From: Geobacter sp. AOG1
GTDB taxonomy: Bacteria > Desulfobacterota > Desulfuromonadia > Geobacterales > Geobacteraceae
Direction of reading: 5' to 3'
DNA: 64,000 bases
NCBI RefSeq assembly: GCF_019972315.1
Contig: NZ_BLIZ01000001.1
Coordinates: 2,827,521-2,891,520 of the forward strand
The notes below the pieces were generated by a model. That model did no database searches. It saw nothing but the letters and a program-made list of their open reading frames with translations, and was not told the DNA's origin. The translations under genes and the position numbers were made by a program. Within the stretch, counting starts at the first letter, position 1. Every line of letters begins with the position of its first letter. Positions 1 through 64,000 of this stretch are shown in pieces.

Positions 1-41
1 CCGATCATGGAGTAAATGACCTTGTTCCCGTCGTTGCTCAT
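1..41 (-). CDS. ettA: N-terminal fragment, probable EttA-type ABC-F ATPase
   Basis: Only the first 13 codons lie inside the window, read leftward from ATG at 41. They encode MSNDGNKVIYSMI. A clear Shine-Dalgarno, CAAGGAGGA on the minus strand at about 52-60, sits about 10 bases before the ATG, so this is a genuine gene start. The residues VIYSMI resemble the start of energy-dependent translational throttle proteins (EttA), where this motif precedes the first ABC domain. EttA binds the ribosomal E site and gates elongation according to ATP/ADP. The identification rests on a short peptide and is tentative. Confidence 0.45.
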   Translation of the reverse strand, partial: MSNDGNKVIYSMI

Positions 42-341
42 GTATCTCGAATCCTCCTTGGATAGTGTCGGGCCAAAATATCAGCAGCTCCGGCCGGATG
101 CAAGCGCAAATTCGGCCTGTACAGATCGCCAGACCATTGAGCGCCTCGGGGGGTTTGGAGCTGGTTGGCCGATAAATTGCTAGTGAAAAGCCTGCGCACG
201 GGAATATCGAATTGACTTGCCACCATCACTTTGCTATTTTTCCTGTAATTACTGCACCTGATACATATCGTTTTTGCCGATATCCCTAAAATCCGAGGAC
301 GTTGACACAGGATCGTCAAATCGTCCCAAAAGAGTGAAACC
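42..341. other. intergenic region between divergent genes
   Basis: This 300-base spacer separates the leftward ettA-like start from the rightward coiled-coil gene. The only structure I can point to is a short dyad, ATATCG-N7-CGATAT, at 265-283, which could be an operator. The long minus-strand reading frame across this spacer has no ribosome site and runs antisense into the next gene, so I do not call it. No convincing -35/-10 pair was found. Confidence 0.4.
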
Positions 342-2894
342 ATGCTTACCCTCGACAAAACGCTGCAAGTAATCGAAGTCGCTGAAGCCGATGTGCTGGA
401 AGTCCACCGCTCTACGGCCGCAATACCTTCCCCCGAGGGTCTGTCCAAGCAGCCGTGCACCGCGTTCCTCTGCGGCGTCAGGGAGGATGAGCTCCCCCGC
501 ATCTACGTGGGACTCGTCTCAAAGGATAACAAGATATTCATCTACACTCCGGCGAAACAGCCGGAAAATATGACGGCATACGCCAAAACCCTTAAGGAAG
601 TCACCGCCGATGTCGAGGAGATGGGATTCAAGCTGCATGAGATAAACCTCAACTACAGCAAGGCCCTGCGCGAGGTAATCATCAAGGACGTTCGCATCCT
701 TGCCCGCCCCGGCTCAATTCCCAAAAGCACGCCCAAACCTGCCGAGAAACCGGCCCAGCCTGAGCAAAGTGATGCGGAGAAGATCCGGCAGGAAAAGCTT
801 GCAGCGGACAAGAAGGCTGCCGAGGCTGAAAAGAAACGCATCGAGGAAGAAAAAAAGGAGCTGGAAAGAGCCGCAGCCGAGTTGGCAGCCGCCGAGGCCG
901 AGCGGGAAAAAGCCGCGATTGAGCAGGCCAGAGACCTAACTGCTGTCCAGGCTGCCATTGCCTCCACGACGGAACGGCTGAAACTGGCCCAGGCAGATGT
1001 CACCGGATTGTCGGCGATCGGCGCCGACCACAATCGCCACATGAAAGAGATGGCGTCTGCGGAGAAGGCTGCTTCGCAAGAACTGGCAGCCATTACAGCC
1101 GAACTCGACCGCCTGCTGGCTGCAACAGCGGAACAGCAACGTCTCATCTCCGAACGCGAGATTGCCGAGCAGCAACTGGCCGAGAAACTTGCCGCTGCCC
1201 GCACCGACCTGAAACACCGTACGGTGGAACTGAGGGAGATGGAGCAACTGGCTGCGGAAAAAGCAGCGGCGGAACAGGTTGCCGCCGAGGAGTTCGCGGC
1301 AATCACCGCCGAACTGGAACGGTTGCTTGCTGAAACCGCTGACCATGAGCAATCGTTTCACGACACATCTTCCGCAGAACAGGCCATCTTCGAACAGGTT
1401 GCCGAGGTGCGTGCCGAAATCGAACGGTTGTCCGCCGAAAATTCAGAAGTGGAGCAACTGGGGCGAGAAAAGGCGGCTGCAGACGAGGCGGCTCGCCGTG
1501 ATCTTGCCGAGCTCACGGCGGAGATTGAACGACTGGGTGCGCAACTTGTCGAGAATCAGCAATTCCTGGATCAGAGCATCGCCCTGGAAGGTTCCACTGC
1601 GGTGGAGCTTCAGGAGACACGTGCACTTCGGGAACAGTTGCTCGCCGAAACGGAGGAGCAGGAACGTCTCATCGACGAAAAGATGGTGGCTGTCCGTTCG
1701 GCGGCGGAAGAACTGGCTGCGACGAAGACGCAGATGGCAGACCTTGCGTCCGCATGGGCGGAAAAATCGCGTCTGGCTGCACACCGGGCGACCGAAGAGC
1801 AGTCGGCAATCATGGCCATTCTGTCCGGACGGATGGAAAGCAGCCCCACGACGGATGTCAGGGCGGACGCCAGGCAGGCTGCGGAGGAAGTAACGGAATT
1901 GCTCGAGATCGAAACCCTGGAACCCGAGATTCCCCCGATCGCTGTCCGGTCGGACAGGCCTTCGGTGAAGACCGGGCCCGGCAAGGAATTGTCACCTGCC
2001 GCAGATGCCGAGAAGATTGCCAGTCAAGGGGAGTCGGAACGCAGGGAGCAGGAACGGCTGTCTCTGGCAAAAATCGAAGAAAAACGCCGATCAGCTGACA
2101 AAGCGGCAGCAGACAAAGCCGCAGCTGAGCAGGCTGAAATCGAAAAGGCCGAGGCTGATCTGGCGGAGGCCGAACGGGAACACAAGGCCATCGGGAAGGC
2201 CAAGGAAGAACGGCAGGAGGCCGCACAGTCTGCTGAAGAAAAACTCAAGGCCGACAAAAAGGCGGCATGGGAGCGTCAGTTGGCGGAGTGGGAGGCGGCG
2301 AAAAAGGCCGATGAAGAGGCGAGGTCTGAGGATCGGGCTGCGTCCATTGAACAGGAAGCCGATTTCGACCCGATTGCTGCTGCAGAAGCAGAACAGCGGC
2401 GCCAAGCTACCATCGAAGCCCTTTCGGGCAATACCGGTTTCGAACAGTTTTCCTCCACCGAGGGGAGTGATGCCGATTTCTTCGGCCAGGCAACAGACCC
2501 CATTACAACATTCAAGGTGGATCGCTCCCAGAACTGCATATCATTCACCTCTCCGGCTGAAATCACCACACTCTATAAATCCATCAACAATGCCAGGATC
2601 ACGCCGGAAGGCTTTCCGGCCCAGAAGTGCACGGCGTTCCTCTGCGCGCTCCATAAAGGCACCGCCTGGAAGGTATACGTAGTCCTCCAGCTCTCCGAAG
2701 ACAAGCAGGTCATGGTCTACGCCCCCAGCTTCCAACCGACCGACGAATCCAACTGCAGAAGGATCGTCCATGACGCCGTCGTCTTCTCCGAGCATGTCGG
2801 CTTCATGATGGACGAAGTCGAACTCCCCAGTGACGAGCAGCACCGCCTCAAGGCACTGAACAAAGTTACCGGTCTTTCCCATTCCCCGGCCTGA
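342..2894 (+). CDS. large coiled-coil protein with duplicated terminal domains
   Basis: An 850-residue protein I cannot assign to a named family. Residues about 20-125 form a globular domain with the motif CTAFLC followed by a beta-rich stretch (IYVGLV, KIFIYTP). Residues about 740-840 repeat the same layout (CTAFLC, VYVVLQ, VMVYAP) and end in a matching GF-DEVEL helix, so the two ends are homologous. Between them lie about 600 residues of Ala/Glu/Lys/Arg-rich heptads, a very long coiled coil. There is no signal peptide or membrane segment, so it is probably cytoplasmic and rod-like or filament-forming. ATG at 342 has only a weak ribosome site. It stands alone between ettA and the biotin genes. 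A scaffold role is inference only. Confidence 0.85.
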   Translation: MLTLDKTLQVIEVAEADVLEVHRSTAAIPSPEGLSKQPCTAFLCGVREDELPRIYVGLVSKDNKIFIYTPAKQPENMTAYAKTLKEVTADVEEMGFKLHEINLNYSKALREVIIKDVRILARPGSIPKSTPKPAEKPAQPEQSDAEKIRQEKLAADKKAAEAEKKRIEEEKKELERAAAELAAAEAEREKAAIEQARDLTAVQAAIASTTERLKLAQADVTGLSAIGADHNRHMKEMASAEKAASQELAAITAELDRLLAATAEQQRLISEREIAEQQLAEKLAAARTDLKHRTVELREMEQLAAEKAAAEQVAAEEFAAITAELERLLAETADHEQSFHDTSSAEQAIFEQVAEVRAEIERLSAENSEVEQLGREKAAADEAARRDLAELTAEIERLGAQLVENQQFLDQSIALEGSTAVELQETRALREQLLAETEEQERLIDEKMVAVRSAAEELAATKTQMADLASAWAEKSRLAAHRATEEQSAIMAILSGRMESSPTTDVRADARQAAEEVTELLEIETLEPEIPPIAVRSDRPSVKTGPGKELSPAADAEKIASQGESERREQERLSLAKIEEKRRSADKAAADKAAAEQAEIEKAEADLAEAEREHKAIGKAKEERQEAAQSAEEKLKADKKAAWERQLAEWEAAKKADEEARSEDRAASIEQEADFDPIAAAEAEQRRQATIEALSGNTGFEQFSSTEGSDADFFGQATDPITTFKVDRSQNCISFTSPAEITTLYKSINNARITPEGFPAQKCTAFLCALHKGTAWKVYVVLQLSEDKQVMVYAPSFQPTDESNCRRIVHDAVVFSEHVGFMMDEVELPSDEQHRLKALNKVTGLSHSPA

Positions 2895-2952
2895 TGGCTT
2901 CGCATGACATTTCTCCCCTCCCCGCAGTGATGATTCTATTGTCGGCAATCTA

Positions 2953-2984
2953 TCGTTAACCACAATCATGCTATCGGTTGACAA
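2953..2984 (+). promoter_or_regulatory. probable BirA operator upstream of bioB
   Basis: TCGTTAACC (2953-2961), 14 bases, then GGTTGACAA (2976-2984) form an imperfect dyad (7 of 9 positions match). The layout fits the known bacterial BirA operator pattern of GTTAACC/GGTTAAC-type half-sites separated by 14-16 bases. It overlaps a perfect -35-like TTGACA (2978-2983), although I see no good -10. It lies 42 bases before bioB. The window also carries a birA with the N-terminal winged helix needed for DNA binding, which supports biotin-responsive repression of bioB. Confidence 0.7.
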
Positions 2985-3025
2985 GCATCTCCGTTGTATG
3001 GTAAGTGAATCAACGGAGGAATGCC

Positions 3026-4015
3026 ATGTACGCTACTATCAATGCCTTGACCGATCGCATACTAGCCGGAGAACAGATTGCCGAGTCCGAAGCCCTCGAC
3101 CTCTGTGATGTAACCGGTACAAGCCTTTACACCCTGTTCGGCGCCGCAAGTCGGATCAAGGAACGGTTTGTGGGGAACGACGTCTTTCTCTGCTCGATCA
3201 TCAACGCGAAGTCGGGGCGCTGTCCGGAAAACTGCAGTTTCTGCGCCCAGTCGGCCCATCACAAAACCGCCGCCCCCGTATACCCCCTGGTGGATGAGGA
3301 AAGGATCGTGTCCTGTGCCAAAGAGGCGGAACAGAACGGTTCCAGCTGCTACGGCATAATAACCAGCGGCACCAGCATCGGCAAAGGAGACGAACTGGCA
3401 CGGGTCTGTCGCTCCGTGGAGCGGATCCGGCGGGAAACCGGCATCACCCCCTCCTGCTCCCTCGGCATCATCGACTACGAGACGGCAACGGCTCTCAAAA
3501 AGGCGGGCGTTGAAACCTACCACCACAACCTGGAGACCTCACGCAGCTTCTTCCCCAGCGTCTGCACTACCCACGACTACGAACAGGACGTGGAGACGGT
3601 GCAGGTCGCCAAGCGGGCCGGACTGAAGGTCTGCTGCGGCGGAATCTTCGGCCTTGGGGAAAACGCCCGGCAGCGGGTCGAACTGGCCCTGACCCTGCGG
3701 GAGCTGGCAGTCGACTCGGTACCGCTCAATTTCCTCAACCCCATCGAAGGGACCCGCCTCGCAGGGGCCAGCAACATCACCCCCATGGAATGCCTCCATA
3801 CCATCGCCCTGTTCCGGTTCATCCTGCCTGACCGGAAGATCTCCGTTTGCGGTGGCCGGGAACAGAACCTGCGCGATCTCCAGTCGTGGATGTTCCTGGC
3901 CGGCGCCAGCGGCACCATGGTCGGCAACTACCTCACCACCACCGGCCGCGCGCCGGAGCAGGACTGGCAGATGCTCACGGACCTGGAACTCGACGTTGCC
4001 AAGTGCTGCGAATGA
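3026..4015 (+). CDS. bioB: biotin synthase
   Basis: A 329-residue radical SAM enzyme that inserts sulfur into dethiobiotin, the last step of biotin synthesis. The [4Fe-4S]-SAM motif CPENCSFC (CX3CX2C) lies near residue 60, followed by AQSAHH. Conserved YHHNLETS, the CCGGIFGLGE segment and the NFLNPIEGT segment are all present, as expected for the TIM barrel and the sacrificial [2Fe-2S] site. The frame is open from GTG 3005, but CGGAGGA at 3014-3020 is spaced 5 bases from ATG 3026, so I take 3026. It is followed by bioD and bioA and preceded by the BirA-type operator. Confidence 0.97.
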   Translation: MYATINALTDRILAGEQIAESEALDLCDVTGTSLYTLFGAASRIKERFVGNDVFLCSIINAKSGRCPENCSFCAQSAHHKTAAPVYPLVDEERIVSCAKEAEQNGSSCYGIITSGTSIGKGDELARVCRSVERIRRETGITPSCSLGIIDYETATALKKAGVETYHHNLETSRSFFPSVCTTHDYEQDVETVQVAKRAGLKVCCGGIFGLGENARQRVELALTLRELAVDSVPLNFLNPIEGTRLAGASNITPMECLHTIALFRFILPDRKISVCGGREQNLRDLQSWMFLAGASGTMVGNYLTTTGRAPEQDWQMLTDLELDVAKCCE

Positions 4016-4043
4016 ACAAGCTGCCGCAATAACCCAGAACCTG

Positions 4044-4146
4044 ATTAACAGGGATGTACAGGATATTCAGGATTAAAGGCTTATAGATTCTAACCCTTTT
4101 AATTTGTCTAGGTTTTATCCTGACCATCCTGGCTATCCCTGTTAAT
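4044..4146. repeat. imperfect palindromic intergenic element
   Basis: The left arm starts ATTAACAGGGATGTACAGGA and the right arm ends TGGCTATCCCTGTTAAT. The reverse complement of the right arm matches the left with few differences over about 33 bases, giving a long hairpin with a roughly 37-base AT-rich loop. Within each arm the word CAGGAT recurs (ACAGGATATTCAGGATT). AACAGGGAT...CAGGAT elements of this style are familiar as dispersed palindromes in deltaproteobacterial genomes. It fills the bioB-bioD gap and could influence transcript stability or termination. Confidence 0.75.
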
Positions 4147-4173
4147 TCTATCCACTGCTTAGGAATGTTAGTT

Positions 4174-4899
4174 ATGTCAGCTAAAGGTATCTTCATAACC
4201 GGCACCGACACCGGGGTCGGCAAGACTGTCGTGTCGGCGGTGATCGCCCGCCTGCTGCGGGAGCGGGGAATAGATGTCGGGGTGATGAAGCCGGTCACCA
4301 GCGGGTGTCGCGAAGTACATGGTCGGCTCGTTTCGGACGATGCGGAACTCCTCTGCTGGGCAGCCGGCACCGACGTGTGCGACCGGGACACAACCCCCTA
4401 CCTGCTGCGCGAACCTCTCGCCCCCTCCATGGCGGCCGAACGGGATGGGGTACGGATCGACTTCACTGCCATCAAAGGTGCTCACGACCGTCTGTCCGCC
4501 CGCCACGACTTTGTCATCGTCGAAGGGGCCGGCGGCCTCATGGTTCCGCTGGCCGGCGGCCTCCTCATGGCCGATCTGGCAGCGCAGCTGTCGCTGCCGC
4601 TCCTTGTCGTCACCCGGCCGAACCTGGGGACGATCAACCACACCCTTCTTACCACGTTTGCCGCCCGGCAGATGGGACTCACCGTCAAAGGGGTCGTCAT
4701 CAACAACTATCCGGCTCAGCCGGACCCGGCCGAAGAGTACGCCCCCCACCTCCTCGGCTCCCTCTGCGGCACACCCATCCTCGGCGTTTTTCCGGCAATG
4801 AAAGCGGCAGACCAGCAGTTGCTCGTTACGGAGCTCGTTGAGGCGGTCGGCAACCATATCCTCACACCTTTTCTGCTGAAGGAGATAGACATTGCCTGA
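4174..4899 (+). CDS. bioD: dethiobiotin synthetase
   Basis: A 241-residue ATP-dependent ligase that closes the ureido ring of dethiobiotin from 7,8-diaminopelargonate and CO2. The P-loop GTDTGVGKT lies near residues 10-18, KPVTSG follows near residue 38, and EGAGGLMVPL near residue 115 is the second substrate-contacting motif. ATG 4174 is preferred over ATG 4165 because AGGA at 4161-4164 is then 9 bases upstream and the protein starts MSAKGIFITGT like its family. The stop overlaps the start of bioA by 8 bases, so the two genes are translationally coupled. Confidence 0.96.
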   Translation: MSAKGIFITGTDTGVGKTVVSAVIARLLRERGIDVGVMKPVTSGCREVHGRLVSDDAELLCWAAGTDVCDRDTTPYLLREPLAPSMAAERDGVRIDFTAIKGAHDRLSARHDFVIVEGAGGLMVPLAGGLLMADLAAQLSLPLLVVTRPNLGTINHTLLTTFAARQMGLTVKGVVINNYPAQPDPAEEYAPHLLGSLCGTPILGVFPAMKAADQQLLVTELVEAVGNHILTPFLLKEIDIA

Positions 4900-6268
4900 A
4901 CTAACCACGAAAACCCTGCAGGAATACGATCAGAACTATGTCTGGCACCCCTTCACCCAGATGCGTGACTGGGAAGCGGAGCCCCCCACCGTCATTACCC
5001 GGGGAGAGGGGTGCTATCTCATCGACAGCGACGGCAACCGCTACCTGGACGGTGTCGCATCGGTCTGGACCAATGTCCACGGCCACTGTCGCCGGGAGAT
5101 CAATGACGCAATCAAGAAACAGGTCGACCGGCTTGAACACTCGACCCAGTTGGGTCTCGCCAACGATCAGGCGGCCATCCTCGCCAAACGTCTGGTGGAG
5201 ATCGCCCCGACCGGCCTCTGCAAGGTCTTCTACTCCGACAACGGCTCCACCGCCGTGGAGATCGGCATCAAGATGGCGTTCCAGTACCAGCAGCACCGGG
5301 GAGGCGATGCCGCCCGAAAAACCAGATTCATCTCCTTCAGAAATGCCTATCACGGAGATACCCTAGGCGCGGTGAGCGTCGGCGGCATCGACCTGTTCCA
5401 TGGCGTGTTCCGCCCCCTCCTCTTTCCGACCATCCAGGCCCCTTCTCCCTACTGTTATCGCTGCGAACTCTGCCCGGAGCAGGATTCGGAGCGGTGCAGC
5501 CGTCTCTGCCTTGCGGAGCTGGAACGGCTCATGGCGACCCATGCCGACGAAACCGCCGGCCTGGTGATCGAGCCCCTCGTCCAGGGGGCCGGTGGCATGA
5601 TCGTCCATCCTCCCGGCTTTCTGAAACGGGTGCGGGAGTTGTGCGACCGCCATGACATCCTCATGATAGCAGACGAGGTGGCGGTCGGTTTCGGTCGGAC
5701 CGGGACCATGTTCGCCTGCCAGCAGGAAGGAGTAACGCCCGACATCATGGCGCTCTCCAAGGGGATTACCGCCGGCTACCTTCCGCTGGCGGCAACGATG
5801 GCCACCCAAAAGGTCTACGATGCCTTCCTTGGCGACTACCGCGAACTGAAGACCTTTTTCCACGGCCACACCTTCACGGGCAACCCCATTGCCTGTGCGA
5901 CGGCGCTGGCAAGTCTCGACCTGTTCGAAACAGACCGCCTGCTCGAGTCTTTACCACCCAAAATTGAATACTTGCAAACAAGACTTAATGCATTGGAAGA
6001 GCTGTCACAGGTGGGAAACGTCCGGCAACGTGGCCTGCTGGGAGGGATCGAGCTGGTCCGGAACAGGGTCAGCAAGGAGCCTTACCCGTGGGAAGAGCGG
6101 GTCGGCATGCAGGTCTGCCAGGAGGCAAAAAAACACGGCCTGCTCCTGAGGCCGCTTGGCAACACCATCGTGGTCTTCCCTCCCCTCGCCATCACCCTCG
6201 CCGAACTGAAGCTCCTCATGGACGGCATCGAGGTATCCATCCGTAGCATTACCACCCCGGACGCATAA
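4892..6268 (+). CDS. bioA: adenosylmethionine-8-amino-7-oxononanoate aminotransferase
   Basis: A 458-residue class III PLP aminotransferase that converts KAPA to DAPA using SAM as amino donor. Family signatures WHPFTQM near residue 17, [21 protein letters not shown] and the PLP lysine in [12 protein letters not shown] are present. The start is TTG 4892 with AAGGAG at 4879-4884, seven bases upstream, inside the end of bioD. A cysteine-dense insert (CYRCELC...CSRLC, residues about 190-208) occurs before the PLP site. bioB-bioD-bioA give the last three steps of biotin synthesis in order 5'-BDA-3'; other bio genes are not in the window. Confidence 0.96.
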
Positions 6269-6302
6269 AAAAAGGGGTGTCTGTTTTCGACAGACACCCC
6301 TT
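6267..6302. terminator. bidirectional terminator between bioA and a convergent gene
   Basis: A perfect 13-base-pair stem, AAGGGGTGTCTGT (6272-6284) and its complement (6290-6302), with loop TTTCG. A run of seven A at 6267-6273 gives a U tract on the minus strand, so it is strongest for the leftward gene ending at 6331, but it also closes the bio operon. Confidence 0.85.
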
Positions 6303-6330
6303 CATAACGTGCGTGATACAGACCTGCGGC

Positions 6331-6723
6331 CTAGAATTTACCCCTGATCAGTTCGGCCTTCAGCATGACCGTCGATGACCCCTTTGCGTTTGCGTCCTGG
6401 AACTCGGGCATGATGGTCGGCATGGCAAGCTTCACCTTGCCATTGTCAATTTCGGCAAAAGCCCGGGAGGACTTGGCCAGGCCATAGGCGGCACCGGCAA
6501 GAACACCGCTGGCAGCACCTACGGAGAGGTAATCTAGATGGTCGGATGGTCTATGAGTGAACACGAGAAGCGCCCCACCCACCAAGGTACCGGCCAGCCC
6601 ACCGTAGAAGGCGTTTTCAAAAATGTCCCGGAAAGCGTTGTCAGAAGCGTGACACGGGATACTCCAGCTGGTGAGCAGAAGTACTGAAACAATGACCAAT
6701 ACCACGCGCTTGAATCCCTTCAT
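6331..6723 (-). CDS. small exported protein with glycine-rich segment
   Basis: A 130-residue protein of unknown function. Residues 1-26 form a signal peptide (KR, then VVLVIVSVLLL, cleavage probably after CHA). A Gly/Ala-rich hydrophobic stretch (GGLAGTLVGGALL and VGAASGVLAGAAYG, about residues 40-85) looks like a glycine-zipper pair that may insert in or span the outer membrane. The C-terminal third is polar and beta-like. AGGGGG precedes the ATG by about 7 bases on the minus strand. It has its own terminator and no operon partner. Confidence 0.75.
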   Translation of the reverse strand: MKGFKRVVLVIVSVLLLTSWSIPCHASDNAFRDIFENAFYGGLAGTLVGGALLVFTHRPSDHLDYLSVGAASGVLAGAAYGLAKSSRAFAEIDNGKVKLAMPTIMPEFQDANAKGSSTVMLKAELIRGKF

Positions 6724-6979
6724 AGGTACCCCCTGGCTCGCTCTATTCGATTGGGTTTATGCAAATCCGGGGCCAAAAAACATCCAAAAATATTACAGTG
6801 CCATAACCACTTGACGTTACGCAAGTTTTTTCATGAGATGTCTGCGCGCCCGATTCAGCCGTTCCGGGCAACGTCGTGTTCACACGTCTTTTCGCCTGGC
6901 AAATCACCCGACAAGCTTTTTTGTACTGTGTTTTCGGGATGTTATCCCCATTCGGTCGTTTCGCGGTAGTGTTGCAGAA

Positions 6980-9610
6980 TCACAACACCTTCTCCACTCG
7001 CTTCCTGACCAGACATTCTTCATCTTCACGGCTCTGCACTTCGTTGTTGAGGCGTGCCATAAGGAGAAGGTCCAACAGTTCACGCATCCGGGGACCTGCC
7101 GGCACGCCGAGCCGCTGGATGTCGTTGCCGTTGAGAATGGTCCGCACGTTCTGGAGCTGGGTTATGTAGAGTGAAATGAATTTCTTTACGTCAGCGCTGG
7201 GGGTGCGGGCCATCATGGAAAGGAGAAGCTCCACCGGCAGTTCCTTGAGCCAGAAGTAGATGTCGCTCCGCCGAACCGGGACGCCGCGTCCCACTTTCCT
7301 CTGCATGATCTCCAGAATCGTACTCGCTTGCCTGCGCGACTCGAAGAGCTTTTCCCGGTAATGCTCGTTCACTGCCAGACGGTTGCAGGTGACCAGAAAC
7401 TCGTCATTGGAGAGCATGCTGGTAAGGGTGAGAAAATAGACCGCCCATTTTTCGTAACGCCGCTCGAGAAAAAGGAGTTCGAACCAGGAGACGATGCGGA
7501 CTGCCTCTTCCATGTGACGTCGGACCTGCTTTGTCAGTTGAAGGTCGGGATGGATGAAGCGAAGCAGCCCAAGGGAGGCAAGCCGATCCACTGCCCGGAG
7601 AGGATCGTTTTCCGTCAGGATGTGAACCAGTTCAGCCAGGAGACGCTTTCCACCCAGCTTGTCGAGAAAATTCATCTTGACCGCGTTCTTTATAAGATTC
7701 TCGGTATGTTTGGCGATATGAAAATCGAGGCGTTGTTCGAAACGGATGGCGCGGAACACCCGCGTCGGGTCCTCGACGAACGAAAGGTTGTGGAGGACCC
7801 TGAGAACGCGTTCCTGCAGGTCGCGCTGTGCACCGAAGTAATCGATGAGGACACCGAAATCCGGGCTGTTGAGACGTATGGCCAGGGTATTTATGGTGAA
7901 GTCGCGGCGATAGAGGTCCATCTTGAGTGATGAACGCTCCACCGTGGGAAGCGCACCAGGAGAGGCATAGTATTCCAGCCGGGTACTCGCCACGTCTATT
8001 TTGGTGCTATCCGGAAAGACGATGACCGCGGTGCCGAACTTAATGTGGCTCTTGACCCGGCAGCCAAATTTTGCGGCAAAGGTCGTCGCAAAAAGGATGC
8101 CGTCCCCTTCGACGGTCACGTCGATATCGCAGTTCTCGATGCCGAGAAGGAGGTCGCGCACAAATCCCCCCACCGCGAAGACCGGCAGGTCCAGCTCTTC
8201 CCCCACCTGCCCCAGGTCCCTGAGCATGTGAACCATACCTGGGGCAAGCTGCTTGTCGATTAAACGCATCACCTCCCGGCTCCGTATCGGCAGATTGTCA
8301 CGGGCAAGGTCATAGAGCGCTTCGCCGGCATACATGGAGCGGAGCAGATCGGTGCGGGTAATGACCGCGCAGAGTTCGTCCCCGTCAAAAATCGGCACGA
8401 GGCGACGGTTCTGACCTACGATGTACTCCTGTATAACGGCGACCGGCATATCCGGTGTCCCCTTCATGTATTCCGTATGCATGTACTCGCTCACCGGCAG
8501 GCTGCCGAGTCCGTGGTAGAGTGCCTTCTCCACGATCCGCCGGGATATGATGCCGACCATCCGTTCTCCGTCGAGGACCGGCATGGCATTCACATTGTAG
8601 CGGGTCAGCAGTTCGCGCGCCTCCGTTATGGTTGTCCCGGCCGGCATTGTCTTGACCGGTGCGGACATGATGTCCCGGGCCACCCGACGCGGATTTACCC
8701 TGTTCCGGAGAATAATTTCAAGGCGGTCGAGCACCTGGATGAGCGTCATATCCCTGATGGTCGCCGACGCAGCTGTGGCATGCCCGCCCCCTCCCAGTTC
8801 GCGAAGGATATCTCCAACGTTCACTTCGGGAATGCGGCTGCGAGCGACGATATAGACACGGTTCCCCATCCCGACCACGAGAAACAGGGCTTCCAGGTTT
8901 TCCATATCCCGCATCATGTGGGCCAGCACGGCAATATCGCCGATATAATAGTCCACCGATGCATGGGTTATGGAGATGTCTATCCCGTTAAGGGTGGTGG
9001 TCTTGAGGGATTTGAGCAAGTCGTTCAGGAGCGAAACCTGCTCGGCGGTCAGTTCCTGGGTCATGAAATCGGCCACCGTGTTGAGGTTGGCCCCCCGTCC
9101 CAGAAGCCACGCGGCCGCCTGATAATCTTCACTCGTGGTTGACGGAAAGGTGAGACTCCCCGTGTCCTCGTAGATGCCGAGCATCATGAGGGTCGCCTCG
9201 GTGGCATTCACCTCCATACTCCGCTCACGCAGCAGAGTGGTCAGAATGGTACAGGTGGAACCGCTGTCGCGAATGATGCCGCCGGCAGGAGCGATGTCCC
9301 CCGACGATTCGGGATGGTGGTCGTAGATATGGACCTCCACTCCCGGCCGGGCAAGTATCTCGGCGAAACGGCCGATGCGGGAGGAGTGCTGGCAGTCGAC
9401 GAGAATAAGACGGGTGATTTTGTCGAACTCAAGGTCCTTCAGGCGGGTGAAATCGAGGGCGTAACTGGTGGATTTGAGGAAGAAGTCGCGCATGCTCTTT
9501 TCCTGGGAACCGGAAAAAACCAGGCGCGCGCCGGGGTAGAGTTTGCGGGCGGCCACCATCGCCCCCAGGCAGTCGAAATCGGCGTTTACATGGGTGGTAA
9601 TGACGTCCAT
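6980..9610 (-). CDS. DHH-CBS-tRNA nucleotidyltransferase/poly(A) polymerase fusion
   Basis: An 876-residue multidomain protein. Residues about 1-310 are a DHH/DHHA1 phosphoesterase module (DHHPE motif; GGGGHATAASA). Two CBS domains follow (about 320-455). Next comes a class II nucleotidyltransferase head with VGGFVRD and CDIDVTVEGDG, then the RNA-binding tail of the tRNA nucleotidyltransferase family. Geobacter is known to split CCA addition between separate C-adding and A-adding enzymes plus a poly(A) polymerase; which activity this one has cannot be read here. The start ATG 9610 shares one base with the stop of the upstream gene (TGATG). It is the last gene of the M50-trpS-scpAB operon. Confidence 0.9.
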   Translation of the reverse strand: MDVITTHVNADFDCLGAMVAARKLYPGARLVFSGSQEKSMRDFFLKSTSYALDFTRLKDLEFDKITRLILVDCQHSSRIGRFAEILARPGVEVHIYDHHPESSGDIAPAGGIIRDSGSTCTILTTLLRERSMEVNATEATLMMLGIYEDTGSLTFPSTTSEDYQAAAWLLGRGANLNTVADFMTQELTAEQVSLLNDLLKSLKTTTLNGIDISITHASVDYYIGDIAVLAHMMRDMENLEALFLVVGMGNRVYIVARSRIPEVNVGDILRELGGGGHATAASATIRDMTLIQVLDRLEIILRNRVNPRRVARDIMSAPVKTMPAGTTITEARELLTRYNVNAMPVLDGERMVGIISRRIVEKALYHGLGSLPVSEYMHTEYMKGTPDMPVAVIQEYIVGQNRRLVPIFDGDELCAVITRTDLLRSMYAGEALYDLARDNLPIRSREVMRLIDKQLAPGMVHMLRDLGQVGEELDLPVFAVGGFVRDLLLGIENCDIDVTVEGDGILFATTFAAKFGCRVKSHIKFGTAVIVFPDSTKIDVASTRLEYYASPGALPTVERSSLKMDLYRRDFTINTLAIRLNSPDFGVLIDYFGAQRDLQERVLRVLHNLSFVEDPTRVFRAIRFEQRLDFHIAKHTENLIKNAVKMNFLDKLGGKRLLAELVHILTENDPLRAVDRLASLGLLRFIHPDLQLTKQVRRHMEEAVRIVSWFELLFLERRYEKWAVYFLTLTSMLSNDEFLVTCNRLAVNEHYREKLFESRRQASTILEIMQRKVGRGVPVRRSDIYFWLKELPVELLLSMMARTPSADVKKFISLYITQLQNVRTILNGNDIQRLGVPAGPRMRELLDLLLMARLNNEVQSREDEECLVRKRVEKVL

Positions 9611-10413
9611 CAGATCACCGTAAATGCCGCATAGGCTACCACCTGTCGGTTGTCGCCCGTCACGTCGCCACTGGTGGCGTAACAGACCAGGCGCGCCCGG
9701 GTGGCCCCGAGCTCCAGGGCTGCCACGAGCATGACCGTCGCCGGTACAACTCCGCACATGGTTATCCCTTCCTGGTGGCAGACCCGGAGAAGTCCCGGCG
9801 GGTCGAGCGCCGTAACCGCGGCCATGGCCTGTTCGTCCTTGCGGCGCGCCGCCGCAGCCGATTCATAGTGGGTCATGTCGGAGCTGGCTACGATCAGGAC
9901 ATCCTCGCCGTACTCCCGGATAGCCGCAGCAATCCCTTCGCCCAAAGCCCGGCAGCTGGCAAAATCACCGAAACCGAGACAGAGCGGGACGATGGATACG
10001 TCGGGACGGACGTACTGGAGAAAGGGAACCTGCACTTCGAGGGAATGCTCGTACAGATGGGCGGCCGCATCCTCTTCCACGAGGGGGGCGTGCTGGCGGA
10101 CCAGCGAGGAAAGGCGGGAGTTGACGACTACGGCGCCGAGGGGGGTCTGCCACTGCTCGGCCGGGGAGAGGGCCACCCGGCGCCCGGCACCGTGGTGGTT
10201 GGGGCCAAGTATGATGACGGTGGCAGGCACTTCGACCGCACCGTACAGCTCGCCGGCGACGGTGCCGGAATACATGTAGCCCGCATGGGGCGAAATGACC
10301 CCCAGGGGGCGTTCCTTCACGGCAGCCGGAACGACCAGTCGTTCCAGGTCGGCACGCAGCTGTCGGGGATTGTCCGTGTAGAACTGACCTGCAACGGCGG
10401 GTTGGCGCAGCAT
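9610..10413 (-). CDS. Memo-like protein (AmmeMemoRadiSam system protein B)
   Basis: A 267-residue protein of the MEMO1 family, related to extradiol dioxygenases. It begins MLRQPAVAGQFYT, typical for the family, and contains SPHAGYMYSG, ILGPNHHG and SSDMTHYES, which supply the expected His/Asp metal-like pocket. The frame runs much further upstream, but CAAGGAGGG at 10417-10425 fixes ATG 10413. In other genomes the family is associated with AMMECR1 and a radical SAM protein. Neither partner is in this window; the gene lies between scpB and the nucleotidyltransferase. Its biochemical role is not established. Confidence 0.9.
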   Translation of the reverse strand: MLRQPAVAGQFYTDNPRQLRADLERLVVPAAVKERPLGVISPHAGYMYSGTVAGELYGAVEVPATVIILGPNHHGAGRRVALSPAEQWQTPLGAVVVNSRLSSLVRQHAPLVEEDAAAHLYEHSLEVQVPFLQYVRPDVSIVPLCLGFGDFASCRALGEGIAAAIREYGEDVLIVASSDMTHYESAAAARRKDEQAMAAVTALDPPGLLRVCHQEGITMCGVVPATVMLVAALELGATRARLVCYATSGDVTGDNRQVVAYAAFTVI

Positions 10414-10453
10414 ACACCCTCCTTGTCGGCAGAGAGGCAGACGGAACCGCCCC

Positions 10454-11047
10454 CTACTCCCCCGTATCCCCTCCACCCGTCGCAACGGCCAGCGGAAGTT
10501 CTCCCTGTTCCTCGAAAACCGGCGGCTGGGCCAGATCCTGGATCTCCTTGAGCGTCGGCAGGCTCGCCAGGTTCTTGAGGCTGAAGAGCTCCAGAAATTC
10601 CCGCGTGGTGCCGTAGATGAGAGGCCGGCCGGGGACGTCCTTCTTACCGAGGATCTTGATGAGTTTCTTTTCCAGGAGCGTCTTGAGTATCCCCCCGCAA
10701 TCCACCCCTCGCAGGTATTCGATTTCGGCACGGGTTATGGGCTGGCGGTAGGCGATGATCGCCAGGGTCTCCAGGGACGACTGGCCGAATTTGGGGGGAC
10801 GTGTCTTGGAGAGGCGCTTGAGGTAGTCGGCATGTTCAGGCCGACTGCGGAACTGGTACCCCCCCGCCACTTCGACGAGAACGATCCCTCGTCCGGACTG
10901 CTCGTAGTCGGCCAGAAGTTCCTCCAGCGCAGCGCGGATATCGCTCCGCTCATGCTCCTCAAGGATCGAGACAAGGCGATCCAGCGAGAGGGGCGTTTCC
11001 GCCACGAAGATGAGGCTTTCAACCACCGACTTAAGGTTGCCGGTCAT
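10454..11047 (-). CDS. scpB: segregation and condensation protein B
   Basis: A 197-residue ScpB, the winged-helix dimer partner of ScpA in the SMC-ScpAB condensin that organises and segregates the chromosome. Tandem winged-helix segments are visible: residues about 1-80 (LKSVVESLIFVAETPLS) and about 90-165 (LETLAIIAYRQPITRAEIE, then GRPLIYGTT), followed by an acidic Pro-rich tail. Its ATG overlaps the scpA stop by four bases (ATGA), so stoichiometric coupled translation is likely. Confidence 0.95.
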   Translation of the reverse strand: MTGNLKSVVESLIFVAETPLSLDRLVSILEEHERSDIRAALEELLADYEQSGRGIVLVEVAGGYQFRSRPEHADYLKRLSKTRPPKFGQSSLETLAIIAYRQPITRAEIEYLRGVDCGGILKTLLEKKLIKILGKKDVPGRPLIYGTTREFLELFSLKNLASLPTLKEIQDLAQPPVFEEQGELPLAVATGGGDTGE

Positions 11048-11853
11048 GGTGATTCCTCTCCTTCGCGTGCGTCGACAGCGTCCAGGACCGCCCTGGTGAT
11101 CCAGATTGTGCCGAAACTGCTATTCTGGGTGAGTTTCACCATTTTCAATTTGCAGATCTCCAGAACGGCGAGAAAGGTGGCGATGAGATAGTCGCGGGTC
11201 GTCCCTTCCGAAAAGAGTTCCTCGAAGGTCACACCGTCCCGTTCCTGCAACAGTGACAGTATATCATTAATCCTGTCGGCTATGGTGATCTGCTCAGAGC
11301 CGACCTCGTGAAAAGTCTGGACGGGAATGCTGGCCAGCACACGCCGGAAAGCCTCTACCAGTTCGAACAGTTCCACGTCGGAGGTGTCATCGACAGGCTG
11401 CAGTTCTTTGAGATCCGGTAGTTCGCAGGAACGGATAAAGGCATCGCGCCCCAGGAGCGGGAGTACTTCCAGCTGCTGGGCCGCTTCCTTGTATTTCTGG
11501 TATTCGATGAGCCGCCGCACCAGTTCGGCCCGTGGATCCTCTTCCTCCTCCTCACCCCCCTCCTCGTCCGCCTGCACCGGCAGAAGCAGTCGGGACTTGA
11601 TCTGCAGGAGCGTAGAAGCCATCACCAGGAAATCCCCGGCGACATCGAGGTTGAGCTCCTTCATGAGCTCCAGGTATTCCAAATACTGACGAGTGATGGC
11701 GGCAATGGGGATATCGTAGATATCCACCTCGTTTTTCCGGATGAGATGGAGAAGAAGATCGAGCGGCCCCTCGAAGGCCTCTACACGTACATTGTAGCCG
11801 GCCCCATGGCTGTCGTCGAAGAGATTGGCGCTCTCTTGCTGAGGGTTGGTCAC
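11044..11853 (-). CDS. scpA: segregation and condensation protein A
   Basis: A 269-residue kleisin that bridges the SMC heads in bacterial condensin. The N-terminal SMC-neck binding helix is typical (VRVEAFEGPLDLLLHLIRK, about residues 22-40), an acidic run of Glu interrupts the middle (about residue 95), and a C-terminal winged helix ends near residue 255 (VTFEELF, FLAVLEICK). The start is GTG 11853, with AGGAG seven bases upstream. It is followed by the overlapping scpB. Confidence 0.95.
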   Translation of the reverse strand: MTNPQQESANLFDDSHGAGYNVRVEAFEGPLDLLLHLIRKNEVDIYDIPIAAITRQYLEYLELMKELNLDVAGDFLVMASTLLQIKSRLLLPVQADEEGGEEEEEDPRAELVRRLIEYQKYKEAAQQLEVLPLLGRDAFIRSCELPDLKELQPVDDTSDVELFELVEAFRRVLASIPVQTFHEVGSEQITIADRINDILSLLQERDGVTFEELFSEGTTRDYLIATFLAVLEICKLKMVKLTQNSSFGTIWITRAVLDAVDAREGEESP

Positions 11854-11898
11854 TCCTGGACTCCTGACCAGTTCATATTTCGATTCTGTCGCACAGGT

Positions 11899-12882
11899 TC
11901 ACAGCTTGATGGCGTTCATAACGTCCACCATGGTTCTGGCAGCCTCCGCCGCCGCACGGCGATTGCCCACATCGAGGATTTCCCCCACCAGCCCGGGCCG
12001 GGCGGTCAGCTCTTCCCGCCTGGCACGGAACGGGGCAAGGGTTTCCACCAGGTACTCCGCCTGGATCTTCTTGCAGTCCACGCAGCCGATCTGGGCGCCG
12101 CGGCAAGCGGTAACGATCTCGGCTTTTTTCTCCTCGGGAAGATACATATGGTTGAGGGAATAGGCAACGCAGCGGTCCGGCTCACCGGGATCGGCTCGGC
12201 GGGGGCGCTGCACGTCGGTCACCATGGACATGACCTTTTTCCGGGTCTCCTCACCGCTCTCCGAAAGAAAAATGGCGTTGCCGTAGGACTTGCTCATCTT
12301 GCGGCCGTCCAGACCGAGCACCTTGGGTGTTTCGGTCAAAAGCGCCACCGGCTCCGGAAAGACCTCGCCGTAAAGATAGTTGAAACGGCGCGCGATCTCG
12401 CGGGTGATTTCCAGGTGGGGAAGCTGGTCGTGTCCCACCGGCACCCTCCCCGCCTTGTAGACGATGATGTCGGAGGCCATCAGGACCGGATAACCGAGGA
12501 AGCCGAAGGTGGAAAGGTCCTTGGCGGAGAGGTTTTCCTGCATCTCCTTGTACGTCGGGTTCCGCTCAAGCCAGGAAACCGGCGTGATCATGGAAAGGAT
12601 CAGGCTGAGCTCGGCATGCTGGGGGACCCTGCTCTGGACAAAGATCGTGCTTTTCTCCGGATCGATGCCGAAGGCGAGCCAGTCGAGCACCATCTCCGCC
12701 ACATTGTCCCTGATCGCCCCCGTATTGTCGTACTCCGTGGTGAGGGAGTGCCAGTCGGCGGCAAAAAAGAAGCATTCGAAGTTTTCCTGCAGCTCAAGCC
12801 AGTTGGCCAGTACACCGTGGAAATGCCCCAGGTGCAGTTTGCCGGTCGGCCGCATGCCGCTGACGATACGATTGTTGCTCAT
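11899..12882 (-). CDS. trpS: tryptophanyl-tRNA synthetase
   Basis: A 327-residue class Ic aminoacyl-tRNA synthetase charging tRNA-Trp. The HIGH-type signature is GKLHLGHFHG near residue 14 and the KMSKS loop is DGRKMSKS near residue 200. SRVPQHAEL and VGHDQLPHLE are also characteristic. Length and domains are normal for the bacterial enzyme. It lies between the M50 protease and scpA, all on one strand with short gaps. Confidence 0.96.
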   Translation of the reverse strand: MSNNRIVSGMRPTGKLHLGHFHGVLANWLELQENFECFFFAADWHSLTTEYDNTGAIRDNVAEMVLDWLAFGIDPEKSTIFVQSRVPQHAELSLILSMITPVSWLERNPTYKEMQENLSAKDLSTFGFLGYPVLMASDIIVYKAGRVPVGHDQLPHLEITREIARRFNYLYGEVFPEPVALLTETPKVLGLDGRKMSKSYGNAIFLSESGEETRKKVMSMVTDVQRPRRADPGEPDRCVAYSLNHMYLPEEKKAEIVTACRGAQIGCVDCKKIQAEYLVETLAPFRARREELTARPGLVGEILDVGNRRAAAEAARTMVDVMNAIKL

Positions 12883-12937
12883 GATGATACTCCTTTGCCA
12901 GTTTCCCTGCGGGTGTGTGCAACTAGCCTAACCCGCC

Positions 12938-13618
12938 TCAACGCATCAACAGCTGGGTAACGCTGAACACCAGGGTGCTCTGGGGGCCAGCCAGCAGATG
13001 GACCCCGAGGTTGAGAACGGGGGTGATGACGTAACTGAACAGATTCGTGAAGAAAACCAGTACGATGATGATTATCATGCCATAGGGTTCGATGCGCGCA
13101 TAGGACTCGGCCTGACGATAGGGGAGCAGCCCCACTGCCACCCGTCCGCCATCCAGTGGGGGGACCGGAATTAAGTTGAATATGGCGAGAAGCAGATTGA
13201 TGTAGACGGAAAAGGCAAGCATCAAGGTTATGGGGTCAAGAAACATCTGTAACCAGGACGGTTCGGATGCCCGCTCCATAAAGGCAGCCACCCCGCGCAT
13301 GGCAAAAGCCGACAGGGCGGCAAGCGTGAAGTTGGTAATCGGCCCTGCCGCGGCAACCCAGATCATGTCACGCTTCGGGTGCCGCAGGTTGTTGAAATTC
13401 ACCGGTACCGGCTTTGCCCAACCAATGCCGACGATGAAGACCATAAGGGTGCCGAAGATATCTAGGTGTTTGAGGGGGTTGAGAGTGAGCCGCCCCATGG
13501 AGCGGGCGGTATTGTCGCCGAACTTGTCCGCGATGTAGCCATGGGAGACCTCGTGGCAGGTTATGGCCATGAGGGCGGGAACCAGCATGATCGACAGTTT
13601 GAGAAAAAATTGTTCCAT
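12938..13618 (-). CDS. site-2 protease family (M50) membrane metalloprotease
   Basis: A 226-residue polytopic membrane protein of the compact Rip-like M50 type. The zinc motif HEVSH is at residues 22-26 inside the first membrane helix, and PPLDGGRV near residue 155 is the third zinc-ligand motif (Asp). Four to five hydrophobic helices are seen and there is no PDZ domain. Such proteases cut within the membrane; the substrate is unknown here. GGGAG precedes the ATG. It is the first gene of the operon leading into trpS-scpA-scpB. Confidence 0.93.
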   Translation of the reverse strand: MEQFFLKLSIMLVPALMAITCHEVSHGYIADKFGDNTARSMGRLTLNPLKHLDIFGTLMVFIVGIGWAKPVPVNFNNLRHPKRDMIWVAAAGPITNFTLAALSAFAMRGVAAFMERASEPSWLQMFLDPITLMLAFSVYINLLLAIFNLIPVPPLDGGRVAVGLLPYRQAESYARIEPYGMIIIIVLVFFTNLFSYVITPVLNLGVHLLAGPQSTLVFSVTQLLMR

Positions 13619-13653
13619 GGAACTCCCGGAGAAACGTGCGATAAAATCTTCTT

Positions 13654-13682
13654 TTTCTAGCAGATTGCGGGTGGAAAGTCAA
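13654..13682 (-). promoter_or_regulatory. sigma-70-type promoter of the M50-trpS-scpAB operon
   Basis: On the minus strand TTGACT (13682-13677) is followed after 17 bases by TAGAAA (13659-13654). Transcription would start near 13647, about 30 bases before the M50 protease ATG. Confidence 0.55.
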
Positions 13683-13734
13683 TGAACGTCGGGTCGCAGG
13701 AGGTGCAGTTCTGTGCACGCAGCGGGTAATGCTG

Positions 13735-13773
13735 ACAAAAATGAAAGAGGCGGGGGTTTCCCCCCGCCTCTTT
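13735..13773 (-). terminator. rho-independent terminator of glnA
   Basis: A 13-base-pair GC-rich stem, AAAGAGGCGGGGG (13744-13756) with its complement at 13761-13773 and a four-base loop. On the minus strand it is followed by a T run (13736-13740 complement), directly after the glnA stop. Confidence 0.88.
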
Positions 13774-13797
13774 CTCCTACCTATACCGCCGCACCTT

Positions 13798-15210
13798 CTA
13801 GATGTCGAAATAGAGGGCGAACTCAAGGGGAACCGGACGCATCCGAACCGGATTAACCTCGGCCTCGGTTTTGTACTCTATCCACTTCTCGATGACGTCA
13901 GGGGTGAATACATCCCCTTTGAGGAGGAACTCGTGATCTTCATTGAGGCAGTTGAGCGCCTCTTCCAGGGTACCCGGAGCAGAGGGGATATCCTTGAGCT
14001 CCTCGGGAGAAAGTCCGTAGATGTCCTTGTCGAGTGGCTGGCCCGGATCGATCTTGTTCTCGATGCCGTCGAGACCGGCCATCAGCATGGCTGCGAATGC
14101 AAGGTAACCGTTGCATGAAGGGTCCGGAGTACGGTATTCGATACGTTTGGCTTTCGGATTGCTCGAGAACATCGGGATACGGATGGAAGCCGAACGGTTA
14201 CGTGCCGAATAAGCCATGTTAACCGGCGCTTCGAAGCCCGGCACGAGACGTTTGTAGGAGTTGGTGGTCGGGTTGGTGAAGGCACAGAGAGCTTTGGCGT
14301 GCTTGATGATACCGCCGATGTACCAGAGAGCCATCTGTGAGAGTCCGCCGTATTTGTCTCCGGCAAACAGGTTGGTGCCGTTTTTCCAGATGGACTGATG
14401 GCAGTGCATACCGGAACCGTTGTCACCGTAGAGCGGCTTCGGCATGAATGTTACGGTCTTGTTGTTGCGGTAGGCAACATTCTTGATGACATACTTGAAC
14501 CACTGCAGATCATCAGCCATATCGACGAGAGAGTTGAAACGCATGTCGATCTCGGCCTGGCCGCCGGTGGCAACCTCGTGGTGCTGGCACTCAACGCGGA
14601 TACCGACTTTCTGAAGCTCCAGGACCATCTCGTTACGCAAATCGTTCTGGGAGTCGGTCGGGGAAACCGGGAAATAACCCTCTTTATGGCGCGGTTTGTA
14701 GCCGAGGTTCGGGAACTCTTCACGACCGGTGTTCCATGTTCCCTCTACAGAATCAACCGCATAGAAGGACTGATTGGAGCTAGAGTCGTAACGGACGTCG
14801 TCAAAGATGAAAAATTCTGCTTCAGGTCCGAAGTATGCGGTGTCGCCGATACCAGTGGACTTGAGGTAGGATTCAGCCTTGAGTGCGATGTTGCGCGGGT
14901 CACGGGTGTAACCTTCCTTGGTGATAGGATCGAATATGTTGCAGATCAGGGAAAGGGTCGGCACTGCGACAAACGGATCCATCTTGGCGGATTTGGGATC
15001 AGGGACAATGATCATGTCCGAGGCATGAATCGGCTGCCAGCCACGGATCGAGGACCCGTCAAAACCCTGCCCCTCTTCAAAGGTGTCTTCGTCGAACTCA
15101 CTCATGGGGACGGAAAAATGCTGCCAGATTCCGACGAAATCCATAAACTTGAAATCTACCATCAGGGCGCCATTCTCTTTGGCAAACTCAACTACTTGTT
15201 TCGGTGTCAT
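13798..15210 (-). CDS. glnA: type I glutamine synthetase
   Basis: A 470-residue GS-I enzyme that makes glutamine from glutamate, ammonia and ATP. Visible signatures are [11 protein letters not shown] near residue 50, the metal-site segment PEAEFF, and the C-terminal GlnE adenylylation loop [11 protein letters not shown] with Tyr398. This suggests covalent regulation by adenylylation. It follows glnB after 33 bases and ends at a strong terminator, so glnB-glnA form a nitrogen-assimilation operon driven from the promoters upstream of glnB. Confidence 0.97.
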
Positions 15211-15243
15211 CTACTATCTCCTTTCAAATTTTATACTTCAGAA

Positions 15244-15585
<342 letters not shown>

Positions 15586-15618
15586 TCATCACCCCCCGCT
15601 CTGGATTTGAAATGTCGG

Positions 15619-15647
15619 ATTATATGTGGCCTGACTGCAATACACAA
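15619..15647 (-). promoter_or_regulatory. sigma-70 promoter of glnB-glnA
   Basis: On the minus strand TTGTGT (15647-15642), 17 bases, then a perfect TATAAT (15624-15619). The start point would be near 15612, about 30 bases before the glnB start codon. It would supply basal expression beside the upstream sigma-54 site. Confidence 0.6.
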
Positions 15648-15727
15648 GTTTAAATGCTGTTGGAGACATCATTCGCCCGAAAAAAGAGCTGTGCGATTCA
15701 CACAAAACGAGACGTCGTAAAGCCTTT

Positions 15728-15744
15728 TGCAAGTTGCTTACCAA
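15728..15744 (-). promoter_or_regulatory. sigma-54 promoter of glnB-glnA
   Basis: On the minus strand TTGGTAAGCAACTTGCA contains the invariant GG-N10-GC spacing of -24/-12 elements and a perfect TTGC at -12. The -24 element reads TTGGTA rather than TTGGCA. Transcription would begin near 15717, about 135 bases before glnB. Fits nitrogen-controlled glnBA. Confidence 0.65.
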
Positions 15745-15866
15745 AAAATAACAAATATTTTAATCTGCAATTTCTGCAACTTAGAAAAGGAGAGAAGCCC
15801 GAGGGAAGGGAACAGTTAGAATCGTAGCATAATATTTAAACAGTTCAAACATGCCGTGCCCACACT

Positions 15867-16805
15867 TTAGGCAACCACGGAATTCCCACCTGTGCCATCC
15901 TTGACGACACAGGATAGCAGCGCAAAAAGCATCCTCACCCGGGGCATGTCTATCCCTTGGACGGTCCCCGCCGCCAGTGGCCGGGCAAGAATGGCGTCGA
16001 TTTCAAGGGGGCGCCCCGCCGTCCGGTCAAGCTGCATGGAGGGTCGATAGACCCCCATGTCGTCGGTGAAGAGCAGCATTCTATCCGCGAAATCAGCTTC
16101 GATCGGGGAATTGAGTCCCTGGGCATTGGCGGCGGCAATGACCTCTCCCATGATAGCCCGTACCAGTTCGCGGGTAGGGTAAAACGCCTGGAGCCGATCG
16201 ACCGACTGGTCGAGAAGGGCACAGAGGCCGTTATAGGGTATGTTCCAGACCAGCTTTCGCCAGCGGGCAGCCCGGAGGTCGTTAACGACGCGGCAATCGA
16301 TCCCTCCCCGCACGAACGAGGCAGCCACCTCAGCAACTCGGTCGGCAAGTGCACCGGCAAATGCCCCCAATTCGATTCTGCCCGCGCCGAGGTGGTGGAC
16401 GGTCCCCGGTTCGTCCCGATTGGCACAGAGAAATGCCACGCCACCCATGATACGTTCGGCGCCGAATAGGTCCGCCAGAGCCTCTTCGTTGCCGAGCCCG
16501 TTCTGCAGGGTCAGAATGTAGGTTCCCGCACCAACCAGAGGCGTAATCAGGTCGGAGAAATGCTCATTGGCAAAGGTCTTGAGACCGACGATCACCAGAT
16601 CCACAGGACCGATCTCCTCCGGACGGCGGGCACCCCGAACCGATGCCAGATGGAAATCGCCATTGATGGAACGGACTGTCAGACCCGTTGCCATTATGGC
16701 CTCGTAATCGCGGCGCAGGAGAAAAGCCACATCCTCCCCTGCGCGCTGCAGCACGGCTCCATAGTAAAGACCGAGAGCACCTGCACCAACAACGGCAATA
16801 CGCAT
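15867..16805 (-). CDS. 2-dehydropantoate 2-reductase family protein
   Basis: A 312-residue NADPH-dependent reductase of the ApbA/PanE family, probably making pantoate for coenzyme A. The Rossmann GAGALGLYYG motif is at residues about 7-16, LQNGLGNEE near residue 97, and WRKLVWNIPYN near residue 180 carries the catalytic Lys. Two in-frame ATGs are possible; ATG 16805 is 8 bases from GGAG (16814-16817), so MRIAVVGAG is preferred. The substrate is inferred from the family; related reductases act on other ketoacids. Monocistronic. Confidence 0.85.
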   Translation of the reverse strand: MRIAVVGAGALGLYYGAVLQRAGEDVAFLLRRDYEAIMATGLTVRSINGDFHLASVRGARRPEEIGPVDLVIVGLKTFANEHFSDLITPLVGAGTYILTLQNGLGNEEALADLFGAERIMGGVAFLCANRDEPGTVHHLGAGRIELGAFAGALADRVAEVAASFVRGGIDCRVVNDLRAARWRKLVWNIPYNGLCALLDQSVDRLQAFYPTRELVRAIMGEVIAAANAQGLNSPIEADFADRMLLFTDDMGVYRPSMQLDRTAGRPLEIDAILARPLAAGTVQGIDMPRVRMLFALLSCVVKDGTGGNSVVA

Positions 16806-16867
16806 ATTCATCACTCCACTCGTATCGTCCGCTACGTCCCCGACTGGAAACCGCACGGGACTTTACC

Positions 16868-16896
16868 TTGTAAAATACAGCGTTACTCGCTATAGT
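16868..16896 (+). promoter_or_regulatory. sigma-70 promoter abutting the M23 peptidase start codon
   Basis: TTGTAA (16868-16873), 17 bases, TATAGT (16891-16896). The predicted transcript start, 6-8 bases downstream, coincides with or directly precedes ATG 16904. No Shine-Dalgarno lies between them. Confidence 0.55.
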
Positions 16897-16903
16897 AGTC
16901 GCC

Positions 16904-17674
16904 ATGATCGACCGGCTCCGCACCATGACGACAGTCGTTATCGTACCATTACTCAGTGCAGCAACGTTGCTGGCGAACAGCCACGCTGCCCGTGCCGATA
17001 TTTACCGCTACGTGAATGAGGAGGGGATCGAGTGCTTCACCGACGCCCCCCTGCGGAACGGAGCGACCCGCATCATGGCGGAAAAGCCGAAACCTGCGCC
17101 GGTAACGAAACGGAGCGTACCGGGACACCTTCAGGCCACTGGCATTGCCGAAAAAACGGACAACACCACTTCGCCTCCCACCGACAGCGCCCCGGCCACA
17201 CCGACAGTCCTTCCCGTTCAAGGCCGGATAACCTCCCCCGCCGGTCTGCGCCGCGATCCCATCGACGGCACGCTACGCAACCACCAGGGAGTTGACATCG
17301 CCGTCCCCACGGGAACACCCGTTCATCCGGTTGCCCCCGGAGTCGTCGTCTACAGCGGTGCCCGCGGCGGTTACGGTTACATGATCATCATTGAGCACGG
17401 CGACGGCATGCTCACCCTCTACGCCCACAACTCCACCAATCTTGCGGGGGTCGGCACGCAGGTGACCGACGGCACCACCATCGCCCTGTCCGGCTCCACC
17501 GGACGTTCAACCGGTCCCCATCTCCACTTCGAGGCATGGAAAGGTGGGGAAAATCTTACGGATAGCTTCGTGGCTTCCGCTGCCGAAGGGCGCGCATACG
17601 CTCCATCCCACCACGACAACATCCGCACGGCCATCCAGGCCGACGGCTCCATCCTCTTCACCAACATACCCTGA
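16904..17674 (+). CDS. exported DUF4124/M23 (LytM) peptidase
   Basis: A 256-residue exported protein. Residues 1-31 are a signal peptide ending in ARA, followed by the DUF4124 motif IYRYVNEEGIECFTD (about 33-47). A Pro/Thr-rich linker leads to an M23 domain (about 105-220) with the zinc ligands in NHQGVD and HLHFE and the intermediate His in YAHN. M23 enzymes cut peptidoglycan cross-bridges or, when degenerate, regulate amidases; all core zinc residues appear intact here. There is no ribosome site before ATG 16904, and the promoter sits right against it. Confidence 0.9.
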   Translation: MIDRLRTMTTVVIVPLLSAATLLANSHAARADIYRYVNEEGIECFTDAPLRNGATRIMAEKPKPAPVTKRSVPGHLQATGIAEKTDNTTSPPTDSAPATPTVLPVQGRITSPAGLRRDPIDGTLRNHQGVDIAVPTGTPVHPVAPGVVVYSGARGGYGYMIIIEHGDGMLTLYAHNSTNLAGVGTQVTDGTTIALSGSTGRSTGPHLHFEAWKGGENLTDSFVASAAEGRAYAPSHHDNIRTAIQADGSILFTNIP

Positions 17675-17694
17675 ACACGTCCCCCTCACGTAAC

Positions 17695-20238
17695 CTACCG
17701 TTTCCCGTCGAGGCGCTTTTTCGTATGCCTGGTCGGTTCGGCATTCCAGGGATCATCGGGCCACGGGTGTTTCGGATACCGCCCCTTTAACTCTTTTTTT
17801 ACTTCGGGATAGACGGTGTCCCAGAAATTGCGAAGGTCCCGGGTGACCTGGATGGGTCGACCCGCCGGGGAAAGGAGGTGGAGGACGACCGGCACTCTCC
17901 CCCGTGCCACGACCGGCGTTGCCGCCAGCCCGAACAACTCCTGCAATTTCACCGCCAGAACGGGTGGGCCGTCAGCCGGATAGTGGAACCGAATCCGGGA
18001 GCCGCTCGGCACGATGATGTCGGGAGGAGCTTCCGCGTCGAGCCGCCGCATCTGTTCCCTGTCGAGGAGCGACCGTAAGGGGGGGAGGATGTCGAGACGT
18101 CCCACGTCGACCATGCTTTTTAGCCCCCCGAGCCACCCTCCGAGCCACTCAGCCAGAGACGCATGAAGACAATTTTCGGAGAGGTCGGGCCACCCTTCGC
18201 CGGGAAACTCCCGAGCCAGGAACATGACGCGTGCCTGGAACTCCCGGGCTGCGGGTGTCCAGGGAAGTGCAGATACCCCACCCTTCCGGATAAGCCCCTG
18301 GAGGAGTGCGGCCTGCAAATCCTCAGGAGCGGGTTTTACCTGCCAACTCTCCAGAATAATGGCGCCGAACCGCTCTTCCTCTGCGGCAACCACCCTTCCC
18401 TGCCGGTCATCCCACTCCACCACCCGTTTCCGGACAAGCATAGACGTAAATTCACGCCGTAGAACTTCCACCGCCAAGGCGCTCGCCAGATGAATGACAC
18501 CGTCACCACCGTCGCCACCTTCGCAGTTGACCGCGACCAGGAGCGGTTCGTCGTGCACGGCGCTCCGGTCCGAAAGCCGGCCACCCTTTCCGTTGGCCAG
18601 GAGGTAGCGATCCGCGCCGGGGGAACGCTGCCGGGCGATACGGTCGGGAAAGGCCCAGGCCAGCATGAGTCCGACCGATGCCGCATCGAAGTTCCCTACA
18701 GTCGTCCCCACATTCAGGAATTTTCGCAGCTGGCGGGCCGCCCGATCCACAGCCTGACAGCTCTGCAGGTCAACCGGCGCACCTAGACCGGCATGGGGAG
18801 CACGGGAACGCCATCCGGCGAGAAGCTGGCAGCGGTCCAGGAGATCGCTCGGGCTCTTCTCCCTCACCGCGGTCGGGGAGCGACGAAGCATATCCCGTTC
18901 CGAAAGAATGGCGGCCAGATCGCAGGCAGCAGAAACAAGACCGCGCTCCCGGGCCTTCAGGAGCAGATGGGCAAGACGGGGGTGGAGGGGAAATGCCGCC
19001 ATCTCTTTCCCGTGGGGGGTGAGCCGACCTTTGTCGTCAAGCGCTTCCATGAGTTGCAGGAGCCTGCGGCCTTCGGCCACGGCCGGTGCAGGGGGTGAAT
19101 CGAGCCAGGGGAGCTGCGCGGGGTCGGAAACGCCCCAGACCGCCAGCTCCAGAACCAGCGGTGCAAGATCGGTCGCCAGGATTTCCGGTGTCGTAGCCGG
19201 CAGAAGGGAGCGCTGTTGGTGCTCAGTCCAGAGGCGATAACAGGTGCCCGGTCCGAGACGACCTGCCCGACCGGCACGCTGATCGGCCGACGCAGCCGAA
19301 ACGCGGGCGGTGACCAGACGCTCGATCCCCGATGCAGGGTCGAAACGGAGCTGTCGGCTCCACCCGCTGTCGATGACCACCGTAACCCCTTCAATGGTAA
19401 GGCTGGTTTCGGCGATATTGGTGGCCAGCACGACCTTGCGCCGCTCGGCAGGGAGAATGGCGCGTTCCTGGGCAGAGAACGGAAGATCGCCGTAGAGGGG
19501 AACAATCATCAGCGAACCGGAATCCGGCAGTGACTGTTCCAGCAATCTCTCGCAGCGCCTGATCTCCCTGGTGCCGGGGAGAAACACCAGAAGATCCCCC
19601 GTCGTCTCGCGAAGGACATGCTGCACGGTGCGGACAACCACACCGGTAATCTCGCCGCTGTCTTCCCGTTCCGCATACCGAATATCGACCGGAAAGCTCC
19701 TTCCCGCGCACGTCAGCACCGGCGCATCCCCCAACAGGGCTGCTACCGGCGCCGTATCCAGGGTTGCCGACATCACCACCAGCCTGAGATCGTCCCGCAG
19801 CCCCGTCTGGATATCGCGGCACAGGGCAAGGGCCAGATCGGCATGGAGGCTTCGCTCGTGAAATTCGTCGAGAATTACCACCCCAACGCCTTCCAGAAGA
19901 GGGTCATGCTGCAGGCGGCGGGTCAGGACCCCTTCGGTGACCACCTCGATGCGGGTTGCCGCCCCGATCTTCCGATCGTAACGGATCTGATAGCCGACTC
20001 GGTGGCCAACCTCTTCCCCCAGACAGGATGCCATCCAACGGGCAGCGTTGGTAGCCGCCAGGCGGCGCGGTTCGAGCATGACTATTTTCCGGCCGGAAAG
20101 CCATTCCGCAGCGAGAAGTGCAAGGGGTATGCGGGTGGTCTTGCCGGCACCGGGGGGGGCCTGGAGGACAACGGCAGGATTGTCCCGAAGGGTTGTGAGG
20201 AACGGGGGAATGATCTCGTCGATAGGAAGGGTGGACAT
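17695..20238 (-). CDS. hrpB: ATP-dependent helicase HrpB
   Basis: An 847-residue DExH-box helicase. Motif I is APPGAGKTTRIPLALL (about residue 27), motif II is DEFHERS, motif III SATLD, motif VI QRAGRAGR. The C-terminal HrpB-specific domain ends with the PKHPWPDDPW motif. The cellular role is poorly defined (RNA helicase-like). ATG 20238 lies 9 bases after the stop of the HAD gene, so the two are co-transcribed. Confidence 0.95.
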   Translation of the reverse strand: MSTLPIDEIIPPFLTTLRDNPAVVLQAPPGAGKTTRIPLALLAAEWLSGRKIVMLEPRRLAATNAARWMASCLGEEVGHRVGYQIRYDRKIGAATRIEVVTEGVLTRRLQHDPLLEGVGVVILDEFHERSLHADLALALCRDIQTGLRDDLRLVVMSATLDTAPVAALLGDAPVLTCAGRSFPVDIRYAEREDSGEITGVVVRTVQHVLRETTGDLLVFLPGTREIRRCERLLEQSLPDSGSLMIVPLYGDLPFSAQERAILPAERRKVVLATNIAETSLTIEGVTVVIDSGWSRQLRFDPASGIERLVTARVSAASADQRAGRAGRLGPGTCYRLWTEHQQRSLLPATTPEILATDLAPLVLELAVWGVSDPAQLPWLDSPPAPAVAEGRRLLQLMEALDDKGRLTPHGKEMAAFPLHPRLAHLLLKARERGLVSAACDLAAILSERDMLRRSPTAVREKSPSDLLDRCQLLAGWRSRAPHAGLGAPVDLQSCQAVDRAARQLRKFLNVGTTVGNFDAASVGLMLAWAFPDRIARQRSPGADRYLLANGKGGRLSDRSAVHDEPLLVAVNCEGGDGGDGVIHLASALAVEVLRREFTSMLVRKRVVEWDDRQGRVVAAEEERFGAIILESWQVKPAPEDLQAALLQGLIRKGGVSALPWTPAAREFQARVMFLAREFPGEGWPDLSENCLHASLAEWLGGWLGGLKSMVDVGRLDILPPLRSLLDREQMRRLDAEAPPDIIVPSGSRIRFHYPADGPPVLAVKLQELFGLAATPVVARGRVPVVLHLLSPAGRPIQVTRDLRNFWDTVYPEVKKELKGRYPKHPWPDDPWNAEPTRHTKKRLDGKR

Positions 20239-20247
20239 GCAGGGGGC

Positions 20248-20925
20248 CTAGAACAGGCTCGACAGGCTTTGAATATCGACTCCCACGAGGGATTCGACGA
20301 CTTTCAGCGCGCCGGCAAGTCGCCCAGCTGGATAGCTGTTGCTGACGGCCAGCACCTTGAGGCCGGCACCGGTTGCCGAAGCGATGCCGGCCGGCGTATC
20401 CTCGATGGCAAGGCAGGCTGCAGCGGCGATGGAACGCCCCGGGAATACTTCAGACAATCTTCGTACGGCAAGGGCATAACTTTCCGGGTCCGGCTTGCTC
20501 GCCGAAACCTCATCAGCGGTGACCATGCAGTCGAAGGCACTCCCCAGCCCGAGTTGCGCCAGGATCGGATCGATATCGCTGCGCAGGGCGCCACTGCAGA
20601 GTCCCACGGGAAATTTTCCGGAAAGGGAGGAAATCACTTCCACCACGCCGGGGTACGGTTCGACACCCGTTGCAATGATCTTCTGGAACGCCTCGGCCTT
20701 CTCCCCGATCAACCGGTACAGGTCATCGGCAGACAGCCCCCTGCCGTTCCTTCGGAACGCTTCACGAAACGCGTCACGGTCGTCAAAGCCGATATAATGC
20801 CCCAGGTATTCATCCCAGCCATACCCCAACCCGAGGGGGACGAGGACCTCTTGGAAGGCCTTGTAGTGCAGTGGCTCCGTGTCCACAATAATGCCATCGA
20901 AATCGAAAATGACCGCAGCGAGCAT
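20248..20925 (-). CDS. HAD-family phosphatase (beta-phosphoglucomutase-like subfamily)
   Basis: A 225-residue haloacid dehalogenase-type hydrolase. Motif I DFDGIIVDTEP (about residues 8-18) has the nucleophile and general-acid Asp. A helical cap follows, then motif II in CSGALRS, a Lys in SKPDPESY and the acidic motif IEDTPAG. These match the beta-phosphoglucomutase/phosphoglycolate phosphatase group, but the substrate cannot be read. The frame is open further upstream; ATG 20925 with AGAGGTGG eight bases before it gives the family-typical start. hrpB follows at once. Confidence 0.9.
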   Translation of the reverse strand: MLAAVIFDFDGIIVDTEPLHYKAFQEVLVPLGLGYGWDEYLGHYIGFDDRDAFREAFRRNGRGLSADDLYRLIGEKAEAFQKIIATGVEPYPGVVEVISSLSGKFPVGLCSGALRSDIDPILAQLGLGSAFDCMVTADEVSASKPDPESYALAVRRLSEVFPGRSIAAAACLAIEDTPAGIASATGAGLKVLAVSNSYPAGRLAGALKVVESLVGVDIQSLSSLF

Positions 20926-21012
20926 CCGATGCCACCTCTGACTAGATATCCCATCGCTCAAAAAAAAAAACAGCAACTCTTGTGGATAAGAATCACTGTT
21001 CAGATGGGTTAA

Positions 21013-21087
21013 TGGTGATCCCAAGGGGACTTGAACCCCTGTTACCGACGTGAAAGGCCGGTGTCCTAACCGCTAGACGATGGGACC
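21013..21087 (-). tRNA. tRNA-Glu (TTC)
   Basis: The minus strand folds into a cloverleaf: acceptor GGTCCCA/TGGGATC, anticodon loop CTTTCAC with anticodon TTC, T-arm GGGGTTCAAGTCCCC, and an encoded CCA (complement of 21013-21015). It is downstream of tRNA-Gln, presumably in one transcript. Confidence 0.96.
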
Positions 21088-21135
21088 AGAAAACCGCTAA
21101 TGGACACTCGAAGTCAGTCCAGTAAAGTATGTGTA

Positions 21136-21210
21136 TGGCTGGGGTGCGAGGATTCGAACCTCGGGATGCCAGAGTCAGAGTCTGGTGCCTTACCGCTTGG
21201 CGACACCCCA
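21136..21210 (-). tRNA. tRNA-Gln (CTG)
   Basis: On the minus strand: acceptor TGGGGTG/CACCCCA, D-arm GCCAAGCGGTAAGGC, anticodon stem CCAGA/TCTGG with loop CTCTGAC, anticodon CTG, T-arm CGAGGTTCGAATCCTCG, discriminator G and encoded CCA. It reads CAG codons; the TTG isoacceptor is not in the window. Confidence 0.96.
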
Positions 21211-21221
21211 ATAGACGGGAA

Positions 21222-21250
21222 TAAATAACAGAAAAGGAAGATTACGTCAA
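21222..21250 (-). promoter_or_regulatory. promoter of the tRNA-Gln/tRNA-Glu unit
   Basis: On the minus strand TTGACG (21250-21245), 17 bases, TATTTA (21227-21222). The start would be a few bases before the tRNA-Gln 5' end. The -35 overlaps the last codons of korC. Confidence 0.45.
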
Positions 21251-21798
21251 GAGGTTTTCGCTCTAGCAAATTCAGCGCCGGCTTCGATAGCCTTCATGTT
21301 GGCGGGAATGAATGAATGGTTGCGCTCCGGCAGTGCGCTTTTCAGGGCTTCTTCGAGGGTTGCGGAATTCACCGCGCCGGTTTTGGCCACATACACACCC
21401 ACCGCCACCATGTTGACCATGCGGGCATCCCCCAGTCCCATGGCTATGTCATTCATCGGCACCCTGATGATCTCGATGTCGCGACGGCCAAAGGCTTCCA
21501 GATTGACCAGGGAGGTGTTGACGATGCAAATTCCTCCCGGCTTGACCTTTGATCCGAACTTGTCGAGTGATGTCTGGTTGAGGGCAATCGTGACAGACGG
21601 GTTACCGATAACCGGCGATCCTACATCGCCGTCGGCGATGACAACCGTGCACATGGCTGCCCCTCCCCTTTTTTCCACCCCGTAGGAAGGGAAGAACGAT
21701 ACGTTTTTCCCTTCGATGATGGCGGCGTAGGAAAGGAGATTGCCGGCCAGCAGCACCCCTTGGCCGCCGAAACCGGCTATGAACAGATCGTGACGCAT
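21247..21798 (-). CDS. korC: 2-oxoacid:ferredoxin oxidoreductase, gamma subunit
   Basis: A 183-residue gamma subunit of a four-subunit 2-oxoacid:ferredoxin oxidoreductase, probably acting on 2-oxoglutarate. It begins with the family motif FIAGFGGQGVLLAG (about residues 6-19), then YGVEKRGG and ALNQTS. It is the last gene of ferredoxin-alpha-beta-gamma, in an order matching korDABC of Geobacter. Branched-chain 2-oxoacid specificity (vor) cannot be excluded by sequence reading alone. Confidence 0.88.
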   Translation of the reverse strand: MRHDLFIAGFGGQGVLLAGNLLSYAAIIEGKNVSFFPSYGVEKRGGAAMCTVVIADGDVGSPVIGNPSVTIALNQTSLDKFGSKVKPGGICIVNTSLVNLEAFGRRDIEIIRVPMNDIAMGLGDARMVNMVAVGVYVAKTGAVNSATLEEALKSALPERNHSFIPANMKAIEAGAEFARAKTS

Positions 21799-21836
21799 TT
21801 ATAACCCCATGAAAGGTGAAAAGTGAAAGGTACTTT

Positions 21837-22580
21837 TCACATGTTGTCAGTGTTCTTGAACACACCCAGCTTGAAATAATCCGCCATCTCCGAACCTACC
21901 CGCTCATTTGCGGCGATTGCATTCATCCCCCAGTTGGTAGGACAGGCAGAAAGGGCCTCGATGAAAGAGAACCCCTTCCCCTCCACCTGATAGCGGAACG
22001 CCTTCTTGAACTGCCGTTTGGCATCGATGATGTTTTTTGGATTGTTGACCGCGACCCGGGCGGAAAAGGCCACCCCCTCCAACTGGGCAAGAAGCTCCGC
22101 CATCCTGATGGGGGCTCCATCCTTGTGCTGGTTTCTTCCGTAGGGCGAAGTGGAGGTTTTCTGACCGACCAGTGTGGTCGGCGCCATCTGACCACCAGTC
22201 ATGCCGTAAGTCGTGTTGTTGACGAAAATAACGGTGATGTCTTCGCCCCTATTGGCAGCATGGATGATCTCGGCGGTACCGATGGCCGCAAGATCGCCGT
22301 CTCCCTGGTAGGTGAAAACAAAGTTGTCGGGCCTGGCGCGCTTGACGCCGGTGGCCACGGCCGATGCCCGGCCATGGGGGGCCTCGACAACATCGATGTC
22401 GAAGTATCCGTAGAGAAAAACCGAGCATCCGACCGACGCAACGCCGATAGTCCGACCCTGCACGCCGAATTCATCCAAGGCCTCGGCCACGAGCCGGTGA
22501 ATGGTGCCATGGTGGCATCCGGGACAGAAATGGGTCTGGACGTCTTTGAGACTTATGGGCCGTTTGAAAACCTGTTGCAT
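21837..22580 (-). CDS. korB: 2-oxoacid:ferredoxin oxidoreductase, beta (TPP) subunit
   Basis: A 247-residue thiamine-pyrophosphate subunit. CPGCHHG near residue 19 is the conserved Cys motif; YQGDGDLAAIG (about 91-101) and VNNTTYGMTGGQ form the TPP/Mg-binding GDG...N region. It catalyses the decarboxylation half-reaction, with electrons passing to ferredoxin. It sits 14 bases downstream of korA and 38 bases upstream of korC. Confidence 0.92.
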   Translation of the reverse strand: MQQVFKRPISLKDVQTHFCPGCHHGTIHRLVAEALDEFGVQGRTIGVASVGCSVFLYGYFDIDVVEAPHGRASAVATGVKRARPDNFVFTYQGDGDLAAIGTAEIIHAANRGEDITVIFVNNTTYGMTGGQMAPTTLVGQKTSTSPYGRNQHKDGAPIRMAELLAQLEGVAFSARVAVNNPKNIIDAKRQFKKAFRYQVEGKGFSFIEALSACPTNWGMNAIAANERVGSEMADYFKLGVFKNTDNM

Positions 22581-22594
22581 GGGAAATTTCCTAT

Positions 22595-23650
22595 CTAGTA
22601 ATGTTGCCGAATCTGTTCCAGCAGTTCCTCCGGTGTGGGGAGGGAGCCGGCCCCGGGAGGACGGCCGTAAAAGGCCACCTCCGCATCCCGCGCCACGGAA
22701 AGCCGGACGTCTTCAACCATCTGGCCGGTATTGAGCTCAACCACCAGCACCTTTTTGGTCCGTTCGGTAGCTTCCAGAAACGCCCGCTCCGGAAAGGGGA
22801 ACAAGGTTATAGGCCGCAGCAGACCAACCTTCAATCCTTCTTCCCGCGCCATCATGATGGCGGTCTTGGCGATCCTGGCAGTGGAACCGAAAGCCGCAAC
22901 CAGCAGGTCGGCATCATCGGTCTGACATGCTTCCCAGCGGCACTCACGAGCCTTCAGTTCCTGATATTTCCGATAGAGCTTCCAGTTGTGGGCCTCAAGC
23001 TCGCCATCCCCGAGAAAAAGTGACTTTACCACGCGCTGTTCGCCGTCCCCTTTTCCCCTCACCGCCCAGTCTTTGTCCGGGAGGTCGGCAGCGGGACGCT
23101 TGTTGGGCACCAGCGGCTCTTTCATCTGCCCGACTACCGAATCGGCCAGCACCATTGCCGGCATCCGGTAGATGTCCGCCAGATCGAAGGCCAGCATGGT
23201 GAGGTCATACATCTCCTGCACCGACGAGGGGGCAAGCACGACGATATGATACCCCCCGTGTCCGCCCCCCTTGACCGCTTGGAAATAATCGGACTGGGAA
23301 GCATCGATACCGCCGAGGCCGGGGCCGGAACGGGAAATATTGACAATCACGCCGGGAAGCTCCGAGCCTGCCATGTAGGAAATCCCCTCCTGCTTGAGGG
23401 ATATACCGGGGCTGGACGAAGAGGTCATAGCACGAACGCCGGTTGCTGAAGCCCCGAGGAGCATGTTTATGGACGCGATCTCGCTTTCCGCCTGGATGAA
23501 CTCACCGTTGAGACGCGGCAGTTCTCGCGACAGGTATTCGGGGATATCGCTCTGGGGGGTAATGGGATATCCGAAATAGTAACGGCACCCCGCTTCGATC
23601 GCAGCCATCGCTACAGCTTCATTCCCCTTCACGAACAAGCGCTTCGTCAA
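22595..23650 (-). CDS. korA: 2-oxoacid:ferredoxin oxidoreductase, alpha subunit
   Basis: A 351-residue alpha subunit containing the pyrimidine-binding domain (GNEAVAMAAIEAGCRYYFGY, then PITPQSD, residues about 9-35) and the transketolase C-terminal-like domain near residue 250. SSSSPGISLKQEG is a typical substrate loop. The start is TTG 23650, with GGAGGA five bases before it on the minus strand. In anaerobic acetate oxidisers such an enzyme makes succinyl-CoA in the TCA cycle with reduced ferredoxin. Confidence 0.92.
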   Translation of the reverse strand: MTKRLFVKGNEAVAMAAIEAGCRYYFGYPITPQSDIPEYLSRELPRLNGEFIQAESEIASINMLLGASATGVRAMTSSSSPGISLKQEGISYMAGSELPGVIVNISRSGPGLGGIDASQSDYFQAVKGGGHGGYHIVVLAPSSVQEMYDLTMLAFDLADIYRMPAMVLADSVVGQMKEPLVPNKRPAADLPDKDWAVRGKGDGEQRVVKSLFLGDGELEAHNWKLYRKYQELKARECRWEACQTDDADLLVAAFGSTARIAKTAIMMAREEGLKVGLLRPITLFPFPERAFLEATERTKKVLVVELNTGQMVEDVRLSVARDAEVAFYGRPPGAGSLPTPEELLEQIRQHY

Positions 23651-23784
23651 AATCGTCCTCCATGAAGTCTGACTGAATACACAGTCACCTGGCTCACAGG
23701 AACAATACTACTGTGTAAATGTATGAGCAGGATTTAAGTAAATTAGTATGATCACTCTGAATTGTATGCGGAAGGATACATGAT

Positions 23785-23988
23785 CTACTTGAAGACAGTG
23801 ATTGCAACATCGGGACACATTTCCGCACATAGTGCACAGCCGGTACATTTTTCCGGAAAAGTTATGGCTGCGGGAGTATATCCTTGAATATTTATCTTTT
23901 CGCTGAGGGACAGCAACTTGCCGTGACAGGCGAGCGTGCAGAGTCCGCACCCCTTACAGCGTATTTCATCAATTACGATCTTCGCCAT
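23785..23988 (-). CDS. korD: 4Fe-4S ferredoxin-like delta subunit
   Basis: A 67-residue two-cluster ferredoxin. CKGCGLCTLAC and CTGCALCAEMC supply two CX2CX2CX3C cluster motifs (the second ends in CP). It starts MAKIVIDE at ATG 23988, with AAGGGAAG upstream. It is the first gene of the korDABC unit, 134 bases before korA, and would pass electrons from the TPP centre. Confidence 0.9.
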   Translation of the reverse strand: MAKIVIDEIRCKGCGLCTLACHGKLLSLSEKINIQGYTPAAITFPEKCTGCALCAEMCPDVAITVFK

Positions 23989-24062
23989 GAAGGCTTCCCT
24001 TCTGAATAAAAGCAACTTGCTGAAGCACTCTACATCTACAACCTAACAAAAAATGCATAACT

Positions 24063-24082
24063 CAGTCAATTCTTTTTGACTG
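24063..24082. promoter_or_regulatory. perfect dyad between divergent kor operon and mucR
   Basis: CAGTCAA-N6-TTGACTG is a perfect 7-bp inverted repeat. Each arm contains a -35-like TTGACT on one strand, so a protein bound here could control both kor (leftward) and mucR (rightward). The flanks are AT-rich. Confidence 0.5.
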
Positions 24083-24100
24083 GATAAAAACATTTTGTAC

Positions 24101-24128
24101 TTGATTTTATGAAATATTATCGTTAAAT
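24101..24128 (+). promoter_or_regulatory. candidate mucR promoter
   Basis: TTGATT (24101-24106), 16 bases, TTAAAT (24123-24128). The surrounding region is AT-rich with two ACATTTTGT words exactly 60 bases apart (24090 and 24150), possible sites for autoregulation. Confidence 0.3.
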
Positions 24129-24179
24129 AGAATTCAATATTCAGTAATAACATTTTGTTTACATTCAAGGAGGAGTAAC

Positions 24180-24728
24180 ATGGCATCGACGATTCTGGAA
24201 TTGACTGCCAGCATTGTATCTTCACACGCGTCAGTCACCGAGATGAGCGGTGAAGAATTGTTGCTGGAACTTCAAAAGGTACATGCTGCACTGCAGAAAC
24301 TTGAAGTAGTAGGTACCGAAGGGGCTCCTGCCGAAGAGTCAAAACCGACCATCACCCTGAAAAAGGCGTTCCAGGCTGACCAGGTTGTCTGCATGATCTG
24401 TGGCAAGGGGGGAATGAAAACCCTGACCCGCCATCTCGCCCAGGTCCACAACCTGAAACCGGGTGCTTACCGGAAGCAGTTCGGCATTCCCAGCGGACAG
24501 TCGCTGACCGCCAAGAACTTTTCCGAGGCACGTCGGAAGATGGCCCAGGATCGCGGGCTGGCCGACAACCTGGCAAAGGCTCGGGAAGTGCGGGCCGCCA
24601 AGCTGAAGGCAAAACAGTCCCCTCCCGCCAAGGCAGAACCGAAAGCAAAAGCAGCGCCCAAGGCCAAGACTGCGCCCAAGGCCACGAAAACAGTCAAAGC
24701 CAAGGCGACACCAAAAGGTAAGGCATAA
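24180..24728 (+). CDS. MucR/Ros-family zinc-finger transcriptional regulator
   Basis: A 182-residue regulator. Residues about 1-45 are acidic and helical (oligomerisation), and residues about 70-135 form the Ros/MucR zinc finger with CMICG and HLAQVH as Cys2His2 ligands, followed by the LKPGAYRKQFG motif. The tail (residues about 140-182) is a Lys/Ala/Pro repeat resembling a histone H1-like tail, which would add nonspecific DNA binding. AAGGAGGAG lies just before ATG 24180. MucR proteins are H-NS-like AT-rich DNA binders. It is divergent from kor. Confidence 0.9.
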   Translation: MASTILELTASIVSSHASVTEMSGEELLLELQKVHAALQKLEVVGTEGAPAEESKPTITLKKAFQADQVVCMICGKGGMKTLTRHLAQVHNLKPGAYRKQFGIPSGQSLTAKNFSEARRKMAQDRGLADNLAKAREVRAAKLKAKQSPPAKAEPKAKAAPKAKTAPKATKTVKAKATPKGKA

Positions 24729-24751
24729 TATCTGTACGGTTACGCAAACTG

Positions 24752-24782
24752 AAAAAGCCGCCCGTTAGGGGCGGCTTTTTTT
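24752..24782 (+). terminator. rho-independent terminator of mucR
   Basis: AAAAAGCCGCCC, five-base loop, GGGCGGC and seven T. The hairpin lies 23 bases after the mucR stop. Confidence 0.9.
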
Positions 24783-24800
24783 ACTGGTAACGGCATCTCT

Positions 24801-25583
24801 ATGGGTCATGAAACCAGCATACGTCTCACCTTTTTCTGCGGGGTCTTTGTCGTAATCGCCCTGTGGGAACTCGTCGCCCCCCGCCGGAGGCTGACCACCT
24901 GCAAAGGGGCGCGCTGGTTCGCCAATCTGGTGATGGTCGGCCTTGATACGGCCATTGTCAGACTCCTTTTTCCGACCCTCCCGGTCGGAATCGCCCTTCT
25001 CGCCGAGCAGCGTGGATGGGGGATCCTCAACATCACGGGTATCCCCCTTGGCACCAGGGTTATCGCGGGTGTGGTGCTGCTCGATTTCGTCATTTACCTC
25101 CAGCATGTCCTCTTTCACAACTTGCCGTTACTGTGGCGCATTCACCGCATGCACCACACCGATCTCGACCTGGACGTAACCAGTGGCAACCGCTTCCATC
25201 CCCTTGAGATTATCATCTCTCTGGGAATCAAACTGGCGGCCATTCTACTGACAGGAGCTCCGGCTCTCGCCGTTCTCGCCTTCGAGATCATCCTCAATGC
25301 CACATCAATGTTCAACCACGGCAATATCACGATTCCGCAACCAGTTGACCACTGGCTCCGCAAACTCGTGGTAACGCCGGACATGCACCGCGTCCACCAC
25401 TCAATAATTCCCCGTGAAACCAACTCCAACTATGGCTTCAATCTTCCGTGGTGGGACCGGCTCTGCGGCACCTATCGCGACCAACCTGACGGGGGCCATG
25501 AAGGAATGACCATCGGGCTCAAGGAGTTTCGCGACCCCCGCGCGCTTACCCTCCCCCGCCTGCTCATATTGCCGTTTAAATGA
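24801..25583 (+). CDS. sterol desaturase/fatty acid hydroxylase family membrane protein
   Basis: A 260-residue integral membrane di-iron enzyme candidate. Three to four hydrophobic helices surround the histidine clusters: HVLFH near residue 102, HRMHH near 115 and HRVHH near 198, which match the eight-His di-iron signature. NATSMFNHGN supplies another His. Members hydroxylate or desaturate lipids and normally use O2, an unusual need in an anaerobe. There is no clear ribosome site at ATG 24801. Substrate unknown. Confidence 0.88.
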   Translation: MGHETSIRLTFFCGVFVVIALWELVAPRRRLTTCKGARWFANLVMVGLDTAIVRLLFPTLPVGIALLAEQRGWGILNITGIPLGTRVIAGVVLLDFVIYLQHVLFHNLPLLWRIHRMHHTDLDLDVTSGNRFHPLEIIISLGIKLAAILLTGAPALAVLAFEIILNATSMFNHGNITIPQPVDHWLRKLVVTPDMHRVHHSIIPRETNSNYGFNLPWWDRLCGTYRDQPDGGHEGMTIGLKEFRDPRALTLPRLLILPFK

Positions 25584-25640
25584 TCCGCTGAACAGGGAAT
25601 GTCACGAAAAAATGTGGCCCAAGGAAAGGCCAGAACGAAA

Positions 25641-25670
25641 AAAGGCCGGCGATATTCGCCGGCCTTTCAA
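25641..25670. terminator. bidirectional terminator between desaturase gene and tRNA-Ala
   Basis: Perfect 12-bp stem AAAGGCCGGCGA (25641-25652) with its complement at 25656-25667, loop TAT. A-rich flank gives a T run for the leftward tRNA-Ala transcript; TTTCAATTTTT serves the rightward one. Confidence 0.85.
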
Positions 25671-25676
25671 TTTTTA

Positions 25677-25752
<76 letters not shown>

Positions 25753-25766
25753 ATTCAAGAATCCCG

Positions 25767-25795
25767 TTTATACCAGATGCTCCCGAGGGTGTCAA
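25767..25795 (-). promoter_or_regulatory. promoter of tRNA-Ala
   Basis: On the minus strand a perfect TTGACA (25795-25790), 17 bases, TATAAA (25772-25767). Ends about 15 bases before the tRNA 5' end. Confidence 0.8.
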
Positions 25796-25825
25796 CACTT
25801 TTTTATGGTTGTAGGGAATTCTTCC

Positions 25826-25854
25826 TTGACGCCCACGGGGGCTTTGGCTATAAT
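25826..25854 (+). promoter_or_regulatory. promoter of tRNA-Leu
   Basis: TTGACG (25826-25831), 17 bases, perfect TATAAT (25849-25854), 10 bases before the mature tRNA-Leu. It is divergent from the tRNA-Ala promoter. Confidence 0.8.
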
Positions 25855-25864
25855 CCGTGAGCTT

Positions 25865-25951
25865 GCCGAAGTGGCGAAATTGGTAGACGCAGCAGACTCA
25901 AAATCTGCCGTCCGCGAGGGCATGCCGGTTCGAGTCCGGCCTTCGGTACCA
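25865..25951 (+). tRNA. tRNA-Leu (CAA)
   Basis: A class II tRNA of 87 bases. Acceptor GCCGAAG/CTTCGGT (G-U first pair), anticodon stem GCAGA/TCTGC with loop CTCAAAA, anticodon CAA, a long variable arm (CGTCCGCGAGGGCAT region), T-arm CCGGTTCGAGTCCGG and encoded ACCA. Confidence 0.95.
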
Positions 25952-25962
25952 CGTACAAAATC

Positions 25963-25993
25963 AGGCTTGACGGTTCTCCGTCAGGCCTTTTTT
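25963..25993. terminator. terminator of tRNA-Leu overlapping the rlmB 3' end
   Basis: AGGCTTGACGG, loop TTCT, CCGTCAGGCCT with one G-U pair, then a T run. The right arm and T run are the final codons of convergent rlmB (Lys-Lys-Ala-stop). On the minus strand the same hairpin is followed by ATTTTG and may end rlmB. Confidence 0.85.
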
Positions 25994-26724
25994 TGTGCCG
26001 CCTCCAGACGCTGGCGCACCACCTCGAACATGAGCACCCCACCAGCCACCGAGGCGTTGAGGGATGAAACCCCCCCTTGGAGCGGTATCGCGACGAGGAG
26101 GTCACACATTTTCCGCACCAATGGCCGGAGCCCTTCCCCTTCCGAACCGATGACCAGCACCACGTTACCTGTCATGTCCTGGCGATAGACAGGTTCGGCC
26201 GCCTCACCCACCGCCCCGTAGATCCAGAAACCCGCTTCCTTCAACTCTGCCAGGGTCTGGGCGATATTGGTAACCTGGACGATGGGGATCGTCTCCACCG
26301 CCCCGGCAGACGATTTCTCCACAGTCGGGGTAACCGCTGCTGCGCGGTCCTTGGGGATTATGACACCGTTGGCCCCCGCACAGGCAGCGGTGCGGATCAG
26401 TGCCCCCAGGTTGTGGGGGTCTTGTATGCCGTCGAGCACCAGCACGAGTCCATTCGTGCCGGTAACGAGCAGATCCGTCAGATCCGCATAGGCGAACCCT
26501 TCGACCCGAAGCGCAACCCCTTGGTGGTGTTCGGTTCCACAGAGGCGGGCGATGTCCCGCTTATCGCGCTGCCGGACCGGGACCCCCTTTTCCGCGGCGA
26601 GTTTCAACAGTTTTTCCAGACGCCGGTCGTTTGCACCGACGGCCACAAAAAGTTCGAAGGCCCTCCTGCTGCCGCGGAGAGCCTCCAGAACGGGGTTCAT
26701 GCCGTAGATCAGTTCATCATTCAT
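25981..26724 (-). CDS. rlmB: 23S rRNA (guanosine-2'-O-)-methyltransferase RlmB
   Basis: A 247-residue SpoU (TrmH) family knotted methyltransferase modifying 23S rRNA G2251. The N-terminal L30e-like domain begins ELIYGMNPVLEAL; the knot motifs are LDGIQDPHNLGALIRTA (motif 1), VIGSEGEGL (motif 2) and IPLQGGVSSLNASVA (motif 3). ATG 26724 gives the usual length; ATG 26742 is also in frame. It follows pyrF after 34 bases. The last codons double as terminator for tRNA-Leu. Confidence 0.94.
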   Translation of the reverse strand: MNDELIYGMNPVLEALRGSRRAFELFVAVGANDRRLEKLLKLAAEKGVPVRQRDKRDIARLCGTEHHQGVALRVEGFAYADLTDLLVTGTNGLVLVLDGIQDPHNLGALIRTAACAGANGVIIPKDRAAAVTPTVEKSSAGAVETIPIVQVTNIAQTLAELKEAGFWIYGAVGEAAEPVYRQDMTGNVVLVIGSEGEGLRPLVRKMCDLLVAIPLQGGVSSLNASVAGGVLMFEVVRQRLEAAQKKA

Positions 26725-26758
26725 GATAAAAGATTTCTCCATGACGCTGAGGCAGGTT

Positions 26759-27478
26759 TTATGCCGACATGATCTCCTCGACAATCGCTTCCGCAGCCCT
26801 GAGAGGATCAGCAGCTGCACTGATGGGGCGACCGATGACCAGGTAATCTGCTCCGGCACGCACCGCCTCGGCCGGCGTCATGATCCGCTTCTGGTCATCG
26901 GTGGCAGCCAACGCGGGACGGACACCCGGCGTCACCACCAGAAAATCGCTGCCACAGGCTGCCCGTATCAGTTCCACCTCCTGGGGGGAGGCAACGACCC
27001 CGTCGATCCCGGCTTTCTGCGCCAGCTGCGCCAACCGTACCACCATCTCCCGCACCGGATACTCGATCCCCACCTGTCGCAGGGTCTCTTCGGTAGACGA
27101 GGTCAGGATGGTTACCGCCAATACCTTGGCCCTCTCCTTTCCCGAAAACTCCTTATCGAGGGCTTCAACCGTCCGCGCCATCATCTCGTAGCCACCGAGG
27201 GCATGGAGATTGAAGAGCTTGACCCCGAGACGGGCCGCCTCCACCGAAGCCATGGCAACGGTGTTGGGGATGTCGTGGTATTTCAGGTCGAGGAACACCT
27301 GGCCGCCGAAATTCTCCACCATCCGGACGACGTCGGGTCCATGGCTCGTAAACAGCTGCTTCCCCACCTTGAACATCCCCACGTGGCCGGAGAGCACCGA
27401 CACCCAGTGCTTGGCATCGGCAAAGCTCTCCACGTCGAGTGCAAACAGTATCTTGGAACGTGCTTCATCTCTGGTCAT
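26759..27478 (-). CDS. pyrF: orotidine 5'-phosphate decarboxylase
   Basis: A 239-residue TIM-barrel enzyme making UMP from OMP in de novo pyrimidine synthesis. The catalytic Lys/Asp array appears in FLDLKYHDIPNTV (about residues 60-72), and TPGVRP plus the phosphate-gripper GRPIS near the C terminus are present. It lies between proS and rlmB on one strand. Confidence 0.96.
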   Translation of the reverse strand: MTRDEARSKILFALDVESFADAKHWVSVLSGHVGMFKVGKQLFTSHGPDVVRMVENFGGQVFLDLKYHDIPNTVAMASVEAARLGVKLFNLHALGGYEMMARTVEALDKEFSGKERAKVLAVTILTSSTEETLRQVGIEYPVREMVVRLAQLAQKAGIDGVVASPQEVELIRAACGSDFLVVTPGVRPALAATDDQKRIMTPAEAVRAGADYLVIGRPISAAADPLRAAEAIVEEIMSA

Positions 27479-27552
27479 GTTATTTTGCTTCCTTCATGTA
27501 TCGAGTGAGGGCTGCTCTTCGTGGTCGACCACGGAGGGTTGCGCCTGTATAA

Positions 27553-29268
27553 TCAGCGGTTCAGCGCCTCGCGCACCTGCGTCTGCACCTTCGTAACCGC
27601 TTCAGCGATCGGGAGAAGTTCCACCAAGCCGGTTTTGCGATCCTTCAACTCGACGTTCCCCTCTGCCAGATTCTTGCTTCCCACGACGATGCGGAGCGGG
27701 ATGCCGATCAGATCGGCGTCCTTGAACTTGAAGCCCGGCCGCTCATCCCTGTCGTCCAGGAGCACCTCGACACCGGCCTGCTGAAGTTCTTCGTAGATCG
27801 CTTCGGCGGCCACCCGCACCGGCTCCTCCTTGATGTTGAGGGCCGAGATGATGCAGTGAAAGGGTGCAATGGGGAGCGGAAAGATAATGCCGTTCCCGTC
27901 GTGGTTCTGCTCGATGCAGGCGGCCACGGTACGACCGATGCCGATGCCGTAACACCCCATGAAGATGGTCTGTTCCTTCCCTTCCGCATCCAGGAAGGTC
28001 GCCTTGAGCGCCTTGGAATACTTGATGCCGAGCTTGAATACATGCCCCACCTCGATGCCCCGCCACATCTCCAGGGTACCGCCGCTGCAACGGGGGCAGG
28101 GATCGCCATGTGCCACATTGCGAATATCGACAAACTCGCCGATGGTGCAGTCGCGCCCCAGATTGACATTCTTGAAGTGATAGTCGACCTCGTTGGCACC
28201 GGCGACGAAGTTCCTCAGCCCCTTAACCGCCAGATCGGCAACGATGCGGATGGTGGCGCCAACGGGGCCGAGAAAGCCGACAGGAGCGCCGGTCGCCTTC
28301 GTAATGATCTCATCGGGAGCCATTTCCAGGGTATCGCATCCCAGATAGTTCTTCAGCTTGATCTCGTTCAGTTCATGGTCGCCACGGAGAATTGCCGCAA
28401 CCGGTTTCCCGTCGGCCATGAGAATCAGCATCTTGACCGACGATGCGGCGGGAGCATCAAGAAACGCGCAGACATCGTCAATCGTCTTTTTGCCGGGGGT
28501 GGCAACTTTTTCCAGCGGGCGCGGCTCCGCATGTTCAACCGCCTCGACTACGCGGGCTTCGGCTTTCTCCACGTTGGCAGCGTACTCGCAGGCGGAACAG
28601 GAAACGATGGCATCTTCTCCCGATTCGGCCAGCACCATGAATTCGTGGGATGCAGTCCCACCGATGGAGCCCGTATCCGCCTCAACCGCACGGAAATTGA
28701 GGCCGCAGCGCTTGAAAATGCGGCGGTACGCCTGGTACATCTTGTCGTAGGAGAGGTCGGCGGCGTTGCTGTCCACGTCAAAGGAGTAGGCATCCTTCAT
28801 GATGAATTCGCGGCCGCGCATGAGGCCGAAACGGGGGCGGATCTCGTCGCGGAACTTTCCCTGGATCTGGTAGAGGTTCAGGGGCATCTGCCGGTAACTT
28901 TTCACTTCCCGACGCACCAGATCGGTAATCACCTCCTCATGGGTGGGTCCGAGGCAAAATTCTGCATCCTTGCGGTCCTTGATACGGAGGAGTTCCTTGC
29001 CATACTGCTCCCACCGCCCCGACTCCTGCCAGAGCTCGGCCGGTTGGACCGTCGGCATGAGGAGTTCGATGGCCCCCGCCCGGTTCATCTCCTCACGAAC
29101 GATCTGTTCCACTTTGCGGATGGAGCGAAGCCCGAGGGGAAGATAGTTGTAGATGCCAGCGGCAAGTTTCCGGATCATTCCGGCCCGTAGCATCAGCTGA
29201 TGGGAGATCACTTCTGCATCAGCCGGTGTTTCCTTCACGGTGGGGATGAAATATTGGGAGTAACGCAT
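27553..29268 (-). CDS. proS: prolyl-tRNA synthetase
   Basis: A 571-residue bacterial-type class II synthetase. Motif 1/2 regions include [18 protein letters not shown] and the [13 protein letters not shown]-type loop ([12 protein letters not shown]); an editing (INS) domain lies between about residues 225 and 400; motif 3 is [14 protein letters not shown]. It charges tRNA-Pro and clears Ala-tRNA-Pro. ispG is 75 bases upstream and pyrF downstream. Confidence 0.96.
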
Positions 29269-29343
29269 GAATTAAGCCTCTTTATCTATTTGATTATACG
29301 TAAATTCAGTTCGCATTCGATAGTAACCATTACTGTCGAGCGC

Positions 29344-30402
29344 CTATCGTTCCCTGGCCATTTCTTCAACGAGCGCAACGAGGGCATCGGCCATTTCGTT
29401 CTCTTTAACCTTGCGGACCACCTCGCCGTGGCGAAACAGAAGACCTTCTCCCCGTCCCCCGGCTATGCCCACATCCGCTTCCCGCGCTTCCCCGGGTCCG
29501 TTCACGACGCACCCCATCACTGCAACGGTAAGCGGCGCATCGACGGTTTTGAGACGCTCCTCCACCTCGTTGGCCACGCCGATCAGGTCGATCTGGCAGC
29601 GTCCGCAGGTGGGACAGGAAACAAAGTTGATACCGCGCCGGCGCAGTCCCAGCGCCTTCAGAATCTCGAAACCGACCCGGATCTCATCCACCGGATCACC
29701 GGTGAGGGACACTCGCATGGTGTCGCCGATGCCGTCAGACAGCAGAATACCAAGGCCAACCGCCGACTTGATGGTGCCGGAAAAGATCGTTCCCGCCTCC
29801 GTAATGCCGATGTGCAGCGGATAGTCTACCTTTTGGGAAAGAAGTCGATACGCCTCGACCGTTTTGACCACGTCCGATGCTTTCAACGAAATCTTGATCT
29901 GGTCGTACCCAAGTTCCTCCAGTATCCGCACATGCCCAAGGGCCGATTCCACCATCGCTTCCGCCGTCGGGTGACCGTACGTTGCGAGCAACTCCTTCTC
30001 CAGGGAGCCCGCATTGACGCCGATACGAATCGGGACCAGGCGTTCCTTGGCTGCCGTCACCACTTCGGCTACCTTCCAGCGTTCGCCGATATTACCGGGG
30101 TTGAGCCGCAGGCCGTCGATTCCGCCCTCCAACACCTTGAGCGCCAGCTTATAGTCGAAATGAATGTCGGCAATAACGGGAAGTGGACTCTCGGCCTTGA
30201 TGCGTCCGAGGGCCAGCGCCGCATCCATATCGAGCACCGCACAACGCACCAGTTCGCAGCCGGCGTCGGCCAACGCTTTAACTTGGGCAAGCGTCGCTCT
30301 CACATCACGGGTATCGGTAGTGCACATGGACTGCACCGAACAGGGAGCCCCCCCGCCGATCTTCACATTCCCAACCTGAATCTGTCGCGTCGTCTTTTTC
30401 AT
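29344..30402 (-). CDS. ispG: 4-hydroxy-3-methylbut-2-enyl-diphosphate synthase
   Basis: A 352-residue iron-sulfur enzyme (GcpE) of the MEP isoprenoid pathway. It starts with [29 protein letters not shown] is in the barrel; the [4Fe-4S] cysteines are in SCPTCGRC and in the later [13 protein letters not shown] 30402 has no ribosome site and lies directly after a strong promoter, so the message may be leaderless. An in-frame TTG at 30411 is the alternative. proS follows. Confidence 0.95.
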
Positions 30403-30410
30403 AGCGGGCA

Positions 30411-30440
30411 ATAATAGCGGATTAACCGTGGAAAAGTCAA
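30411..30440 (-). promoter_or_regulatory. sigma-70 promoter abutting ispG
   Basis: On the minus strand TTGACT (30440-30435), 18 bases, TATTAT (30416-30411). The transcript start would fall at about 30405-30402, at the ispG ATG. The gdhA terminator lies just upstream, so this is the only room for an ispG promoter outside gdhA. Confidence 0.65.
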
Positions 30441-30449
30441 GGCAGCTCG

Positions 30450-30487
30450 GGCGAAAAAAGCCGCCCGGTTTCCACCGGACGGCTTTT
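30450..30487 (-). terminator. rho-independent terminator of gdhA
   Basis: AAAAGCCGCCCGGT (30456-30469) pairs with ACCGGACGGCTTTT (30474-30487), one mismatch, loop TTCC. On the minus strand a run of six T follows. It lies 136 bases beyond the gdhA stop. Confidence 0.85.
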
Positions 30488-30623
30488 CACAACTTAGAAC
30501 GGAAATTCACTTATGCGCAAGGCCGAGGCGATCGAGGAAGTACTCAGAGGCGTACCAAGGGTACGCCGTACAAGACCCCCCAATAATCAACGCAATGATT
30601 GCGGACAGGCCGTGCTTCTCCTT

Positions 30624-31985
<1,362 letters not shown>

Positions 31986-32001
31986 TTATGAAATTAGTAC
32001 A

Positions 32002-32018
32002 GCAAAATGTTCACCCAT
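32002..32018 (-). promoter_or_regulatory. sigma-54-like promoter of gdhA
   Basis: On the minus strand TGGGTGAACATTTTGCT has GG-N10-GC spacing and a perfect TTTTGCT -12 element; the -24 half is weaker (GGTGA rather than GGCAC). Transcription would start near 31991, about 18 bases before the ATG. GCACA words at 32052, 32063, 32072 and 32093 upstream could be activator sites. Confidence 0.5.
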
Positions 32019-32243
32019 TACGCACCACTACCAACAACCTTCATTGCGTGCGCACAAATAATGCACAACATGCACCGTTTTTAACCACAGGCGCACATTT
32101 ATTACGCAAATAGCTGTATACATGCATATTTTTTATGCTTTGCCAGACAAGAGGCGTTTCGTCAGATTACATTTTTGACTAAAAAATATACACAATTAAT
32201 GATATTTTATACTCTGGCGAATGCGACTGCGTAAAAAGTACCG

Positions 32244-32272
32244 TTGACATGCAGGCCGTTTTCCTGTTTAGT
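32244..32272 (+). promoter_or_regulatory. sigma-70 promoter abutting rlmD
   Basis: Perfect TTGACA (32244-32249), 17 bases, TTTAGT (32267-32272). The expected transcript start is 32279-32280, the A of the rlmD ATG. Confidence 0.6.
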
Positions 32273-32279
32273 TGCAGAC

Positions 32280-33683
32280 ATGAAAAAACAACCATCGACC
32301 ACGACAAGACCGGCCGGGAAAGAAGATGTCAGGGTCGGCCAACTCATTGACGTCACCATCACTACCCTCAATGAAGATGGATTCGGTCTGGCGACAACCG
32401 GCACCAAGCCTCTCCTTGTTTCCGGCGTGCTGCCGGGCGAACAGGCACAAGTACGGATAACGTTCGTCGGCCGACGGGAATGTTTCGCCACGGTAGTCAG
32501 AATTCTTCGCCATGCTCCCCAGAGGCTCATGTCGTCCCCCTGCGAAAAGCTCGGCCACTGCGACGGCTGCCCCCTCATGTTCATGAAATACCCTGCCCAG
32601 CTGGCATGGAAACGGGATCTGGTGGAAAAAACTCTCACCCGCTATCGGTCCCTCCAGGAACTGACGCTTCATGATGTCCTCCCCTCTCCCCGGCCACTCC
32701 ATTACCGCAACTCAGCCAAACTCGTCATCTCCGGAAAATCTGCCTCGCCCGTAATCGGCATCTATCGCCGTAACTCTCATGAGGTGCTGGAAATAGGTGA
32801 CTGCCCCCTTCACAACCCGCTCATAAACACCATTGTTGCCGCCGTGAGAGAGGGAATCAAAAAAGGTAAGGTTCCTATCTACTCACCCCGCAACGGTCGC
32901 GGTCTTTTGCGCTATCTGGTCATCCGGGTGGCAGAAACCGAGAACCGCGCCATGGTGGTCTTCGTTACCGCCGAGCGAAGCTTCAACGAAATTCATCATC
33001 TTGCCAAGCACCTGCAGTCCGTCGTACCGCAGGTGGCCGTAGTTGCCCAGAATGTCAACGCTTCAGCGGGGAACATCATTCTTGGCGACCGGGATCATTT
33101 CATCACCCGGGAGCGAACCCTGCACGCCAGTATTGGCGAGACGAGGTTCACCATTTCTCCGCGCTCTTTCTTCCAGGTAAACAGCGGCAGTGCAGAGATC
33201 ATCTACAGAAAAGTACGCGAATGGGCAAATCTGACGGGAAGGGAATTCGTGGTGGATCTCTACTGCGGGATCGGGGGGATATCTCTTTTTCTGGCCCCGT
33301 CAGCGAAGAAGGTCCTGGGGATCGAGGTGGTGGAAGCGGCTGTTGCCGATGCAGAACTTAACGCCCGGTTGAATGGAATAGGCAACTGTACATTCGAGGC
33401 GGGTGACGCGGGGGGATTGCTGACGGAGTTGCGACAGAAACAGGAACGGGTCGATCTCCTTGTTCTCAACCCTCCCCGCAAGGGGTGTGATGAACAGGTG
33501 CTGCAGGAGGCTGCTGCCCTCGCCCCGGACCGTATGATCTACGTCTCCTGTTCACCTTCTACCTTGGCACGGGATTTGGACATCCTCGTCGGCCTCGGTT
33601 ACCGGACCGTCCAGGTCCAGCCGGTGGACATGTTTCCCCAGACCCCCCACGTGGAAAACATGGCACTTCTCCTCAAGGCCTGA
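32280..33683 (+). CDS. rlmD: 23S rRNA (uracil-C5)-methyltransferase RlmD/RumA
   Basis: A 467-residue SAM-dependent m5U methyltransferase of the RumA/TrmA family. An N-terminal TRAM domain (VGQLIDVTITTLNEDGFG), the [4Fe-4S] cysteines CEKLGHCDGC plus GDCPLH, the SAM motif DLYCGIGGISLF and the catalytic Cys in YVSCSPSTLARDL are visible. The frame is open from TTG 32244, but that TTG is part of a -35 box; ATG 32280 is the family-like start and lacks any Shine-Dalgarno. Convergent with the HNH gene, 9 bases apart. Confidence 0.92.
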   Translation: MKKQPSTTTRPAGKEDVRVGQLIDVTITTLNEDGFGLATTGTKPLLVSGVLPGEQAQVRITFVGRRECFATVVRILRHAPQRLMSSPCEKLGHCDGCPLMFMKYPAQLAWKRDLVEKTLTRYRSLQELTLHDVLPSPRPLHYRNSAKLVISGKSASPVIGIYRRNSHEVLEIGDCPLHNPLINTIVAAVREGIKKGKVPIYSPRNGRGLLRYLVIRVAETENRAMVVFVTAERSFNEIHHLAKHLQSVVPQVAVVAQNVNASAGNIILGDRDHFITRERTLHASIGETRFTISPRSFFQVNSGSAEIIYRKVREWANLTGREFVVDLYCGIGGISLFLAPSAKKVLGIEVVEAAVADAELNARLNGIGNCTFEAGDAGGLLTELRQKQERVDLLVLNPPRKGCDEQVLQEAAALAPDRMIYVSCSPSTLARDLDILVGLGYRTVQVQPVDMFPQTPHVENMALLLKA

Positions 33684-33692
33684 CGGAACTCG

Positions 33693-34031
33693 TCACTCTT
33701 TTTTTTCGCTCCCCCGCAGATAATCGGCCAGGATTGCCCGGCTGTGCTCGTCGTCGTGGCAGTAGACACAGAGATTTTCCCAGTTGCTCCCGTCCGGGGG
33801 ATTGTTATGGTGATTGCCGTCCCGGTGATGTACGGTGAGAAGGTGGAGGTTGTCGAGCTCGAACTCCCGGCCGCATTTTGCACAGATCCAGCCATGTATC
33901 TTGAGGGAGCGCTGCCGATAGTTGTCGGGTGCGGCCTGTTCCGCCTTCATCCTGCGAACCAGGGCGTCCAGTTCTTCCTGGGTTTTGACTTTACCCGGCT
34001 GGGGTTTACGCGGGCGGAATGAAGGAGACAT
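33693..34031 (-). CDS. HNH nuclease family protein (YajD-like)
   Basis: A 112-residue small HNH protein. Zinc-type cysteines CAKCG (about residue 52) and CVYCHDDEH (about 90) bracket the HNH core VHHRDGNHHNNPPDGSNWENL. The N terminus is Lys/Arg-rich. ATG 34031 has AGGAAAGGA upstream; the longer frame has no ribosome site. Such stand-alone HNH proteins resemble E. coli YajD, whose function is not defined. Confidence 0.88.
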   Translation of the reverse strand: MSPSFRPRKPQPGKVKTQEELDALVRRMKAEQAAPDNYRQRSLKIHGWICAKCGREFELDNLHLLTVHHRDGNHHNNPPDGSNWENLCVYCHDDEHSRAILADYLRGSEKKE

Positions 34032-34126
34032 GGACAATCCTTTCCTGAGTCGCCGGGGATAACATGCACCTACAAAAAGGGCGCCCCGGATGAGACGCCC
34101 CACTTGTACCTTCTGCTGCATCCATC

Positions 34127-34993
34127 CTACTTTCGCAGTACTTTTATAACCGCCGAGTAGTCCTCTTCGCCACGACCATCCTTGACACCCTGCTCATAAA
34201 TTTTGCACGCCACCTCGGCGGCGGGAAGGTCGAGATTGAGTTTCTTGGCCGCTTCCATGACCAGTTGCAGGTGCTCGTGGACGTAGACTAGCGCAAGGTT
34301 TCGGCTAAAGTCGCCCCGCGCAATGGAGCGCCCCTTTGAGTGAAACAGTGGCGATGCAACCCCGCCCGAATCGAGTACTTCGAGGATTTTGTCGGGATTG
34401 AATCCCATCTTTTCCCCAAAGACGAGCCCCTCTGCCAAGGACTGCATCAGCTCGGCCTGGACGAGGTTGACGACGAATTTCATCTTGGTGGCGTCACCAA
34501 CCCCCCCCACATGGATGATATTGAGACCGAAATAGGAGAAGAGCTCCCGACAACGGCCGACCAGGGACTGGTCACCACCGGTGAGGATGGTCAACAGGCC
34601 GTTGGCTGCATGCTCCTTGGTTCCCCAGACCGGCGCGTCCAAGAACATGACTCGATGTTTTGCAGCTTCATCCGCCATCTCTAGCGTGCTTTCGAGGGAG
34701 TGGGTCCCCATATCCACCAGGATGGTACCTGCGTCGATACCGGCAAAAATCCCGTCGGGGCCGTAGATGTCTGGACGCAGGCGCTCTTTTTCGGGCCGGA
34801 TGAGTATAACCAGATCATTCCCCTTGGCAGCATCCCGGGGAGTTGATGCCCCAACGGCACCAAGCTTGACCAGTTCGTTGACTACATCCGGGTCCGAATC
34901 ATAGACCGTCAGCCGATAATGCCCCTTCGTAAGATTGGCAGCCATGTGCCGACCAACCGTTCCCAACCCCAAAAAACCGATATTTTTCAGCAT
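34127..34993 (-). CDS. beta-hydroxyacid dehydrogenase (3-hydroxyisobutyrate dehydrogenase family)
   Basis: A 288-residue NAD(P)-dependent oxidoreductase. The Rossmann motif is IGFLGLGTVGRHMA (about residues 5-18); APVWGTKEHA is the substrate loop, and KFVVNLVQAELMQSLAEG carries the catalytic Lys. In Geobacter close relatives reduce small aldehydes/ketoacids (succinic semialdehyde or glyoxylate), but the substrate cannot be read here. ATG 34993 has GGGAGGA five bases upstream. Two tandem promoter candidates lie upstream. Confidence 0.9.
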   Translation of the reverse strand: MLKNIGFLGLGTVGRHMAANLTKGHYRLTVYDSDPDVVNELVKLGAVGASTPRDAAKGNDLVILIRPEKERLRPDIYGPDGIFAGIDAGTILVDMGTHSLESTLEMADEAAKHRVMFLDAPVWGTKEHAANGLLTILTGGDQSLVGRCRELFSYFGLNIIHVGGVGDATKMKFVVNLVQAELMQSLAEGLVFGEKMGFNPDKILEVLDSGGVASPLFHSKGRSIARGDFSRNLALVYVHEHLQLVMEAAKKLNLDLPAAEVACKIYEQGVKDGRGEEDYSAVIKVLRK

Positions 34994-35078
34994 AATCGTC
35001 CTCCCTGTATGAAAAAATAACAGCACATCATGACATATCGTCTGGATAATACTACAACCTCTTTACCCTTGAAACAAG

Positions 35079-35106
35079 ATTATAATGAATTTAATGTTGT
35101 ATGCAA
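35079..35106 (-). promoter_or_regulatory. promoter of the hydroxyacid dehydrogenase gene
   Basis: On the minus strand TTGCAT (35106-35101), 16 bases, perfect TATAAT (35084-35079); start near 35072. A second weaker pair further down, TTGTTT-N17-TAGTAT, lies closer to the gene. Confidence 0.55.
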
Positions 35107-35186
35107 CCGGGGAGAATCGACGGGAAGGTGGTGTTGAATTCGCATCAACGCTTCTGCTCTCAAACAACGTATTACACTGCAATCCG

Positions 35187-35843
35187 TCAGCGAGAACGTG
35201 TCACACCACGCCGTTCGCACAGGTGCGCAAGGGGGCAGGAAGAGCAGCGGGGGGAAACGGGATGACACTGATTCTGGCCAAAGGTAACCAGCAGGTCGTT
35301 TATTACAAGCCAGTACTCACTAGGCAGTTTGGCCCGCAGGGCAAACTCGGTTTCTTCCGGGGTTCTGGTGCACACATACCCCCAGCGGTTACAGATCCTG
35401 TGGACATGGGTATCCACACAGATACCCGGCTTGCCGAACCCGAGGGTAATGGTCAGATTGGCAGTCTTGCGCCCCACCCCCTTGAATTTAAGAAGTTCGT
35501 CCAACTCATCCGGCACCTGCCCGTTGTAACGCTCGTTAAGGAGACGGCAGATTTCTCGTATCTGGAGTGCCTTCTGGTGATAGAAACCAACAGGGTAGAT
35601 GGCGTGCTCTATCACTTCCGCAGGGAGTTCAACCATCTTTGCCGGTGTGTCCGCGAGAGCGAAGAGCCTCTCCGATGCGGGACCGGTGGTTCGGTCCTGG
35701 GTCCTGAGTGACAGGATGCAGGAGATGAGCACCTTGAACGGATCCCCTCCCCGCTGGGATACGATAGTGACCGCCGGCGTCTGCCATTTCCTGACCGCCT
35801 CGCCAAGAATGGTCATGGCAGCAGAGATATCCCTGTCCTTCAT
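35187..35843 (-). CDS. nth: endonuclease III
   Basis: A 218-residue DNA glycosylase/AP lyase for oxidised pyrimidines in base excision repair. The helix-hairpin-helix [13 protein letters not shown] carries the catalytic Lys, [11 protein letters not shown] the catalytic Asp, and the C-terminal cluster is [17 protein letters not shown] (CX6-7CX2CX5C). ATG 35843 overlaps the stop of the upstream small gene by ATGA; an earlier in-frame start is possible but would overlap it further. Confidence 0.95.
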
Positions 35844-36070
35844 ACCAGTTTCCGGTTGCGGAATATGCGCATGCACAGGACTCCCAGCACCGAAAAGACC
35901 AGGCCGACACAGAGAAAAACATAGCCTATGCTCCGCCCGTCCCCCAGGCCGAACAGGTCCCTGCCATCCATGAAGGCAATGAGTGCCAGACCGCCGAACG
36001 TCCCGATTCCCCCAAGTATGTATATAGCAAAGGCCACGACAGCCAATCCTATCCCCTCATGCTTCACCAT
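35840..36070 (-). CDS. small two-helix membrane protein
   Basis: A 76-residue protein with two predicted membrane helices (about residues 9-34 and 48-68) and a short basic C-terminal tail. No known family recognised. ATG 36070 has GGGGAG six bases upstream. Its stop overlaps the nth start (ATGA), so it is translationally coupled to the repair gene. Confidence 0.7.
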
Positions 36071-36175
36071 GATCAACTCCCCTGTCCGTTTTCACTGCGC
36101 TGCGTCCCGGCATTCTACAAAATCCGCAATTTCAAGGCAACAGCATTCGTACCCGTGACACCCGAAAGATGCAGG

Positions 36176-36204
36176 TTGCGCGTATACCCGTACTCACCTA
36201 TAAT
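36176..36204 (+). promoter_or_regulatory. promoter of the PHP gene
   Basis: TTGCGC (36176-36181), 17 bases, perfect TATAAT (36199-36204). The start near 36211 gives a leader of about 37 bases. Confidence 0.5.
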
Positions 36205-36247
36205 GGCGAGCGCAAGCCGTTGTCAACTCATGCCGCTGGAGACCCCC

Positions 36248-37105
36248 GTGAAACAGTATGTAGACCTGCACCTCCATTCGATCCATTCGGACGGTGTCCA
36301 TACCCCGACGGAACTTGTCGAGATGGCAGCTCAAAAAGGACTCAAGGCCATTGCCATCGCCGACCACGACAGCGTGGGCGGCGTCGATGAAGCGATTGCC
36401 GCGGCACGTGCGCTGGATGTGGAAGTGATTGCGGCCGTCGAGCTTTCGGTGGAACACAAGCGATTCCAGGACATACACCTGCTGGGATTCTGCATAGATC
36501 ACCGAGATCCGGCCTTCCGGGAAAGGCTCGAAGAATTCCGCCGTCGACGGGATGATCGGGGTCGAGCCATCGTAACCCGGATCAATAATCGACTTGCACG
36601 CCAAGGCAGGGGAAGCATTTCCTACGAAGACATACTGCAAAAAGTTTCCGGAGCCCTGGGGCGACCCCATATCGCGGGGGCACTCATTGCCAAGGGATAC
36701 GCCCGTGACATGCAGGATGCTTTCGTTCAGTATCTCATTCCGTGCAACGTTTCCAAGCAGTATTTTCCCATGGACGAAGCACTGACGGAAATACACCGCC
36801 TCGGGGGTGTCGCGGTTCTTGCCCATCCACCAACCATAACCCCAGACCGCATGCGCCTCGGCGAACTAGTGCGTGAACTCGCAGCTATGGGATTGGATGG
36901 TCTGGAGGTTTTCAGCAACTGCTGCTTCGACGACGACATGATCTTTCTTGAGTCCCTGGCTAACGACCTGGGGCTGATAATGACCGGAGGCTCGGACTTT
37001 CACGGCTTCGAGGATGACGTGGACATGGGAAGCGGACGGGGTGGATTGGCGGTGGCCTACCGGTTGGTAGCCGACCTGAAGGCACGACGGGCGGAGAGGC
37101 AATAA
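36248..37105 (+). CDS. PHP-domain phosphoesterase
   Basis: A 285-residue PHP protein. Metal-binding motifs are DLHLHSIHSDG (residues about 6-16), AIADHDSVGG, the Glu in AAVELS, AVLAHPP and the C-terminal GGSDFHG. It resembles the stand-alone PHP phosphatases (YciV/RnmC-like) that act on 3',5'-nucleoside bisphosphates or short RNA ends. GTG 36248 with GGAG six bases before it is chosen; the frame is open earlier (ATG 36230) but lacks a site. Confidence 0.9.
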   Translation: MKQYVDLHLHSIHSDGVHTPTELVEMAAQKGLKAIAIADHDSVGGVDEAIAAARALDVEVIAAVELSVEHKRFQDIHLLGFCIDHRDPAFRERLEEFRRRRDDRGRAIVTRINNRLARQGRGSISYEDILQKVSGALGRPHIAGALIAKGYARDMQDAFVQYLIPCNVSKQYFPMDEALTEIHRLGGVAVLAHPPTITPDRMRLGELVRELAAMGLDGLEVFSNCCFDDDMIFLESLANDLGLIMTGGSDFHGFEDDVDMGSGRGGLAVAYRLVADLKARRAERQ

Positions 37106-37131
37106 ACACAAGACGCGATAGAAAACTTGAC

Positions 37132-37180
37132 AATGGACGTGAAAAGACCCCTTCGGGGCCTTTTCACGTCCATTTATTTC
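37132..37180. terminator. bidirectional terminator between PHP and cytidylate kinase-like genes
   Basis: A stem of about 19 base pairs from AATGGACGTGAAAAG (37132-37146) to its complement (37160-37174), with an A-C mismatch, a CCCC/GGGG top and loop TTC. A T-rich stretch follows on the plus side. It separates two convergent genes. Confidence 0.85.
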
Positions 37181-37190
37181 GCCTATATTA

Positions 37191-38012
37191 CTACTCTTTG
37201 TAGGGTTTGAAACTCATCACCTGCAGGTTATCCACCACTTTTTTGACCCCTTTGATCTTGCCGACGATCTTGATGACCTGGTTCTTTTCCGTCTCATCAT
37301 GCACGTGGCCGGTAAGGGCGATCATCCCATCCTGGGAGGTGATTTTGAAGTGGAGGTTTTCCACCTTGTCCGACTTGAGAAGCTCCGTTTCAACCCGCTT
37401 GCTGAGGATGATATCCTCCAGCAGGGCCATCGCCTCCCCATCGACATCTTTGAGCCGTGGCTCTTTCGCGGCAGCGACGATGCTTTCCACAATGGAAGCA
37501 TGGGAAATGCGGGAGGTGTTGAAAACAAGATCGTAGCCAAGGGGATCATGCCAGTTGCGGTCAAAATAGAAGTGAATAAAACCACCCCGCTGGTGGTCGC
37601 TTTTCCTGATCAGATCGCTGGCCAGATCCGGGTCGATCCATTCCCGCTCGGCAAACATTTCCACCCGTTCGTCGAAGGGGGCGATGAACCGGATCCTTAG
37701 TACGTTGCGCAGTTCCTTGAGGAGGTCCTGCCCACCCCGCCCATAGAGGATGACGTTCCCTTTTTTGGCCTTCTCCAGGAATATAAGTTCCATGGTTGTG
37801 AGACGGGCCGCCTGGAGACGGTCTTCTGCCGTGTTATAAGAGGGGGGCTTTTCATCGACCCTCTCGATGATTTCGGGAGTCAATCCATACTTTGGTGCCA
37901 GTTCGGCAATTTTTTCCCCGTCCACCAGCGTATACTTGAGTTTTCGGGCAACCTCTTTGGCAATCTGGTAGGCGCCGGTTCCCATCTCCCGGGATATGGT
38001 GATTATCGCCAT
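37191..38012 (-). CDS. cytidylate kinase-like domain fused to a BON domain
   Basis: A 273-residue protein. Residues about 1-190 match the cytidylate-kinase-like family: start AIITISREMGTGAYQIA, ARLTTMELIFLEKA, YGRGGQDLL and RFIAPFDERVE. The phosphate loop reads SREMGTGAYQIA in place of the GxxxxGKS of true kinases, as usual in this family. Residues about 195-270 are a BON domain (LLKSDKVENLHFKITSQDG, then LTGHV). BON domains bind membranes or other proteins and are mostly exported, yet there is no signal peptide. AAGGAGGAAG precedes ATG 38012. Role unknown. Confidence 0.85.
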   Translation of the reverse strand: MAIITISREMGTGAYQIAKEVARKLKYTLVDGEKIAELAPKYGLTPEIIERVDEKPPSYNTAEDRLQAARLTTMELIFLEKAKKGNVILYGRGGQDLLKELRNVLRIRFIAPFDERVEMFAEREWIDPDLASDLIRKSDHQRGGFIHFYFDRNWHDPLGYDLVFNTSRISHASIVESIVAAAKEPRLKDVDGEAMALLEDIILSKRVETELLKSDKVENLHFKITSQDGMIALTGHVHDETEKNQVIKIVGKIKGVKKVVDNLQVMSFKPYKE

Positions 38013-38042
38013 CTACTTCCTCCTTCAACCTTGAGTCGCAGG

Positions 38043-38071
38043 ATGGTAGCATGTAATCTTTCCGCATACAA
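38043..38071 (-). promoter_or_regulatory. candidate promoter of the cytidylate kinase-like gene
   Basis: On the minus strand TTGTAT (38071-38066), 17 bases, TACCAT (38048-38043). Start near 38036, 24 bases before the ATG. Confidence 0.35.
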
Positions 38072-38144
38072 GAGGCTAATTTTCATGATTATCTGCTCCC
38101 TACGGTATCCGCAGTGATCTCGCTCGCTTTTCCCTGAGGACAAT

Positions 38145-38750
38145 ATGCCCGATCTGCTGGTGTTCATATTCCGTTTTGTTGTTTTTGCGACATTTCACTC
38201 GATCCTCGCCATGCAGCGTGTCCAGGATTTTCTAAAACCCCGGATGCACCGTTTGTCTGGCTACTATCGACTCATGTATAACATTCTGGCCATGGCTACC
38301 TTTGGCTGGACGATGAATGCCTACACCAACTCTCCGGTTCTCTATCAACTCCCCGGGAACGTCAGACCAATCGGATACCTTGTCCAGGGAGGTATTTTTA
38401 CCCTGCTCTGTATCTGTGCGGCGCAAACCGGAGTCGGAGACTTCCTCGGTATCCATCAGGTGCGCGGCCAGGCCGTCACCCCCGTCCTGCTGACAACCGG
38501 TTGTTATGAAAAAGTCAGGCACCCCCAGTATCTGCTGGCCGTACTGTTCCTGCTGTGCACGCCGACCATGACCGCACGCTGGCTGGCCTTGACCCTGCTT
38601 TCCGCACTGTATTTTCTTATCGGTTCGATTAGTGAAGAAAGGAGACTCGTTGAGATATTCGGAGAAAGCTACCGCGGGTATCAGAGCAGGGTACCTATGT
38701 TCATTCCAGGAGCAAAAAAGGGCTACCACCTGCGTGGCAGGCTGCGCTGA
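38145..38750 (+). CDS. methyltransferase-like integral membrane protein (ICMT/PEMT type)
   Basis: A 201-residue protein with about five membrane helices. The C-terminal region CYEKVRHPQYLLAVLF (about residue 125), followed by EERRLVEIFGESYRGYQSRV, matches the SAM-binding end of isoprenylcysteine carboxyl methyltransferase/phospholipid methyltransferase-like proteins (RHPxY and E-x-FG-x-Y-x-x-Y). The substrate is unknown. GAGG lies six bases before ATG 38145. It ends 8 bases from the convergent mgtC gene. Confidence 0.8.
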   Translation: MPDLLVFIFRFVVFATFHSILAMQRVQDFLKPRMHRLSGYYRLMYNILAMATFGWTMNAYTNSPVLYQLPGNVRPIGYLVQGGIFTLLCICAAQTGVGDFLGIHQVRGQAVTPVLLTTGCYEKVRHPQYLLAVLFLLCTPTMTARWLALTLLSALYFLIGSISEERRLVEIFGESYRGYQSRVPMFIPGAKKGYHLRGRLR

Positions 38751-38758
38751 CAAGCCTG

Positions 38759-39442
38759 TTACTCGAGACGCACCCTTCTGACACCGACAACGGCAGCAAG
38801 ATCGTCCACCAGCCTGCAGGCAAGCTCTTGAGTACTGAATTTGACGTAAAATTCATAGGTGGTCTGCTTTTTTTCCACATCCTTCTCCAGATTCACGTTT
38901 ACCACCTGCATCTGGCACGCCGTGATCAATCCCTCGAATATTATCTGCTGCCCCTTCAGGTCACTGCTCCATACCTTGAGCGTCACATAGGTATCACGCT
39001 GCAACCGACTCTCCACCTTTTTCAGGAGAAGAAGGCTCATGAGTGCAATCAGGGTCACCACCGTCGCCATTGCGTACATTCCCACGCCACAGGCAACGCC
39101 AAGGGCAGCCGCCACCCAGAGACAGGCAGCTGTCGTAAGACCACGGATGGAAGCCCTTTCCCTGATGATTGCGCCCGCCCCGAGAAAACCGATCCCCGTC
39201 ACCACCTGCGCTGCAACCCTGCCCGGGTCAACCCCCACCGGTCCCGCGCCGCTCAGGTTTCCATACTGATAATAAAATTGGATTGATGTGAGAACAAAGA
39301 GGCAGGCACCAAGAGAAACAAGCAGGTGGGTACGAAAACCGGCCGGACGACCATGCACCTCCCGCTCCAGACCAATGAGTCCTCCAAACAGGCAGGACAA
39401 TACGAGTCTGAGCAGAAGTTCCAGGCTGAAGTCAAAGTGCAT
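38759..39442 (-). CDS. MgtC/SapB family membrane protein
   Basis: A 227-residue protein with the MgtC signature: GGLIGLEREVHGRPAGFRTH (about residues 20-39) followed by LLVSLGAC, GIGFLGAGAI and GLTTAACLWVAAALG across four to five helices, then a soluble ACT-like C-terminal domain. MgtC proteins affect Mg homeostasis and F-ATPase activity. It follows the MglA-like GTPase after 32 bases and is the last gene of the long leftward run. Confidence 0.92.
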   Translation of the reverse strand: MHFDFSLELLLRLVLSCLFGGLIGLEREVHGRPAGFRTHLLVSLGACLFVLTSIQFYYQYGNLSGAGPVGVDPGRVAAQVVTGIGFLGAGAIIRERASIRGLTTAACLWVAAALGVACGVGMYAMATVVTLIALMSLLLLKKVESRLQRDTYVTLKVWSSDLKGQQIIFEGLITACQMQVVNVNLEKDVEKKQTTYEFYVKFSTQELACRLVDDLAAVVGVRRVRLE

Positions 39443-39474
39443 CGGAGTCCTCCACCATCACCTCGACAGCTTTG

Positions 39475-40341
39475 TCATTCGGCTTCCAGTGAAACAGCCA
39501 GGTTCAGCACCATGCGACGCGTCATATTCCCGCATCGTATGGACAGAGGGACCTGCAGGTGGCCGTCAGCCGTAAGATGCACCCCTTCCAGAATCTCTAC
39601 AGAAGATGCTGCGTTTTCGCTCGGGGTTTCTTCCGACCCGGCTGCACTAGACTCGGCAGCCGGCAACACGACGATCGGCGCAGGAATAGATTGTTCACCC
39701 GCGACCTCTTCAGCCTCGGTGGCCGTACCCTCTACCGCCTCTCCCGCCAGTTCCAAACCACTCTCCCGCAATCGTTTCAAAACCATTTTCACCAGGGTAA
39801 AGAGGCATTCCAGCACCCCTTCTCCCGTACCAGCCGCGGCCTTCATGAAGGCCCCCCCCCCAAGACCGAAGGATTGCTGCATTTCAGCAGTCGAAACGGC
39901 GTCTGCCAGGTCGCTCTTGTTGCACTGTACAATGATGGGCAGCGCATCCGTTGACAAACCATGGCCGCGTAGACACGTCTGCAACCTTTCCAGGCTGGTG
40001 TGGTTTTCCGTCTGACGTGCAGAAGATGCATCGGCAACGAAGACTACCCCGTCAACTCCCTTGAGCACCATCTTCCAGGTGGAGTCCTGGGGGACATCCC
40101 CCTGAACGGTATAAATGTGAAATCTGACCGCGTAGTCGTTCAGCTTCCCCTGCCCCGACGGTAGAAAATCGAAAAAGAGCATCTTGCTTCCCTGCACGTT
40201 CATGCTCTTGAATTGCCCCCGAAAGTCAGGCTTAAGCTTTTTGAATATAAAGTTGAGGTTCGTCGCCTTCCCCGCCTGCGCCGCACCAAAATAGACGATC
40301 TTGGCGTTGATTTCCTTTTTGGCGTGATTAACCAGTGCCAT
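39475..40341 (-). CDS. MglA-like Ras-superfamily GTPase with altered active site
   Basis: A 288-residue relative of MglA, the polarity GTPase of gliding bacteria. Residues 1-200 align along the whole MglA fold: EINAKIVYFG, FFDFLP at 56-61, LKGVDGVVFVAD and NKSD (141-144). Two catalytic positions differ. The P-loop reads GAAQAGKA (19-26), with Ala26 where the Mg-coordinating Ser/Thr should be, and the MglA PGQ motif is QGD (80-82), with Asp82 in place of the catalytic Gln. An extra 85-residue C-terminal region (acidic/Ala-rich, then a beta-like module) is not part of MglA. It lies 12 bases after a helical-repeat gene. It may bind but not hydrolyse GTP; inference. Confidence 0.85.
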   Translation of the reverse strand: MALVNHAKKEINAKIVYFGAAQAGKATNLNFIFKKLKPDFRGQFKSMNVQGSKMLFFDFLPSGQGKLNDYAVRFHIYTVQGDVPQDSTWKMVLKGVDGVVFVADASSARQTENHTSLERLQTCLRGHGLSTDALPIIVQCNKSDLADAVSTAEMQQSFGLGGGAFMKAAAGTGEGVLECLFTLVKMVLKRLRESGLELAGEAVEGTATEAEEVAGEQSIPAPIVVLPAAESSAAGSEETPSENAASSVEILEGVHLTADGHLQVPLSIRCGNMTRRMVLNLAVSLEAE

Positions 40342-40353
40342 GGGCTCTTCCCC

Positions 40354-41262
40354 CTATCTGTGTTTTTGCTTCTGGAGCAGGATGCGACGTGCCTGTGTCG
40401 AGATCACGCTCGAAACGTTCTTGCTCTTGGCAATGGCAGCCACGTCCTTCTCGGTGAGAGTCGAAATGTAGCGAAGGGCATTGGGGAGCGGTGTTTTATT
40501 GTTTGTCGCCAGTGCCTTGCGAATCTGGTAGTTCTTTACCCATTCCCTGTTGGCACAGATGAGGCGCATGATCTCATCATTCTGAACGCCGGTTTTGACA
40601 AGGTTCAAGATCTCCGCCTCGGTTATGCGGGGGTTCTTGATCACCGAACCGCATATCAGCTTGTTCGGTTCCCTGACAAGTATGGAACGCCACTCCTTGT
40701 CTCCGGTCAGGGCCATCTTGATCTTTTCCGAAACACCCATCGATTGTGCCATCTTGTACTTGGATGCATACTCCTCGCTCTCGGGGTCCGTTTCCTCTTC
40801 GGCCTCCTCAGCTTCAGCGTCAAGGTCCTCATCTTCGTACTCGTCCAAAAGAGCTTCTTCTTCAGGCAGCATATTCTGGACAGCCGCCGCTGCACCGGCA
40901 ACACCCTTTTCCGCAAGAAAGACCATGGTCTGCCTATCGATCATGGGATGCTCAACGAGACGTGACGCCAGGTCCGGCTTGCCATAATAAAGCCTCGCCA
41001 GTAGTTCAATCACCTTCGTCGGCGTTTCAGCGGAATCGGCTACCTGCAGGGCGACCGATTCCGGCATCTGCCGCAGACTTTTTATGGCGGCGCTTTTGAC
41101 CTCTTCATCCTGATCGTAACTCAGGAAGAGGAGAAGATTAACAAGATCGCCAGCAGCAAAGGGCACTTCCCAGCGTGCGGCCCGCAACCGGTCCTCTCGG
41201 GGGGTGGCCGCCGCGGCATAGCCTGCAGCGGCCGGGGAGACGTTCAGGACCACTTTGTTCAT
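40354..41262 (-). CDS. helical-repeat (HEAT-like) protein, unknown function
   Basis: A 302-residue soluble protein I cannot assign. Residues about 35-130 contain paired helices (DEEVKSAAIKSLRQMP, TPTKVIELLARLYYG) reminiscent of HEAT-type scaffolds. A very acidic linker (EEEALLDEYEDEDLDAEAEE) occupies about 135-165. The C-terminal half is helical with EWRSILVREPNKLI and REWVKNYQIRKALATN, which look like further repeats. AGGAGG is 11 bases before ATG 41262 and 8 before an in-frame TTG at 41265. It is tightly spaced (12 bases each side) between the SPOR gene and the MglA-like GTPase, suggesting a complex. Confidence 0.8.
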   Translation of the reverse strand: MNKVVLNVSPAAAGYAAAATPREDRLRAARWEVPFAAGDLVNLLLFLSYDQDEEVKSAAIKSLRQMPESVALQVADSAETPTKVIELLARLYYGKPDLASRLVEHPMIDRQTMVFLAEKGVAGAAAAVQNMLPEEEALLDEYEDEDLDAEAEEAEEETDPESEEYASKYKMAQSMGVSEKIKMALTGDKEWRSILVREPNKLICGSVIKNPRITEAEILNLVKTGVQNDEIMRLICANREWVKNYQIRKALATNNKTPLPNALRYISTLTEKDVAAIAKSKNVSSVISTQARRILLQKQKHR

Positions 41263-41277
41263 CAAGGATACTTCCTC

Positions 41278-42330
41278 CTACTTCCCCGCCTTTACGACGT
41301 GAACCTTGATACCATGCTTCTTCAGACTCGCAATATCCTTGACAGCCTCATCCTTGCTAGCATACCTGCCCGCGGTGAGGCGCACGACCGGCACGGGTGC
41401 CATAGTCTTCTTCATCACCAGCTTGTACCCTTTTTCATAGAGACGGTCCTGCTCAACGGCAGCCTTCCCCTCGTTGAAGTAGGAACCGGCATAGACCACA
41501 TATTTGCCATTCTCAGGGAGAATGAAACCGTCGGATGTTGCTTTCTTCAGATTCCCCAATGCCGCATCAGCCGCCTGATGGCTATCGAACGACGCAAGAT
41601 ACAGGCGATTCATCGGCTCGGACCGCTTCGTTTTCGTCTTGACAACCGGCCCGATGCCGAGCTTTTTCAGCTTTGCCTGTACCGATGCAGCCGACTTCTC
41701 CACGACATACTCACCGACCATCAGGGTGTAGGCACCGGAAGCAGATTTACTCCCCACTTTGGATGCCTTCGCGGCGGGTTTAGCCGCCGCAACTTTTTGA
41801 GGGCTAGCAGCAGGCGCAGGAGCAGGTTTCCCCGTCACAGCCGGTTGAACCTTTGCCGTCTTGGCTGGAGGTACGGGCTGTTTTACTGCCGGGGCAACAG
41901 CCGGGGCCGGTGGTTTAGCAGCAGCAACTGGCGCCGGCTTAGCGGACGGAGCAGCTACCGGTGCTGGAGGCGCAGCAACAGGCTTCGTTGCAGGAGCTGC
42001 TGTTGCGGGAGCCGCAGGGGCCGTTGTCGGCGCGCCGGCAGGCTTTGCTGCCGGGACATCTTTGGCGGCGGTGCTTGCGGGTGCTACCGCATTACCAGTA
42101 ACCGGGGCTGCTCCGCCGGCCGCCGGCCTTGCCGGAATCGGCTGTTTTACCTGAGCTGGCGGCGGCGGAACTGGCGTTTCCTCCCGTGGCTTGATGATGC
42201 CGGTAAAGAAATAGAGATAACCGAATACCGCCAGCAGCAGAACCAGTACCAACAGCAGTATCTGCTGGGAACTACCCTTCTCGCCGTCGGCAGTACTCGC
42301 GTCCGTCGATGTCTTCCTGAAACCGAACAT
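41278..42330 (-). CDS. membrane-anchored SPOR-domain-like protein
   Basis: A 350-residue bitopic protein. A membrane helix (about residues 23-42, LLLVLVLLLAVFGYLYFF) is followed by about 150 residues of Ala/Pro/Lys repeats, a periplasm-spanning linker. The C-terminal 150 residues contain SPOR-like repeats (YTLMVGEYVVEKSA, KKLGIGPVVK, YVVYAGSYFNEGKA, VVRLTAGRYASKDEA). SPOR domains bind denuded septal peptidoglycan, so a cell-division or pole location is plausible. It follows the EF-G-like gene after 26 bases and precedes the helical-repeat protein. Confidence 0.85.
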   Translation of the reverse strand: MFGFRKTSTDASTADGEKGSSQQILLLVLVLLLAVFGYLYFFTGIIKPREETPVPPPPAQVKQPIPARPAAGGAAPVTGNAVAPASTAAKDVPAAKPAGAPTTAPAAPATAAPATKPVAAPPAPVAAPSAKPAPVAAAKPPAPAVAPAVKQPVPPAKTAKVQPAVTGKPAPAPAASPQKVAAAKPAAKASKVGSKSASGAYTLMVGEYVVEKSAASVQAKLKKLGIGPVVKTKTKRSEPMNRLYLASFDSHQAADAALGNLKKATSDGFILPENGKYVVYAGSYFNEGKAAVEQDRLYEKGYKLVMKKTMAPVPVVRLTAGRYASKDEAVKDIASLKKHGIKVHVVKAGK

Positions 42331-42356
42331 GTATCCATCCTCCTGGTAAAGATAAT

Positions 42357-44450
42357 TTATTGATGATTGTTTTTCGTGGTAGCCGCTGCTTCCGTAATGA
42401 CCTTCTGGGACAGATGACTCGGCACCTCTTCGTAGTGGGAATACTCCATGGTGAAGAGGCCACGGTCACTCGTCATGGACTTGAGATCATTGGAATAGGC
42501 AAGCACTTCCGACATGGGCACGACCGCCCTGATGATCTGGGAATTCGCCTTCGGCTCGACGCCAACTACCTTGCCGCGCCGCGAGTTGAGATCGCCGATG
42601 ACATCACCCATGTTCTCATCTGGAACCGTGATTTTCATGGTTACGATAGGTTCGAGAAGCACTGGTTTGCAGAGTTCCATCGCCTTTTTGAATGCCATGG
42701 ACCCGGCAACCTTGAACGCCATCTCCGAAGAGTCCACGGTATGGAACGAGCCGTCATAGAGGGCGACCTTGAAGTCGACTACCGGATAACCGGCAAGGAA
42801 TCCTTCCTGCGACGCCTCCTGAATTCCCTTATCCACCGCCGGAATGTACTGGCGGGGGATGACGCCACCGACGATCTTGTCATCGAAAAGGTACCCCTCG
42901 CCACGCGGCTGAGGGGACATCTCGATCCAGCAGTCGCCGTACTGACCGCGGCCACCCGACTGTTTCTTGTATTTTCCCTGCACCTTCGCCGTGCCGCGGA
43001 TGGTCTCGAGATAGGGCACTTTCGGGGTCTTGAGGAGAACCTCCACGCCGAACTTTCGTTTCATCTTTTCCACGATGACTTCAAGATGTACCTGCCCCAT
43101 GCCGGATATGATTAGTTCCTTGGTCTGGGTGTCGCGGTGGGATTCCAGGGTCGGTTCTTCTTCGATCATCTTGTGGAGGGCCGAATGGATCTTGTCTTCA
43201 TCGTTCTTGGTCTTTGGTTCGATGGCGTAGGAGATAACCGGTTGCAGAAGCTTGGCAGGTTCGTAGACGATGGGCTTCACCTCGTCGCACAGGGTGTCGC
43301 CGGTCACGGTCTCCTTGAGCTTGGCCACTGCCACGATATCGCCTGCCACTGCCTGCTTGATCGGTTTCTGCTTCTTCCCTTCCAGTTCATAGATCTGGCC
43401 GATCCTTTCCTGTACGTCCTTTGTCGAATTATAGACGGTGGAATCTGAGTTGAGCACACCTGAGTAGACCCGAAAGATGGTAATTTTACCCGTATAGGGG
43501 TCGGAGGTGGTCTTGAACACCAGCGCGGAAAACGGCTCCGACTCGGCCGGCGCACGTTCGATGATGTCCCCGCTCTTGGGATGGGTGCCTACCGCCTTGG
43601 TACGATCAATGGGTGACGGGAGGAAAGCCCCGATGGCATCCAGCAGATGGGGAACACCGATATTCATGGCAGCCGAACCGCACAACACGGCCGTAAACGT
43701 ATTACGCATGGTTCCGACCCGCAGGCCGTCAAGTATTTCCTCATCGGTCAGTTCACCGGTTTCCAGAAATTTTTCGGTCAGGGCGTCGTATGCTTCGGCA
43801 ACCGTCTCCACCATCTGCTCGCGCAGCCGCTGTGCATCGGCCTGATACTCGGCGGGTATCGCCTCTTCGGTGTATTTCCCCGACTGGTCCTTTGCATAGC
43901 GATAGGCCTTCATCTTCACCAGGTCGATGACCCCTTCGAAATTCTCTTCGGCTCCGAGGGGTATCTGTATCGCCACACCCCGCGCGCCGAGGGCCTTTTC
44001 CATGTCGTCTATGGCGCGCAGGAAGCTGGCCCGTTCCCGGTCCATTTTGTTGACAAAGGCGATGCGGGGAATTTCGAACTCGTTTGCCCACTGCCAGATC
44101 TCTTCGGTCTGGGCCTTGACCCCGGAGATGGCCGAGAGGATGACGACCGCACAGTCGAGGGCGCGCATGCAGGCCCGGGTGTCGGCAATGAAATTGCCGT
44201 AACCGGGGGTGTCCACCAGGTGGATGGAATGACCGTTCCATTCGCAATGGTCGAGGGAGGAGGTAATGGAAATCTTCCGCTTGATTTCTTCCGGCTCGAA
44301 ATCCATGGTAGAAGTGCCGTCATCGACCCTTCCGAGCCGATCGATCATCCCCGTATCAAACAGGATGGCCTCGGCCAATGAGGTCTTTCCAGCTCCGCCG
44401 TGGGCAATAATACCAAGATTTCTCAGCTTAGACGTATCATACTTTCCCAT
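42357..44450 (-). CDS. elongation factor G-like protein (FusA2-type)
   Basis: A 697-residue translational GTPase. P-loop AHGGAGKT (residues 16-23) replaces the AHIDAGKT of canonical EF-G and marks the EF-G-like paralogue group. G3 DTPGYGNF, G4 NKMD and the EF-G domains II-V (GRGQYGDCWIEM; NMGDVIGDLNSRRG) are present. Lacking str-operon neighbours, it is unlikely to be the housekeeping EF-G. It follows coaX after 44 bases. Its role (translocation or recycling variant) is unknown. Confidence 0.92.
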   Translation of the reverse strand: MGKYDTSKLRNLGIIAHGGAGKTSLAEAILFDTGMIDRLGRVDDGTSTMDFEPEEIKRKISITSSLDHCEWNGHSIHLVDTPGYGNFIADTRACMRALDCAVVILSAISGVKAQTEEIWQWANEFEIPRIAFVNKMDRERASFLRAIDDMEKALGARGVAIQIPLGAEENFEGVIDLVKMKAYRYAKDQSGKYTEEAIPAEYQADAQRLREQMVETVAEAYDALTEKFLETGELTDEEILDGLRVGTMRNTFTAVLCGSAAMNIGVPHLLDAIGAFLPSPIDRTKAVGTHPKSGDIIERAPAESEPFSALVFKTTSDPYTGKITIFRVYSGVLNSDSTVYNSTKDVQERIGQIYELEGKKQKPIKQAVAGDIVAVAKLKETVTGDTLCDEVKPIVYEPAKLLQPVISYAIEPKTKNDEDKIHSALHKMIEEEPTLESHRDTQTKELIISGMGQVHLEVIVEKMKRKFGVEVLLKTPKVPYLETIRGTAKVQGKYKKQSGGRGQYGDCWIEMSPQPRGEGYLFDDKIVGGVIPRQYIPAVDKGIQEASQEGFLAGYPVVDFKVALYDGSFHTVDSSEMAFKVAGSMAFKKAMELCKPVLLEPIVTMKITVPDENMGDVIGDLNSRRGKVVGVEPKANSQIIRAVVPMSEVLAYSNDLKSMTSDRGLFTMEYSHYEEVPSHLSQKVITEAAATTKNNHQ

Positions 44451-44494
44451 TGTGCCCCCCTTGAAATGAAAGCAGGCCAGACATCAACCCGCCG

Positions 44495-45265
44495 TTAATT
44501 TTCATGGTTACGCTGATACAGGATACGCAGGCCTTCAAGAGTCAGATATTCGTCTACCTCGTCAATTGTTTTGGATTCGGGGGCAATAAGGCGAGCAAGA
44601 CCACCAGTAGCGAGAATCCGCGGATTATCACGGCTCTCAGTCTTGATCCTTCCGACGATTTCGTCGACGAGTCCGACATAACCGTAAAAAATGCCTGCCT
44701 GCATGGAATTGACCGTGTTCTTGGCGATGATGGAAGGTGGTTTGAGTATTTCTACCCGCGGCAGCTTGCTCGCCTTCTGGAACAATGCCTCCATGGAAAT
44801 CACGAGACCGGGGGCAATGGCACCTCCACAGTATTCACCTTTCCTGTTCACGTAATCGAATGTGGTCGCCGTACCGAAATCGACGATGATCAGGGCGGTC
44901 TTGTGCTTCTCGAAACCTGCCACCGCGTTGACGATGCGGTCGGCGCCCACCTCTTTTGGATTGTCGTAATGAATCGGCATCCCCGTCTTGATACCGGGGC
45001 CGACGACGTACGGGCGAAAACCGAAATATTCGACGGCCAGTCGTTCCAGCACACCGGTAAGGGTCGGCACCACCGACGATATGATGATATCCCGGATATC
45101 GCCGAAGGAAATGCCGGCCAGCCGGAACAGGTCGTGGACGAGGATGCCGTATTCATCGGCGGTTTTCGATTTTTCAGTGGAAACGCGCCAGTCTTTGAGA
45201 AGCCGTTCTCCATCGTAGATACCGAGTACGATGTTGCTGTTGCCGACGTCGATTACTAGAAGCAC
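44495..45265 (-). CDS. coaX: type III pantothenate kinase
   Basis: A 256-residue ASKHA-fold kinase for the first step of coenzyme A synthesis, K+-dependent and not feedback-inhibited. Motifs [14 protein letters not shown] (phosphate 1), [23 protein letters not shown] and ATGGLA are intact. The start is GTG 45265 with GAGGAG six bases upstream. The pairing birA-coaX on one transcript is common in bacteria. Confidence 0.96.
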
Positions 45266-45307
45266 CTAACTCTCCTCACTCTTCTTATCAAACACGCTCA
45301 GCGAAGC

Positions 45308-46321
45308 TCAGACGAGCGATACATCACCGGCCAGTACCCGCTCCACGCGACCGTCGTCCAGGTTGAGGAGAAGTGCTCCATAGTCGTCGATGCCGGTTGC
45401 CACACCGGCGACAACGCTGTCACGATAGGATACGTGCACCCGCTGGCCGATCATAGAGCAACGGGCCAGCCATTCGTCTCGTATGACCCCATAGTCGCCA
45501 GCCATGAAGGCAGAATACAGATTGTCTACTGCGCGAATAAAGGCGCGAGTGAATTCCATGCGGTTGACGGCCCCCCCGGTTTCCATGCGGAGAGACGTTG
45601 CAGGGTAACGCAGGTCGGCGGGAAACTGTCCCTCTTCCATGTTGATGTTAACACCGATACCGAGAATGATGAAATTGACCTTCTCTGTTTCGGCCCCCAT
45701 CTCATTGAGCAGTCCCGCCACCTTGCGTCCCGACAACAACACATCGTTGGGCCATTTGATGGTGGGCACGAGTGGGGTGGTTTCCTCGACAGCCCTGGCC
45801 ACGGCAACAGCAGAGAGAAACGTCAACTGGACAGCCTGCAATGGCAGGATGGGAGGACGAAGGATGATGGAGCAGTAGAGGTTTACCCCTGGCGGTGATT
45901 CCCACTGCCGTCCCATCCGCCCCTTCCCCCGGCGCTGGGACTCGGCAATGATAACCGTCCCTTCCGGTGCTCCCTCTTCAGCCAGTTTGAAAGCGGTTTC
46001 GTTGGTGGAATCGGTCTCACGAAACGAAATGATCTGCCGACCGATCCGCTTCGTCATGAGACCGACCGCGATCTCCGCCGGCAGAAGGAGATCAGGAACG
46101 GCAACGAGCCGGTATCCGACGGATGGCACCGCCTCTATGCGGTAACCCAGGTCCTTCAGACTCTTGATATGCTTCCATACCGCTGTGCGGGAGACCTTGA
46201 GCCTACTGCTCAACTCTTCCCCCGACACGATACCACCGGGGGTTGCCCGAAATATCTCCAGAATGCGCTGGTCTATTGTTTTGTCGTCCATGGCGGCATG
46301 CCGGAGAAAATCTTCTTTCAC
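45308..46321 (-). CDS. birA: bifunctional biotin-protein ligase/biotin repressor
   Basis: A 337-residue class II BirA. A winged helix is at about residues 15-75 (GGIVSGEELSSRLKVSRTAV, then WKHIKSL). The ligase domain follows, with SQRRGKGRMGRQW as the biotinyl-AMP loop and KWPNDVLL with the catalytic Lys. It attaches biotin to carboxylases and, as holo-repressor, should bind the dyad before bioB in this window. GTG 46321 overlaps the nadC stop by GTGA and has GGAGG four bases before; ATG 46291 is the alternative without a site. Confidence 0.95.
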   Translation of the reverse strand: MKEDFLRHAAMDDKTIDQRILEIFRATPGGIVSGEELSSRLKVSRTAVWKHIKSLKDLGYRIEAVPSVGYRLVAVPDLLLPAEIAVGLMTKRIGRQIISFRETDSTNETAFKLAEEGAPEGTVIIAESQRRGKGRMGRQWESPPGVNLYCSIILRPPILPLQAVQLTFLSAVAVARAVEETTPLVPTIKWPNDVLLSGRKVAGLLNEMGAETEKVNFIILGIGVNINMEEGQFPADLRYPATSLRMETGGAVNRMEFTRAFIRAVDNLYSAFMAGDYGVIRDEWLARCSMIGQRVHVSYRDSVVAGVATGIDDYGALLLNLDDGRVERVLAGDVSLV

Positions 46322-47148
46322 ACCCCCTCCAGCAGCATGGAAATGTCCATGGCTCGTGCCGAATGGGTCAGGGCACCTACGGATATGATATCAACGCCGG
46401 TGCCGGCAATAGCACGAATGGTGTCGAGATTGACCCCGCCGGAAGCCTCTACCAGAGCCCGGCCATCGATGAGACGCACCGCTTCGGCCATGGTGGCCAA
46501 GTCCATATTGTCGAGCATGATGATATCGGCATCTGCAGCCAGGGCTTCTCCCACCTCGGCAAGGGACTCCGTCTCTATCTCTATCTTCATCGTATGGGGG
46601 ATATAGGCCCTGGCACGGCGGATGGCTTCGGTGATGCCACCTGCCGCAGCGATATGGTTCTCCTTGATGAGCACCCCGTCGTAGAGGCCGGTCCGGTGAT
46701 TGATCCCCCCTCCGACCCTAACAGCGTACTTATCGAGCATCCTGAGCCCCGGCGTGGTCTTGCGCGTATCGACCACCCGTGCCTTTGTCCCCTCGACAGC
46801 AGTTACATAGCGGGAAGTAAGGGTGGCCACCCCGCACATTCTCTGCAACAGGTTGAGAGCGACCCGTTCCCCCTGGAGAAGTATGGCAGCATTACCATCT
46901 ACTCCGGCAAGGACATCCCCCGGCTGGAGGCGGTCTCCGTCCCTGAAAGCCGGAGTAAAAAGCACGGTATTGTCGAGCAGATGAAATACGCGTGCCGCCA
47001 CATCAATCCCCGCCAGCACCATCGCCTCCTTGGCTATGAGCCGGGCATGGGCGGCCCGGGGCTCCGGGACAACAGCAAGCGTCGTGATGTCGCCGGTATG
47101 GATGTCCTCCAGCAGTGCATTTTCAACTATTCTGTCCAGACCCGTCAT
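46318..47148 (-). CDS. nadC: nicotinate-nucleotide pyrophosphorylase (quinolinate phosphoribosyltransferase)
   Basis: A 276-residue QAPRTase making nicotinate mononucleotide from quinolinate and PRPP in NAD synthesis. EDIHTGDITT near the start, RMCGVATLTSRY, VDTRKTTPGLRMLDKYAV and RVGGGINHRTGLYD are family signatures, with ASGGVN and ISVGALTHS at the phosphate site. GGAG precedes ATG 47148. It begins the long leftward operon with birA, coaX and downstream genes. Confidence 0.96.
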   Translation of the reverse strand: MTGLDRIVENALLEDIHTGDITTLAVVPEPRAAHARLIAKEAMVLAGIDVAARVFHLLDNTVLFTPAFRDGDRLQPGDVLAGVDGNAAILLQGERVALNLLQRMCGVATLTSRYVTAVEGTKARVVDTRKTTPGLRMLDKYAVRVGGGINHRTGLYDGVLIKENHIAAAGGITEAIRRARAYIPHTMKIEIETESLAEVGEALAADADIIMLDNMDLATMAEAVRLIDGRALVEASGGVNLDTIRAIAGTGVDIISVGALTHSARAMDISMLLEGV

Positions 47149-47180
47149 AAGAAATCTCCAACTCTCTTGAATGGCACCTG

Positions 47181-47209
47181 TTTATACCACAGCTTTGTAA
47201 CGGTAGCAA
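47181..47209 (-). promoter_or_regulatory. sigma-70 promoter of the nadC operon
   Basis: On the minus strand TTGCTA (47209-47204), 17 bases, TATAAA (47186-47181). Start near 47174 and a leader of about 26 bases. Confidence 0.6.
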
Positions 47210-47372
47210 CCGCTAATCAAGGCTCCACGTGCGAAGAACGCAACATCCAACGGGGGAAAACAAGACTGCATTCCTGAAGGTTGACTAAACCCCGGTGGTG
47301 AACTACAATGCCCGGAATGAAGTTACCCTGCAATATAAAACCACGTCAGCGTTTTCCTTAAGGCCGCAACCA

Positions 47373-48668
47373 ATGAGACTCACCCTGGTACAGAAGCTCG
47401 TTGCTGGATATGCCGCCATAGCGTTTTTCACCATGGCGGCGCTGGTTTATTCGGTCACGGGGCTCTATTCACTCAATACGACCGCCCGTGACATCGCCCA
47501 AAATGATCTGGTCTTCATCAACACGGCAATCAAGCTGCGGGAGTCGGTTCTTGCCCAGCAACGGGCTGCAGTCAAGGGAGCGGTACTGAACAGCCCCGAA
47601 TTCAAAACCCTTTACCAGGAACGCGCCGACGAATTCCAGCACCTGCTCCTTAATCTGACGACAACCCAGAATCCGGTTGAACTGAAGCCGATACTCGAAA
47701 ATTACGTAAGCTTTAAACGCTATGCCGAACAACTGCTCGGCGGCGACAAAAACAGCGCAGTGCAACTCAATAACGCGGCGGACCGGGTTGTCGGTGCCAT
47801 CGATGTCAGTGCCGCCAACCGGCAGGTTCAACTCAGCAGCAAACTGGATGCCGCGGACAAAAAGCAGGGGAGGACCGTTCAGTGGACCCTGATCCTCTCG
47901 TTCACCGGTTTTCTGCTGGCAATCATCGTGGCGGCTCTTGTTACCTACAAGATATCAAAGGCGTTCACCAAGCTGAAAAAGGCCACACACCGCATTGCCG
48001 AAGGAGATTTCGACTTCGACCCGCGGATTCCGGCCGGTGATGAAATCGGCGAACTGGCAAGTGATTTTGTCAGAATGGCCTCCCGCCTCAAGATATCGGA
48101 ACAGATGAATCTCGATGCCAGCCCCCTTACCAGGCTGCCGGGGAATATCGCCATCGAGCGCGTTCTTACCCGCCGTCTCCAGGAACCCGAACCATTTGCC
48201 GTCTGCTATGCCGATCTGGACAATCTCAAGGCCTATAACGACCATTACGGCTATATACGAGCCAGTGAACTGATCAAGACCACGGGAGAAATTATCCATG
48301 AGGCGGTTCGGCAACACGCGGGACAGGACGCGTTCGTGGGCCACGTCGGTGGGGACGACTTCGTGATGGTGGTATCCGTTGAAGAGGCTGCCGGAGTCTG
48401 CGAAGCGATCATCGAACAGTTCGGTAAGGCAATCGTCAGCTATTACGACACAGTAGACCTGGAGAGAGGGGCGATAGAGGCAGTGGACCGCTACGGTGTG
48501 CCGCGCGTATTCCCGATCATGACCATCTCCATTGCCGTTATCATCTGCGGACAAGGGGAATATGAATCGGCGGTGGATATTGCCAGGGCAGCGGCAGAAA
48601 TGAAGGATTATGTGAAGGGACAGCCGGGAAGCAATTACCTGATGAACCGGCGCAGACACAATCGATGA
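47373..48668 (+). CDS. HAMP-GGDEF membrane protein with GGDDF motif
   Basis: A 431-residue sensor. Membrane helices at about 7-32 and 178-202 enclose a helical periplasmic domain (four-helix-bundle type). A HAMP domain (about 203-255, ending GDEIGELASDFVRMAS) and a GGDEF-like domain follow, starting LTRLPGNIAIE, with CYADLDNLKAYND and GHVGGDDFVMV. The signature reads GGDDF rather than GG(D/E)EF, so cyclase activity is uncertain although the substrate-binding segment is good. ATG 47373 has AAGG 10 bases before. The stop overlaps the lipoprotein gene start. Confidence 0.88.
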   Translation: MRLTLVQKLVAGYAAIAFFTMAALVYSVTGLYSLNTTARDIAQNDLVFINTAIKLRESVLAQQRAAVKGAVLNSPEFKTLYQERADEFQHLLLNLTTTQNPVELKPILENYVSFKRYAEQLLGGDKNSAVQLNNAADRVVGAIDVSAANRQVQLSSKLDAADKKQGRTVQWTLILSFTGFLLAIIVAALVTYKISKAFTKLKKATHRIAEGDFDFDPRIPAGDEIGELASDFVRMASRLKISEQMNLDASPLTRLPGNIAIERVLTRRLQEPEPFAVCYADLDNLKAYNDHYGYIRASELIKTTGEIIHEAVRQHAGQDAFVGHVGGDDFVMVVSVEEAAGVCEAIIEQFGKAIVSYYDTVDLERGAIEAVDRYGVPRVFPIMTISIAVIICGQGEYESAVDIARAAAEMKDYVKGQPGSNYLMNRRRHNR

Positions 48669-49165
48669 GAAAACTTGCTCTTGCAGTCCTGTTCGCTCTG
48701 ACGACAACCGGTTGCGCCACGTTGCACAACGGCAGCTTCGGGTTCATCAACTATTTCAGCCAGCAACGTAAACTGGCAGCTGCCGTCAATCAGATAGAAA
48801 AAGGGAACGGAACGGCCGCCGCAGATATCCTGACGGCACTCTGCGCTGAAAAAGGAATGGCGGGCGTTACCGATGAGGCTCTCTTCCGATTGAGCCTGCT
48901 ACAACTGAAAGCAGCGGGGGAAAAGGATTATCTGCAAGGTCAGCAGACCCTTGAACGCCTCCACAAAGAGTACCCGAAAAGTCCGTGGACCATTCAGTCG
49001 GTACAGCTGCTGGACCTGGTCAACGCCGCCAATGAACAACGCCGTCAGAACCGGAGCCTGAGAAACAGTAATCAATTGCTGACCAAGGAAAACAAGGATC
49101 TGCGCCAGAACCTGGAACAGTTGAAGCACCTTGACCTTCAGCTGGAGCAGAAAACCAAACCCTGA
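48665..49165 (+). CDS. predicted lipoprotein with coiled-coil C terminus
   Basis: A 166-residue protein. A signal peptide ends in the lipobox LTTTGC, with Cys17 lipidated. The middle is helical and TPR-like (ADILTALCAEKG, ALFRLSLLQLKAAGEKDYLQ, GQQTLERLHKEYPKS), and residues about 125-160 form a coiled coil. ATG 48665 overlaps the GGDEF stop by ATGA, so the two proteins are probably functional partners in the envelope. No named family recognised. Confidence 0.82.
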   Translation: MRKLALAVLFALTTTGCATLHNGSFGFINYFSQQRKLAAAVNQIEKGNGTAAADILTALCAEKGMAGVTDEALFRLSLLQLKAAGEKDYLQGQQTLERLHKEYPKSPWTIQSVQLLDLVNAANEQRRQNRSLRNSNQLLTKENKDLRQNLEQLKHLDLQLEQKTKP

Positions 49166-49206
49166 ATTCCCTCCTCCACCTCACCCATCACAACACAGAC
49201 ATGCTT

Positions 49207-49755
49207 TCACTGCCGCCATTCCTGCGGGACACCGGCACTGTTCGCCTCGCCGTCGAGGGCATTGAGCCTGTCCTGCGCCTCTTTCAGCTGCGCCTCATCA
49301 CTCTTGATATCCTCCTCCATCTGGTTGTAGGCAACCCTATCCCTCGTCCGCTGATAGATGATACGCTTGCGCTTCAATTCTGCCAGTTTTTCCCGCTTGT
49401 CGGCAAGGCCACCCTCGATCGCCTTGATACCTTGTCGCAAGGAAGCATATTGCCCGCGCCACCACCCCTGACCATGGCCTCCATACACCGCTACGGGAGG
49501 TGTGGAGGATGGAGGAGGAGTTTTGCCGGTTTGCTTCATCACCGGTTCCGTACCGTCGGAGGATGGAATCGTCCCCTGCTCGCTCCTGATCGACTCCCGT
49601 TCCTTTACCTTCGTGCGGTACTTGGCGGGAACCTTGTCAAGGTCATCCGTAAAGTTGACCACTCCCTTGCTGTCAGTCCATTCATAGGTATCTGCCCACG
49701 ATGGTCCCGCTACAACCGTGAAAATCATGATAACAACCAACATAAACCTGTGCAT
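49207..49755 (-). CDS. exported DUF4124-domain protein
   Basis: A 182-residue protein with a signal peptide (cleavage after SWA) followed directly by the DUF4124 motif TYEWTDSKGVVNFTDDL. The middle is Pro/Ser-rich; the C terminus is a long charged helix (KREKLAELKRKR, DEAQLKEAQDRLNAL), probably a coiled coil. Function unknown. A second DUF4124 protein, the M23 peptidase, lies at 16.9 kb. Convergent with the lipoprotein gene. Confidence 0.85.
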   Translation of the reverse strand: MHRFMLVVIMIFTVVAGPSWADTYEWTDSKGVVNFTDDLDKVPAKYRTKVKERESIRSEQGTIPSSDGTEPVMKQTGKTPPPSSTPPVAVYGGHGQGWWRGQYASLRQGIKAIEGGLADKREKLAELKRKRIIYQRTRDRVAYNQMEEDIKSDEAQLKEAQDRLNALDGEANSAGVPQEWRQ

Positions 49756-49833
49756 AAATGTGATTCCTCTCCCCCGATGTTGAAAGTATTCTCCTAACCC
49801 CGCTCCACCATTAGGTTCACTGCAACATTTGAA

Positions 49834-49862
49834 TTGACGATTCGACGCCGTACGTGTATAGT
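49834..49862 (+). promoter_or_regulatory. sigma-70 promoter of the dodecaheme cytochrome
   Basis: TTGACG (49834-49839), 17 bases, TATAGT (49857-49862). Start near 49869, leader about 45 bases with AAGGAG before the ATG. Confidence 0.65.
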
Positions 49863-49913
49863 ACCGCGGTTATATTTGACCCAGTAACTATTCGACCTGT
49901 TAAGGAGAATGCC

Positions 49914-50936
49914 ATGAAGTTGCGTTTCACCATGCTTGCAGTGCTTTCCACCCTCCTCCTGACCGTCGTAACGAACGCCAAGGAAACCAAGGACATCCAG
50001 TTCCGTTTCACTAACGCTGATCCCGTGGTATTCAGCCATGACGTTCATCTCAGTAAATATAACAACAATTGCCGGATTTGTCACAACGCCATTTACAATT
50101 TGAAGCAGCGCAAGCACTTTACCATGGCGGAAATGGAAAAGACCAAGTCGTGCGGCGCCTGCCATTCGGGCATAAAGGCCTTCAGTGTCGCCGACGACAA
50201 GGATTGCAACCGTTGTCACAAAGGGAAACCCCGTAACATCGGATACAAGGTCAAGGGGTTGAGTGATGTGGTCTTCAGTCACGATGTGCATATAGCCAAG
50301 ACTGGCGGCAAGTGCAAGAGTTGCCACAACGGCAAGGTGATCACCGGCAAGGACCAGCACGCAACCATGGCGCAGATGGAAAAGGGGAAAACATGTGGTG
50401 CCTGCCATGACGGGAAGAAGGCATTTACCGTGGCCGGCAACTGCGGCAACTGTCATCGCGGCATGAAGCCGCAGAATGTCAACTTCAAGATAAAGGGAAT
50501 CTCCGACGTCACCTTCAGTCACGAAATCCATACAGGCATGTATGGCTGCAAGGATTGCCACACCAAAGTATTCCCCTACAAGGCTGGCGCCGTTCACAAC
50601 ACCATGGCGGACATGGACAAGGGTAAATCGTGCGGCGCCTGCCACAACGGCAAGGATGCCTTTACTTCCGCCGGCAGTTGTGACAAGTGTCACAACAACT
50701 TCAAGCCCGGCACGGTTACCTTCAAGACCGATGCGGGCGAAGCCAAATTCAGCCACGAAATCCACACCGGCATGTATAAATGTGCCGACTGCCACACCAA
50801 GGTATTTCCCTTCAAGGCCGGCATCAAGCACAACACCATGAGCCAGATGGAAGGTGGCGCATCCTGTGGTGCCTGTCACAATAGCAAGGATGCCTTCACC
50901 GTTAAGGAAAACTGCGAAAAGTGCCACAAAATGTGA
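49914..50936 (+). CDS. dodecaheme c-type cytochrome of four c7-like triheme modules
   Basis: A 340-residue periplasmic cytochrome. After a signal peptide (cleavage near TNA, residue 22) come twelve CXXCH haem sites (CRICH, CGACH, CNRCH, CKSCH, CGACH, CGNCH, CKDCH, CGACH, CDKCH, CADCH, CGACH, CEKCH). They form four modules of about 75-80 residues, each FSH-x-H...CxxCH...H-x-T-M...CGACH-x-G-x-x-AF...CxxCH, with His for bis-His ligation. Geobacter has similar dodecaheme c7 polymers, described as short periplasmic wires. AAGGAG is six bases before ATG 49914. Monocistronic, with its own promoter and terminator. Confidence 0.95.
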   Translation: MKLRFTMLAVLSTLLLTVVTNAKETKDIQFRFTNADPVVFSHDVHLSKYNNNCRICHNAIYNLKQRKHFTMAEMEKTKSCGACHSGIKAFSVADDKDCNRCHKGKPRNIGYKVKGLSDVVFSHDVHIAKTGGKCKSCHNGKVITGKDQHATMAQMEKGKTCGACHDGKKAFTVAGNCGNCHRGMKPQNVNFKIKGISDVTFSHEIHTGMYGCKDCHTKVFPYKAGAVHNTMADMDKGKSCGACHNGKDAFTSAGSCDKCHNNFKPGTVTFKTDAGEAKFSHEIHTGMYKCADCHTKVFPFKAGIKHNTMSQMEGGASCGACHNSKDAFTVKENCEKCHKM

Positions 50937-50958
50937 GGCAGCATTGTTGAGAAGAACG

Positions 50959-50992
50959 AAAAAAGGCGGGGCTTTGCGGCCCCGCCTTTTTT
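50959..50992. terminator. bidirectional terminator after the cytochrome
   Basis: AAAAAAGGCGGGGC (50959-50972), six-base loop, GCCCCGCCTTTTTT (50979-50992). T runs on both strands; it separates the convergent cytochrome and DUF512 genes. Confidence 0.92.
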
Positions 50993-51012
50993 CATTCTTG
51001 CACAATCGAGTT

Positions 51013-52332
51013 CTACTTCTCCATCACACCACCATAGATACCGGCAGGCGTTGATTCAACCACGATCGTCCGAACGCGGAGCGTCTCTTCCAGTTCGGTA
51101 ACGGTGAGATCATCGAGAAACACCCCCTCCCCTTCCTTGATCATAACGTCAGGGATAAGCAGCAGGTCCCCCAGGTCCCGCCCAGCCAGAGTCGCCAGGA
51201 TGTCCCGGCCAGCCACCAGTCCGGCAACCGTTACACTCTCGCCAAACAACCGGTTCGGTACCGTCATCGGCCGGAACGTAACACCTGTTATCTTCCCCAG
51301 TTCAACGAGGAAATCTGAAAGATAAGAATAGGCAGACTCCCCCGTCACCACCGTCACGACACGTGGAGAGCACGGTTCAGCCATAGCCAGCACCCCCTTC
51401 GCCTCTTCCAGGAAGAGGGGCACCATGCCAACGCCGTTTTCAAGCTGGGGCAGGTCACCATACGTCTCCAGGGGGGGGAATCCCCGGCCGGCCTTGATGT
51501 AGAATTCATCGGCCAGATACAGGAACGGCTCGCCGAGCCGGTCAGCAATTTCCTGGGCACGCGCCTGCCATACTGCGAGGAATTCAGCCGCATACGTGGA
51601 CGTAACCGGTTCGAGCGGGGGAAGCCCCTTCCGGTGGCGTGTCAACCCAACGGGCACCACCGCCAAGGATGCAACCCACGGATGGAGCGCAGCCATATCC
51701 GCCACCGTACGTTCGAGCACGGCCCCATCATTGAGCCCCGGACAGAGGACCACTTGGGTATGCATGGTGATGCCGGCGCGTGCCAGATCTTCCATGACAG
51801 GCAGAAGCGGCTTGATAGCGGCCTTGCCGAGCAGGCGCTCCCGCACTATCGGGTCGGTGGCATGCACCGAAACATAGAGGGGGGAGAGGTGCTGCTCCTT
51901 GATACGCCCCAGGTCGGGCGCCGTTATGTTGGCAAGGGTGACATAGTTTCCGTACAGAAAGGAAAGACGGTAATCCTCATCCTTCACGTACAGTGGGGAG
52001 CGCATGCCGCGGGGAAGCTGGTGGACGAAGCAGAAAACGCACTTGTTGCCGCACCGTTTTGGAACGGGTGCAGGGAAGATAAGCCCGAGCGGCTCATCCT
52101 CACCACGCTCCACCTCCATTTCCCATTCTTCGCCGTTCCTCTTGATGATTTCCAGTGTCAGTTCGGTCTCGGCAGAAAGGTACGTATAATCGATGATATC
52201 CCGTACCGGTCTGCCGTTTATCTCCCGCAGTCGGTCGCCGACATCGATCTCCAGTTCGGCTGCAATACTGCCGGGAAGCACACGCTCGATTATCAGGCCG
52301 GAATGAGAGGGGGAAGGATTCGTCTTTTTCAT
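51013..52332 (-). CDS. PDZ-radical SAM-DUF512 protein
   Basis: A 439-residue protein. The N-terminal PDZ-like domain (about 10-75; IIERVLPGSIAAELEIDVGD, then INGRPV) is followed by an Fe-S motif CGNKCVFC (CX3CX2C, about residue 97) with FVHQLP and a radical-SAM-like barrel, then the DUF512 region (about 280-430). The family is conserved in anaerobes and deltaproteobacteria without an established reaction. It is the last gene of the mutL-miaA-hfq run, 88 bases after hfq. Confidence 0.9.
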   Translation of the reverse strand: MKKTNPSPSHSGLIIERVLPGSIAAELEIDVGDRLREINGRPVRDIIDYTYLSAETELTLEIIKRNGEEWEMEVERGEDEPLGLIFPAPVPKRCGNKCVFCFVHQLPRGMRSPLYVKDEDYRLSFLYGNYVTLANITAPDLGRIKEQHLSPLYVSVHATDPIVRERLLGKAAIKPLLPVMEDLARAGITMHTQVVLCPGLNDGAVLERTVADMAALHPWVASLAVVPVGLTRHRKGLPPLEPVTSTYAAEFLAVWQARAQEIADRLGEPFLYLADEFYIKAGRGFPPLETYGDLPQLENGVGMVPLFLEEAKGVLAMAEPCSPRVVTVVTGESAYSYLSDFLVELGKITGVTFRPMTVPNRLFGESVTVAGLVAGRDILATLAGRDLGDLLLIPDVMIKEGEGVFLDDLTVTELEETLRVRTIVVESTPAGIYGGVMEK

Positions 52333-52364
52333 GGCTAAAATAAATGTCCCGGCTCAAAACGCCG

Positions 52365-52394
52365 ATAGGGGCGCCCTTGCGGGAACGCCCCTAT
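52365..52394 (-). terminator. weak terminator-like hairpin after hfq
   Basis: ATAGGGGCG (52365-52373) pairs with CGCCCCTAT (52386-52394), 12-base loop. On the minus strand CGGCGTTTTG follows, a poor T tract. It could attenuate read-through from hfq into the DUF512 gene. Confidence 0.45.
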
Positions 52395-52420
52395 GGAAGG
52401 TAACGAGAAAAGTGCGGAAA

Positions 52421-52645
52421 CTACTGATGGAGCTTGAAAGTACCGTCCGCCGAAGTGATGGTCGAAATTGCATGCTTGTAAATGAGAATGTCGCCGTGGA
52501 TTTCCATCAGCACGGAGAAGTTGTCGAATGATTTGATATACCCTTCCATCTTGTCGCCGGACATGAGCTGCACGACCACTTTCACCCGCTCCTTGCGGGA
52601 CTGGTTGAGATACTGGTCCTGAATATTGAACGGTGCTTTGGCCAT
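52421..52645 (-). CDS. hfq: RNA chaperone Hfq
   Basis: A 74-residue Sm-like hexameric protein that pairs small RNAs with mRNAs. Sm1 VKVVVQLMSGDKMEGYIKSFD with the conserved Phe-Asp and Sm2 DILIYKHAIST with YKHA are present. It is shorter than E. coli Hfq, lacking the disordered tail. It lies directly after miaA, the common bacterial arrangement. Confidence 0.97.
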   Translation of the reverse strand: MAKAPFNIQDQYLNQSRKERVKVVVQLMSGDKMEGYIKSFDNFSVLMEIHGDILIYKHAISTITSADGTFKLHQ

Positions 52646-52656
52646 CTCCCTCTCCT

Positions 52657-53589
52657 TTACGCATAAAATTCCATTACATGGTTACAAATAGTAGCAAAAC
52701 TGCCAGGATAATCAACCCAATTAATTTCATTGTCCCGTTTGAACCAGGTCAGCTGACGTTTTGCATAGTGCCTGGTGTCGCGCTTTATGAGCCGGGTCGC
52801 CTCCGCGAGATCGCAATCTCCCGCCAGGAACGCGCATATCTCCTTATAACCGATGGACCGGAGTGCTTTCAAGTCAGGGGTAAATCCGCGGGACAGAAGG
52901 GATTGTACTTCCTCCACCAGACCTTCCCCGAGCATCCTTTCCACCCGGAGATCGATGCGCCGGTACAACTCCTCCCGCTCCACCAGGATACCGAGTTTCA
53001 GGACATGGTACCTGGATTCGCCGAAACCATGGGCGGAGCGGTCCGCCGAGATGGGACGACCGGTCAGTCGATGGGATTCCAGGGCCCGGATGATCCGTAC
53101 CTGGTCGTTGGGGTGGAGCCTCGCTGCCGTTTCCGGATCAACTTGCGCCAGACGCCGCAGCATCTCTTCCTTCCCCAATCTGCACGCCATCTCCTCAAGT
53201 TCCTGGCGGACTTCCCCCGCACCGCTCGGCGAATCGACCAGCCCTTGCACCAGAGCCTTTATATAGAGACCGGTCCCTCCGACCACGAAGACCCGTTTAC
53301 CGCGCCGGGTAATGTCATCGATAGCCTGACATGCCGCTGCCTGAAAGACAGCCGCCGAAAAAGACTCGTCCGGCTCGACAAGGTCGATGAGGTGATGGGG
53401 AACCTGCCGGCGTACTTCTTCAGGAGGCTTGGCGGTGCCGATGTCCAGACCGCGGTATACCTGCAGGGAATCGGCGTTGACGATTTCGCCATCGAATCGC
53501 CGTGCAAGTTGAACCGCCATATCACTTTTTCCGGAAGCGGTCGGCCCGAGAATGGTCACCAGCCTGGTTTTACCGGTATCGTCGGACAC
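52657..53589 (-). CDS. miaA: tRNA dimethylallyltransferase
   Basis: A 310-residue enzyme adding dimethylallyl to A37 of tRNAs reading UNN codons. P-loop GPTASGKSDMA (about residues 15-25), NADSLQVYRG, PHHLIDLVEPDE, VGGTGLYIKAL and the C-terminal RQLTWFKRD motif are all in place. ATG 53589 starts one base after the mutL stop. Confidence 0.96.
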   Translation of the reverse strand: MSDDTGKTRLVTILGPTASGKSDMAVQLARRFDGEIVNADSLQVYRGLDIGTAKPPEEVRRQVPHHLIDLVEPDESFSAAVFQAAACQAIDDITRRGKRVFVVGGTGLYIKALVQGLVDSPSGAGEVRQELEEMACRLGKEEMLRRLAQVDPETAARLHPNDQVRIIRALESHRLTGRPISADRSAHGFGESRYHVLKLGILVEREELYRRIDLRVERMLGEGLVEEVQSLLSRGFTPDLKALRSIGYKEICAFLAGDCDLAEATRLIKRDTRHYAKRQLTWFKRDNEINWVDYPGSFATICNHVMEFYA

Positions 53590-53590
53590 G

Positions 53591-55411
53591 TCACCCTCTC
53601 TTGAAGAGGCGCTCTATCTCGGCAAGGGTCAGGGTGCGACTGACCGGGCGGCCGTGGGGGCAGTTACTGGAAAAATCGGTGGCATCCATCTGGGAGAAAA
53701 GGGCCGTGATCTCGTCCCGCCCCAAGGAGTGGACCCCCCGTACCACACTGTGACAGGCGATTCTTGCGAGGATATCCTCCAGGGAATCGGCAAAGGAACG
53801 GCTCTTCCCGAGGCTCTGAAGCTCCTCCACGATATCCCTTAGTGTCCGCAGGTAGTCGCCACCGATCAAGAGACGAGGCACCCCCTTGAGCAGCCAGGTC
53901 GTGCCACCGAATTCCTCGAGTTCATAGCCGAGTCGGGTCAGGTGTTCCCGGTTCTCTCCCAGCGCTGCCCCTTCGCGGAAAGAAAATTCGAGGGTTTCCG
54001 TAAAGAGGAGTCCCTGGGACTCCACACCGCCGGCGGCAAATTGCGCCTTGAGGCGTTCGAAAGCGACCCGTTCGTGGGCTGCATGCTGGTCGATGAGCAC
54101 CAGATCGGTTTCGTCCTGGCAGACGATGTAGGACCCGTGGTACTGGCCAATAACGGCAAGGGAAGAAAAATAGCCGGACGCTAAAGAAGCCGGATGTTTG
54201 TCGATGACCTCCGGAACAGTCGCCGGCACTTGCGGTACCCCATCCCGCCCCACCCTCTGTACCGGTGGCGGGACGGGAAAGCTTCCCTGGCGGGGTGGAG
54301 GCGGCTGATAACGGGTCAGCGCCTCCCGCACGGTTTCGACTCTGGCAGATGATGGAGACGAGGTCAGCCTCGTGCTAGTGAACGGTGAAGCCGCATCGCG
54401 TCCTTTCCCCAGCCAGGGTGTCGTGCGCAGGACCGACTCCAGCGCCGCCACTATACCGTCGTGAACCCGCGCCTGCTCCCGAAAACGCACCTCGTGCTTG
54501 GTGGGATGCACGTTGACGTCTACTTCGCCGGGAGGAAGCCCGATAAAGAGCACCACCACCGGATAGCGTCCCCTTTCGAGAAAATTCCGGTATGACTGGA
54601 GAATGGCGTGCTGGACGACCTTGTCACGGATGAAGCGGCCATTGATGAAGGTATAGAGATGGGAAGCCGCCGACCTGCTGCAATCGGGGCTGGCGACCAG
54701 CCCGCTTACAGAGAGCGGGCCGTCGATGTAATCGACCGGATACAGTGCCTTGCCGATGGTTCCCCCCAGCAGGGATGTCACCCTCTGGAGCAGGTCGCCC
54801 GGCAACAGGCGAAAAACGGTCCGGCCATCGGCAATATAGGTAAAACGGGTCTGGGGGCGGGAAATGGCGAGACGGGTCAACAGGTCCCCCACGTGCCCCG
54901 CCTCGGTTTCGCTGCTCTTCATGAATTTAAGGCGGGCTGGCGTGTTGAAAAACAGGTTGCGCACGGCTATAACCGTCCCGACCGCCATGCCACAGGACTT
55001 GACTTCCCTGATCCGCCCCCCCTCGGCATAGATCTCGGTTCCCTCGATCTGCTCCGATTCCCGCGTAGCCAGGGTGAATCGCGAAACGGAGGCTATGGAC
55101 GGAAGAGCCTCACCACGAAAGCCGAGGGTAGATAGACCGAACAGGTCTGCGTCCGTCGCAATTTTGCTCGTGGCGTGTCGTTCCAGGGCAAGAAGTGCAT
55201 CTTCGCGGGTCATGCCACAGCCGTCGTCGCTCACCTTTATCAGTTTCCGCCCACCCTGCTCGATCTCCACCACCAAATCACCGCAGCCGGCATCGAGTGC
55301 ATTTTCCACAAGTTCCTTGACCACCGATGCGGGGCGCTCCACCACCTCACCGGCAGCGATCTTGTTGGTCAGATTTTCAGGAAGGATTCTGATGCGGGGA
55401 GACACGGACAA
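53591..55411 (-). CDS. mutL: DNA mismatch repair protein MutL (endonuclease type)
   Basis: A 606-residue GHKL ATPase. N-terminal motifs ENALDAG, DDGCGM and TLGFRGEAL are present. The C-terminal domain contains LIDQHAAHERVAFERL, matching the DQHA(X)2E(X)4E metal-binding motif of MutL endonucleases, so it should nick DNA itself as in bacteria without MutH. A Pro-rich linker joins the halves (about residues 335-400). First gene of mutL-miaA-hfq-DUF512. Confidence 0.96.
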   Translation of the reverse strand: MSVSPRIRILPENLTNKIAAGEVVERPASVVKELVENALDAGCGDLVVEIEQGGRKLIKVSDDGCGMTREDALLALERHATSKIATDADLFGLSTLGFRGEALPSIASVSRFTLATRESEQIEGTEIYAEGGRIREVKSCGMAVGTVIAVRNLFFNTPARLKFMKSSETEAGHVGDLLTRLAISRPQTRFTYIADGRTVFRLLPGDLLQRVTSLLGGTIGKALYPVDYIDGPLSVSGLVASPDCSRSAASHLYTFINGRFIRDKVVQHAILQSYRNFLERGRYPVVVLFIGLPPGEVDVNVHPTKHEVRFREQARVHDGIVAALESVLRTTPWLGKGRDAASPFTSTRLTSSPSSARVETVREALTRYQPPPPRQGSFPVPPPVQRVGRDGVPQVPATVPEVIDKHPASLASGYFSSLAVIGQYHGSYIVCQDETDLVLIDQHAAHERVAFERLKAQFAAGGVESQGLLFTETLEFSFREGAALGENREHLTRLGYELEEFGGTTWLLKGVPRLLIGGDYLRTLRDIVEELQSLGKSRSFADSLEDILARIACHSVVRGVHSLGRDEITALFSQMDATDFSSNCPHGRPVSRTLTLAEIERLFKRG

Positions 55412-55635
55412 CCTCGTAGGAAAGAGTATGGTGACTGCCCGTTAGCATAATGTATCCCCCCTCTCTTTGTAAAGGAGATAGACCAGAGATGACGGAAGGA
55501 TAAGTCATATTTCTCGGTGCAGAGTCAGTTTGGTTCATTCCTCCGCCTCTACGGTCATTGCCGTGCTCAAATATCAGTCGTACGGCAACACCCCGTGAAC
55601 GCCCCATCTGGGCACTACCAAGAAAGATATTTGGA

Positions 55636-55663
55636 TTGACATAAATCCACCAGATGCTAGTAT
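55636..55663 (+). promoter_or_regulatory. candidate promoter of the Roadblock/Cache operon
   Basis: Perfect TTGACA (55636-55641), 16 bases, TAGTAT (55658-55663). Start near 55670 and a leader of about 74 bases. The 330-base gap from mutL holds no other gene. Confidence 0.45.
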
Positions 55664-55743
55664 CCAAACGGTTAATTTATCGTGCAATATGCACTATTGA
55701 CCTTGTTCCTAGTGTAGCTTTTCTCTTCCGGGAGGTCTTATCC

Positions 55744-56124
55744 GTGGCCGAGCAGAATTCACACCAACCCGAAAGCATGGGAAATGCCTCCCCGCCTGTA
55801 CTACGTCAACTCCTGGATAGACTGCTGAAGGTCCCCGGCGTAATCCAGGCCATCGTGTCCGACAAAAATGGCGTACCGCTCGACGACCAGAGCGACATCG
55901 GGCGGTCACTAGCTACCCGGGGCAAAGTGTTTATCGATGGAGCTATCCTGGCGGGTAAAACAATGGGCGTGGGTGAAACAAAGAGTGTGGCCGTTCATGA
56001 CCACAATGGGCGCATGCTCGTCTACGCCTTAGATAACCAGTATCTTCATATTTTCGTCACTAAAGATATCAGACTGGCACTGGTGGAAGCCGCTATCAGC
56101 AAAATACTCGCGACAGGGAGATAG
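55744..56124 (+). CDS. Roadblock/LC7-like protein
   Basis: A 126-residue protein. The core (about residues 15-120) has the Roadblock/MglB layout: helix LRQLLDRLLKVPG, strand VIQAIVSDKNGVPL, then GETKSVAVHDHNGRMLVYAL and YLHIFVTKDI, and a C-terminal helix. Such proteins form dimers that act as GAPs or scaffolds for MglA/Ras-like GTPases. GTG 55744 with GGGAGG eight bases before is preferred over the upstream ATG. First of three genes with a second Roadblock-like protein and a Cache-HAMP receptor. Confidence 0.8.
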   Translation: MAEQNSHQPESMGNASPPVLRQLLDRLLKVPGVIQAIVSDKNGVPLDDQSDIGRSLATRGKVFIDGAILAGKTMGVGETKSVAVHDHNGRMLVYALDNQYLHIFVTKDIRLALVEAAISKILATGR

Positions 56125-56131
56125 AAGCATT

Positions 56132-56722
56132 ATGCGGGATATGCTGCAAAATATTAACAAGGTCGAAGGCGTTATCGGCAGCCTGGTCAGCACAGTCGAT
56201 GGCGAAAAGACGGTCCATGCGTTTCCACCTCTCTTCGATGGAGAGCACATACGGAAAATAGCAACAACCATCTCCGGCACCATCCGCCAGTCATCCACGG
56301 CAGACACGCCAGAACTGCTGGAGATGCGCTACCAGAACGGAATGATCATCACCAGAATGCTGCGGGGAGGTTTCCTTGCCCTGTTGTGTACGAACGACAT
56401 AAACATGTCGCTACTTACTATCTCCCTTAATGTGGCCAAACCGAAACTGGAAATTCTCCTTGCCGAATCCGCCACGATATCCGTCAATCCTGATGTTGTA
56501 AAGAACCTGACGGAGCGCATGGATAAACTGAAAATCGCCTTTATCCGTCAGGTTGGGCCGGTTGGAGAGTACCTTTTCGAAGAAATTCTCAAAAAACTGG
56601 GGACCGCGGCGTTCAAAGACGATGATGATCTTGTCGACCTGGTTGACCTCCTGAAAGACGAAATTGAGAGCACTGTCGGAAAAACAGAATTTATCAATGA
56701 ATCCATAACGATACTTTCATAA
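56132..56722 (+). CDS. Roadblock-like protein with extra C-terminal helical domain
   Basis: A 196-residue protein. Residues about 1-110 are a second, divergent Roadblock-like domain (LQNINKVEGVIGSLVSTVDG, then MIITRMLRGGFLALLCTNDI). Residues about 115-196 add a helical module with IAFIRQVGPVGEYLFEEILK, similar in feel to small domains with a G-P motif found with bacterial signalling proteins, plus an acidic segment (KDDDDLVDLVDLLKDEIE). It begins 8 bases after the first Roadblock gene stop. Function inferred from context only. Confidence 0.75.
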   Translation: MRDMLQNINKVEGVIGSLVSTVDGEKTVHAFPPLFDGEHIRKIATTISGTIRQSSTADTPELLEMRYQNGMIITRMLRGGFLALLCTNDINMSLLTISLNVAKPKLEILLAESATISVNPDVVKNLTERMDKLKIAFIRQVGPVGEYLFEEILKKLGTAAFKDDDDLVDLVDLLKDEIESTVGKTEFINESITILS

Positions 56723-56738
56723 GGGAGGGTTCAACACC

Positions 56739-57953
56739 GTGACAGGAAAGAGAATTACCCCGACCGGCACTGAAATGCCGAAAACCCTCATAAAAGAGCA
56801 GTTACACACCAGCATACGGGGGAAAATCCTGGGAATCCAGGTCCTCATTGTCGTCGTCTTCGCCGCCATCGTCATTTACTTCTTCCAGCAGAATCTGCGC
56901 ATAAACGCACAGCAGACCATCCGGAATACCCAAGGGATCTACAACAGCATCCTGACGAACGACACAAAGATGCTCTCGGCGGCCCTCAACACGTTCATGA
57001 ACGATCCGACCTACAAGCAGCTCTATGCCCGGCATGATCGGGCGTTACTCACCAAGGCCGCTGAAAACCTCTACAAGACCAATCACGACAAATTCAGTAT
57101 AACCCATTTCTATTTCATCGATAACGACGGTACCTGTTTTCTTCGCGTCCACAAGCCGGAACTCTTCGGCGACACAATCAACCGCCTCACGTTTCTCAAG
57201 GCAAAAGAGACCGGAGCCGTGTCAAGCGGCCTGGAGCTGGGGCAAACGGCCTTCGCCCTGCGGGTCGTGGCGCCATATATCGACAACGGCAGTCGCATCG
57301 GGTATGTGGAATTCGGCGAGGAAATAGATCACTTTGACCAGATCGTCAAAAAGGAAACGGGGAGTGATGTGGCGGTGATCATCGACAAATCGCTCCTTGA
57401 CGAAAAGAGCTACCGGAAAACACGCCTGACCATCGGGCAGAAGGACGATTGGGACGATCTCAAAGGGTATGCCCTGGTAAGCACAACCTTTGACAACCGG
57501 GCATTTATCGCCAATAAGGTTTTCAACGAGGAGGAGGCGCACGCTGTCAAGGGTCCGACCTTCCTCGGTACCGTCGCATTTGAGGGAAAGAACCTTATGA
57601 AAGGTGCTTTCCCCCTGCGCGATATGACCGGAAAAAAGGTTGGCGTGGTCATGGTGCTCAGCAATATCCAGGAGCAGGTCCGCCACGAGAGACTGACCCT
57701 CCTCATCCTGCTCATTGCCGGACTCATGCTCTTCGCCGTATCGTTCATCTTTACCTACCGCCATCTCAAGACAGAAATTATCACTCCCCTCATCGAACTG
57801 TCGGAAGCCGCCATCGACATAAGCATGGGGAATGTGGACAAGAACCTCGAAACCAATCGTACCGATGAGATCGGCATGTTGATCCGTTCCTTCGAACGGA
57901 TGCGGGTAAGCCTTAAAAAATCGATGGAAATACTGAATCGTCGGGGCAGGTAA
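56739..57953 (+). CDS. Cache-HAMP membrane receptor without output domain
   Basis: A 404-residue sensor. Membrane helix 1 is at about 30-50 (LGIQVLIVVVFAAIVIYF). A periplasmic double-Cache-type domain follows (about 55-310; ITHFYFIDNDGTCFLRVHKP, AFALRVVAPYIDNGSRIGYV, then EFGEEIDHF). Membrane helix 2 is at about 320-340. A HAMP domain (about 341-395; ITPLIELSEAAIDISMGNVD) ends the protein with no kinase, GGDEF or MCP domain. The output must therefore go through a partner, most simply the Roadblock proteins encoded just upstream. GTG 56739 has AAGGGAGGG about 9 bases before. Confidence 0.88.
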   Translation: MTGKRITPTGTEMPKTLIKEQLHTSIRGKILGIQVLIVVVFAAIVIYFFQQNLRINAQQTIRNTQGIYNSILTNDTKMLSAALNTFMNDPTYKQLYARHDRALLTKAAENLYKTNHDKFSITHFYFIDNDGTCFLRVHKPELFGDTINRLTFLKAKETGAVSSGLELGQTAFALRVVAPYIDNGSRIGYVEFGEEIDHFDQIVKKETGSDVAVIIDKSLLDEKSYRKTRLTIGQKDDWDDLKGYALVSTTFDNRAFIANKVFNEEEAHAVKGPTFLGTVAFEGKNLMKGAFPLRDMTGKKVGVVMVLSNIQEQVRHERLTLLILLIAGLMLFAVSFIFTYRHLKTEIITPLIELSEAAIDISMGNVDKNLETNRTDEIGMLIRSFERMRVSLKKSMEILNRRGR

Positions 57954-58484
57954 ACACATCCGTTCCCAAACCACGACATCACCGCCCGTTCCCCCAGCGC
58001 AGATCTTCACCAGCCTTGGGCAACGCCCGGTACATACATCCGTGGCGTGCGCAATAATCTGGAAAACACCCCCGGGGAAGGAGTACCGTTCCCCCTGCAG
58101 ACGGCATAAAACCAGAACAGTGTAATCAACAGAACCAAAGGATTAGGGCTGGATACAGTCTTGCTTCGAGTTGCCATTCATCGATTTCTCTTTCCCTTCC
58201 TGCATCCTTGATTCAGAGCATGTTCGTTCTACAATCACATAAATCAAAGGTTCACAGTAGATGATAAACTTCGTCGCGTTCTTGTCTTGCATTTATTGCA
58301 AAATTCGGCTAAAAATCATCTGTTAAACTCGGTGCCGGTGATGCGTCCACTCCCCTGCTTCGTTCCGTCACCGAAAAACCGCATGTCGGGCATCCCCCCA
58401 CTCTACCCTGTCCGTATGTAAATCCGCATCCCAGCAGTCCACAACACTTCGCATCAAAAATGTCCATAAAGACGGGAGATATCG
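57954..58484 (+). other. 531-base region without a convincing gene
   Basis: Between the Cache-HAMP gene and pfaD. A small hairpin, GGGGAA...TTCCCC (about 58075-58096), could end the upstream operon but lacks a T run. A leftward frame at 58309-58563 is antisense to the pfaD start and has no ribosome site. I found no clear promoter, so the region may hold the unrecognised pfa regulatory DNA. Confidence 0.4.
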
Positions 58485-60143
58485 TTGGATCAGTTTCAGC
58501 AGAGGGGCACAAGTGCAAGTCAGTCCACCGGGCATATCGGCCTCGGATGGTGGCGTCCTGCATCTCCCCTTTCTCTCCTACCGACAGAGGATAGTGAAAC
58601 GGCGCTTCGCAAGGTCCGCCTGCCGGTGTACCTGGTGGCCGGCGAAAGAACAGTCGTCATGCAGACCAGCGGAACAGCCGGATTCGACGGAGAGCAGCCG
58701 GGTTCCCTCCCCTTGCTGGGGTATGCTCCCCCCTGCCTACCGGAAAACTTGGGCGACACTGGGTTCTGTGCCGACCTTGGGATTCGTTACCCCTACCTTG
58801 GCGGTTCCATGGCAAAGGGGATAAGTTCTGCCGCCATGGTCGAGGAACTCGGACGTGCCGGGATGCTCGGCTTCTTCGGCGCCGCCGGCCTCCCTTACTT
58901 AGACGTTGAGAAAGCCGTTGACCGACTCGCCAAAAGCGGTGTTCCCTACGGCGTCAACCTGATTCATTCCCCCCATGAGCCGGATCTGGAACAGGCCCTT
59001 GCCGATCTTTACCTGCAGAGGGGCGTACAGCTTCTGGAAGCATCGGCCTTCCTCAGTCTGACTCTGCCCCTCGTCCGCTACAGCCTCCACGGCATCCATC
59101 GCCGTGACGATGGTACCATCGTCACGCCAAACCGGATCATTGCCAAGATTTCCCGGGAAGAGATGGCTGCCAAATTTTTCTCCCCAGCTCCCGAATCGTT
59201 TTTACGCGAACTGGTCGCCGGCGGTGAGCTCACCAGCGAACAGGCCGAACTCGCCGCGCAGGTCCCCCTGGCCCGGGAAATAACCGCCGAAGCGGATTCG
59301 GGCGGACACACAGACAACCGTCCGGCCATCGCCCTTTTCCCCACCATACAATCTCTGGCCGCCCGTCTCGAACGACAGCACGGTTACGACTGCAGGCTCC
59401 GGGTGGGCCTTGCCGGCGGAATTTCGACGCCAGCGGCCGCTGCAGCTGCCTTTGCAATGGGTGCCGCTTATATAATGACCGGTTCCGTTCATCAGGCGTG
59501 CATCGAATCGGGCACCTCTCGCCAGGTACGGGAAATGCTCGCCGGTACCCGCCAGGCGGACGTGGCCATGGCCCCCGCAGCCGACATGTTCGAAATGGGA
59601 GTGACGGTACAGGTTCTCAAGCGGGGAACCATGTTCCCCATGCGGGCCGCCAAACTATATGAACTGTACCGGAGTTACGGCTGTATGGAGGATATTCCCG
59701 CACCCGAACGGGAAAAGCTGGAAAAGACCCTTTTCCTCGCCCCGCTGACCGACATATGGCGCGACACCCGTGCCTATTTCCAGCAGCGGGACCCACGCCA
59801 GGCCGAACGGGGAGACCGTGACCCGAAACATCGGATGGCCCTGGTCTTCCGGTGGTATCTCGGGCAGGCGGCCCACTGGGCCAAAGACGGCGAGCCGTCC
59901 CGCAAAATCGACTACCAGGTATGGTGCGGGCCCGCCATGGGAGCCTTCAACGAGTGGGTAGCCGGTACGTACCTGGAAAGTCCCGAGCGCCGTGCGACTG
60001 TTTCCGTCGCTCTCAACATACTTTACGGTGCAGCTGTTTTCACCCGTATCAACTTTCTCCGGAGTCAAGGCATACAACTCCCCCCCGAAGCCTTACGGAC
60101 GGAACCGCTCGAACTTGAACAGATCAAGGAGTACCTAAGGTGA
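58485..60143 (+). CDS. pfaD: PfaD-type enoyl reductase of a secondary-lipid synthase
   Basis: A 552-residue FMN-dependent trans-acting enoyl reductase of the PfaD family (TIM barrel, nitronate monooxygenase-like). Signatures: DLGIRYPYLGGSMAKGISSA (about residue 95), PYGVNLIHSP, VGLAGGISTPAAAAAAFAMG, AYIMTGSVHQA, and MAPAADMFEMGVTVQVLKRGT near residue 370. The start is TTG 58485 with GGGAG six bases before. The downstream synthase starts inside its stop (GTGA). pfaD first is the gene order of myxobacterial pfa1-pfa2-pfa3, not of marine pfaABCD. Confidence 0.93.
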   Translation: MDQFQQRGTSASQSTGHIGLGWWRPASPLSLLPTEDSETALRKVRLPVYLVAGERTVVMQTSGTAGFDGEQPGSLPLLGYAPPCLPENLGDTGFCADLGIRYPYLGGSMAKGISSAAMVEELGRAGMLGFFGAAGLPYLDVEKAVDRLAKSGVPYGVNLIHSPHEPDLEQALADLYLQRGVQLLEASAFLSLTLPLVRYSLHGIHRRDDGTIVTPNRIIAKISREEMAAKFFSPAPESFLRELVAGGELTSEQAELAAQVPLAREITAEADSGGHTDNRPAIALFPTIQSLAARLERQHGYDCRLRVGLAGGISTPAAAAAAFAMGAAYIMTGSVHQACIESGTSRQVREMLAGTRQADVAMAPAADMFEMGVTVQVLKRGTMFPMRAAKLYELYRSYGCMEDIPAPEREKLEKTLFLAPLTDIWRDTRAYFQQRDPRQAERGDRDPKHRMALVFRWYLGQAAHWAKDGEPSRKIDYQVWCGPAMGAFNEWVAGTYLESPERRATVSVALNILYGAAVFTRINFLRSQGIQLPPEALRTEPLELEQIKEYLR

Positions 60144-63100
60144 ATATGGAAGAAGGAAAACCGGAAATCACTACCGGCGGATCCCCGCTGGCCATTATCG
60201 GCATCGGCTGTCTCTTTCCCGGGGCTGAAGACCAGAGTACCTACTGGGCAAACATCCGTGAAGGAATCGATGCCATCACCGACATCCCCTCGACCCATTG
60301 GCGCACGACGGATTACCACGACCCCGACCCCAAGACCGCCGACCATACCTATGGGAAACGGGGGGGCTTCCTCTCTCCCTTTCCGTTCAACCCCATCGAG
60401 TTCAATATTCCCCCCAATACCATGGAAGCGATCGATACATCCCAGCTTCTCGGGCTGGTTGCCACCGGTCAGGCCCTGAAAGACGCCGGCTACGGACCGG
60501 AAAAGGAGTTCGACCGGAACCGGGTCAGCGTCATCCTCGGCGTTACCGGTACTCTCGAACTAGTGATCCCCCTGGGGGCCAGACTGGGGCATCCCATCTG
60601 GAAAAAGGCCATGAAAGATGCCGGGGTTGATGATGCCGTCGCCGAGGATGCAGTTCAGCGCATCTCCGACTCCTATGTATCCTGGCAGGAGAATTCCTTC
60701 CCCGGGCTCCTCGGCAACGTGGTTGCGGGGAGGATAAGCAAGCAATACGACCTCGGCGGAACCAACTGTGTCGTGGATGCGGCCTGCGCCAGTTCGCTCA
60801 GCGCTCTCCATCTAGCATCCATGGAACTGGACTCCGGCAAGGTCGACATGGTGGTGACCGGCGGGGTCGACACCTTCAACGACATCTTCATGTACATGTG
60901 CTTCAGCAAGACTCCCGCCCTCTCCCCGAGCGGCAACGCAAAACCGTTTGATGCAAGCGGCGACGGCACCATTCTCGGCGAAGGGTTGGGGATCGTTGTC
61001 ATCAAGCGGCTGGCCGATGCAGAGCGAGACGGTGACAGGATCTACGCGGTGATTCGCGGCATCGGCTCTTCCAGCGACGGCAAGGGGGATGCCATCTACG
61101 CACCCAGTGCCGCCGGCCAGAAGAAAGCGCTCCTTAACGCGTACCGGCAGGCCGACGTCACTCCGGAGAGCATCGAACTGATCGAGGCGCACGGCACCGG
61201 TACCAAGGTCGGTGATGCCGTGGAAGTCTCCGCGCTGCGCCAGGTCTACGGCGAAGCTGACACCCCCTGGTGCGCGCTCGGCTCCGTCAAATCCCAGATC
61301 GGCCACACCAAAGCGGCGGCCGGCGCGGCGGGACTCATCAAGGCAGCACTCGCCCTGCACCACAAGGTCATCCCACCCACCATCAAGGTTGAAAAACCGC
61401 TGGACGAAGTGACCTCGGGGCCGACCCCTTTTTACATCCCTACCGAAAAGCGCCCTTGGCTTCCCCGGGCCGGTGGTCCCCGCCGTGCGGCGGTAAGTGC
61501 CTTCGGCTTCGGCGGTTCAAATTTCCATACGGTTCTGGAAGAGTACCGCCCGAAAAAGGACACCGTCGACTGGGACGGCGACACCCAGATCTTCCCGTTT
61601 TCCGGTGCCGATGTGTCGACCCTGGAAACGGCAGTCGGTGCGCTGCCGGCCGACATGCCCTGGAAAGAGCTCCGTGGTCGGGCTGCCGCAGCACGTGCCA
61701 CCTTCGACGGCAGCGCCCCCTGTCGGCTGGCGTTGGTCGTCGAGCGGGACAGGACAAACCTTACCGGACTCTGCGCCAACGCCCAGGCCATGCTCCGCAA
61801 GAATGCCGCCGAACGCTGGAATACTCCGGACGGCGCCTATTTTTCCCGGACCATGCCGTGCAAACTGGGGATGGTGTTCCCCGGCCAGGGTTCCCAGTAT
61901 ACCGGCATGCTTCGCGATCTCGCCTGCCGTTTCCCCCAGATGATCGACAGCCTGACCGCCGCGGATGCGGGGCTAGTGTTTTCGGACGGCATGCGCCTGT
62001 CGGACAGGATCTACCCGATTCCGGCATTCGATCCGGCGGCACGGGAACGGCAAGAGGAAGTTTTGCGCGCAACCGAAGCAGCCCAGCCCGCCATCGGCGC
62101 GGTGAGCCTCGGTGCCCTGCGGATACTGGAATCATTCGGCCTCGCCCCCGAGGCGGTGGCCGGGCACAGTTACGGTGAACTGACCGCCCTCTGCGCCGGC
62201 GGTCGCTTCGACGAATCTGCACTCCATGGCCTTTCCCGCCTGCGTGGCCGCCTCATGGGCGCCGGCGCCGGCGACAAGGGGGGAATGCTGGCCGTTCCCG
62301 CCCCCCTGGCAACAATAGAGCAGATACTCGCCGAGGAAAAAATCGATCTTGTCATTGCCAACCGGAATGCCCCGGCCCAGGCCGTGCTGTCCGGCAGCAG
62401 CGCCGAAATCGACCGGGCCGCGACCATTTTCGCCGCCCGCAAACTCACATGCAAGCGGTTGCCGGTGGCTGCCGCCTTCCATAGCGCCCTGGTCGCCGAT
62501 GCCGCCGCACCATTCCTGACCGAGCTGGCAGACATCGACCTCTCTCCCGGTAATCTTCCGGTCTATGCCAACACCACAGCAGCTCCCTACCCCGCCGATC
62601 CTGCTGCTGCGAAAGAGCTCCTCGCCGGCCAACTGGCCCGCCCGGTGGAATTTGTCGCGGAAATCGAGGCAATGTATGCCGCCGGCATCCGGACCTTCGT
62701 CGAAGTCGGTCCCGGCGCCCGCCTATCCGGACTGATCGACGGGATCCTCGGCGAGCGCGACCATGTCGCCGTTGCCATCGATGCCTCCTCCGGCAGACGC
62801 GCCGGCATAGCCGATCTGGCACGCGCCCTGGCCCAGCTTGCCGTCCTCGGTTACGGCGTACGGCTTACCGCTTGGGACGAAACGTACCGACCCCCGGTAT
62901 CGTCCACAACAAAAAAACCGGCCATGACCATTCCGCTCTGCGGCGCCAACTACATGCAGCCCAAGCCTGCACGCCCGCCGGTGGCGCCGAAGCCTGCTGT
63001 CGCTAGCGCATCACCCGCACCCCACGCCACTGCACCCCCCCTTGCGGCCGTTCCATCGGCAACTTCAGCAGTTCCCCAGGGAATGCTTGCCGAATCGCTC

Positions 63101-64000
63101 CGGGTCACCCGTGAAAGCATGGTACTGCTGCAGAAGATGCAGGAGGAGACCGCCATGCTCCACCGCCGGTTCCTGGAAGGGCAGGAAACGGCGAGCAGAA
63201 CCTTCCAGACGCTTCTGGAAAGCCAGCGCCAGATTCTTATGGGAGGAATCGTCGCTCCGGCTGCACCGTTCGTTCCCGTCCAACCGACCACCATGGTTAC
63301 ACCTCCCCCCGTGGTGATGCCGGCATCCCCCCCTGTCTCCGAAGCGGTCCCCTCACCGGTCGCCATGCCGGTTACAGCTCCCGCCACTTCCAGCAACCGG
63401 GTGGCCGAAACCCTGCTGGCGGTGGTAAGCGAGAAGACCGGCTATCCCGTCGAGATGCTCGACCTGGAGATGGGGATGGATGCGGATCTGGGGATCGACT
63501 CCATCAAACGGGTCGAGATCCTCTCCACTCTCCAGGAACGCCTCCCCGGCGCACCGGCCATCGGCCCTGAACACCTGGGGTCCCTCCGCACCCTGGGAGA
63601 GATTGCCCGCCACCTGGGTGCGGGTGCCGCACCGGTAGCTGCGGCTGTTCCTGCACCGGCTACCGTGAACAATGTCGCCGAAACCCTGCTGGCGGTGGTG
63701 AGCGAGAAGACCGGCTATCCCGTCGAGATGCTTGACCTGGAGATGGGGATGGATGCGGATCTGGGGATCGACTCCATCAAACGGGTCGAGATCCTCTCCA
63801 CTCTCCAGGAACGCCTCCCCGGCGCACCGGCCATCGGCCCTGAACACCTGGGGTCCCTTCGCACCCTGGGAGAGATCGCCCGCCACCTGGGTGCGGGTGC
63901 CGCACCGGTAGCTGCGGCTGTTCCTGCACCGGCTACCGTGAACAATGTCGCCGAAACCCTGCTGGCGGTGGTGAGCGAGAAGACCGGCTATCCCGTCGAG
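60140..64000 (+). CDS. pfaA: PfaA-type multidomain polyketide/PUFA synthase, C terminus beyond window
   Basis: 1287 codons with no stop. The ketosynthase occupies about residues 15-460: C216 in DAACASS, H351 in EAHGTGT, and GHTKAAAG. A malonyl-CoA acyltransferase follows (about 575-870): FPGQGSQYTG, S677 in GHSYGE and AAFHSALV. A Pro/Ala linker has a helical segment (VLLQKMQEETAMLHRRFLEG) typical of PfaA. Tandem acyl carriers follow with DLGIDSIKR: Ser1121, Ser1212 and a third cut by the window edge. GTG 60140 has AAGGAG eight bases before and overlaps the pfaD stop. It makes long-chain polyunsaturated or related secondary lipids; product unknown. Confidence 0.93.
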   Translation, partial: MNMEEGKPEITTGGSPLAIIGIGCLFPGAEDQSTYWANIREGIDAITDIPSTHWRTTDYHDPDPKTADHTYGKRGGFLSPFPFNPIEFNIPPNTMEAIDTSQLLGLVATGQALKDAGYGPEKEFDRNRVSVILGVTGTLELVIPLGARLGHPIWKKAMKDAGVDDAVAEDAVQRISDSYVSWQENSFPGLLGNVVAGRISKQYDLGGTNCVVDAACASSLSALHLASMELDSGKVDMVVTGGVDTFNDIFMYMCFSKTPALSPSGNAKPFDASGDGTILGEGLGIVVIKRLADAERDGDRIYAVIRGIGSSSDGKGDAIYAPSAAGQKKALLNAYRQADVTPESIELIEAHGTGTKVGDAVEVSALRQVYGEADTPWCALGSVKSQIGHTKAAAGAAGLIKAALALHHKVIPPTIKVEKPLDEVTSGPTPFYIPTEKRPWLPRAGGPRRAAVSAFGFGGSNFHTVLEEYRPKKDTVDWDGDTQIFPFSGADVSTLETAVGALPADMPWKELRGRAAAARATFDGSAPCRLALVVERDRTNLTGLCANAQAMLRKNAAERWNTPDGAYFSRTMPCKLGMVFPGQGSQYTGMLRDLACRFPQMIDSLTAADAGLVFSDGMRLSDRIYPIPAFDPAARERQEEVLRATEAAQPAIGAVSLGALRILESFGLAPEAVAGHSYGELTALCAGGRFDESALHGLSRLRGRLMGAGAGDKGGMLAVPAPLATIEQILAEEKIDLVIANRNAPAQAVLSGSSAEIDRAATIFAARKLTCKRLPVAAAFHSALVADAAAPFLTELADIDLSPGNLPVYANTTAAPYPADPAAAKELLAGQLARPVEFVAEIEAMYAAGIRTFVEVGPGARLSGLIDGILGERDHVAVAIDASSGRRAGIADLARALAQLAVLGYGVRLTAWDETYRPPVSSTTKKPAMTIPLCGANYMQPKPARPPVAPKPAVASASPAPHATAPPLAAVPSATSAVPQGMLAESLRVTRESMVLLQKMQEETAMLHRRFLEGQETASRTFQTLLESQRQILMGGIVAPAAPFVPVQPTTMVTPPPVVMPASPPVSEAVPSPVAMPVTAPATSSNRVAETLLAVVSEKTGYPVEMLDLEMGMDADLGIDSIKRVEILSTLQERLPGAPAIGPEHLGSLRTLGEIARHLGAGAAPVAAAVPAPATVNNVAETLLAVVSEKTGYPVEMLDLEMGMDADLGIDSIKRVEILSTLQERLPGAPAIGPEHLGSLRTLGEIARHLGAGAAPVAAAVPAPATVNNVAETLLAVVSEKTGYPVE
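63401..64000 (+). repeat. tandem 273-bp ACP-encoding repeats
   Basis: Repeats start at 63401, 63674 and 63947 (the last truncated), period 273 bases or 91 codons. Repeats 1 and 2 differ at only five bases, all synonymous (GTG/GTC, GTA/GTG, CTC/CTT twice, ATT/ATC), so the ACP domains plus linkers are protein-identical. The third copy agrees over its visible part. Confidence 0.95.

Follow-up and report, generated by a model that had tools for sequence, protein, structure and literature searches.

What does a signalling switch do after it has lost the ability to switch? The locus described here offers a natural test of that question, in the form of an MglA-derived gene kept in a conserved gene run. 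Eukaryotes offer examples of pseudo-enzymes among both kinases and Ras-like proteins (PMC5593906). Among the papers listed by text searches of mainly open literature, none deals with an MglA-type pseudo-GTPase, which is weak evidence of absence.

Gene layout and the two neighbouring proteins

Open reading frames (ORFs) in the 64,000-nucleotide stretch of DNA analysed (the window) place three tandem genes at positions 42330 to 39475, in the order SPOR, HEL, GTPase; these genes and all other features given below lie on the minus strand. They encode a predicted inner-membrane SPOR-domain protein of 350 residues (41278..42330), a soluble HEAT/LRV-like helical-repeat protein, HEL, of 303 residues when read from TTG (40354..41265), and the MglA-derived pseudo-GTPase of 288 residues (39475..40341), which comprises a G domain, a disordered linker and a C-terminal beta segment. 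With the TTG start for HEL the intergenic gaps are 12 bases each; the first may be 15, the next codon being ATG. The coordinates, strand, gene order and motifs given in an earlier note on this DNA are borne out by the ORFs and by alignment. Upstream lies the gene for elongation factor G (EF-G; 42357..44450; NCBIfam elongation factor G, 1001 bits), found at the equivalent site in most of the relatives' loci examined. Further upstream lie a coaX-like gene (44495..45265) and a birA-like gene (45308..46321), both named from ORF inspection, which form part of a conserved run (44495..46321) and recur across the relatives' loci (phmmer). The downstream neighbour encodes an MgtC-family membrane protein (38759..39442; Pfam MgtC, E 1.5e-42) and is present in 36 of 44 host-family loci. 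An operon-end scan of the locus gave no promoter-like site, and nine terminators against a mean of 7.7 in shuffled sequence; this is no clear excess and the scan is uninformative on operon ends.

The SPOR protein matches Pfam SPOR PF05036 in two stretches (E 7.7e-20, 71.5 bits against a cut-off of 21), the better at residues 197–271 (41518..41742) and the other reported without coordinates. The Kyte-Doolittle profile contains a single hydrophobic stretch, a predicted transmembrane segment at residues 24–42 (42205..42261; maximum 2.88), and the linker between residues 47 and 195 is 33% Ala and 25% Pro. These predicted features agree with the membrane-anchored, peptidoglycan-binding neighbour envisaged earlier. 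The helical-repeat protein with an acidic linker is likewise confirmed: the HEL model has 20 helices (mean pLDDT 90.6, pTM 0.51) in two halves joined by an acidic segment at residues 136–168 (40762..40860), which is 58% Asp/Glu and has pLDDT below 50 at residues 138–161. The Pfam scores of the window HEL lie below cut-off (LRV_2 15.4 bits, cut-off 27; HEAT_2 14.5, 27.7; HEAT 13.7, 23.5), Foldseek returned nothing for HEL at E 0.001 or better, and the VIA scores fall within the range that the tool rates common.

Active site of the window GTPase

The protein aligns with MglA over its full length (phmmer E 4.2e-44, residues 1–195). As the earlier note had read it, the P-loop is GAAQAGKA (residues 19–26; 40264..40287), where Ala26 replaces the Mg-binding Thr, and the G3 motif is QGD, ending in Asp82 (residues 80–82; 40096..40104), where active MglA has PGQ. 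The damage is wider than was noted, however, and includes Thr54 to Met, Arg53 to Lys, Pro80 to Gln and Arg89 to Trp. In MglA, Mg2+ is bound by Thr54, and Arg53 acts as the arginine finger (PMC6876712); a T54A variant of MglA was made, yet was diffuse and poorly functional (PMC3000849). Switch I (residues 45–58; 40168..40209) is rebuilt, with Lys45, Lys53 at the arginine finger position, Met54 and the original Asp58. Trp89 (40075..40077) is a signature of the pseudo-GTPase clade, the active forms having Arg. Gly19, Lys25 and the G4 guanine motif NKSD (residues 141–144; 39910..39921) are also retained.

MglA Group 1, which includes the Myxococcus xanthus and Thermus thermophilus proteins with MglB as their GAP, is defined by an intrinsic arginine finger beside the G2 threonine (PMC4316618). 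The window GTPase shares with this group the whole-length G-domain homology and the NKxD motif. It reads Lys53-Met54 at the finger and TVQGD rather than TVPGQ at the third motif, and thus lacks Arg53, Thr54, the PGQ motif and its Gln82; it has Trp89 and the additional linker and beta segment. A coupled mglB gene is usual in Group 1, though not universal; no MglB is seen beside the window GTPase, Pfam giving no roadblock domain in its two immediate neighbours. The linker (about residues 198–245; 39607..39750) has pLDDT below 50 at 201–219 and 225–240 and a highly variable length in the alignment. The conserved C-terminal segment (about residues 246–284; 39490..39606) is predicted to form strands at 247–250, 261–270 and 273–282, with ten-residue pLDDT means of 78–94 in the AF2 model. 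We note that this model, a single chain built without nucleotide or partner, resembles the GDP form, an uncontrolled likeness of little weight.

Conservation and origin across the order

In what follows the order denotes the Geobacter-like bacteria including the host, residues are numbered as in the window GTPase and L-numbers label loci. Of 141 order genomes, 133 have the pseudo-GTPase gene, and the eight without it are 53–88% complete. An MglA-type match was obtained in all 48 host-family genomes and the gene order of the module recurs throughout the order, which speaks against a chance arrangement. The damaged active site is kept together with its neighbourhood, as had been suspected. Residues were tabulated for 130 order sequences, 43 from the host family and 87 from other families. 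Thr54 is lost in every one (hydrophobic in 129, Ser in one) and Trp89 is present in every one, while Gln82 is lost in 125 and present in five. The earlier note had proposed to check whether Ala26 and Asp82 are conserved among orthologues. They are not, occurring in only 18 and 14 of the 130 sequences respectively; the universal changes are the loss of Thr54 and the replacement of Arg89 by Trp. Position 26 is Ser or Thr in 45 sequences and another residue in 85. Arg53 is found in 41 of the 130, NKxD is intact in 64 (40 of the 43 from the host family, 24 of the 87 from other families), and Gly19 and Lys25 are kept in all 130, which may reflect surviving nucleotide binding.

These counts bear on the possibility of a slow but real GTPase that serves as the spatial switch of the earlier note. 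Hydrolysis would then follow an unconventional mechanism or depend on a partner for the missing residues. The presence of Arg53 or Lys53 in all 43 host-family sequences would fit such a protein, as would the five sequences with Gln82 and the 45 with a P-loop Ser/Thr. The Mg-binding Thr54 is nevertheless replaced throughout, the catalytic Gln is gone from all but those five, and P-loop Thr, Thr54 and Gln82 are combined in none of the 130; L174 has both a P-loop Thr and Gln82 and none of Thr54, Arg53 and Pro80. We regard a working slow GTPase as improbable. To judge from the sequence, “slow or non-hydrolysing” was a reasonable description, whereas “spatial switch” is unsupported because the protein lacks the elements through which MglA switches. 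The GTP-cutting machinery of the order's MglA-type protein was probably lost long ago. A further reading has the protein locked, in the manner of Rnd, holding guanine nucleotide tightly without Mg2+ or hydrolysis; it would then be an MglA fixed in the on or the off state, which signals by being present and not by cycling. Against this, NKxD has been lost in 63 of the 87 sequences from the order's other families and the gene is still kept, which suggests that nucleotide can be done without, at least in those families; position 26 is other than Ser/Thr in 85 of the 130. A locked form is possible, although we think it rather unlikely.

Several motifs have eroded independently, and some members have long branches in the tree, as might be expected of a functionless gene on its way out. 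For the G domain, omega was 0.036–0.142 in 12 of 14 host-family pairs; the other two (L074/L082, 0.699; L082/L084, 0.000) were dropped as unusable because a start codon set too far upstream had shifted the numbering. The G domain is, on these host-family comparisons, under purifying selection. Together with the presence of the gene across the order, the invariant Trp89 and the conserved C-terminal segment, this makes decay hardly credible, and we reject it.

In a tree calculated with the catalytic columns masked, 63 pseudo-GTPases formed one clade (100/99), with the intact pair L190/L192 as its sister (96/84). Larger trees again placed the pseudo-GTPases on one side of a single branch (n=99, SH-aLRT 99; n=130, SH-aLRT 94). 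On the n=130 tree the fewest changes required are one each for Thr54 and Trp89, six for Gln82, nine for NKxD, ten for Arg53 and 22 for the P-loop Ser/Thr. Elsewhere in the class and phylum, the 26 GTPases read from loci where they come immediately after HEL are all intact, and all 28 intact sequences have Thr54, Arg89 and every G motif. The intact orthologues do not form one clade; L222 falls outside and their deeper placing is tentative. The earlier note had held that normal motifs in orthologues from the same operon would suggest local drift. Such orthologues do exist, but only outside the order, and the order-wide loss stands; this points to an ancient conversion, and local drift is rejected. 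The single clade, the order-wide loss and the intact forms behind HEL elsewhere therefore indicate that one ancient change probably made the MglA-type GTPase a pseudo-GTPase, the pocket eroding lineage by lineage afterwards.

Linkage of the genes and a proposed role

The trio had been put forward as one system. It is not a fixed unit, since any two of the genes can be found without the remaining one. Of 277 class genomes, 257 carry HEL. In the loci read from the class and phylum HEL frequently comes after EF-G without SPOR, and 18 class loci hold SPOR and HEL without the GTPase. HEL and the GTPase occur without SPOR at L222, L246–L248, L251, L253 and L256, where there is no room between EF-G and HEL. 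SPOR and the GTPase occur without HEL at L331, L332, L333 and L339. Four order genomes, 92–100% complete, gave no HEL match at E 1e-5 and have SPOR and the pseudo-GTPase adjoining; HEL is therefore not an obligatory partner, and that possibility was rejected. An apparent HEL–GTPase fusion in one host-family locus was also rejected, a run of N in the contig having been read as X.

The adjacency of the module genes could simply be inherited synteny within a run of housekeeping genes. The pseudo-GTPase would then act elsewhere, HEL and SPOR sharing with it just an old operon with birA, coaX and EF-G. The whole run birA-coaX-EFG-SPOR-HEL-GTPase is indeed conserved, including genes without obvious link, and of 21 loci read in the rest of the class 19 have HEL with no GTPase next to it (SPOR being present in 18 of those 19), just as the GTPase lacks HEL in the four order genomes. 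However, outside the class the phylum sample has 90 genomes with HEL, and at least 23 of them pair it with the GTPase, in some cases without an EF-G call in the sequence examined (L243–L245, L255, L257–L259). SPOR and the GTPase also stay adjacent upon loss of HEL, and MglA-type proteins occur in 83 of 101 genomes with HEL against 84 of 196 without, a count that uses genome lists compiled by hand and ignores phylogeny. An inherited neighbourhood and nothing more thus seems unlikely to us.

We favour, as a reading about evenly balanced between right and wrong, a pseudo-GTPase that is a non-switching adaptor on a wall-anchored scaffold with SPOR, and with HEL where present. The MglA-family G domain would no longer run a cycle of Mg2+ binding and GTP hydrolysis and would be retained for its protein-binding surfaces, frozen in one conformation, perhaps still around guanine nucleotide in the window lineage and without it in the most eroded lineages. 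The adaptor would bind the short cytoplasmic N-terminus of the SPOR protein, and HEL would join where present. Through its SPOR domains, in the periplasm, the complex would be tethered where amidases have processed the peptidoglycan, at the septum and at the new pole that arises from it. Lineages with an intact GTPase would have a true switch on this scaffold; in the host order its place would be taken by a constitutive adaptor, which may mark a fixed site for envelope machinery or for the canonical MglA/MglB pair encoded elsewhere. The module is a concrete candidate landmark complex for Geobacter-type bacteria. More tentatively, nearly the whole order may have turned a Ras-like polarity GTPase linked to the envelope into a scaffold independent of nucleotide, with the gene staying in place in its operon. 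A lock of the switch region by Trp89 and Met/Leu54 would have come first and decay of the pocket later, the partner surface and the tie to SPOR being kept, while neighbouring lineages would retain a working switch beside the HEL gene. Active and inactive forms share an operon position in related bacteria, which allows a direct look at what GTP cycling contributes to a bacterial polarity scaffold.

Components of the proposed complex have counterparts elsewhere. SgmX, a helical-repeat (TPR) protein and effector of MglA, is bound by MglA-GTP (PMC7519303); by analogy HEL may work with its GTPase, although it is HEAT/LRV-like in appearance and not TPR. In Sinorhizobium, processed peptidoglycan serves as a polarity landmark through a SPOR protein, the FtsN-like RgsS, which is tied to new-pole identity (PMC7822825). 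The window SPOR protein is a candidate for a similar role in a different organism; the abstract of that paper mentions no GTPase partner. The eukaryotic pseudo-GTPases Rnd, p190RhoGAP pG1/pG2 (PMC5593906) and the septin pseudo-GTPases (PMC10731463) are among the closest known parallels, whereas the window protein is bacterial, of the MglA family, in a conserved gene run and of single origin over nearly a whole order. Among bacterial proteins, the long MglA-like “MglA2” proteins of Fremgen et al. 2010 (PMC3000849) resemble it in length, and the 291-residue Geobacter sulfurreducens MglA2 entry (39% to MglA) may be its orthologue. The MglA2 section of that paper does not mention active-site loss, a HEL/SPOR neighbourhood or intact orthologues. 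Candidate G. sulfurreducens locus tags led, in the literature searched, to this paper alone, through its accession. The intact long GTPases behind HEL (L190, L192, L205, L206, L210, L222, L243–L262) occupy the same position and also have a G domain and long tail, with all G motifs intact, unlike the window GTPase; in five of six tested (HMM) the C-terminal segment is related to that of the window protein. A canonical, intact mglA lies elsewhere in the window genome, by inspection with an MglB-like ORF upstream.

The locus and the active site of its GTPase

The three genes lie on the minus strand and in the interval given in the earlier note (39475-42330): the SPOR gene at 41278-42330, the gene of the helical-repeat protein (HEL) at 40354-41265 and the GTPase gene at 39475-40341. 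The elongation factor G (EF-G) gene (42357-44450) is located upstream, with the SPOR gene beginning 26 bases past its stop, and the downstream neighbour is an MgtC-family gene. Long open frames of up to 354 aa run antisense to all three genes (39326-42363, plus strand); these are probably a by-product of codon usage. The SPOR protein is a predicted bitopic inner-membrane protein, in which the first 23 residues are followed by a hydrophobic segment at 24-42, a linker rich in Ala and Pro, and two matches to SPOR. HEL is a soluble, all-helical repeat protein with an acidic linker between its two halves. HEAT and LRV repeats are its closest described relatives, although weakly; the window protein falls below every Pfam cut-off, and of 57 relatives 16 match HEAT_2 and 13 LRV_2 (E up to 0.1). 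In the GTPase gene product, an MglA-type G domain is joined through a disordered linker to a beta segment at the C-terminus.

Structural alignments place the G domain at 37-40% identity to M. xanthus MglA; the G1-G5 motif definitions were taken from a section of PMC4316618. Ala26 replaces Thr26 and Gln80-Gly81-Asp82 replaces Pro-Gly-Gln, so both substitutions behind the previously claimed broken active site are seen in the protein. The arginine-finger position is Lys53, Met54 sits where MglA has the Mg2+-binding switch-I threonine, and Trp89 is found in place of Arg89. In MglA, according to a passage of PMC6876712, Arg53 and Thr54 are moved into the nucleotide site by MglB for catalysis. Gly19, Lys25, Asp58, Thr78 and an NKSD motif remain. 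The conserved P-loop glycine and lysine and the NKSD motif argue that the window protein may still bind a nucleotide.

Loss of catalytic residues within the Geobacterales

In the family Geobacteraceae a protein search gave MglA-type matches in 48/48 genomes. The long degenerate copy is present in 45, and the three genomes without it are 69-85% complete. HEL is present in all 44 family loci read, SPOR in 43, the complete GTPase ORF in 42 and an MgtC-like gene in 36. Of the two loci where the GTPase ORF is incomplete, one stops at a contig end and the other contains a run of N. Elsewhere in the order, all 56 HEL loci (20 + 36) have the GTPase behind HEL, as do all 28 HEL-containing genomes among 40 further ones (27 complete ORFs, one cut). 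Four of the 12 HEL-less genomes in that set (L331, L332, L333 and L339; 92, 98, 99 and 100% complete) carry the order's degenerate copy, here called the pseudo-GTPase, directly behind SPOR; the other eight (53-88% complete) gave canonical or other copies only, or none. Asp58 has become Asn in two of the four and Gly in one. In total the pseudo-GTPase gene is found in 133/141 order genomes.

Residues were counted in 130 order sequences (the window, 42 from the family and 87 from the rest of the order). Thr54 is missing from all of them (Leu 74, Met 54, Ile 1, Ser 1), and all have Trp at position 89. Gln82 is missing in 125, Ser/Thr occurs at position 26 in 45 and Arg53 is retained in 41. Gly19 and Lys25 are retained throughout, and Asp58 in 127. 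NKxD is intact in 64 (40/43 in the family, 24/87 elsewhere), the G4 alignment being uncertain where very eroded. We note that in many members of one order family (L171, L177, L182, L286-L296, L303-L327) NKxD is gone or unrecognisable while Gly19 and Lys25 persist; this suggests a loss of nucleotide specificity or binding there. Since many relatives keep the gene without NKxD, it can be argued that the nucleotide is not the property under selection.

Outside the order, 26 GTPase genes that immediately follow HEL were read; L190, L192 and L262 belong to a single family of the same class, and the other 23 come from other classes. In two further loci, L301 and L302, an intact long MglA-type GTPase follows EF-G immediately, without an intervening HEL. 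All 28 have GKTTN, Arg53-Thr54, PGQ and NKRD. Orthologues with normal motifs beside HEL, which the earlier note held would count against its reading, thus exist outside the order (26/26 intact), but within it Thr54 is gone from 130/130. One intact orthologue (L205, 4152-6995) is 947 aa long, a very long acidic linker separating its G domain from the C-terminal segment.

The sequences point to one origin of the pseudo-GTPase followed by erosion step by step. With five catalytic columns masked, 63 pseudo-GTPases form a single clade (support 100/99) whose sister is the pair of intact sequences L190 and L192 (96/84), and canonical MglA falls in a distinct clade (100/100). Of the six intact orthologues in that tree, five join the pseudo-GTPases (82/93) and L222 stays outside; the intact orthologues do not make up a clade. 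This tree leaves out the duplicate rows L238 and L242 and gives L241, which is a long copy located away from HEL, a label of its own. When ten columns were masked in shorter searches, a single branch again set the pseudo-GTPases apart (SH-aLRT 99 with 99 of them, 94 with 130). Several tree rows are on long branches. Parsimony on the tree with 130 pseudo-GTPases requires one change each for Thr54 and Trp89, 22 for the P-loop Ser/Thr, 10 for Arg53, nine for NKxD, six for Gln82 and two for Asp58. The C-terminal segment also links the pseudo-GTPases to the intact orthologues: an HMM of the family tail matched 19/20 order tails (E ≤0.0091) and 5/6 intact orthologues (E ≤0.0033, small database), with L222 at E 0.82.

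For 12 of 14 species pairs, all within the family and some with dS >1, G domain omega (NG86) is 0.036-0.142; two pairs were left out for a start-site error. Within the family the G domain is therefore under purifying selection despite the absent catalytic residues. The same 12 pairs give 0.024-0.048 for EF-G, with one exception at 0.285, and 0.13-0.67 for the GTPase tail. In a comparison of 99 sequences, M1, E10, K14, G19, G24, K25, F56, F57, D58, Y77, L93, D97, G98 and P135 are conserved at ≥95% in the pseudo, intact and canonical sets; Lys45 (91%) and Trp89 (100%) are new in the pseudo set.

HEL and gene pairings outside the order

HEL is found in 257/277 class genomes and in 101/297 phylum-sampled genomes; in many of these 101 the match is limited to the C-terminal half. 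Outside the class, at least 23/90 HEL genomes of the phylum sample have the HEL-GTPase pair; the 19 loci L243-L261 were chosen because the match listings placed an MglA-type gene next to HEL. Of 21 loci examined in the remainder of the class, 19 lack a GTPase after HEL, and MOSC- or MogA-like genes (by eye) come after HEL in 7/9 class loci inspected. When 21 class genomes were searched with an intact long GTPase, the 19 without a locus copy gave canonical-like matches (open frames of 165-286 residues), except for one of them (84% complete) that gave none; a relocated long copy is therefore not obvious, though one may exist.

SPOR-HEL occurs without the GTPase in 18 class loci, HEL-GTPase without SPOR in L222, L246-L248, L251, L253 and L256, where the gap between EF-G and HEL is too short for SPOR, and SPOR-GTPase in the four HEL-less order genomes. 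Every pair is thus known without the third gene. The EF-G/HEL adjacency is the neighbourhood's most widespread part, because HEL directly follows EF-G in many lineages where SPOR, and often the GTPase, is absent (L207, L211, L215, L219, L221, L246, L251). Among the matches listed for the phylum sample, and uncorrected for shared ancestry, MglA-type matches (E up to 1e-30) occur in 83/101 HEL genomes versus 84/196 without HEL, and HEL in 42 of the 45 genomes where a canonical MglA matches closely (≥319 bits).

A possible scaffold and other MglA copies

A helical-repeat effector, SgmX, is a route by which MglA-GTP acts (from part of PMC7519303). SPOR domains recognise stem-stripped peptidoglycan, enriched at the septum (PMC6895207), and in one case a SPOR protein determines pole identity (PMC7822825). 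By analogy with these precedents and with MglB/MglA, we infer contacts that would make the trio a scaffold. Its SPOR protein would mark the septum and new pole, and the cytoplasmic partner of that protein would be the MglA-type protein, usually together with HEL. The scaffold's GTPase would act as a switch in other lineages and as a fixed adaptor in this order.

Classes of pseudo-GTPases are set out in part of PMC5593906. Neither an MglA-type pseudo-GTPase nor the trio came up among the literature matches listed, with most subscription papers and preprints outside their scope. A Geobacter sulfurreducens entry of Fremgen et al. (PMC3000849), whose active site is not remarked on in the section concerned, may be the orthologue of the window GTPase gene.

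Elsewhere in the window genome lies a canonical mglA that is intact and preceded by an MglB-like ORF. Some of the family genomes also carry a third MglA-like paralogue, again intact; in L107-L114 this paralogue has intact motifs, the switch I sequence DRTIYFD or DRTIFFD and a clade of its own. A canonical-length MglA from a small order genome (L340, 1051-1653; 81% complete) has Lys53, Met54 and His89, but its P-loop and PGQ are intact; here the canonical copy may have undergone a second loss, independent of the first.
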